Of a stretch of 37,649 bases of DNA, positions 1 to 37,649 are shown piece by piece (positions within the stretch are counted from its first letter, which is position 1; the number at the start of each line of letters is the position of its first letter). Source of the DNA: Gulosibacter massiliensis (lineage in GTDB: Bacteria; Actinomycetota; Actinomycetes; Actinomycetales; Microbacteriaceae); the NCBI GenBank assembly GCA_945949175.1, contig CAMFDU010000012.1, positions 1 through 37,649 on the forward strand. The letters are read 5' to 3'. Both the position numbers and the translations under genes were made by a program. The notes beneath the pieces are model-generated. The model was not told the DNA's origin. It saw nothing but the letters and a program-made list of their open reading frames with translations, and did no database searches.

Positions 1-645
1 GGGTGTGCCCGCAAACAACATGTCGCCGGGAACAAGCGTGATCGTTCGCGCGATGTCGGCGACGAGGTAGTGCATGTCCCACTCCATGTTGTCGGTGTTG
101 TCTTCTTGTTTGACCTCTCCGTTGACATAGGTGCGAAGCATCTTGTTGCGGAAATCCCAGTCGGTGACGAGTCCGGGGCCGACCGGAGCGAGCGTGTCCG
201 AACCCTTGACGCGCAGCATCGAACCGGCGTCAGTGTCGCGGAAATCGTGAAGCCCGTAATCGTTGCCGACGGTGTAGCCCGCGATGTATTCGGCTGCGTC
301 TTCGGGTGCAATATTGCGGCACGTCTTTCCGATAACGATGACAATTTCACCCTCGTAGTTGAGCCACTTGCACCCCGCCGGACGCACTACTGCGCCTTTG
401 TGGGTGTTGAGCGCGGTGATCGGTTTGTGGAAATACGTCGGAGCCGCCGGTAACTTTGTCATGAACTCTTGGGTTCGGCTATCGAAATTGAGGTGCACGG
501 CGATGATTTTGGTCGGCTCGGCCGGTGCGAGGTGAATCGCGTCAGAAATGGCGACGACACGACCGTCGTTGGCGACCAGGTCTTCTCCGCGACGCAGGAC
601 CTGCGTCGGGTACCCGTCCAGAAGGATGCGGCGGTACTCAGTCAC
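1..645 (-). CDS. Fumarylacetoacetate hydrolase family protein (HpaG/HpaF-like isomerase/decarboxylase), 3' part cut by window edge
   Basis: Minus-strand frame from GTG at 645 translates VTEYRRILLDGYPTQVLRR...NYEGEIVIVIGKTCRNI...GYTVGNDYGLHDFRDTD...KGSDTLAPVGPGLVTDWDF...NDMLFAGTP-like FAH fold motifs; overlaps the stop of the upstream dioxygenase by 8 bp; open at position 1. Confidence 0.85.
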   Translation of the reverse strand, partial: MTEYRRILLDGYPTQVLRRGEDLVANDGRVVAISDAIHLAPAEPTKIIAVHLNFDSRTQEFMTKLPAAPTYFHKPITALNTHKGAVVRPAGCKWLNYEGEIVIVIGKTCRNIAPEDAAEYIAGYTVGNDYGLHDFRDTDAGSMLRVKGSDTLAPVGPGLVTDWDFRNKMLRTYVNGEVKQEDNTDNMEWDMHYLVADIARTITLVPGDMLFAGTP

Positions 646-1549
646 GCGACAACACCAGGTCCTTCGGTCGCGCGAAACCGCCCTCGGGCTTCGAGAACCA
701 CACGTGAACCTGCCCGGTCCCGATCGAGTTCTCGTATTCGCTGTACATCTCGCCCTTGGCGGTGAAATTCTCTTCGCCCAGTGCGCCCGCCATCGCGAGG
801 TAATGGTAGAAACCGGCCTCTGGCTTGTACTTCTTGAATGTGTCGAAGTCGTCGAGGATAGCGGCGTGGTCGCCCGCCTTCATCCATTCGAGCACTTTGA
901 GGTCGTACTGGTAGGCCTCGGGCGTGTAAATGTTCTTCGGGTCACTCGCTTCGTGCTTACGCAAGTCGCGGAGTTTGTGGAACGTGTGCGACAACGCGCC
1001 GGACGCAAGAAGAAGAACTTTGCGATCAGAGTCACGAATGGCCTCGCCCAGTGCTCGCCCAGCGCGAATGAAATCCTCGGGCGTTCCGGTCTGGCAGACC
1101 GACAGTGAAATCCACGCCTTTTCGTCGAGCCCGCGGCCGAGGTAGTGCCACAGGTTCACCGTCGCATAGAAAATCGGCAGGTGCGGGTCGGCGATCGGGG
1201 TGATCCACGTTCCGTTCTTCTCGTCGTATTTGGCGAGCGAATTTGCCAGTTCGGGGTCGCCCTTGATGGCATAGGGAATCTGTGTCATTCCGCGAGGAAG
1301 CTCTTCCGAGGTGAACAGACCAGATCGTTCGGCCGCCGACGTGACGACAAATTCAACCGTGGTCGCCCAGTGGCTGTCCAGAACGACGACGGTGTCGTAG
1401 TCGAGCGTCTCGAACACGTCCGCGCGAAGCTTCCGGAGTCCGGGGACCAGGCTGAGTTCTTCACCGTTGTTGAGGTCTTTTCGAACCGCCTCCGGCAACA
1501 TAATGGTGGGGACGTGCGCTAACAGTCCGGCTCCTACTACTTCGCCCAT
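638..1549 (-). CDS. hpaD: LigB-type (class III) extradiol ring-cleavage dioxygenase, probable 3,4-dihydroxyphenylacetate 2,3-dioxygenase
   Basis: 303 aa; HVPT..., VLDSHWATT, LLLASGALSHTFH, GTGQVHVWF similar to HpaD/HpcB; operonic with CHMS dehydrogenase-like gene. Confidence 0.85.
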   Translation of the reverse strand: MGEVVGAGLLAHVPTIMLPEAVRKDLNNGEELSLVPGLRKLRADVFETLDYDTVVVLDSHWATTVEFVVTSAAERSGLFTSEELPRGMTQIPYAIKGDPELANSLAKYDEKNGTWITPIADPHLPIFYATVNLWHYLGRGLDEKAWISLSVCQTGTPEDFIRAGRALGEAIRDSDRKVLLLASGALSHTFHKLRDLRKHEASDPKNIYTPEAYQYDLKVLEWMKAGDHAAILDDFDTFKKYKPEAGFYHYLAMAGALGEENFTAKGEMYSEYENSIGTGQVHVWFSKPEGGFARPKDLVLSRD

Positions 1550-1552
1550 GGG

Positions 1553-3025
1553 TTATTCCTTCCATCCGTTAGGTGAGACAACAGTGTTTTTGACGTCGGC
1601 GTAGAAATCGAACGACCAGGTGCCGCCGTCGCGACCGATTCCCGATTTCTTTGATCCGCCGAAGGGGGCGCGTAGGTCGCGGACAAAGAAACAGTTAACC
1701 CAGATTGTTCCGGCAACAAGTTCATCGGTAATGCGTTTGGCGTGGTCGCGATTACCAGACACAACAACAGCGGCGAGTCCGAATTCGGTCCCGTTAGCCA
1801 TCGCGATGACCTCGTCATCGGACGTGAACGTTTGCATGCACAGCACCGGTCCGAAGATCTCGGCCGAGACGATTTCACTGCCGGGCGCTGGGTTCTTGAC
1901 GAGAGTCGGCTGGAAATAGAGTCCGCCGAGCTCGGTGTTGGGCCCACCACCCCAGGCGATGTCGTGGCCTTCGGCTACCGCGCGGTCGACGAAGCCCTTG
2001 ATGCGGTCGAAGTGAACCTGATGGACTTGAGGCCCAATGTCCGTCGCTGGGTCGCGGGGGTCACCCTGCGTGAGCGCAGCGGCCTTCTCGCGGAACTTCT
2101 CGGCGAACTCATCCGCGACGGATTCGTGCACGAGGATTCGAGTGCCCGAGAGACACACCTGGCCCGCGTTGTCGTATTGTTCGACGGCGATCTCGGCGGC
2201 CAAGTCCAGGTCCGCGTCCGCCATGACGATGCACGGGCTCTTGCCACCCAATTCGAACGACACAGGAGTGAGGTTGTCGGCGGCGGCGTGCGCGATGATT
2301 TTCGCCGTTGGTACCGAACCCGTAAACGAGATTCGCGAAATCCCGGTGTGGGCAGTAAGTGCCGCACCCGCCTCGGTGCCGTATCCGAACACGACGTTGA
2401 AGACACCGTCGGGAATTCCAGCCTGTTTGGTTAGGTCCGCGAAGTACGACGCTGTCAGCGGAGTCCATTCAGCGGGTTTGAGAACGACGGTGTCACCGGC
2501 GGCGAGCGCCGGCCCAATCTTCCACGTCGCGAGCATGAGCGGTGCATTCCACGGGGTGATGAGCGCCGCGACCCCGGACGGATCCCACGTGATGTTGTTT
2601 GTGTGCCCACGAGTTTCAAACGCCTCGTGGTGCAGGTCGTTGATGGCGTAATCGGCGAAGAACCGAATGTTCATGGCAACGCGCGGCATGACTCCCCGCA
2701 GGTGCGAGCGCAAGAGTGCGCCATTGTCGAGCGTCTCGATATTGGCGAGGGTTTCAACGTTGGCTTCTACAAGGTCGGCGAGTTTGTTGAGCAGTTCGCC
2801 GCGCTTCTTCGGCCCCAACTTTGACCAGGTGGGGAACGCTGCGCGGGCGGCGGCAACCGCGGCGTTGACGGCGTCGGCATCACCACGGGCGATCTCGCCC
2901 AGGAAAGACCCGTCGATGGGGGACGTGTTCGTATAGGTCGCGGGTGACTCGAGGCGTTCGCCATTCACGAAGTGGCGGGTATCCACCTGGACACCGGCAA
3001 CATCAATCGTGTGCACGAACACCAC
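1553..3025 (-). CDS. hpaE: Aldehyde dehydrogenase, probable 5-carboxymethyl-2-hydroxymuconate semialdehyde dehydrogenase
   Basis: 490 aa; ALDH motifs FTGSVPTAK, FELGGKSPCIV, GQVCLSGTR, EIFGPVL; directly upstream of hpaD. Confidence 0.85.
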   Translation of the reverse strand: MVFVHTIDVAGVQVDTRHFVNGERLESPATYTNTSPIDGSFLGEIARGDADAVNAAVAAARAAFPTWSKLGPKKRGELLNKLADLVEANVETLANIETLDNGALLRSHLRGVMPRVAMNIRFFADYAINDLHHEAFETRGHTNNITWDPSGVAALITPWNAPLMLATWKIGPALAAGDTVVLKPAEWTPLTASYFADLTKQAGIPDGVFNVVFGYGTEAGAALTAHTGISRISFTGSVPTAKIIAHAAADNLTPVSFELGGKSPCIVMADADLDLAAEIAVEQYDNAGQVCLSGTRILVHESVADEFAEKFREKAAALTQGDPRDPATDIGPQVHQVHFDRIKGFVDRAVAEGHDIAWGGGPNTELGGLYFQPTLVKNPAPGSEIVSAEIFGPVLCMQTFTSDDEVIAMANGTEFGLAAVVVSGNRDHAKRITDELVAGTIWVNCFFVRDLRAPFGGSKKSGIGRDGGTWSFDFYADVKNTVVSPNGWKE

Positions 3026-3048
3026 TCCTTCGGGGCATAGAAAAGAAC

Positions 3049-3068
3049 ATCATTAGGATACTAATGAT
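3049..3068. promoter_or_regulatory. Perfect inverted repeat ATCATTAG-GATA-CTAATGAT in hpaE / peptidase C26 divergent intergenic region (candidate operator)
   Basis: 8-bp perfect arms, 4-bp spacer, read directly from sequence. Confidence 0.7.
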
Positions 3069-3131
3069 TTAGCGTACGCCATACTGAATGTCGAACGCTA
3101 TCCCTATTTGTAACGATTTCAAAGGACAACC

Positions 3132-3818
3132 ATGGTCGGACGTCGCCCTCGAATTGCCATCGTCGCACGATTTGCGGAATCCACCTCGGCAACGCGCTAC
3201 GAAGCCATCGTGACCGCTCGACGTATGGCGGAAGGCGTCTGGGCCGCCGGTGGCGAACCCCTGACGTTCCTCGCTGTCGCTGGCAGCGATTGGACAGAGC
3301 GCCTCGACGGAATAGACGGCGTTCTGATGCCCGGTGGTGCCGACGTCGACCCACGCAATTACGGTCAGGACCCGATTTCGGACGAACTCTATGGAATGGA
3401 CATGATGCAGGACGAGGTTGACATCAGTCTGATTCGCCACGTCCTTTCAGCGGGTATCCCAATGCTCGCAGTCTGTCGCGGAATGCAGGTCACGAACGTT
3501 GCGCTCGGCGGAACGCTCACGCAGCACATGGACAGCCCGCATCTGCACCACGTCGCGTCGGTGACCATCGACTCACACGCCGACGAGTTGGGCCTGTCCG
3601 ATGCGACGCTAAACGCTTCGTGTTACCACCACCAAGCGATCGACAAACTCGCGCAGGGGCTCACCGTCATCGCTCGAGCCGCTGAGGGACACGTCGAGGC
3701 CGTCAAGATCGAATCAGCCGGTTGGGCGTTTGGCGTGCAGTGGCATCCAGAGGATAACTACGACACAGAACCCGGGCAATTAGAGATTTTCAAACGGTTT
3801 ATTCGCGCTGCTAGCTAG
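3132..3818 (+). CDS. Class I glutamine amidotransferase / gamma-glutamyl-gamma-aminobutyrate hydrolase family (peptidase C26, PuuD-like)
   Basis: 228 aa; GVLMPGGADVDPRNYG, MLAVCRGMQVTNVALGGTLTQ, GVQWHPED catalytic motifs; SD aaagga upstream. Confidence 0.88.
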   Translation: MVGRRPRIAIVARFAESTSATRYEAIVTARRMAEGVWAAGGEPLTFLAVAGSDWTERLDGIDGVLMPGGADVDPRNYGQDPISDELYGMDMMQDEVDISLIRHVLSAGIPMLAVCRGMQVTNVALGGTLTQHMDSPHLHHVASVTIDSHADELGLSDATLNASCYHHQAIDKLAQGLTVIARAAEGHVEAVKIESAGWAFGVQWHPEDNYDTEPGQLEIFKRFIRAAS

Positions 3819-4311
3819 GGTTTTCGGCGCGCTGGGTGATGAGGCGCAGCGCTTCGGCGAGCGCCGCGTGTTCGGCGTTAGGGATCGCGCCAGCAATTTT
3901 CTGTTCTTGCTTGTTGAACTTGGGGAAAAGGTCATCCATGAGCTTCCGTCCGTCGTCCGTCATCGTGACGATGACGAGTCGACCGTCTGATGTGCTCTTT
4001 GACCGGGCGAGGTAGCCGCGACCTTCCAGCGTTCCCAAGACACCAGTCAGCGTCGCTTTTGAAAATCCGCCTTCTTCGGCAATCTGTCGCGTTTCGATTG
4101 GTTCCCAGATCCAGGTGACCCACAACACGACGAACGCCGTCCACGACAGGTCATTAGAGTGCAACACGGTTCGTTCGAAGTGGTTTCGAACGGCGTTCGC
4201 GGCCCGGAACAGGTTCGAGACGATTGCCATCGATTCAAAATCGAGGGACATGTGCGAGAGCCGTTCCGCAACGTGTCGTTCTGTTTCCGCGAGGGTGTGT
4301 GCGCCTGCCAT
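3811..4311 (-). CDS. MarR-family transcriptional regulator
   Basis: Winged-helix: WEPIETRQIAEEGGFSKATLTGVLGTLEGRGYLARSKSTSDGRLVIVTMTDDGR; start chosen at ATG 4311 (MAGAHTLAETERH) with SD-like GGGAGAA rather than 4404. Confidence 0.85.
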   Translation of the reverse strand: MAGAHTLAETERHVAERLSHMSLDFESMAIVSNLFRAANAVRNHFERTVLHSNDLSWTAFVVLWVTWIWEPIETRQIAEEGGFSKATLTGVLGTLEGRGYLARSKSTSDGRLVIVTMTDDGRKLMDDLFPKFNKQEQKIAGAIPNAEHAALAEALRLITQRAENPS

Positions 4312-4392
4312 GATTGTTCTCCCAGTTTCGGCGACATTCGCCGCTTCTCTATTGTTCCCGACTTCAGCGAAAATTCGGTCACGGAATATAAC

Positions 4393-4406
4393 GTTTTCAC
4401 CCAAAC
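4393..4406. promoter_or_regulatory. Operator-like GTT-TTCACCCA-AAC (imperfect palindrome) upstream of the MarR gene
   Basis: Matches GTT-N8-AAC architecture and ACCC core of the 4440-4465 site. Confidence 0.4.
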
Positions 4407-4439
4407 AATATGCCGAATGGAAAAAAGTCAGTATTCTCA

Positions 4440-4465
4440 GAGATTGTTAGTACCCGAACAATCTC
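4440..4465. promoter_or_regulatory. Perfect inverted repeat GAGATTGTT-AGTACCCG-AACAATCTC upstream of P450
   Basis: 9-bp perfect arms, 8-bp spacer, 15 bp upstream of the ATG at 4481. Confidence 0.7.
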
Positions 4466-4480
4466 GTGAAGGAGAAAGTG

Positions 4481-5728
4481 ATGACCTCAGCGTCGAGCAT
4501 CAATCTGGCCGACCTCGAACTGTTCCGTAACGGTGCGCCGTGGGACGCGTTCGCCGAACTTCGCGCCAACGCGCCGATCCACTTCAATGATGAGGGCGAC
4601 GACGGTAGCGGCTTCTATTCCGTGACGCGATTCCACGACATCGTCAAGGTTCTGCGCGACTCGAACACATTCACGAGTGAACGCTTTACCAACCTCGAAG
4701 AAGTAGACGCCGAACAAGAAGAAGCACGTCGATCTCTCCTTGAAACCGACGGCACTCGCCACCGTGCCCTTCGCCGGCTCTTGCAAGGACAGTTCACTCC
4801 AGCCGCCGTCGCGCGTTACGAGACCTTCCTGCGCGGACTGACCGCGACCACTCTCGACAACGCCTTCGCGAAGGGTGAATTCGACTTCGTCGAAGAAGTC
4901 GCCGCCGACTTCCCGATCCAGGTTCTCGCCAAACTTCTCGATGTTCCCGAAACCGATACCGACCAGTTGATCGAGTGGGGAAACCGCATGGTCGGGTTCT
5001 CTGACCCGGACAGCGCCGACGTTCTCATCAATTCCCCCGAATCCGAAAAGTATCGCCTTCTGCCATTCCGGTCGCCGGCTGCCCAAGAAGTGTTTGACTA
5101 CGGTGACAAACTCGCGAACGAGCGTCGCGGCAAAGACGGGACCGACCTCGTTTCGGTACTCATCAACTCCGACATGTCCGATGGCATCCCGCTGACCGAC
5201 CGAGACTTCCACACCAACTTCCTCTTGCTGGTCGTGGCCGGCAACGAAACAACGCGCCACACCATCACGCACACGATGCGAAACCTCATGGCGAACCCGG
5301 ATCAGCTGGTGTACCTGCAAGAAAACCCCGACATGATCCCGTGGGCGGTCGAAGAGTTCCTTCGCTACGCGAGCCCCGTTTACCACTTCCGTCGAACCGT
5401 CACGAAAGAGGTCGAGTTTGAGGGGCACACGTTCAAGGTCGGCGACAAGGTCGTGCCGTGGTTCGCGTCGGGAAACCGCGACGACACGATTTTCGACAAG
5501 CCCACAAAGATGGACGTCACGCGCAACCCGAACGAACACATGACGTTCGGTCGAGGCGGCCCGCACATGTGTCTCGGAAACGCGCTCGCGCGCATCGAGC
5601 TTCGCGTGATGTTCGAAGACCTGCTGTCACGAATCGACACGGTCGAGCACACCGGACCGGTCGACTTCCTTCGCTCGAACTTCGTTCACGGCATCAAGCA
5701 CATGCCGGTGAAAGTGACGTTGCGCTAG
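4481..5728 (+). CDS. Cytochrome P450
   Basis: I-helix VVAGNETTRHTI, EEFLRYASPV, heme loop MTFGRGGPHMCLGNALARIE; SD GAAGGAGAAAG before ATG 4481 (ORF track starts at 4466). Confidence 0.93.
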   Translation: MTSASSINLADLELFRNGAPWDAFAELRANAPIHFNDEGDDGSGFYSVTRFHDIVKVLRDSNTFTSERFTNLEEVDAEQEEARRSLLETDGTRHRALRRLLQGQFTPAAVARYETFLRGLTATTLDNAFAKGEFDFVEEVAADFPIQVLAKLLDVPETDTDQLIEWGNRMVGFSDPDSADVLINSPESEKYRLLPFRSPAAQEVFDYGDKLANERRGKDGTDLVSVLINSDMSDGIPLTDRDFHTNFLLLVVAGNETTRHTITHTMRNLMANPDQLVYLQENPDMIPWAVEEFLRYASPVYHFRRTVTKEVEFEGHTFKVGDKVVPWFASGNRDDTIFDKPTKMDVTRNPNEHMTFGRGGPHMCLGNALARIELRVMFEDLLSRIDTVEHTGPVDFLRSNFVHGIKHMPVKVTLR

Positions 5729-6430
5729 TTACTTAGCGACGCGTTCAAGGAATGCGTCAACGAGTGCGTAGGTGCGTTCGCGGGCTGCCGGCTCGATTGC
5801 GGCGGTCTGCGCGAGCATCACCGCCGGATCCTGGCCATCGTCGATAACCTCTTTGTCGCCACCCCACTCGAGCCAACTGGCAAGCGCCGGGGCGTCAAGC
5901 TCGGGGTGGAATTGCAGAGCGAGTGCCTTGTTGATGACGAAAGCCTGGGACGCAATCGGGTTTCGTGCGATTTCTTTTGCTCCGGGCGGAACGACCCAAC
6001 GGTCATAGTGGAACTGGAACCAGGGTCCATTGCCCACGAGGGTTTCGTCGTCGCTCCAGATGTTTGTCCAGCCAATTTCGCCCTTCGGACCAGGTGCGAC
6101 CGATCCGCCCATCGCACGGGCGATGAGTTGCCCGCCGAAACAGATGCCGAGGACGGGTTTGCCACTGGTCACCGCGTCGCGAACCCACTCGAGTTCCGGG
6201 GTGAGCCAGTTTCCGATGCAGGCGTCATCCCACGCACCCCACGGGGCACCCATCGGGATGATGAGGTCGTAGTCGTCGAGAGGGGGGAAAACAAATCTGA
6301 CGTTGGGGTCGCGAAAACTTTCTTCCGGGACAACGACCATCTCATCGATTTCATATCCGTGGTGACGCAACCGTTCGGACACAGGGCCGGTCGGGCTGAC
6401 GTGGTCGTGCTGGATGAAGAGTGCCTTCAC
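5729..6430 (-). CDS. Class I glutamine amidotransferase-like (GMP synthase GATase-like) protein
   Basis: PVLGICFGGQLIARAMGG nucleophile elbow, ALQFHPELDA His/Glu; GTG start at 6430 (VKALFIQHDHVSPTGP) with SD AAAGGAG. Confidence 0.85.
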   Translation of the reverse strand: MKALFIQHDHVSPTGPVSERLRHHGYEIDEMVVVPEESFRDPNVRFVFPPLDDYDLIIPMGAPWGAWDDACIGNWLTPELEWVRDAVTSGKPVLGICFGGQLIARAMGGSVAPGPKGEIGWTNIWSDDETLVGNGPWFQFHYDRWVVPPGAKEIARNPIASQAFVINKALALQFHPELDAPALASWLEWGGDKEVIDDGQDPAVMLAQTAAIEPAARERTYALVDAFLERVAK

Positions 6431-6510
6431 GGTGAGCTCCTTTAAATCTACAGAGTGCAAGTATTACGGTTTGAGTACAAGCATTTATTTTTTCGATTCT
6501 AGAGACTATT

Positions 6511-6534
6511 ATTTCGTTTGAGTCCTAACGAAAT
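6511..6534. promoter_or_regulatory. Perfect inverted repeat ATTTCGTT-TGAGTCCT-AACGAAAT between GATase and GlnA-like gene
   Basis: 8-bp perfect arms, 8-bp spacer; same geometry as 4440-4465. Confidence 0.65.
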
Positions 6535-6552
6535 GGTTACAAAGGAGTACCA

Positions 6553-7905
6553 ATGTCTCACGACCTCGTCGCGCTGCGCGAATCACTGCAAGCCCAGGGG
6601 ATAGATGTCCTTCGCTTCACCTACGCCGACGTACTCGGTATCGCCCGAGCGAAAGACGTGCTTGTCAGCCAACTGGACAAGGCAGCTCACAATGGACCTG
6701 CCTTTTGCCAAGGTGTCTGGGTGACGACGACGGGTGGAGACGTTCTCGACGCCGTGAACATCGCGTCGGACGGACTACAAGACCTCGTCAGTTCGATTGA
6801 ACCCGACACCATCACCCCACTCCCTTTCGAACCGGGTGTCGCCTACGTCATTGCCGATGCCCTCAACCCCGACCGCTCGCCAAACATGATCTCGCCCCGC
6901 ACGGTCCTCAAAAAAGTCGTCGATGAATACAACGCGATTGGGCTTCAACCTGTGGTCGGTCCGGAACTCGAGTTCTACATTGCCAACGTCAAGGATGACG
7001 GGGGTTACGAGCGCTCGCTTACGCGCACGGGTCGTGTTTACACGGCCGGAACGCTCGTCGACCCCGACGGCGTGTTCCTCAACCTCATGCGAATGCTCGA
7101 CCAGATGAACATCGGTGTTTTTGCAGGAAATCACGAGTTCAGCCCCAGTCAGTACGAGATCAACCTTTGGCACAGCAACGCGCTCGACGCCGCCGACCGC
7201 ACGTTCTTCTTCAAGACCGCAATCAAAGACATCGTCGCGCAATCCGGTCAGCACGCCACGTTCCTCGGAAAGCCCTGGAGCGACGAGGGCGGTAGCGGAT
7301 TCCACCTGCACTTCTCGGTGACTGACATGAAGGGCGTCAACAAGATGCACGACGGAAAGGGTCAACTCTCTGAAGTTGCTCGGCAGATGATTGCCGGCGT
7401 CACCGCGAATGCGAACGCGCTCACGGCCCTGACGAACCCGACCGTCAACGCGTTCAAGCGCCTCGGCCCGGACACCCTCGCCCCCTTCCGCGCCAACTGG
7501 GGTTACGACAACCGTTCGTGCATGATCCGTGTCCCACCAGAGCGCGGCGCGGGAACCCGTCTCGAAGTTCGAGTCGGTGACGGCGCCGCGAACCCATATC
7601 TCGTGATTGCCGGCATCCTCGCCGCGGCTCTCGACGGCATCAAGCGCAAACTAGATTGCCCCGACGACGCGGTCGGCATGGCCTATGAAAACGAGTCCGC
7701 GCCCGAACTACCCTCAACGTTTGGTGCCGCACTCGACGCTCTCGAGGCGAACGCCCACCTGCACGACCAGATGTCGAAGGAACTCGTTGAGGTCTTCCTC
7801 GTCATGAAGCGTGACGAGATTGCCCGCTACGAAGCAGCCGTCAAAGATCCGTCAACGCGCGACGTCACCCAGTGGGAGATCGACGAGTACTTCGCCGACT
7901 ATTGA
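6553..7905 (+). CDS. Glutamine synthetase family protein (GlnA-like / gamma-glutamyl-amine ligase type)
   Basis: 450 aa; GPELEFYI, GNHEFSPSQYEI, GSGFHLHFS, NPTVNAFKRL, NRSCMIRVP; SD aaaggag. Confidence 0.9.
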   Translation: MSHDLVALRESLQAQGIDVLRFTYADVLGIARAKDVLVSQLDKAAHNGPAFCQGVWVTTTGGDVLDAVNIASDGLQDLVSSIEPDTITPLPFEPGVAYVIADALNPDRSPNMISPRTVLKKVVDEYNAIGLQPVVGPELEFYIANVKDDGGYERSLTRTGRVYTAGTLVDPDGVFLNLMRMLDQMNIGVFAGNHEFSPSQYEINLWHSNALDAADRTFFFKTAIKDIVAQSGQHATFLGKPWSDEGGSGFHLHFSVTDMKGVNKMHDGKGQLSEVARQMIAGVTANANALTALTNPTVNAFKRLGPDTLAPFRANWGYDNRSCMIRVPPERGAGTRLEVRVGDGAANPYLVIAGILAAALDGIKRKLDCPDDAVGMAYENESAPELPSTFGAALDALEANAHLHDQMSKELVEVFLVMKRDEIARYEAAVKDPSTRDVTQWEIDEYFADY

Positions 7906-8045
7906 GAAGGTTTCACGCCACCAACTGGGAAACAAACCAAATTTCATGCGTTAGTGAGTTTTAAAGACGCGATTTGCCTCAAAAGACGCAGGTTTAGTGA
8001 AATAGAGTACGCAAATCAACGCAGAATCGCGGATACAATTGCTCC

Positions 8046-9425
8046 ATGGCTTTTGTTGACCCTACCCTCACGACGATCGACTCCGCCAACGCGGACCTCG
8101 CCGGCGTTGACCTTGTCGCAGAGCCCGCGTGGATTGCCCTCAAAGCGGCGGCCACCGCGCTGCAGGGTCTGCAAACCAAGAACGGCTCGATTCCAGAAAA
8201 CACGAGCGACGCAGCAGCGCACGTCGCGACAATCTGCTCCTCGATCGAGCAGCTCGCCCCGCACTTTCCGCACGATGCCAGCTACTTGGCCGCAGCGATT
8301 GCCGACTTTGGTCGCTGGGTCGAGGGCGGATTCGGCGAGCCCGATTTTCTCGCATCAATCCTCGAATTCGCGCCAGCATCCCAGCGGGTGAACGGCATCC
8401 GTCATCTCGTGATTTTTCCGATGTATACCCAAAACGGCAGCACCAATCGTTTCGTCGAGGCCGTGCTGGTCGAGGTTCTCTGGCCTGAATTCATCTCGGA
8501 GCTCGAGGCCGGTGACTACTCAAACAAGATGCTCGTGCCACTTCGCTTTCTCGACTTCACTGCCGGTTATGACACCAACTCAGCGGTGTTGTTTCCCGAA
8601 TCAGTCGCGATGAGCTCGGTTCCCTCTTTCACGTGGGGCGCGCTTTTTCAAGATCGCGAAGCTGCTCGATTCCGCAAAGTGACACAGGCGGCCGCCGAGA
8701 TAACAGGGCTCACCATGCCCGCGGATGCCGAGGAACTCCTCACCGACCAAACCTTGACCGAAGAGGTCTTCATCATGTGGGATCTCATTCACGACCGCAC
8801 CCACATGAGTGGCGATCTGCCTTTCGATCCCTTCATGATCAAACAACGTATGCCGTTTTTCTTGTACGGGCTCGAGGAATTGCGCTGTGACCTCACCGCT
8901 TTTCGCGAGAGCGTAAAGATCGACCGGGACAGCACTGCCAGCCCCGAGATTCGTCGTCGGGCCCGGCTCGTCCAGTACGCCGTCATCTTTGACCGTATCT
9001 TCCGTTTCTCGATGACCGGATCGCGCGTGCGCAACTATGACGCCGTTGCCGGACAGTTGCTCTTTGCCTGGATGCACCAGCACAAGGTGCTGCACTGGAC
9101 CGACAACAAGCTCTCTATCGACTGGGCGGACGTGCCAGATGTCGTGGTGTCTCTCGGGGACGCTATCGATGATCTTTATTGGCGCTCTATCGATCGCCCC
9201 AAGATTTCGCACTGGCTCGCCGCCTACGAGCTGGTTGCCACCACCCTCACGCCGCACCCCGCCTCTGTCTGGGCAAAGGGCGCCGACGCACTTCCTGTCA
9301 CCGGGGCGCCCGGTGAACTGACGGACCAACTACTGGATGATGAATTTCCGCTGTCGATGTTCTTCGAAGCACTTCAACGCAAAATTTCGCCGGTGATTGA
9401 GTCGACCGTCGGCATCCGCGCCTAG
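8046..9425 (+). CDS. Uncharacterised actinobacterial protein, resembles DUF6421 family
   Basis: 459 aa; conserved-looking MWDLIHDRTHMSGDLPFDPFMIKQRMPFFLYGLEELRCDL block; putative leaderless start with -10 TACAAT 6 nt upstream. Confidence 0.7.
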   Translation: MAFVDPTLTTIDSANADLAGVDLVAEPAWIALKAAATALQGLQTKNGSIPENTSDAAAHVATICSSIEQLAPHFPHDASYLAAAIADFGRWVEGGFGEPDFLASILEFAPASQRVNGIRHLVIFPMYTQNGSTNRFVEAVLVEVLWPEFISELEAGDYSNKMLVPLRFLDFTAGYDTNSAVLFPESVAMSSVPSFTWGALFQDREAARFRKVTQAAAEITGLTMPADAEELLTDQTLTEEVFIMWDLIHDRTHMSGDLPFDPFMIKQRMPFFLYGLEELRCDLTAFRESVKIDRDSTASPEIRRRARLVQYAVIFDRIFRFSMTGSRVRNYDAVAGQLLFAWMHQHKVLHWTDNKLSIDWADVPDVVVSLGDAIDDLYWRSIDRPKISHWLAAYELVATTLTPHPASVWAKGADALPVTGAPGELTDQLLDDEFPLSMFFEALQRKISPVIESTVGIRA

Positions 9426-9434
9426 GGTAAAGGC

Positions 9435-10484
9435 ATGGAAAAACTGCACGACACCGCCTGGCGCGGATTCGCATCCGACAACTATGCCGGGGTACATCCC
9501 GAGGTGCTCGATGCGCTTGCCGCAGCCAACGGCGGACACCAAGTTGCTTATGGCGAAGACCAGTACTCCGAGCATCTCGGGGTTGTCATGGCGAAACACT
9601 TCGGTGACGGAATCGAAGTTTTCCCGGTGTTCAACGGCACGGGCGCCAACGTCCTTAGTCTGCAGTCGATGATTCCTCGCTGGGGTGGCGTCGTTTGTGC
9701 CGCTACCGCTCACGTGAACAACGACGAGTCCACGGCGCCGGAAGCCGTGGGCGGGTTCAAGTTGCTGACCGTCCCGGCATTCCAAGGCAAGCTGACTCCC
9801 GCTCTCATTGACGAACAGGCTTTTGGCTTTGGCGACGAGCACCGCGCCCAGGCCCTCGCGGTCACCATCACCCAATCAAGTGAACTGGGCACGATTTACA
9901 CTCCCGACGAGGTCACGGCCATCGCCAATCACGCCCACTCGCTGGGCATGACCGTGCACCTCGATGGTGCGCGTATCTCGAACGCAGCGGCCGCTCTGGG
10001 CGTTCCGTTCAGTGCGTTCACCCGGGATGCCGGCGTCGACATCGTGAGTTTCGGTGGAACCAAGAATGGCTTGATGGGTGCCGAAGCGATTGTGGTCTTG
10101 AACCCCGAAGCCGTTCACGGATTGATCTTCCTGCGCAAGATGAACATGCAACTCGCGTCGAAGATGCGTTTCGTTTCTGCGCAACTCATTGCTCTTCTCG
10201 AGGGCGACCTGTGGTTGCGCTCGGCGTCACACGCGAATGCAATGGCTACTCGCTTGCGCTCCTCGCTTGAAGGGGTAACGGGCGTCAACTTCACGCAGCC
10301 GACCCAGGCAAACGGAGTCTTCACGACGCTGCCGCCGGGCGTCGCCGACGAGCTACGCAAAGAGTTCCGGTTCTACGATTGGAACCCCGCCACAGGCGAA
10401 GTTCGCTGGATGTGCGCGTGGGACACCACCGAGGCCGACGTCGATAATTTTGCGGCTGCCGTCCGCCGCCTCGTTCAGGACTGA
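9435..10484 (+). CDS. Low-specificity L-threonine aldolase family PLP enzyme
   Basis: SDNYAGVHPEVLDAL, VHLDGARISNAA, SFGGTKNGLMGAEA (PLP lysine); -10 TAGGGT 6 nt upstream of ATG. Confidence 0.9.
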   Translation: MEKLHDTAWRGFASDNYAGVHPEVLDALAAANGGHQVAYGEDQYSEHLGVVMAKHFGDGIEVFPVFNGTGANVLSLQSMIPRWGGVVCAATAHVNNDESTAPEAVGGFKLLTVPAFQGKLTPALIDEQAFGFGDEHRAQALAVTITQSSELGTIYTPDEVTAIANHAHSLGMTVHLDGARISNAAAALGVPFSAFTRDAGVDIVSFGGTKNGLMGAEAIVVLNPEAVHGLIFLRKMNMQLASKMRFVSAQLIALLEGDLWLRSASHANAMATRLRSSLEGVTGVNFTQPTQANGVFTTLPPGVADELRKEFRFYDWNPATGEVRWMCAWDTTEADVDNFAAAVRRLVQD

Positions 10485-10488
10485 ACGC

Positions 10489-12081
10489 ATGCCGCGTTAT
10501 GACGTCGACGTTGCGATAATCGGCGGCGGGCACAACGGTCTCGTTGCGGCGGCATATCTAGCCAAAGCTGGAAAATCAGTGGTCGTGCTCGAGCAGCACG
10601 ACGTGCTCGGAGGGGCTGCCATATCAGCACAGTCATTCGATGGCATCGACGCCAAACTATCGCGTTATTCCTACCTCGTGAGCCTGCTTCCCAGACGCAT
10701 CGTCGACGAACTTAGTCTCGATGTCACGACAGCTCCTCGACGCTACGGGTCGTTCACCCCCGCCCCGGACGGAAAGGCTGGTTTGCTGATCGACGAATTC
10801 GACGCCGAAGCCACTGCGCGGTCGTTCGAATCAATCGGTGCGGCTGGCGACTTCGATGCGTGGAACGCTTTTTACACAAAAACCGAGACCATCGCGCAAC
10901 GGTTATTCCCCACGGTTCTGGAACCGTTGAAAACCGAATCGGAAGTGCGGCAATTACTCGGCCCCGAATTGTGGAACGAATTCTTTGTAAGGCCCATCGG
11001 GGAAACAATCGCCGATTCGTTCGAGTCTGATCTCGTGCAGGGCGCCGTGATGACGGACGCACTCATCGGGACATTCGCCTCTAATCACGATGCGGCGCTT
11101 GACGCCAACAAGTGCTTTCTGTACCACGTGATTGGAAACGAAACCGGTGAGTGGAATATCCCCGTTGGCGGGATGGGGGCAGTGACAACTTCGATGGCGG
11201 CGCGTGCGCGGGAACTCGGTGCTGAACTGAAGTCAGGTTGCGAGGTGCTGTCCATTGGCAATCTAGAAGGCTACGCCGCAAGCGACAGTCCCGTTCGAAC
11301 CGTTACCTACCGCCAGGACGGCCAGACCCAATCGGTGTCGGCACGATTCGTGCTGGCCAATGTATCCCGGCCTGTTCTCGAATCACTCCGCGGGCGTTCC
11401 TCTACCCACAATATCGAGGGCGCTCAGGTGAAGGTCAACATGATGCTTCAGCGGTTGCCGAAACTGAAAACAGCCACCGATCCTGTCGCAGCATTCGGGG
11501 GGACCCTCCACATCAACGAGGGCTTCGATCAATTACAGGTAGCTTTCGAACAGGCTGCGGCGGGCGAGATTCCCAACCCGCTGCCGTGCGAGATTTATTG
11601 TCACTCGATTACCGACCCGACCATCCTCGGTGAAACTCTTCGCGAGTCGGGTGCCCAGACTCTGACTGTCTTCGCCCTCCAGACACCTCATTCGCTGTTG
11701 AGGGACACCGACAACGCCGTGATGCGTCAGAAACTTGAAGACGCGGTCATCGACTCCATCAATTCAGTGCTGTCAGAGGACATCCGCGATCTGTTGTTGA
11801 TCGACGCACACGGCAAACCCTGTATCGAAACCAAAACAACACTCGATCTCGAGCACGCTCTTGGATTGCCAGGTGGAAACATCTTCCATGCGCCACTCAG
11901 TTGGCCGTTCGTCTCGGACGACTCGCCTCTTTCGACACCGGCCGAACGCTGGGGTGTCGACTCTGGCGAGCCAGGTATCTTCTTCTGCGGATCAACCGCC
12001 AGGCGGGGTGGTGCAGTGAGCGGCATCGCTGGCCACAATTCTGCGATGGCTGTTCTTGAATCCGAATCGCGTCACGATTAA
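10489..12081 (+). CDS. NAD(P)/FAD-dependent oxidoreductase, phytoene desaturase/PYROXD2-like
   Basis: DVAIIGGGHNGLVAAAYLAKAGKSVVVLEQHDVLGGAA Rossmann motif; C-term GIFFCGSTARRGGAVSGIAGHNSA; start ATG 10489 chosen over track start 10450 which overlaps the upstream gene. Confidence 0.85.
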   Translation: MPRYDVDVAIIGGGHNGLVAAAYLAKAGKSVVVLEQHDVLGGAAISAQSFDGIDAKLSRYSYLVSLLPRRIVDELSLDVTTAPRRYGSFTPAPDGKAGLLIDEFDAEATARSFESIGAAGDFDAWNAFYTKTETIAQRLFPTVLEPLKTESEVRQLLGPELWNEFFVRPIGETIADSFESDLVQGAVMTDALIGTFASNHDAALDANKCFLYHVIGNETGEWNIPVGGMGAVTTSMAARARELGAELKSGCEVLSIGNLEGYAASDSPVRTVTYRQDGQTQSVSARFVLANVSRPVLESLRGRSSTHNIEGAQVKVNMMLQRLPKLKTATDPVAAFGGTLHINEGFDQLQVAFEQAAAGEIPNPLPCEIYCHSITDPTILGETLRESGAQTLTVFALQTPHSLLRDTDNAVMRQKLEDAVIDSINSVLSEDIRDLLLIDAHGKPCIETKTTLDLEHALGLPGGNIFHAPLSWPFVSDDSPLSTPAERWGVDSGEPGIFFCGSTARRGGAVSGIAGHNSAMAVLESESRHD

Positions 12082-12134
12082 CTCGACGAGGTCGGCGTGG
12101 TTGCCGGTCCGGCACCCAACCGTCTGATGGTTAG

Positions 12135-12461
12135 CTAGCAACAATCATCTTTCGCGCGTGATTCGACGTGGACCGCTGCGATAAGCCTTTCACCGGTGGG
12201 CGTAAGAGAAAAATGTGCCCATTTCCCTTTTTGCGTTCGGCTGAGTAGACCGGCATCGACCAATATCTTCATGTGATGACTCACCGTACTTTGCGCGAGG
12301 TTCGTGTCCGGGGTGAGATCGCAGATGCACGCCCCAACAAGACTTTCTTCCCGTGAAATTGTGAGCAAAAGGTTGAGCCGGGTCTCGTCGCCCATCGCTT
12401 TCATCGCCAAAGCAAGTTCGGCGACATTGATGTGATTCGCGTTCTTTTCGATGGTAGCCAT
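12135..12461 (-). CDS. ArsR/SmtB-family metal(loid)-responsive transcriptional regulator
   Basis: ALAMKAMGDETRLNLLLTI, GACICDLTPDTNLAQSTVSHHMKILVDAGLLSRTQKGKWAHFSLT; CxCD metal motif and C-terminal DDCC; likely leaderless ATG 12461 (MATIEKNANH). Confidence 0.9.
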   Translation of the reverse strand: MATIEKNANHINVAELALAMKAMGDETRLNLLLTISREESLVGACICDLTPDTNLAQSTVSHHMKILVDAGLLSRTQKGKWAHFSLTPTGERLIAAVHVESRAKDDCC

Positions 12462-12476
12462 ACGAATAATCATATA

Positions 12477-12534
12477 TTGACATTTATCGATATGAGCATG
12501 CTATATTGATTACAAATCGATAAACTTCGATTTG
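12477..12534 (+). promoter_or_regulatory. Promoter/operator region of Cys-rich micropeptide: -35 TTGACA (12477-12482), -10 TATATT (12502-12507), imperfect palindrome ATCGATAT-N9-ATATTGAT (12486-12510), perfect palindrome CAAATCGA-TAAACT-TCGATTTG (12513-12534)
   Basis: Motifs read directly; A/T-rich palindrome overlapping -35/-10 is typical of ArsR-family operators. 19-bp -35/-10 spacing. Confidence 0.6.
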
Positions 12535-12568
12535 AGAGAAACGGATGTTTGCGGCTGGGAGGTGAACC

Positions 12569-12634
12569 ATGAACAATCTCGACTCGAATCAGAGTAGTGA
12601 TGGCGGTTGCTGCGGCGGCCGCGGTTGCTGCTAG
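12569..12634 (+). CDS. 21-aa cysteine-pair micropeptide MNNLDSNQSSDGGCCGGRGCC
   Basis: ATG...TAG ORF with strong SD GGGAGGTGA (12558-12566), own promoter upstream and intrinsic terminator 11 nt after stop; absent from the supplied ORF track because of length. Confidence 0.6.
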   Translation: MNNLDSNQSSDGGCCGGRGCC

Positions 12635-12645
12635 CAAGTCAACTT

Positions 12646-12692
12646 TGGGGCCCCATTAGTTCTTTGCCGAACTGATGGGGTCCCATTTCTGT
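12646..12692 (+). terminator. Rho-independent terminator: 17-bp stem TGGGGCCCCATTAGTTC / GAACTGATGGGGTCCCA, 6-nt loop, short T-rich tail
   Basis: Arms 12646-12662 and 12669-12685 pair fully with two G-U wobbles; tail TTTCTGT. Confidence 0.75.
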
Positions 12693-12721
12693 CCCAACAG
12701 CCCCAACCGTCTGATTCGTAA

Positions 12722-13534
12722 CTAGATGGTCGGTGTCGAACGGTCCGCGATGAGTTCGCCACCGTTGAACGTGACGCCCAGTTCGCGGTAGTAACCGCCG
12801 AGAACCTTCTCGACGGGAAGTATCGACTTCAGTTCATCCCACTGCGAGTCGTGCAATTCGAGTTCGGCGTCACCCATCCACGGGTCACCGAGTTCGGCGT
12901 CGACACCGCCCATCGCAATCAGTTGGTCAAGCGAGTTTCCGAGCCCCGGCGTGATCGATGGAACCCAACGGCTGTGCAGCATCTTGTGCCCGTTGACGAA
13001 ACCGTTCGTTTCGCTCTTTTCACGCAGTGTGACAACAGCGGACGCGAGGCGGTGGTCGTAGGCGGCGACGCTCGCGCCGAGCTTTGCCCCAGCTTCAAGT
13101 TTCGGGGTGGCCTTGCCATAGTTGAACACGCGCGTGACCGCGATGTTGCCGAGTTTCTTGGGGTAACCCTGAAACCACCCACGACCGATCGCAAAGTCTT
13201 TCGTTACCCAGATAGCAACACAGCGGCTGTACGTGACACCCTCGTATTTGCATCGCACGACGACAAAGGCCTCGAGATATTGCGAACGCACGGGGTCAAG
13301 AAGTTCGGCTCCGCCGGTGCTGCACGACTGCCAGTCGGCCCAAATAATCGCTACGGCGCCGGGGTTCTCGTCGGCCAGTTCGAGTTCAGGAGGGAGGATA
13401 GCGCGAACGTTTTGGGGGTCCGTAAGGTATTCGACCGTGAGCAGCGTACCCGAGTAAAACCAGGGCATCTCGGGCACAAGCGCGCTCTTCCCCGTCGGAG
13501 TCAGCGGGGGCAAGAATCCATTCAAATCAGTCAT
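12722..13534 (-). CDS. Acetoacetate decarboxylase (ADC) family protein
   Basis: YSGTLLTVEYLTDPQNVRAILPPELE, GWFQGYPKKLGNIAVTR; start at ATG 13534 with -10-like TACAGT 7 nt upstream. Confidence 0.75.
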   Translation of the reverse strand: MTDLNGFLPPLTPTGKSALVPEMPWFYSGTLLTVEYLTDPQNVRAILPPELELADENPGAVAIIWADWQSCSTGGAELLDPVRSQYLEAFVVVRCKYEGVTYSRCVAIWVTKDFAIGRGWFQGYPKKLGNIAVTRVFNYGKATPKLEAGAKLGASVAAYDHRLASAVVTLREKSETNGFVNGHKMLHSRWVPSITPGLGNSLDQLIAMGGVDAELGDPWMGDAELELHDSQWDELKSILPVEKVLGGYYRELGVTFNGGELIADRSTPTI

Positions 13535-13668
13535 GAAAGCCACTGTACCGAATCATTCGGAAGCGAACAATCCTTTGACGGGAACGTCGGAAACGACTGA
13601 CACTTGATTGAACCAAAAAGGTGAGTCCCCCTTGCGGTCTGGACAAAACTTCGGCACAGTAGTTAAAG

Positions 13669-13686
13669 TCGTTCGTACCAGAACGA
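13669..13686. promoter_or_regulatory. Operator-like TCGTT-CGTACCAG-AACGA upstream of APC permease
   Basis: Palindromic arms, 8-bp spacer; 12/14 identical in core to P450 site (GTTxGTACCxGAAC). Confidence 0.55.
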
Positions 13687-13721
13687 TTTGTGTGTCACTA
13701 ACTCAATGAGGAGATTCTGTC

Positions 13722-15260
13722 ATGGCATCAACCAAAGAAGCTGGCGAACTCAGGAAGGGACGTCTCGGTGTAATCGGGATTGTCTTCTTCGTAGTCGCAG
13801 CATCCGCCCCTCTCGTCGGTATGACCGGCGCGGTCCCCGTCGCAATGCTCGTCGGAAACGGTTCAGCCGTACCCGGCACGTATCTCGCGGTTGGCCTTAC
13901 CCTTCTGTTGTTCGCGGTCGGTTATTCCGCCATGAGCAGCCGCGTCACCAACACAGGAGCATTCTTCGCCTACGTTGGTCGCGGTCTCGGCACCAACATG
14001 GGTGTGGCGTCGGCGTTCACGTCGATCCTCGCCTACTCCACGATTCAGCTCGCCATTTATGGCTTCTTCGGCGGTCTTGTTCAAGGCACGATGGCCGGCT
14101 ACGGAATCGACCTTCCCTGGATTGTCTGGTCCGGCATCGCGTGGGTCATCGTCACAGCGCTCTCGCTGATGTCGGTTGACCTCGGTGCAAAGGTTCTCGG
14201 TGTGTTCCTCGTTCTCGAGTTGGCTGCACTGCTTATCGTTGCGGGAGCCATTCTCGCCAACGGTGGACCCGACGGTGGCGTCAACCTTGCCGCATCGTTC
14301 GACCCGAACGCCATTCTCGCCGGCGGACTTACCGGTGCAGCCGGTATCGCCATCGCGTTTGCCTTCGCCTCGTTCATCGGGTTCGAAGCCACCGCAATCT
14401 ATGGTGAAGAGTCATCCAACCCCAAGAAGACCGTTCCGACCGCGACCTACTGGGCCATCGGAATCATCACCGGCTTGTTCGCGATTGTCTCTCTCGCGAT
14501 GGTCACCGGTTACGGAAACGGCATGGTCGATGACGGTGCTGGCGGAGAAATGCCCGCCCTCGTTGCCGCCATCCTCAATGTGACTGCAATCGACGGAGCG
14601 CCGTTGGCGAACCCCGCAGGACTGCTGTTCGACCTTGCCAACACCTACGTTGGACCCTGGATTGTTGGCATCATGGAGATCCTCGTCATCTCGAGCCTCT
14701 TCGCCGGATTGCTCGCGTTCCAGAACGCAACCTCGCGCTACTTCTTCGCAATGGGTCGCGGTGGCGTCCTGCCGAAGTCGTTCGCGTCAGTCAATGGACG
14801 CGGTGCACCCCGCACGGGTGTTTATGCAACGTCGATTCTCGCGATTGCCGTCATGGCAATCTTCTTCATCACCGGTCTCGACCCCGTCCTGAACCTGTTC
14901 TTCTGGATGTCGTCGATTACCGCAGTTGCCGTCATGGTCGTCGAGGTGCTGGTCTCGCTCGCGGTCTTCCGCTTCTTCCGCAAGGAAGGCGGAGTGGGCG
15001 TGTGGAAGAGCACCATTGCTCCGCTCGCCTCGGCAGCACTTCTCGCCGGTGGCGTGTACCTCGTAATGAGCCGCTTCAACCTGCTCGCAGGAACTGCGGC
15101 GGACGGGGTTGACCCGTCGCTCCCGGAAAGCGCGTGGTCGCTCAGCCCCCTCGGCTGGTTCCTCGTGCTCAGCCCCTTCATCGCCGCTGCAATCGGATAC
15201 ATCGCTGCGATTATCAACAAGAAGGAAAACGCCTCGCTGGTCAAGGACATTCTGTCCTAA
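13722..15260 (+). CDS. APC-family amino acid/amine permease
   Basis: 512 aa, about 12 hydrophobic segments; GFEATAIYGEESSNPKKTVPTATYWAI APC signature; SD gaggag. Confidence 0.9.
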   Translation: MASTKEAGELRKGRLGVIGIVFFVVAASAPLVGMTGAVPVAMLVGNGSAVPGTYLAVGLTLLLFAVGYSAMSSRVTNTGAFFAYVGRGLGTNMGVASAFTSILAYSTIQLAIYGFFGGLVQGTMAGYGIDLPWIVWSGIAWVIVTALSLMSVDLGAKVLGVFLVLELAALLIVAGAILANGGPDGGVNLAASFDPNAILAGGLTGAAGIAIAFAFASFIGFEATAIYGEESSNPKKTVPTATYWAIGIITGLFAIVSLAMVTGYGNGMVDDGAGGEMPALVAAILNVTAIDGAPLANPAGLLFDLANTYVGPWIVGIMEILVISSLFAGLLAFQNATSRYFFAMGRGGVLPKSFASVNGRGAPRTGVYATSILAIAVMAIFFITGLDPVLNLFFWMSSITAVAVMVVEVLVSLAVFRFFRKEGGVGVWKSTIAPLASAALLAGGVYLVMSRFNLLAGTAADGVDPSLPESAWSLSPLGWFLVLSPFIAAAIGYIAAIINKKENASLVKDILS

Positions 15261-15281
15261 TCACAAGTGGCGCATTCGGAC

Positions 15282-15312
15282 GGGCTCGGTCGAAAGACCG
15301 GGCTCGTTCCCT
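15282..15312 (+). terminator. Hairpin GGGCTCGGTC-GAAA-GACCGGGCTC, putative terminator of APC permease
   Basis: 10-bp stem with two wobbles and GAAA tetraloop, followed by GTTCCCTTT. Confidence 0.55.
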
Positions 15313-15333
15313 TTATCGCCGTACGATTAGCGC

Positions 15334-16086
15334 ATGCGCATCGAATCAATCTCAGACGCCGCCGGACACCCGGTTGGACTCCCCGTTTCATCTCTCGAGC
15401 CCGCCGAGCGGCCGAGTGGCGCGACGCTGGCGGGTTCGCGAGTTCGGCTCGAACGCCTCAGCGCCGAACAGCATGGGGCTGATTTGCATGATGCACTCCA
15501 GGCGGACCCTGCCGGAACACTGTGGACATACATGCCTCACGGCCCGTTCGACACCGAGCGGGATTTCATCAAATGGCTGTCGAGCATCGAAAACTCAACC
15601 GATCCGCTGTTTTACGCGATCATCGACCTTTCAACGAATCGATCAGTGGGCATTGCGGCCTATTTGCGCATCGATACGCACAACCGCACTGTCGAGGTCG
15701 GTTGGCTCACGTTTTCGGAACAACTTCGTCGAAGCACCGCGGCGACAGAGGCGATGTATCTCATGGCGACACACGCGTTCGAGCTCGGGTTCCGTCGATA
15801 CGAATGGAAGTGCAACGCTCTCAACGCACCGTCCATCGCCGCCGCAGAACGACTCGGCTTCAGTTTCGAGGGGATATTCCGAAACGCTGTCATCGTCAAA
15901 GGGCACAATCGGGACACGGCGTGGTTTGGGTTCACTGACGGGGATTGGCCGGCGATCAAACTGGCCCACGAAGCATGGCTTGACCCGTCGAATTTCGATG
16001 AATCGGGCAACCAAAAGTCGAGTCTTCGCGATTTGACCGCCCCCTTGCGTCATTCCGCGTGGCCAACGCTAACCGTCGAACGCTAA
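15334..16086 (+). CDS. GNAT family N-acetyltransferase (RimJ/RimL type)
   Basis: VGIAAYLRIDTHNRTVEVGWLTF, EWKCNALNAPSIAAAERLGFSFEGIFRNAV; -10 TACGAT 6 nt before ATG. Confidence 0.9.
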   Translation: MRIESISDAAGHPVGLPVSSLEPAERPSGATLAGSRVRLERLSAEQHGADLHDALQADPAGTLWTYMPHGPFDTERDFIKWLSSIENSTDPLFYAIIDLSTNRSVGIAAYLRIDTHNRTVEVGWLTFSEQLRRSTAATEAMYLMATHAFELGFRRYEWKCNALNAPSIAAAERLGFSFEGIFRNAVIVKGHNRDTAWFGFTDGDWPAIKLAHEAWLDPSNFDESGNQKSSLRDLTAPLRHSAWPTLTVER

Positions 16087-16145
16087 ACCGCCGATCGGTG
16101 CGAAGCGCCGGTGCTGGTGCCGACCGCTTTTCCGGATCGGCGTCC

Positions 16146-17426
16146 TCAGAAGTAACGGGTCAACACATAGGGCAAAGCCATTGCTATCGGCACGGCAGTA
16201 ACGGGGAGTCCGAAACGGAAGAACTGCCAGAACGAAATGTGTATACCACGGGCTTGTGCGAGCCCGATTGCCACGACATTCGCGCTTGCGCCAATTATCG
16301 TGAGGTTTCCACCAAAGTCTGCGCCAAAGGCGAGTGCCCACCACAATCCGTCATTTCCCGATGGTGGCAAAACCTCGACTAGGTGTTGCACCACGGGAAT
16401 CATGCTCGCGACGTAAGGAATGTTGTCGACAACACCGGATACGAGCGCCGATACGACCACCAACGCGCCCGCCGCCAATCGCGAGTCATCTCCGACGAAT
16501 TCGGCCAATGACTCAGACAAGGCGTCTAACGCTCCGACGTTGACCAGCGCACCAACCATGATGAACAGCCCCGCGAAAAAAACAAGCGTTCCCCATTCGA
16601 CGTCCATCGCAAAATCGGCTGGCTTTAATCCGCTGATTAGAACCAAAAGGCCGGCCCCCATCATGGCGATTAATGAAGGTTCAAGATGCACGACTGAGTG
16701 CAGGACAAATCCCACGACCACGATGGTCAACACACTCACGCTCTTGACGAGGAGTGTGCGGTCGGTGATGAACTTCGCCGGATTGAGTTTGAGGACTGCG
16801 CTACGATCTGAGGCTGTATTGGTCAGTTGTGTGCGGAAAAAGAACAACAACATGGGAATCACAACCACAAGGACCGCGGCCGAAAGAGGTGCCATGTGGA
16901 CAAGAAATTCGTTGAAGTCGAGTCCAGCTTTCGACGCGATGATGATGTTGGGCGGGTCCCCGATCAGTGTTGCCGCGCCTCCAATATTGCTGACAAAGAC
17001 CTCTCCAAGAATGAACGGGACAGGATTGACGCGCAATTTGTCCGCGATGAGGAACGTCATCGGCACGGCCAACAGAATCGTGGTGACATTGTCGAGAATC
17101 GCACTGGCCGACGCCACCAACACAAGAATGTAAACGAACGTGGTTCTCGGGTTTCCCTTCGCCCAGTGGATCGATTTGACCGCGAGAAATTCAAATAGTC
17201 CTGTCTTGTGAATCACGCTGACGATAATCATCATCCCCAGAAGGAGAAAAATGACGTTCCAATCGATTCCCGTCTCGTGGCTGTAGAAAGCACTCGACGA
17301 GTCGGTTGCGCCCAGAAGAATCATCGCGGCGGCTCCTGCCGAAACTACGGCGACCCGATTGAACTTTTCTGACGCAATCAGTGCATAAGCGACGATGAAA
17401 ACTACAGTGGCGGCAATAGTGAGCAT
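16146..17426 (-). CDS. ArsB/NhaD (SLC13-like, ion transporter superfamily) permease
   Basis: Polytopic; SASAILDNVTTILLAVPMTF, NIGGAATLIGDPPNIIIAS, VVDNIPYVASMIPVV, GADFGGNLTIIGASANVVA. Confidence 0.88.
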   Translation of the reverse strand: MLTIAATVVFIVAYALIASEKFNRVAVVSAGAAAMILLGATDSSSAFYSHETGIDWNVIFLLLGMMIIVSVIHKTGLFEFLAVKSIHWAKGNPRTTFVYILVLVASASAILDNVTTILLAVPMTFLIADKLRVNPVPFILGEVFVSNIGGAATLIGDPPNIIIASKAGLDFNEFLVHMAPLSAAVLVVVIPMLLFFFRTQLTNTASDRSAVLKLNPAKFITDRTLLVKSVSVLTIVVVGFVLHSVVHLEPSLIAMMGAGLLVLISGLKPADFAMDVEWGTLVFFAGLFIMVGALVNVGALDALSESLAEFVGDDSRLAAGALVVVSALVSGVVDNIPYVASMIPVVQHLVEVLPPSGNDGLWWALAFGADFGGNLTIIGASANVVAIGLAQARGIHISFWQFFRFGLPVTAVPIAMALPYVLTRYF

Positions 17427-17518
17427 AAGAAATCCCTACGGTCGAACGAGCGCTGACCAGTCTTCCCAGCTTTCCTTCCCCAGTATATCGGCCGTTCGCC
17501 TTACGCTCGGTGTGGCTG

Positions 17519-18187
17519 TCAAAGCCCCACAAACAGCTGAGCGGCGAAATGGACGTCAAGGGTGACTGACCCCGCCGGCCCGCCGACCAGATAACTCGAG
17601 TCTGAGCGTGTGATTGTCACGACCGCACCGGGCGTGATTCCCGCAGCATAGAAATCAGTCAACAAACCGTCGTCCGCTTGGATTCCTTCCCCCAGCGATC
17701 GAACAGTTCCGGATATTGAGGAATCACAATCGGTAGCGGGGACGCCCGGGATGAAACTTACCCCTTTTCGTCCGATGTGCCCCAGGCCCGGTATGGGGTT
17801 CCCATAGGGATCGGTGTCTAGGTTCGTGAGGAGCGCTGCGAGTTTTTCTTCGGCCGCATCGCCGAGAACGTGTTCCCATCGACAGGCCTCCTCGTGACAA
17901 TCCGCCCAATCAAGCCCCAGAACGTCGAAGAGGAACCGCTCGGCGATACGGTGCTTTCGCATTACCGCAACGGCGATGTGCCGGCCCTCGTCGGTGAGTT
18001 CCACAATTCGTTCGTCCCCGAGACGCAGCAGCCCATCCCGTTCAAGTCGAGACACCGTTTGTGACACGGATGGCATCGCCTGTTCTAGGCGCTCGGCGAG
18101 ACGCGCGCGAAGTGCGGGTTGGCGTTGTTCTTCCAGTTCGAAGACGACTTTGAGATACATCTCGGTAGTGTCAATCAATTCGGACAT
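17519..18187 (-). CDS. DtxR-family (IdeR/MntR) metal-dependent regulator
   Basis: ELIDTTEMYLKVVFELEE, MPSVSQTVSRLERDGLL, VMRKHRIAERFLFDVLGLDWADCHEEACRWEHVL, DPYGNPIPG. Confidence 0.92.
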   Translation of the reverse strand: MSELIDTTEMYLKVVFELEEQRQPALRARLAERLEQAMPSVSQTVSRLERDGLLRLGDERIVELTDEGRHIAVAVMRKHRIAERFLFDVLGLDWADCHEEACRWEHVLGDAAEEKLAALLTNLDTDPYGNPIPGLGHIGRKGVSFIPGVPATDCDSSISGTVRSLGEGIQADDGLLTDFYAAGITPGAVVTITRSDSSYLVGGPAGSVTLDVHFAAQLFVGL

Positions 18188-18234
18188 ATCCACCCCCCCT
18201 GGTCAAAAATACCGCTCGCTGTGGATAATTTACG

Positions 18235-18248
18235 ACACGAGTTCGTGT
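18235..18248. promoter_or_regulatory. Inverted repeat ACACGA-GT-TCGTGT in dtxR/Fn3-protein divergent region
   Basis: 6-bp perfect arms, 2-bp spacer. Confidence 0.35.
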
Positions 18249-18268
18249 GGAGTGGTGAGTTATCTCCC

Positions 18269-20536
18269 ATGACACAATCACCCACCCGTCGTTTCCTCAA
18301 CGCAATCGGCAATATCGTCCTGATCACCGCCACGTCGCTCAGCGCACCGTTCTGGCCAACACAACCCGCGAGCGCAACAATCGCGTCACCAGGCAGCCTC
18401 TCGTCTACGAGCGCACCTGCTGGAATCATCATCAACTCTCCGTGGGTGGTCGACGCCTCGGGAACAGAATGGGCCTACGGCACAACGAGTGCATCCATGG
18501 GAACACTGATCTCGAGAAATCCAGTGACCGGCGGGTTCACGTCGCGGGCTATTGCCGCTGGAAACGAAGGTTCAGTATCCGGACTCTACTCACCACTAAC
18601 GAACATGGCGATTTTTAGTACCCGCCGCACGGGATTGGGAAACCAAATCACCACCTTCGACCTAACAACAGGGACTCGAATCGCCACCCGATCATTGGCG
18701 ACCAACGAAAACCTCATCCGCGCGTTAGCGTTCAACTCCGACGCAGACTCCTACATCATTGGCACCAACCAAAGTCCGGCAAAGGTCATGAAGTTCGGAA
18801 CCAGCACCGGGAACCTGGAATACAGTTCCACGCTGGCAACCGGGCTCAACGAGATCACTGCGTTTATTCCCAACGGCACCGAGTTGCTCGCGGCGGTCAA
18901 CACAAATCCAATCAAATTGGTTCCGTTCACGCGGAACCGACTGGTCGTTGGAGCGGCAATTTCACTTCCCGCGGGGACACCAACCCTGCTCGACCCGATT
19001 GTGGTAGGAACCACCGCCTACATGGGCACCGACGCAACGCCTGGTCGAATCACAGCAATAGATATCGCGACCAAAACAGTGATTGGATCGACGACCTTGA
19101 ACGCAGGAGAAGTTGGGGCGCGCAATCTTGTGGTTGACGGCTCAACCGGAACCTTGTACGCGACGACCAATAGCGCGGAGGGTCCGCGGATTGCATCGTT
19201 TCGACTGACTGATTTAGCTCGACTAGGAACTGCGCAACTCAGAGCGGGATTTTCGGCCACGTCACTGTGGTTGTCGCAAGGGACGCTCACCACCGGCTTC
19301 GAGGAAACCCGAGGTGTCGAGACCTTCACCGTCGCACCCGAACCGAACGCGCCTGTCATCAGGGAAGTTCAGGAATCGGACTCATCACTGATTGTCTCTT
19401 GGAATTCCGGTGGGTCGGTCGAACCAATTCTCGAATACACGGCAACCGCTGTCGCCGGGTCCTCCTCGAGCTCGTGTTCATCGAACGGGACTGCATGCAC
19501 AATTCAGGGCTTGAACAACGGAACCACCTACTCGGTCTCGGTCGTGGCACGTTCCGCCGCCGGAATCAGTCAGGCAACACTGGCCTCTGGTATGCCGCGC
19601 ACCGTTCCGGACGCACCCACGACACCTCTCGTGACTCGGGGAAACACCAACGTAACCGTAACCTGGACACCTCGAGGCGACGGTGGTGTGCCGATCACGG
19701 GTTACCGAGCAACGGCGTCACCCAGTGGCCAAATGTGCGAGTCCATCACCCAAACCTGCACCATTTCCGGATTACCGAATGGGGTCGCGCAAACAATTCA
19801 CGTTGTCGCGCACAATTCAGTAGGAACATCACTGCCTTCAGCACCGAGCGCTTCCGTGACCCCCGCAACAGTCCCTGATTCACCGTCATCGCTGAGCGCC
19901 ACCGCGAGCGCCGACAGGGCAGAGCTCGAATGGTCTGCGTCGCCAGACGACGGCGGAGACCCGATTACCGGATATCGCGTTCGCATCTGGATGGAGACTC
20001 TCGTCGTTGCCGAGTTTGATACGTCCGTGACGAAGGCTTCCGTGCCTGGACTGACCAACGGGGTGGACTATCGCGTTACCGTCACAGCGGTCAACACCAT
20101 CGGTGAAAGCGTTGCGCGGGAATCCGCATTTGTGATTCCAATTTCACCTCCCGTCGTCGACCCACCGATCGTCGACCCACCGATCGTCGACCCGCCGATT
20201 GTTGACCCGCCAATTGTGGATCCTCCCGTCGTAGACCCTCCACCTGGTTTCCTTACCCCTAGCGCGCCAACCGACATCGCCGTAGTCAGCACAGCGCGAA
20301 AATTCGTGACGGTGGGATGGCGAATTGAGAATTCCGTTCGAGCACCCGTCATCGATTTCATTGTTCACCTGAGTCGACACAAAAACCGAGGGTTCACCGT
20401 GTGGCCTGACGCCCTATCGGCTAACCCGAGGGTCGAGTTGCAAAAACCCCGTCGTGGCGCACTGTATGTCCGTGTGATCGCAGTCACTAGTTCGGGTGAA
20501 TCCGTCCCGTCAGAAGTGAAACGGGTCACCCGCTGA
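18269..20536 (+). CDS. Secreted fibronectin type III repeat protein with N-terminal signal peptide and beta-propeller-like region
   Basis: MTQSPTRRFLNAIGNIVLITATSLSAPFWPTQPASA signal peptide; repeated Fn3 modules (VPDAPTTPLVTRGNTNVTVTWTPRGDGGVPITGYRATASP; VPDSPSSLSATASADRAELEWSASPDDGGDPITGYRV); start chosen at 18269, not 18119. Confidence 0.85.
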   Translation: MTQSPTRRFLNAIGNIVLITATSLSAPFWPTQPASATIASPGSLSSTSAPAGIIINSPWVVDASGTEWAYGTTSASMGTLISRNPVTGGFTSRAIAAGNEGSVSGLYSPLTNMAIFSTRRTGLGNQITTFDLTTGTRIATRSLATNENLIRALAFNSDADSYIIGTNQSPAKVMKFGTSTGNLEYSSTLATGLNEITAFIPNGTELLAAVNTNPIKLVPFTRNRLVVGAAISLPAGTPTLLDPIVVGTTAYMGTDATPGRITAIDIATKTVIGSTTLNAGEVGARNLVVDGSTGTLYATTNSAEGPRIASFRLTDLARLGTAQLRAGFSATSLWLSQGTLTTGFEETRGVETFTVAPEPNAPVIREVQESDSSLIVSWNSGGSVEPILEYTATAVAGSSSSSCSSNGTACTIQGLNNGTTYSVSVVARSAAGISQATLASGMPRTVPDAPTTPLVTRGNTNVTVTWTPRGDGGVPITGYRATASPSGQMCESITQTCTISGLPNGVAQTIHVVAHNSVGTSLPSAPSASVTPATVPDSPSSLSATASADRAELEWSASPDDGGDPITGYRVRIWMETLVVAEFDTSVTKASVPGLTNGVDYRVTVTAVNTIGESVARESAFVIPISPPVVDPPIVDPPIVDPPIVDPPIVDPPVVDPPPGFLTPSAPTDIAVVSTARKFVTVGWRIENSVRAPVIDFIVHLSRHKNRGFTVWPDALSANPRVELQKPRRGALYVRVIAVTSSGESVPSEVKRVTR
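20147..20236 (+). repeat. Six tandem 15-bp units encoding PP(I/V)VD linker
   Basis: CCT CCC GTC GTC GAC / CCA CCG ATC GTC GAC ... translates PPVVD-PPIVDx4-PPVVD. Confidence 0.9.
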
Positions 20537-20541
20537 CCGAC

Positions 20542-22011
20542 TCAGCGAATGCCGAGGATTGCGGCCGTGCGCTTGAGTGACGCGCGTGCGGCAGCTGAAT
20601 CGGTTGCCAGCGCTGTTCCATACGACGGAACGAGATTTGCGATTTTTGCGCCCCACACCGACTCTTTCGAGGGGAAACAGGTTGCGAGGACGTCAAGCAT
20701 CGCAGCCACCGCCGTGGACGCTCCGGGGGAAGCGCCCAGCAGGCCGGCGATTGATCCGTCAGCGTGAGAAATCACTTCAGTGCCGAACTTGAGGACACCG
20801 CCCTTCTTGGCGTCCTTGGCGATCACTTGCACGCGCTGCCCCGCGGAATATCCATACCAGTCAGCGGCGTTAGCCTCGGGAAAATACTCGCGTAGCGCCG
20901 CCATGCGCTTAGCACGTCCTGCAAAAACCTCAGTCGCGAGGTACTTGATGAGTCCCAGATTGGTGACCGCGACCGCAAGCATCGGGATGATGTTCCCGAA
21001 ACGAATTGATCGGGGAAGGTCCCACCACGATCCGTCTTTGAGGAACTTGGGCGTGAAACCCGCATACGGGCCAAAGAGCAGGCTGGACTTGCCGTTGACG
21101 ACACGAGTGTCGAGGTGTGGAACCGACATTGGCGGGGCCCCAACAGCCGCCTTTCCGTAAACCTTCGCGTTGTGACGGGCGACGACGTCGGGATTGTCGC
21201 ATCGATAAAACTGTCCTGAAACCGGGAATCCGGCGTAACCGCTGACTTCAGGGATACCCGCGCGTTGCAACAGGTTGAGGGCATGGCCACCCGCACCGAC
21301 GAAGACAAACTTTGCGACCACAGTTGACGGAGTGCGGCCGATTTCGTTGCGCACCACGACGTTCCACAGACCGTCCTTGCGACGTCGAATTGATCGAACC
21401 GAATGATTGATATGAACCTCAGTCTTGGGCCCCACAATCGAGTTGACCAGTATTTTAGTCAGCGCGCCAAAGTCAATGTCGGTGCCGTTCTGAAAACGGG
21501 TCGCCGCCACCGGCTCGGACTTCGGTCGACCGGGCATGACGAGCGGTGCCCACTGGTGAATGACCTTTGGGTCATCCGTGAATTCTGCGCCGGGGAAAAG
21601 AGGATGTTTCTTCAATGCCTCGTAACGATTCTTGAGATACGCAACATTGTCAGCGCCCCACACAAACGACATGTGTGGAACGGGGACGAGAAACGATGAC
21701 GGGTCGGGGATGGTTCCGTCGTTAACCAAGGCGGACCAATATTCTCGAGACAGTTGGAATTCTTCGTTCACCTTGATTGCGCTGGCGGTCGAGACACTGC
21801 CGTCTGGCTGTTCGGGGGTGTAATTCAATTCGCACAAGGCCGAATGTCCTGTACCAGCGTTGTTCCAGGGGTTCGTCGATTCAGGAGCGAGTCCAGGCCC
21901 GCGCTCGAACAATGAAATCGTCCAGTTGGGCTCGAGTCTCCGAAGAAGTGAACCGAGAGTGGCGCTCATGATGCCCCCACCCACGAGGACGACGTCAACA
22001 ATCTTGGTCAC
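20542..22011 (-). CDS. mqo: Malate:quinone oxidoreductase
   Basis: DVVLVGGGIMSATLGSLLRRLEPNWTISLFERGPGLAPESTNPWNNAGTGHSALCELNYTP; full-length Mqo family signature. Confidence 0.96.
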   Translation of the reverse strand: MTKIVDVVLVGGGIMSATLGSLLRRLEPNWTISLFERGPGLAPESTNPWNNAGTGHSALCELNYTPEQPDGSVSTASAIKVNEEFQLSREYWSALVNDGTIPDPSSFLVPVPHMSFVWGADNVAYLKNRYEALKKHPLFPGAEFTDDPKVIHQWAPLVMPGRPKSEPVAATRFQNGTDIDFGALTKILVNSIVGPKTEVHINHSVRSIRRRKDGLWNVVVRNEIGRTPSTVVAKFVFVGAGGHALNLLQRAGIPEVSGYAGFPVSGQFYRCDNPDVVARHNAKVYGKAAVGAPPMSVPHLDTRVVNGKSSLLFGPYAGFTPKFLKDGSWWDLPRSIRFGNIIPMLAVAVTNLGLIKYLATEVFAGRAKRMAALREYFPEANAADWYGYSAGQRVQVIAKDAKKGGVLKFGTEVISHADGSIAGLLGASPGASTAVAAMLDVLATCFPSKESVWGAKIANLVPSYGTALATDSAAARASLKRTAAILGIR

Positions 22012-22045
22012 CCAACCATTCTATCCGCGCCATTAGGCTGAATTT
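22012..22045. promoter_or_regulatory. 34-bp divergent intergenic region with two overlapping leaderless-type promoters
   Basis: mqo: TAGAAT (minus, 22018-22023) then 6 nt then GTG; tauE: TAGGCT (plus, 22034-22039) then 6 nt then GTG. Confidence 0.55.
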
Positions 22046-25145
<3,100 letters not shown>

Positions 25146-25221
25146 GGGTTTTCTCTCGTTCGTGGTTCAGGCGAAGGCGGTCGCGTCGTTGCCCACCTAA
25201 TTGGGGAGATTCTATCGAAAT

Positions 25222-25824
25222 TTAGGGCTGCGTGATTCGAGTGCGGCCCTCGAAGGCACGACCTAGCGTAATCTCATCGGCGTACTCAAGGTCGCCGCCG
25301 ACAGGCAATCCGCTCGCAAGTCGCGACACGATCATTCCCAGTGGTCCGATAAGTCGTGACAGATATGTCGCGGTCGCTTCGCCTTCGACGTTCGGGTCGG
25401 TTGCGAGGATGATTTCGGTGATAGAGGTGTCGCGGAGCCGTTCCAACAGCGGTGCGATACGCAATTGGTCTGGGCCAATTCCGTCAATGGGGCTGATTGC
25501 TCCGCCCAGCACATGGTAAACACCCGTGAATTCGCGGGTCCGCTCGATCGCAACGACGTCCTTGGCTTCTTCAACAACACAAATCTGGTCACGACGGCGG
25601 CGCGGGTCACGGCAAATCGCGCATTCGGCATCTTGAGATACGTTCCCGCAGGTCACACAGAATTTAACGCTAGCCCTCACGGTTCGAAGTAGTTCCGCAA
25701 GACGGGCCGGATCAAACGATTCCGTTTGGATGATGTGGAACGCAATGCGTTGTGCCGATTTCGGCCCGATACCGGGAAGGCGACCAAATTCGTCAATCAG
25801 TTCTTGAAGTATGCCCTCGTACAT
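25222..25824 (-). CDS. recR: Recombination mediator RecR
   Basis: [24 protein letters not shown]4 zinc motif [16 protein letters not shown], Toprim [16 protein letters not shown]. Confidence 0.97.
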
Positions 25825-25826
25825 CT

Positions 25827-27701
25827 TTAGTTGTTACCCTCACGCGGTGTCGGGTCGATGTCAAATATCGCGGGGGTGTCATCGGCCGGTACGGAGCGTG
25901 CGTTCGGTGTTCCCGCATCATCAATGTTGGCAATCAGCGTGGCTCCGAGCATCTCGCGAATCACGGATTCGCCCCGGCGTTCTGCCGATTCGGGTGCATC
26001 CGATTCGACGGCGACATGCTCGGTTTCGCTGGGCGCGGACGCCGCGAGTTTGGGCGATTCGACGGGCTCCATCTTGGTCGTCGGCGCGTCATCGTCTGGG
26101 GCTTCAGCATCAGTGGCCGGCGTGTCAACCATTACGGGTGTGACAGTTTTTGCCGGCGCTGTCGAACTCAAACCGACTGTGATTCCGAGACGCGGCACGA
26201 ATCGGAGGCGCACTCCGAGCGCACCCTGAATCGCCTCGCGAAGATCTTCAAAGACGGCATTACCGCTCGTCGGGTTCTCTTTGAAACGATCAACCCACAT
26301 CTGTTCCGAGAATTCGAGGGTGAGTACATCCCCCTCGAGAAGCGCGGCGCGGGCCGAGTTCACGACAACCCACGAGCCCTTCGACGACTCGAGTTCTTCA
26401 AGAATCGCCGGCCACACGTCGAGGAGTTCCGCGAGCGTCCCGGGCTCGACGGTTGAAGCTACTGGCGCTGTGACGTTAACGGGGGTGGAAACTGATGCAA
26501 CCGGCTTTAAAACATCGGGTTCGGCAACAATTGCTGCAGGAACAGCAGGAGTCACGGGAGCCGCGTCGGTCACAGGTGCTGATTGAGAGTTGTTTTGGTC
26601 GGGAAGTTCGGTTAATAGTCGGGCGACCATCAGCTCAAGATGAATTCTGGGAGGGGTCGTTCCTGTCATTCCCGACAACGCTGCGTTGACGATGTCGGCA
26701 GCACGTGACAGTGCAGCAGAGCCATACAGCGCGGCGAGCCCGTTCATGCGAGTGATTTCATCCGCCGGGATTCCTCGCAGGACCGCCGCGGCCCCGTCGC
26801 CTGTTGCGTTGATGATGATCAGGTCGCGCAGGCGTTCAAGTACATCCTCGACAAAGCGCCTCGGATCGTTCCCCGTCTGCACAACACGGTCGATTGCCCC
26901 AAAGGCGTGAGCCGCTTCGCCACGCCCAATCGCTTCAATGCTCTCGTCGAGAAGTTCGCTCGGCGTGTAACCGAGCAAGTTGTTCGTGCGTACACGGTTG
27001 ACGGTGTTGTCGTCCGAACCCGCGATGATCTGGTCGAGTAAAGACAAGGTGTCGCGGACCGAGCCACCGCCCGCACGAATGACCAACGGCAGAACGCCGT
27101 CTTCGATCGTGACCTTTTCCTGGACGCAGAGTTCCGTCACGTAATCGAGCATGACCGCGGGAGGGACGAGGCGGAAGGGGTAATGATGGGTTCTCGACCG
27201 AATTGTTCCGATGACCTTCTCGGGCTCTGTCGTCGCAAAGATGAACTTGACGTGCTCGGGCGGCTCTTCGACGATTTTGAGGAGAGCGTTGAATCCTTGT
27301 TGGGTCACCATGTGTGCTTCGTCGAGGATGAAAATTTTGTATCGGTCTCGGGCCGGTGCAAAGCCTGCGCGTTCTCGCAGTTCTCGCGCATCATCGACGC
27401 CGTTGTGGCTCGCCGCATCAATCTCGACAACGTCGAGCGAACCAGATCCGTCACGGGACAATTCGACGCAACTGTCACACTTTCCGCAGGGCGTATCGGT
27501 CGGGCCTTCAGCGCAATTGAGGCACCGGGCAAGAATTCGGGCGGACGTGGTCTTGCCACAACCGCGCGGACCAGAGAACAAGTAAGCGTGATTGACACGG
27601 TTTTGACGAAGAGCGGCGCGCAGCGGATCGGTCACCTGAGATTGCCCGATGAGTTCATCGAATGATTCGGGTCGGTACCGACGATAAAGAGCGACTGCCA
27701 C
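25827..27701 (-). CDS. dnaX: DNA polymerase III subunit gamma/tau
   Basis: [42 protein letters not shown], zinc motif, [39 protein letters not shown]. Confidence 0.97.
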
Positions 27702-27775
27702 TCTATGAGATTACCCGCACCCTTCGACTTTCACGGGGCGGCGCGAACGCTGGGCTGTTAGGAAACGATATGAAA

Positions 27776-27866
27776 AGACCCCTCACGCACCCGCCAGAGC
27801 CGGGTTACCCTTGCTTCGTTTCCGACCTGGGGGAGTTGGCCTGGGTGGCGCCACGCGAGGGGCTGG
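27776..27866 (-). ncRNA. ffs: Small SRP RNA (4.5S-type)
   Basis: Minus-strand GAACTCCCCCAGGTCGGAAACGAAGCAAGGGTAACCCGGCTC-like core: conserved SRP helix 8 CAGGTC-GGAA-GAAGCA; flanking AGCCCCTCGCG / TGCGTGAGGGGTC stem, then TTTT; location upstream of dnaX is typical. Confidence 0.88.
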
Positions 27867-27900
27867 CATCATTCTATGCCCCGAGGGCAATACTGGAACA

Positions 27901-28761
27901 GTGATAATCGAACCCCGGCTCGTCAAATTGACGACAAGAACCGAGGTGGACGTCCGACGGACAATCCCTCACGCGAAACTTCGGCGCATCGGTGCGTGGG
28001 TGTTCGTGGACCACTTCGGGCCGACAGAACAGGTCGACGGGATGACGGTCGCCGCCCATCCGCACACGGGACTCCAAACGGTGACGTGGTTGTTGGATGG
28101 ACTCATTGATCACCGCGACAGTCTTGGGACAGCCCAGAACGTCACGCCCGGCTCTCTCAATCTCATGACTGCTGGCTCAGGTGTTTCGCACAGCGAACGG
28201 AGCTTGCCAGGACCGGCCGCACTCCACGCTGTTCAACTGTGGATCGCGCTACCCGAAGCGGTGCGTTCAATGCGACCCACTTTCGAACACATCGAAGCAG
28301 TCCCCACCGCAGCATTCGGCGACCATGTCGCCCAGGTGTTTATTGGTCAATGGGGTACGGTCGCTTCGCCGGCAACTGTTTATAGTCCACTCGTTGGGGC
28401 CGAGGTGTCGGTTGGAACCAGTGGATCGATTCCGCTCAACCCCGCTTGGGAGTATGGGGTACTGAACATTAATGGTTCGATGTCGGCGAACGGTGACGAC
28501 GTTCCACCCAGTGCACTGTGGTTTTCACCGGTGGGCGCGACCGAGCTCGATCTCACCGGATCTGGGGTCGCAATTGTCATCGGCGGCGAACCGTTCCTCG
28601 AACAAATCGTGATGTGGTGGAACTTCATCGCCCGCAGTCACGAGGAAATCGAAGAAATGCGGATGGATTGGAACCTGCACACCTACCCGTCGATCGCAGA
28701 CAGAGTGGGCGGATGGATACCAGCGCCCGAAATGCCAAAGGTGACGCTGACAGCGCGTTAG
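27901..28761 (+). CDS. Pirin family protein
   Basis: RRTIPHAKLRRIGAWVFVDHFGP, VAAHPHTGLQTVTWLLDG, MTAGSGVSHSE; GTG 27901 chosen, because track start 27811 lies inside ffs. Confidence 0.92.
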   Translation: MIIEPRLVKLTTRTEVDVRRTIPHAKLRRIGAWVFVDHFGPTEQVDGMTVAAHPHTGLQTVTWLLDGLIDHRDSLGTAQNVTPGSLNLMTAGSGVSHSERSLPGPAALHAVQLWIALPEAVRSMRPTFEHIEAVPTAAFGDHVAQVFIGQWGTVASPATVYSPLVGAEVSVGTSGSIPLNPAWEYGVLNINGSMSANGDDVPPSALWFSPVGATELDLTGSGVAIVIGGEPFLEQIVMWWNFIARSHEEIEEMRMDWNLHTYPSIADRVGGWIPAPEMPKVTLTAR

Positions 28762-28771
28762 CGCATTGTCA

Positions 28772-29383
28772 TTAGGAGAAGAGTTTTCGAAGTGACGCCA
28801 TCACTTCGGCCAATGCCTCACTAATGTCGCCATCGGGTCCAGCGGCTTTGAGGTACTTCGTGATTTCGGTCCAAACCTGGGCCGCAAGCGCGCCGACAAA
28901 GCCTGCGAGTGCCGCACCACCCGGTTGCCCCTCGAGCCGTCGTGCCACCACCTGTTCCATTTCGCGAGCCCAATGGTCGCGGGAATACCGAACCGCACCG
29001 TCGGCCAATCGCGCCGCGTGAACCGTGGGTCCTGGATTGAATCGGTCTTCAAGTTCAATCTGCTTGTCATGACTGTGGTGCAGACAGTATTCCAGCGACT
29101 GGAACAGAGGCTCGTCCCCCGGGCGATCCATCAGCAATGCACCGAAATGTTCCATGTATTCATCCACGGCGGGATACAACAAAGCTTCCTTGGTTGGAAA
29201 GTAATTGAACAGCGTCCGACGCGAAATTCCGACAGCGAACGCCACATCCGCCATGGTCGTCGAGTCAAATCCGTTTCGTTCGAAGATCGACCAAGCGACA
29301 AGGATTATCTCGTCTGGCGTTGATTTTGGCTTGCGCCCCAGCACATGGCTGGCGCTAGTTCCTAACGCAGTCTCGACGCTCAT
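28772..29383 (-). CDS. TetR-family transcriptional regulator
   Basis: DEIILVAWSIFERNGFDSTTMADVAFAVGISRRTLFNYFPTKEALLY HTH. Confidence 0.93.
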   Translation of the reverse strand: MSVETALGTSASHVLGRKPKSTPDEIILVAWSIFERNGFDSTTMADVAFAVGISRRTLFNYFPTKEALLYPAVDEYMEHFGALLMDRPGDEPLFQSLEYCLHHSHDKQIELEDRFNPGPTVHAARLADGAVRYSRDHWAREMEQVVARRLEGQPGGAALAGFVGALAAQVWTEITKYLKAAGPDGDISEALAEVMASLRKLFS

Positions 29384-29402
29384 GGAAAGAGTCTAGCCCG
29401 AT

Positions 29403-29450
29403 TTGACAGATTTCTGCACTAGTGCAATAATTTATTCACTAGTGCAATAA
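29403..29450 (+). promoter_or_regulatory. MMPL promoter with tandem TetR-type operators: TTGACA (29403-29408), AATAAT (29426-29431), CACTAGTG at 29417 and 29437
   Basis: 17-bp -35/-10 spacing; 14-bp direct repeat CACTAGTGCAATAA with 20-bp period, first copy inside the 12-bp palindrome TGCACTAGTGCA. Confidence 0.75.
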
Positions 29451-29467
29451 ATCGAAAAAGGTTTCCC

Positions 29468-32191
29468 GTGTCTCAATTTCTATACCGCCTCGGACAATTC
29501 TCTGCGCGCCGAGCGTGGTTCGTCATCGCCGGGTGGGTCGCCATCATCGGAATACTGGGCGGAATCGCAGCAACGGCCGGAGGCACGTTCTCAACCGCCA
29601 TGACAATCAATGGCACCGACGCACAAACGACCATTGAAACCCTCGAATCAAAGTTCAGCGACGCAAGTCGCGGTATTGGTCAAGTGGTGTTCCACAAGAC
29701 CGATGGACTGCCATTCACCGACGAAGAAAAAGAGAACATCACCGCCGCGTTAGAGTCGGTTCACGATCTTCCCGCCGTCGACGACACCGTAGACCCATTC
29801 GATGTCCAAGCGACTCTCGATGAAAACGCGCGCGATGTCGCGGACGCCCCCGAAAAATTCGCCGACGGACAGAAAAAGATTGATCGCGGCCAGGCAAAAA
29901 TCGACAAGGGATTGAAGGACCTCGCTGCGGCTCGGGTTGACCTCGCCAATGGACGGGTCGAGCTAGTGGCAAACCAGAAAAAGCTGGACAAGGGTCTTGC
30001 AAAGATTCAGGAGGCCGAGCCTGCTTTACGCGCCACCAAAGCCGAAGTCACCGCCGCAATCGCCTATTACACAAGCCTGGGTGGTCACGAAGCAGAACTC
30101 GATGAACTGAACGAGAGCCTCGCTCTCATTAACGCCGGCCTCGCGACGATAGTCGCGAGCAAAGAAAGTATTCGCGACGGGCAGGCCAAGATTGACGCAG
30201 CCTGGGCCGATATTTACGACGGTGAACGACAGGCAAATGATGGCGACAAGGACCTCGCCCGAGCGCAACGGAAGCTCGACCGCGGTCAGGTAAAGCTGGA
30301 CGAAGCGCGCGATGAATTTGCCTTTGCGCGAATCATCATGGAGGGAACCACCAAATTCCGCGTTGTGTCAACCGACAATCAAACTGCAACGGGCAGCGTC
30401 ATGTTCACCTCGCCCATCTCGGACGTGGAAACGTCCGATAAAGAAGCCGTCGTTGCAGCGTTATCCGACACTGCAACCGAAAACATTCAAGTTGAGTTTT
30501 CGCAAGATCTCACACGTTCGCTCGGTGGGCTGCTCGGACCCGGTGAAATCGTCGGGCTTCTCGTTGCCGCCATTGTTCTGTTTGTCATGCTCGGGACGCT
30601 CGTCGCCGCCGGCCTTCCTGTCTTGTCCGCAATCGTGGGCGTCGCAATTTCGGGCGCATCGAGTGTCGCTCTCGCAGCCGTAGTCGAATCGACCACAACG
30701 ACGCCGATTCTCGGAGTGATGCTGGGACTTGCCGTCGGAATCGACTATTCGCTCTTTATCTTGAATCGTCACCGCCGTCAGCTGAAGGCGGGTATGCCGG
30801 TTGCGGAATCTATTGCCCTCGCTAATGGAACGTCCGGTAACTCTGTAACTTTCGCTGGTCTCACCGTAATCATCGCCCTGGCTGCGCTGAACCTCACGGG
30901 CATCGATTTCCTCGGTCTCATGGGGTCTGTGGGTGCCGCAGCGATTGCCATCGCCGTCGCCGTTGCCGTCACGTTCAACCCAGCGGTCATCTCGTTGATT
31001 GGGATTCGTGTGCTCAGTGCAAAAGAACGTCGAGCACTCGCCGATCGGGATACACGCGACCGCAAGCCAAATACGACGACGGCGAGCGTGTTCGCGACTC
31101 GGCACCCCCTTGTTTCGCTGTTCGCGACCCTTGCCGTCCTCGGAATCGCCGCAATTCCTTTGCTCGATATGCGTCTCGGCCTGCCTGATGGCTCGTCCGA
31201 GCCCACCGATTCGACCGGCTATAAGTCCTACCAGTTGACGCAAGACGCATTCGGTGAAGGTGTCAATGCAACCTTGCTCGTCGTTGCATCCTCGCCAAAT
31301 CCCATTCCCGAAGACGACGAACTCGCCTTCCAGGCGGGCGCAACCAAACTCATCATGGATATCGACAACGTCGAGTCAACCGTGCCGGGAGGGTTCTCGG
31401 ACGACCGCACCATCGCCATTTTCCGCGTGGTTCCAGCGGGGGGTCCGAATGACGAGTCAACCCAAGATGTCGTTCACGACATCCGAGCACTGGATGCAGA
31501 ATTCAGCGCAACACTCGACTCGTCGGTCAACGTGACAGGGATGGCTCCAATCAATATCGATGTCTCCGAAAAACTCAGTCAGGCTTTACCGATTTACCTC
31601 GGTACCGTGATTGGGCTCTCGCTTCTCATCATGATGCTTGTGTTCCGTTCCATTTGGCTACCACTCATCGCTAGCGCAGGCTTCCTGTTCACCGTTTTCG
31701 CAACTCTTGGCGCAGTGACCGCTGTTTTCCAATGGGGATGGCTCGGTTGGCTTTTTGATATTCACGACCCAGCGCCAATTCTCAGCTTCCTCCCGACGAT
31801 GCTTATCGGAATCCTGTTCGGGCTCGCAATGGACTACCAATTGTTCCTCGCCTCTGGAATGCGCGAGGCTTTCATCCACGGTAAGTCCGCGACGGACTCT
31901 ATCAACTACGGATTGCGCCTCAGTCGCAGTGTCGTGACGGCTGCCGCCATCATCATGGTCTCGGTGTTCGGCGGATTCGTCTTCAGCCACACAACCATGA
32001 TTCGACCGGTCGGTTTTGGGCTTGCTGTCGGCGTGCTCATTGACGCATTTCTCGTGAGGCTCGTGCTCGTACCCGCTGCGCTCAAGTTGCTCGGCCCTGC
32101 CGCGTGGTGGCTGCCCAAATGGCTCGAGCGCATCCTGCCGGATGTCGATGTCGAAGGTGCAAAGCTCGAACGATCTATCGCTCACCACTAA
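29468..32191 (+). CDS. MMPL/RND family transporter with long coiled-coil periplasmic insertion
   Basis: 907 aa; RRAWFVIAGWVAIIGILGG, LAVGIDYSLFILNRHR, GLAMDYQLFLASGMREAF, and heptad-rich insert. Confidence 0.92.
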   Translation: MSQFLYRLGQFSARRAWFVIAGWVAIIGILGGIAATAGGTFSTAMTINGTDAQTTIETLESKFSDASRGIGQVVFHKTDGLPFTDEEKENITAALESVHDLPAVDDTVDPFDVQATLDENARDVADAPEKFADGQKKIDRGQAKIDKGLKDLAAARVDLANGRVELVANQKKLDKGLAKIQEAEPALRATKAEVTAAIAYYTSLGGHEAELDELNESLALINAGLATIVASKESIRDGQAKIDAAWADIYDGERQANDGDKDLARAQRKLDRGQVKLDEARDEFAFARIIMEGTTKFRVVSTDNQTATGSVMFTSPISDVETSDKEAVVAALSDTATENIQVEFSQDLTRSLGGLLGPGEIVGLLVAAIVLFVMLGTLVAAGLPVLSAIVGVAISGASSVALAAVVESTTTTPILGVMLGLAVGIDYSLFILNRHRRQLKAGMPVAESIALANGTSGNSVTFAGLTVIIALAALNLTGIDFLGLMGSVGAAAIAIAVAVAVTFNPAVISLIGIRVLSAKERRALADRDTRDRKPNTTTASVFATRHPLVSLFATLAVLGIAAIPLLDMRLGLPDGSSEPTDSTGYKSYQLTQDAFGEGVNATLLVVASSPNPIPEDDELAFQAGATKLIMDIDNVESTVPGGFSDDRTIAIFRVVPAGGPNDESTQDVVHDIRALDAEFSATLDSSVNVTGMAPINIDVSEKLSQALPIYLGTVIGLSLLIMMLVFRSIWLPLIASAGFLFTVFATLGAVTAVFQWGWLGWLFDIHDPAPILSFLPTMLIGILFGLAMDYQLFLASGMREAFIHGKSATDSINYGLRLSRSVVTAAAIIMVSVFGGFVFSHTTMIRPVGFGLAVGVLIDAFLVRLVLVPAALKLLGPAAWWLPKWLERILPDVDVEGAKLERSIAHH

Positions 32192-32197
32192 TCGGCG

Positions 32198-32221
32198 AGA
32201 GGCGACGCCTCTTTACTTTTT
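32198..32221 (+). terminator. Short intrinsic terminator AGAGGC-GAC-GCCTCT + TTACTTTTT after MMPL gene
   Basis: 6-bp perfect stem and T-rich tract; T-tract overlaps the end of the convergent gene. Confidence 0.6.
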
Positions 32222-32464
32222 CCTGGTGAACAACCGCAGAATAATGAGCAACGCTCCGACGCCGATCAACCAAGGAATGGCCCCGACCGCACTGTAGGCG
32301 ATCCCGATTGGCGCTAACGGCGACATCGACCAGACAATAAAACCGACGAGCCCAACTACAGCGAGGACAGCGACCCCGCAACCCACGCCTTTGGCAGCAG
32401 CGTTCTTGACAATGGGGTGATTCTCTTCGATTTTCGACTTTTCGGCGTCAGCGGGATTGTTCAC
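32213..32464 (-). CDS. Small membrane protein (two predicted TM segments)
   Basis: 83 aa; GVGCGVAVLAVVGLVGFIVWSM and GAIPWLIGVGALLIILRLFTRKK. Confidence 0.65.
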   Translation of the reverse strand: MNNPADAEKSKIEENHPIVKNAAAKGVGCGVAVLAVVGLVGFIVWSMSPLAPIGIAYSAVGAIPWLIGVGALLIILRLFTRKK

Positions 32465-32474
32465 TGTCGTCGAC

Positions 32475-32885
32475 TCAAGCCCGATTAATCGCGCGAAGGA
32501 CCAATTCAGACACCTGTTTCTCGATATCAGCTGTCCAGCTGATTACGGCAAACGACGTCGGCCACATGGCGCCGTCATCTAGCTGAGCGGCTTCTTGAAA
32601 ACCCAGGGTCGAATAGCGAGACTTGTACTTTCCTGCGTCCTGGAAAAACAACACCACTTTTCCGGCCACAAAATATGCCTGCATTCCGTACCAGGTTTTG
32701 ACTTCCATTTCCGGCGCGATTGTGGTCACGAGTCGGTGGATTTTCTCGGCGATTTTCCGATCCTCCGGCGCCATCGCCGAAATCTTCTCTTTAACAGCGG
32801 TGAGCCCGTCAACTTTCTTGCCCTTCACCTCGGCGGCACGGTCTTTCATCGCTGCGCGTTCCTCCGCTGACCATTTATCGGCCAT
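32475..32885 (-). CDS. DUF1801 / YdhG-like small protein
   Basis: MAPEDRKIAEKIHRLVTTIAPEMEVKTWYGMQAYFVAGKVVLFFQDAGKYKSRYSTLGF. Confidence 0.8.
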   Translation of the reverse strand: MADKWSAEERAAMKDRAAEVKGKKVDGLTAVKEKISAMAPEDRKIAEKIHRLVTTIAPEMEVKTWYGMQAYFVAGKVVLFFQDAGKYKSRYSTLGFQEAAQLDDGAMWPTSFAVISWTADIEKQVSELVLRAINRA

Positions 32886-33804
32886 TTGTAACCCCTTTCT
32901 CGATCAGCAATTCGAATAGGGCGTCGGTGCGCAATGATCGCCCTGCTGAATTGTAGTGTCCCCCCGTAGTGCACAGAAGTGACGGGTCGTCATAGTTAGT
33001 CTCGAGAACAATTGAAACCTGGATTCCCGCTGATTCAGGATGCGCGCCAATCCAGGAATCAATCCTGGACTGCAAACGCTCTAGGTAATCCCTGCTGGCG
33101 GCAGGGTCCACTCGGTCGACCGTGTATCGCGAAGGGATTGTAATCACCATTGCTGCGTTAGGGAATCTCGAATGGATCAGGGGCAACCACGATTCCAGCA
33201 GCGAGTCGATCTCGCCATCGGTCGCCCATTCGGTTTTCACCGCGCGCAGATTCGGCTGGCACAAATCCGTCGCGTCGTGCATTAAATCCCCTTGACGGGA
33301 AATAATGGTCGGAAAAATTTTGGCTGGCGGCCCGCTAATTAAGTCCCATAAGGATTGAGAAGGAAGCCAAAAAGGTGACGTTTTTATGCCATCAAAGCCC
33401 AGCTCTGGCGCCGATTCTCTGATGCGGTCGCGCTTTCCAAGATGCCAGTGTCGCGCACTCGAAATCACTACCGTCGAAACTTTGTCCGCTTCTACCAAAT
33501 TGACGAACTCGTCCACAAAAGCCGTCATGTTTTCCTGGGTGAACCCTTCCCGGGGTAGCGCCGCGTTAAACCAGGTTTCGCCCGAAATCTCGGACAACCG
33601 TTCAGCGGAAAGGCTGTACACCGCGTTGGAGCCGCCTACAATCAGGTTCTCGACCGCACCAATATCCTGCATACGAGTAGCTTTTTGGTCGTGTATCGAC
33701 CCCGAGAACATCGTCGCGGACGCGAGAAATCCGCTCGTGGCAACCCACGCGATGTAACCCGCCACAAATAAGGCGACGAGCCAGACGTATTTATCTTTGA
33801 CCAT
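32875..33804 (-). CDS. Membrane-anchored SGNH-like (DltD/AlgX-like) protein, MBOAT partner
   Basis: N-terminal TM, block I-like NLIVGGSNAVYSLSAERLSE, C-terminal His block GGHYNSAGRSLRTDALF; overlaps MBOAT gene end; start at 33804 (MVKDKYVW). Confidence 0.65.
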   Translation of the reverse strand: MVKDKYVWLVALFVAGYIAWVATSGFLASATMFSGSIHDQKATRMQDIGAVENLIVGGSNAVYSLSAERLSEISGETWFNAALPREGFTQENMTAFVDEFVNLVEADKVSTVVISSARHWHLGKRDRIRESAPELGFDGIKTSPFWLPSQSLWDLISGPPAKIFPTIISRQGDLMHDATDLCQPNLRAVKTEWATDGEIDSLLESWLPLIHSRFPNAAMVITIPSRYTVDRVDPAASRDYLERLQSRIDSWIGAHPESAGIQVSIVLETNYDDPSLLCTTGGHYNSAGRSLRTDALFELLIEKGVTNGR

Positions 33805-35104
33805 ACGCAGCAATGACGTCTCCAATTCGGCCAGAGGCGAACATGATTATTGCCGCCATGAGGAAGACCTGGGTTACGCGCACACGAAGGAACTTGTAGT
33901 TGCGTCCGAGTAGGAGCCGAGTCTTGCGAAATGCGAATTCAACGAAAACGAGAGCAACCGACAACACAAGTGCAATGAGCGTCCCGGTCGGCCATTCGAT
34001 CACGGTTTGAGTCGCGATCGTCGCTTCCGCAAGGGTCGGAACGTGATTCATGATTGTGACCAAGCTGTCAAAACTTGGAGTTCCAAAGATCATGCGCGCA
34101 ACGACCACCGTCGGCGGGAAGATGACGAACGCCCAGAAGGCGTGCTTGCGCTTGAGAAGAGCTATCGACCCGACAAAAATCGCGCCGTGAAGGAATCCCC
34201 AAATCGCGAAGTTGACCGTCATTCCGTGCCACGACGCTGATGCGAGGTAGGTCACCATGACCGCGGCGAAGGTTCCCCACCGTGCGCGGACTGGTTTGTA
34301 AAACAATTCTTTCAACAGAGCGCTCAGTGAAAGGTGCCATCCCTTCCAGAAGTCGAGAATGTTCGCCGCTGAAAAAGGTTGTTTGAAGTTGAGAGGAACC
34401 CGCATTCCAATAATTCCCGCTACCGCATAAACAATGAGTGAAAGCCCGGCAAAGTTGACATAAATGAAAAGCTCAAAGACGATACCGAAGAGAAGACCGG
34501 AAACAAGGTTTAACTGTTCATTGATGGCCAGAGCCGGGGCCAGCCCAAGTCCGAGAACGATGAAGAAGAACACGCCGATGATGAGGAACGGGAAAAAGTA
34601 ATTGAGCCGACCGCGAAGCGACCAGTGCCTCATCGACGCGACCGAGATTGCCAGTGGTCCTGTGGCCAACATCAGCGGGTTCGCGATGTCGAAGGTTCGA
34701 ATGAACGACGCCGAACGACCTTCCATGAGTACCAGATATGCAAGGGACGCCGAATAAAACGAATATCCATAGAGGAACGGGTTAGGAGACGACACCGCAA
34801 GGCCGTTCATGACGCTCATGAAGCCAGTTGCCGTCAGCGCAGCGACGGAAAAGAAAATCAGATAAGCGAAGGTGCGTATTGCGAGCTGTGGCAAGACCCC
34901 GGATCGAACCAGCCCGATGACCAGAACGCTCGCAAGCGCCGGCATCGCAACGTGAACAACGTCTATCCACAGTGCCGATGTGCTCCGATTCGATAACGCC
35001 GACAAGGTTGCCAGCGCTAATCCGGCGAATACAACCAGAGCGAACTGGCTCGCAAAACCGAAACGCGGGACGCCGCGAATCACGGGCGATTTATCCACGC
35101 GCAT
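33791..35104 (-). CDS. MBOAT family O-acyltransferase
   Basis: AANILDFWKGWHLSLSALLKELFYKPVR and LASASWHGMTVNFAIWGFLHGAIF (MBOAT His). Confidence 0.88.
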   Translation of the reverse strand: MRVDKSPVIRGVPRFGFASQFALVVFAGLALATLSALSNRSTSALWIDVVHVAMPALASVLVIGLVRSGVLPQLAIRTFAYLIFFSVAALTATGFMSVMNGLAVSSPNPFLYGYSFYSASLAYLVLMEGRSASFIRTFDIANPLMLATGPLAISVASMRHWSLRGRLNYFFPFLIIGVFFFIVLGLGLAPALAINEQLNLVSGLLFGIVFELFIYVNFAGLSLIVYAVAGIIGMRVPLNFKQPFSAANILDFWKGWHLSLSALLKELFYKPVRARWGTFAAVMVTYLASASWHGMTVNFAIWGFLHGAIFVGSIALLKRKHAFWAFVIFPPTVVVARMIFGTPSFDSLVTIMNHVPTLAEATIATQTVIEWPTGTLIALVLSVALVFVEFAFRKTRLLLGRNYKFLRVRVTQVFLMAAIIMFASGRIGDVIAAYGQR

Positions 35105-35492
35105 CAATCTCAGTGATGAGGTCTTTCACCTTGGTGCGAATCTCGTCACGAATGGGACGAACGCCATCGATTCCGTGTCCGGCCGGGTCATCTAGCGTCC
35201 AATCAAGGTATGTCTTTCCGGGATAGATGGGGCAGGTGTCACCACAGCCCATGGTGATGACGTAATCGGATTCCTTGACTGCCTCGGTGGTCAGGACCTT
35301 TGGGGAGTTGTTGGCGATGTCGATGCCCTCTTCCGCCATTGCCGCAACAGCCGATGGATTAATCTCGTCCTTCGGCTCTGTCCCAGCGGACAGTACCGTG
35401 ACACGGTCACCCGCGAGAGCCTGCAAGTAACCCGCGGCCATCTGCGAACGACCAGCATTGTGAACACAAACAAACAACACCGTCTTCTTCAC
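35091..35492 (-). CDS. arsC: Low-MW phosphatase-type arsenate reductase
   Basis: KTVLFVCVHNAGRSQMAAGYL, GCGDTCPIYPGKTYLDWTLDDPAG; GTG 35492 chosen over 35627. Confidence 0.92.
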   Translation of the reverse strand: MKKTVLFVCVHNAGRSQMAAGYLQALAGDRVTVLSAGTEPKDEINPSAVAAMAEEGIDIANNSPKVLTTEAVKESDYVITMGCGDTCPIYPGKTYLDWTLDDPAGHGIDGVRPIRDEIRTKVKDLITEIDARG

Positions 35493-35496
35493 CGGT

Positions 35497-35706
35497 TCAG
35501 AGGCCTTCTGATTTGCGAAAATGGGCGACAAGCGCGTTGGCATGACCGTGCCCGATGCCGTGCTCAGATTTGAGCCACTCAACCTGCTCTGAGTGCTTCT
35601 TGGAAAGCACGCTTTCAAGAAGCCCAAACCAATGAGTAACCGGCTTGCCGTACTTCTTCTCGATTGACGGGAAATACGATGCAGGGCCCTGAACTTTATC
35701 GCTCAC
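35497..35706 (-). CDS. DUF4287 domain protein
   Basis: 69 aa; GPASYFPSIEKKYGKPVTHWFGLLES...HGIGHGHANALVAHFR. Confidence 0.85.
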   Translation of the reverse strand: MSDKVQGPASYFPSIEKKYGKPVTHWFGLLESVLSKKHSEQVEWLKSEHGIGHGHANALVAHFRKSEGL

Positions 35707-35775
35707 GAATCAAATATAACCGAGTGAATTAGAGCCTGAACATAGGCTTGAATCAATCACCCACGAAAGGCTCTC

Positions 35776-36273
35776 ATGACAAGTCCGCGCGCCACCGATT
35801 TTTCGCCTCGACGCCTCTTTCGATTCTTCGCATTCAGTGAAGCGGTGACGTGGACCCTTCTACTAGGCGGTCTCGCGATTCGAGCGATTTGGGGCGCACC
35901 GCCAATTCTGATCACCGTCGTCGGCGGAATCCACGGCGCCGTGTTCCTTGGTTACGGGGTGGTTGCCGCGCTGGTCGGTGTCAATAACCGCTGGGGCATC
36001 GGTCGAACCGTGCTAGGAATCGCGCTCGCCATTGTTCCCTACGCAACAATTCCGTTCGAGACCCGAGCCGAAAAGGCAGGCCGTCTGGCTGGCGCTTGGC
36101 GACGCGCGGCAACGAGCGACCCGCGTGACGCACACTGGTTCGATCGGCTGTATCGGTGGTTCCTCAATCGCCCTGTGTTATTCGCACTGATTTTGCTCGT
36201 GGCGATTGTCGCGATTTTCGCCACGCTCATCATCATCGGACCTCCCGGCGGGTGGCCAACCGACGAAGGCTAA
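35776..36273 (+). CDS. DUF3817 domain membrane protein
   Basis: RRLFRFFAFSEAVTWTLLLGGLAIR...GGIHGAVFLGYGVVAALVGVNNRWG...PYATIPFE. Confidence 0.82.
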   Translation: MTSPRATDFSPRRLFRFFAFSEAVTWTLLLGGLAIRAIWGAPPILITVVGGIHGAVFLGYGVVAALVGVNNRWGIGRTVLGIALAIVPYATIPFETRAEKAGRLAGAWRRAATSDPRDAHWFDRLYRWFLNRPVLFALILLVAIVAIFATLIIIGPPGGWPTDEG

Positions 36274-37649
36274 GCGACGCCGCCCACGATGGTGAATACC
36301 CCGGTGACAACATCGCCCGTTCGCGCCATCGCGACAATGACCGACCCGTAGGCATCCCGCCATTCGCTATGGAGGCGACTGTGCTCGTCCTCGGGAACGG
36401 CAGTGTCAATCGTGTAGCCCGACTCTGTCACGGTGCCCGGCACAGCGACTCCGTTGACGGACACCGACACCTCGGCGGCGTCTGTGTGAATCTCGATGTG
36501 GATGGGAATCGTTCCGTTTGTCGCGGAAACCATTGCCGCGTCGATCGAGACCGACGGTTGTGCCGACGCGACGCTGCCGCGAGAAACCCACAGGTTGGCC
36601 GGTAACTCCGGAGTTCGAGGAGGCGCAATCCGTCCCTTGTGCGCTCGGTCGAACGCAGAGGCGAAGCTCAGCAGATTTGTGTCGTCGTAACCACACCCCG
36701 CAAACGTGAGTCCGACCGGCATACCGATGTCGCTCATGTTGCCCATCGGTACCGTCACGGTCGGTATGCCGAGGTGACGAATCACAACATTTCCGTTCGC
36801 AACCCAGGTTCCGTTTCGCCACCCGATCGCAGCCGAGGCGGGGTTCACATCCATGTCGGCCGGGCCGACATCAGCGACCGCGGGGAAAACAATCGCGTCG
36901 AACCGGTTTTCGTTCATCCACTGCTCAAGGTCGATCCGACGAGCCTCTTCTAGCCCCCGAAGTCCCTCGGCGATGGTCGGGATGTCCTCCAGTTTCGCAA
37001 CGCCGTCTCGTCTCGCGTCAGTCACATAGCTGTCAAGCGTGACGTCTTCGGGCGAAAATCTTGACTGGTGAATCCCGTATTGATCGTCCAAGGCCCCACT
37101 CGGTTGCGGAAAAATCTTGTCGGCGTCGACATCGACGAGCGCGCGGAGTTTCGGGTCGCCGTTCGCCGCCAAGAATTCATTCCACCCCCACATGCTCAAC
37201 TCGTGGAGTTCGTGGTCGGCGAAGTCGGCGGGTACGAACCCGCGCGCGACGAGGTTATGCGACTCCCCCTGCTTGTCCTCGTATCGCGTGACGACGGGGA
37301 AATCACTTTCAACAACCTCGGCACCAAGCCGCTCTAGTGTGACTTTCGCGTCTCGCCAGCGTTCAACCACCGATTGTCGGGTTTCGATGGGGTCAGAGGT
37401 CTCGGAATCGGCGTTGATGTACATCCGCGGAATAGCGATGCGCGTGCCCGACAGCGCATTCCCCTCTGCGAGCGCCGCATACGAGTCAGGACGCAGCTCG
37501 GATGACGGTGGTGTTGCAATCCACGGTTGCACGCGCCAGAAGTCTCCGCGCGTGACGGTGTCGTCCGCGACGATGACGTCGAGCAACGCGAGCATGTCCT
37601 CCATCGTGCGCGTGTGAGGAACAACGACATCCATGGTGGGGACGAGTGG
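36270..37649 (-). CDS. Amidase (amidase-signature family), N-terminal part cut by window edge
   Basis: DVVVPHTRTMEDMLALLDVI, IPTVTVPMGNMSDIGMPVGLTFAGCGYDD (amidase C-terminal); open at right edge. Confidence 0.85.
   Translation of the reverse strand, partial: PLVPTMDVVVPHTRTMEDMLALLDVIVADDTVTRGDFWRVQPWIATPPSSELRPDSYAALAEGNALSGTRIAIPRMYINADSETSDPIETRQSVVERWRDAKVTLERLGAEVVESDFPVVTRYEDKQGESHNLVARGFVPADFADHELHELSMWGWNEFLAANGDPKLRALVDVDADKIFPQPSGALDDQYGIHQSRFSPEDVTLDSYVTDARRDGVAKLEDIPTIAEGLRGLEEARRIDLEQWMNENRFDAIVFPAVADVGPADMDVNPASAAIGWRNGTWVANGNVVIRHLGIPTVTVPMGNMSDIGMPVGLTFAGCGYDDTNLLSFASAFDRAHKGRIAPPRTPELPANLWVSRGSVASAQPSVSIDAAMVSATNGTIPIHIEIHTDAAEVSVSVNGVAVPGTVTESGYTIDTAVPEDEHSRLHSEWRDAYGSVIVAMARTGDVVTGVFTIVGGVA

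Follow-up and report, generated by a model that had tools for sequence, protein, structure and literature searches.

An ArsR-linked cysteine-pair micropeptide gene conserved beyond Gulosibacter suggests an overlooked class of arsenic-handling peptides

A 21-codon open reading frame that ends in two cysteine pairs lies divergent from an ArsR-family gene in Gulosibacter massiliensis, which raises the question of whether it is a real gene and what its product might do. We analysed a 37,649-nucleotide stretch (the window), a contig of a 1.24-Mb genome that is 94% complete. The reading frame was located at 12569-12634 (+) and encodes MNNLDSNQSSDGGCCGGRGCC, in letter-exact agreement with the preliminary description, with a CC-x4-CC module at the C terminus that is also found in its homologues. 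The near-perfect Shine-Dalgarno sequence noted earlier, GGGAGGTGA, was found at 12557-12565 (+), and the 17-bp-stem terminator was likewise recovered 11 nt after the stop codon, as a hairpin at 12646-12685 (+) with a loop of 6, a fold z of -5.7 and a sequence partly conserved in the related genus g89; its T-tract (TTTCT) is short. The first downstream gene on the same strand begins at 13722, and an acetoacetate decarboxylase gene on the opposite strand (12722-13543) lies between, which bears out the claim that about 1 kb follows without a co-directional gene. The GCCGxxGCC-stop pattern occurred once in the window and in none of 100 dinucleotide shuffles. The coding region also contains a GC-rich hairpin. 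An Rfam scan of the window found nothing at the locus; its sole match was a bacterial small SRP RNA (RF00169) at 27771-27867 (-).

The promoter of the micropeptide gene carries two candidate operators. The neighbouring ArsR/SmtB-family repressor (12135-12473, -; alternative start ATG at 12459-12461) has an ArsR helix-turn-helix domain and scores above the NCBIfam metalloregulator cut-off. Both the CxCD motif, here CICDL, and the C-terminal DDCC reported for it are present, and the cysteines of CICDL and of the C-terminal CC are candidate As-binding thiols. As(III) sites of ArsR proteins are three-cysteine sites (PMC13236881). Operator O1, TTGACATTTATCGA (12477-12490, +), has the form TNGA-N6-TCNA and overlaps the -35 hexamer TTGACA (12477-12482). 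Operator O2, CAAATCGATAAACTTCGATTTG (12513-12534, +), is the second perfect palindrome of the preliminary description, with 8-bp arms and the core TCGATAAACTTCGA at 12517-12530, and it lies at the presumed start site. The promoter proposed earlier held in part: TTGACA and the -10-like TATATT (12502-12507, +) are in place and TATATT aligns with the g89 homologues, but an automatic sigma-70 scan made no call because the spacer is 19 nt and the scan allows 16-18 nt. The spacer in five g89 homologues is 18-19 nt. The window operator occurred once genome-wide with up to two mismatches allowed, and its targets in this genome appear to be the micropeptide gene and arsR only.

The locus was then compared with its equivalents in sister species. 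The cassette of arsR and micropeptide gene (12072-12722) is absent at the same junction in three of them (G014, G005 and G002), whose flanking genes adjoin directly at the point where arsR, the peptide gene and the terminator occupy about 650 bp of the window; further members of the genus are likewise without the ArsR orthologue. Since these three parts form a clean insertion at one junction, arsR and the peptide gene came, or stayed, together. Near the cassette ends lie two copies of a 24-nt imperfect direct repeat, at 12115-12138 (+) and 12702-12725 (+; 83% identical, overlapping the decarboxylase stop codon), which may be a trace of the insertion. An arsC-like arsenate reductase gene (LMW-PTP fold) is present at 35091-35501 (-), 22 kb from the cassette, unlinked to arsR and without the operator; over the match its product is 76% identical to the ArsC of the g89 peptide operon. 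Its reading frame is open upstream of the ArsC start (35091-35627, -). Neither ACR3 (positive controls run) nor an aquaporin of the g89 type was found in this 94% complete genome. A permease at 16146-17426 (-) is CitMHS/ArsB/NhaD-like and far below the ArsB cut-offs, and its best NCBIfam match, MamN, is also far below cut-offs.

Homologues were sought in 400 genomes of the family with a degenerate tail pattern, which returned three groups of matches. The first comprised 21-aa reading frames ending in GGDGGCCGDTGCC in five species of genus g89, of sequence MIKLNVISGGDGGCCGDTGCC or close variants, divergent from ArsR and with the same position, operators and terminator. O1, O2, the -10 region, the Shine-Dalgarno zone and the terminator hairpin could be aligned column by column between the window and g89, and the g89 ArsR is 57-63% identical to that of the window (three copies compared). 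An independent ArsR search found close ArsR orthologues (85% or more) in g89 only in the five peptide-bearing genomes; two of the remaining three g89 genomes gave no ArsR match and one a 41% relative. Frame and cysteine pairs are thus conserved in 5/5 g89 genomes with a close ArsR orthologue, so that the lack of conservation named in the preliminary description as a ground for refutation was not observed. The tail codons are less variable than the head codons: among the g89 peptides 0 of 10 were non-synonymous in the tail and 4 of 10 in the head. The g89 peptide gene is the first of its operon, followed by aquaporin and arsC genes in 4/5 species and by ACR3 in 1/5, and its cysteine codons lie 11-25 nt upstream of the hairpin. 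A self-contained unit is what the window shows, as do Demequina, Chloroflexota and one soil actinobacterium; in g89, by contrast, the peptide gene heads a longer row of ars genes.

In the second group, reading frames of 13-14 aa such as MDENTGCCGGIGCC directly follow arsC in two Amnibacterium genomes and one further genus. In the third, the same tail letters terminate ArsD, immediately before arsA, in five genomes of the family; the full-length ArsD carrying the tail matches PF06953. The ArsD tails CCGGTGCC and CCGATGCC share C-terminal vicinal cysteine pairs with the micropeptide tail CCGGRGCC. At the level of the order, the meaningful matches besides the window were Demequina (contig L153, identical to L103), an HMA-domain protein and an ArsD; the HMA-domain protein, in an order-level relative (L155, 1135-1530), ends in GCCGGGGCC after a cysteine-rich linker. 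Near the remaining ArsR loci from the family and the order (L003-L031), no CC-rich short reading frame carried the motif.

We further scanned 84,980 genomes (species) for the pattern Shine-Dalgarno, ATG, short gap, CCGxxGCC and stop. Among the 45 matches the ATG was in frame in 20 and out of frame in 25, and an arsR, arsC, arsA or arsD gene adjoined 16/20 of the in-frame but 0/25 of the out-of-frame matches (Fisher P = 7.5e-9, which assumes independence although several matches are close relatives). The conserved cysteine pairs among these matches are not independent evidence because the scan pattern required them. Reading frames of 13-23 aa ending in CCGxxGCC occurred in Actinomycetota, Chloroflexota and Verrucomicrobiota. 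Free peptides came from Amnibacterium, another Microbacteriaceae, Demequina, Naasia, Thermoleophilia, soil actinobacteria and seven Anaerolineales/Chloroflexota; for the Prosthecobacter reading frame (L074) a longer start is possible. Similar peptides adjoin ars genes in several phyla. Two of the 20 in-frame matches are not free but form the ends of larger proteins linked to arsenic, one an Alkalibacterium ArsD and the other an ArsM-like methyltransferase of Planctomycetales; in the latter (L085, 80-1207) the C-terminal DECCGPDGCC equals the micropeptide tail. In the Anaerolineales loci (L071, L081, L087, L091, L096, L098 and L101) the peptide gene lies tail-to-tail with an ArsR gene whose product is of the CCCxW type where read; these loci have ATAGA-N6-TCTAT operators and, in several, terminator-like hairpins of their own, and in L081 a glyoxalase/VOC gene is divergent from the peptide gene. 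Because the partner ArsR proteins place their cysteines differently, the association of peptide and ArsR seems to have originated repeatedly. In viral contigs, relatives of the window ArsR and the exact tail were both absent, and three matches to a looser tail pattern were judged spurious. A distant blastn search of plasmids gave no match for the cassette.

Operators of the type seen in the window recur in these units. TNGA-N6-TCNA sites, one or two each, were present in 18/18 promoter-proximal units, usually with one over or beside TTGACA and a second 23-40 bp downstream, and in 0/3 units inside operons. The promoter-proximal units held 31 sites compared with 0.8 expected from shuffles, a contrast that overstates the surprise because the motif was defined after part of the set had been viewed. 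Naasia has both operators but no ArsR inside the locus examined.

These results indicate that the micropeptide gene is real and conserved, and the metal(loid)-chelator reading of the preliminary description is supported by the comparison. We narrow metal(loid) to arsenic because of the ars operon partners, the ArsD tail and the CxCD type of the ArsR. Building on the observed conservation, ars linkage, operators, terminator and cassette insertion, we propose, with a probability of about 0.68, that the product is an As(III)-induced thiol micropeptide, in effect a free ArsD tail, that would buffer As(III) or hand it on. ArsR bound at O1, over the -35 hexamer, and at O2, at the presumed start site, would repress both arsR and the peptide gene, and As(III) binding to ArsR would derepress both. 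The peptide would then be translated from its own Shine-Dalgarno sequence, ending in the Cys-Cys-Gly-x-x-Gly-Cys-Cys module that also terminates ArsD in related bacteria, and its four thiols are predicted to coordinate As(III). Being diffusible, the peptide could serve as a buffer or carrier that lowers free As(III) and helps reset ArsR, and it might hand over As(III) wherever an ars pump or channel is present. Where the usual pumps are missing, its role would be As(III) buffering and the resetting of ArsR, and the g89 peptide might additionally feed the aquaporin or ACR3.

The comparison with ArsD bears on which of these roles is favoured. ArsD is an established As(III) carrier to ArsA (PMC6205960), and in E. 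coli ArsD the chaperone function resides in the N-terminal Cys12/13/18, whereas the C-terminal pairs are linked to regulation (PMC4562236). A free tail therefore need not be a carrier, and buffering or feedback would be at least as likely as handover. The micropeptide resembles ArsD in its ars linkage and in the CC-x4-CC tail at the C terminus, which in Microbacteriaceae ArsD reads, for example, GGCCGGTGCC-stop. It differs in having 13-23 aa rather than about 130, often a transcription unit of its own, neither the ArsD fold nor a PF06953 domain, and no counterpart of the N-terminal Cys12/13/18-type site for As(III) handover to ArsA. Solved ArsD chains align only to query residue 100, so the tail lies outside their view. 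Bacterial metallothioneins are small cysteine-rich proteins under a metal-sensing repressor, a likeness that the micropeptide shares, but it is about half their size or less and has four cysteines in one CC-x4-CC module. No member of the family tested matched a Pfam or NCBIfam model at E values up to 10, including those of the known metallothionein families. We class the micropeptide as neither ArsD nor metallothionein because the defining features of both were looked for and were absent, and regard it as an ars-linked thiol protein; our literature search, mostly outside subscription journals, found no paper on a small cysteine-rich peptide or micropeptide tied to ArsR or ars operons.

Several other explanations were weighed against the arsenic-peptide reading. 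Polycysteine short reading frames in mycobacteria act as attenuating leaders, according to the account of Canestrari et al. 2020 given in PMC9094748, and ribosome stalling at TGC TGC could similarly modulate the terminator and the ars genes behind it. The order peptide, hairpin, then aquaporin/arsC or ACR3 in g89 fits a cysteine-responsive attenuator, as does the short distance from its cysteine codons to the hairpin. Like the mycobacterial leaders of that account, the micropeptide gene is a short actinobacterial reading frame with paired cysteine codons near its end; as far as the account goes, it differs from them in its Shine-Dalgarno lead, ArsR operators, ars linkage and frequent lack of a downstream gene. 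An attenuator needs such a gene, and we consider this explanation improbable because several units have none on the same transcript (the window, Demequina L103, the soil actinobacterium L099 and the Chloroflexota loci; g89 alone has one) and some, of the Amnibacterium type, follow arsC. In addition, the window terminator folded without a visible antiterminator partner, and the tail is identical to a tail of the ArsD protein.

Vicinal thiols bind many soft metals, and the peptide could accordingly be a minimal general metallothionein for Cd, Zn or Cu, to which the similar GCCGGGGCC tail of the HMA-domain protein would be congenial. We give this a minor chance, as the partners are arsC, ACR3, arsA, arsD and aquaporin genes and the window ArsR bears the As(III) CxCD motif. 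That the cassette is a relic, what remains of the start of an ars operon of the g89 type after loss or relocation of its pump and arsC genes, would accord with the same arrangement at the beginning of the g89 operon and with the unlinked arsC-like gene at 35091-35501. The intact motif, Shine-Dalgarno sequence, operators and terminator (its stem stronger than that of g89), together with the clean insertion, weaken this reading, and free-standing versions recur in other genomes; we hold it to be quite improbable. The dual-function sRNA and RiPP alternatives raised earlier are unlikely: the strong terminator and the hairpin within the coding region would suit an RNA-only product or a RiPP precursor, but the features shared across phyla are an in-frame tail, a Shine-Dalgarno sequence and a start codon, and the tail codons change less than the head codons. 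Such a product would leave the protein tail shared with ArsD unexplained, and the flanking genes examined included no recognisable RiPP maturation enzyme; we rate its chance as very slight.

The look-alikes beside arsenic genes in unrelated phyla suggest that a class of very small peptides that handle arsenic has been overlooked; gene finders easily miss them because of their size. We put at even odds that there is an unrecognised multi-phylum family of ribosomally made arsenic micropeptides, 13-23 aa long with CCGxxGCC at the C terminus and amounting to free ArsD tails, and that ArsR with such a peptide can make up a complete two-gene arsenic response without its own pump, reductase or methylase. 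Arsenic resistance is commonly viewed as pumping, reduction or methylation; the arsenic-peptide reading, if true, would extend this view of bacteria by a further arm, chelation or handover, and bear on why ArsD keeps a conserved cysteine tail. The module of about 20 residues would also be a candidate As(III)-binding tag, and the cassette a compact reporter. Sinorhizobium meliloti has an arsR-aqpS-arsC operon (PMC6205960) that, like g89, places aquaporin and arsC under ArsR; g89 differs by the micropeptide as first gene, and the window by having just arsR and peptide. At about 1500-1700 of locus L050 (reverse strand), an apparent decayed ArsD begins with MPTIRI and then meets a stop while its cysteine tail is intact, a possible route to free tails.
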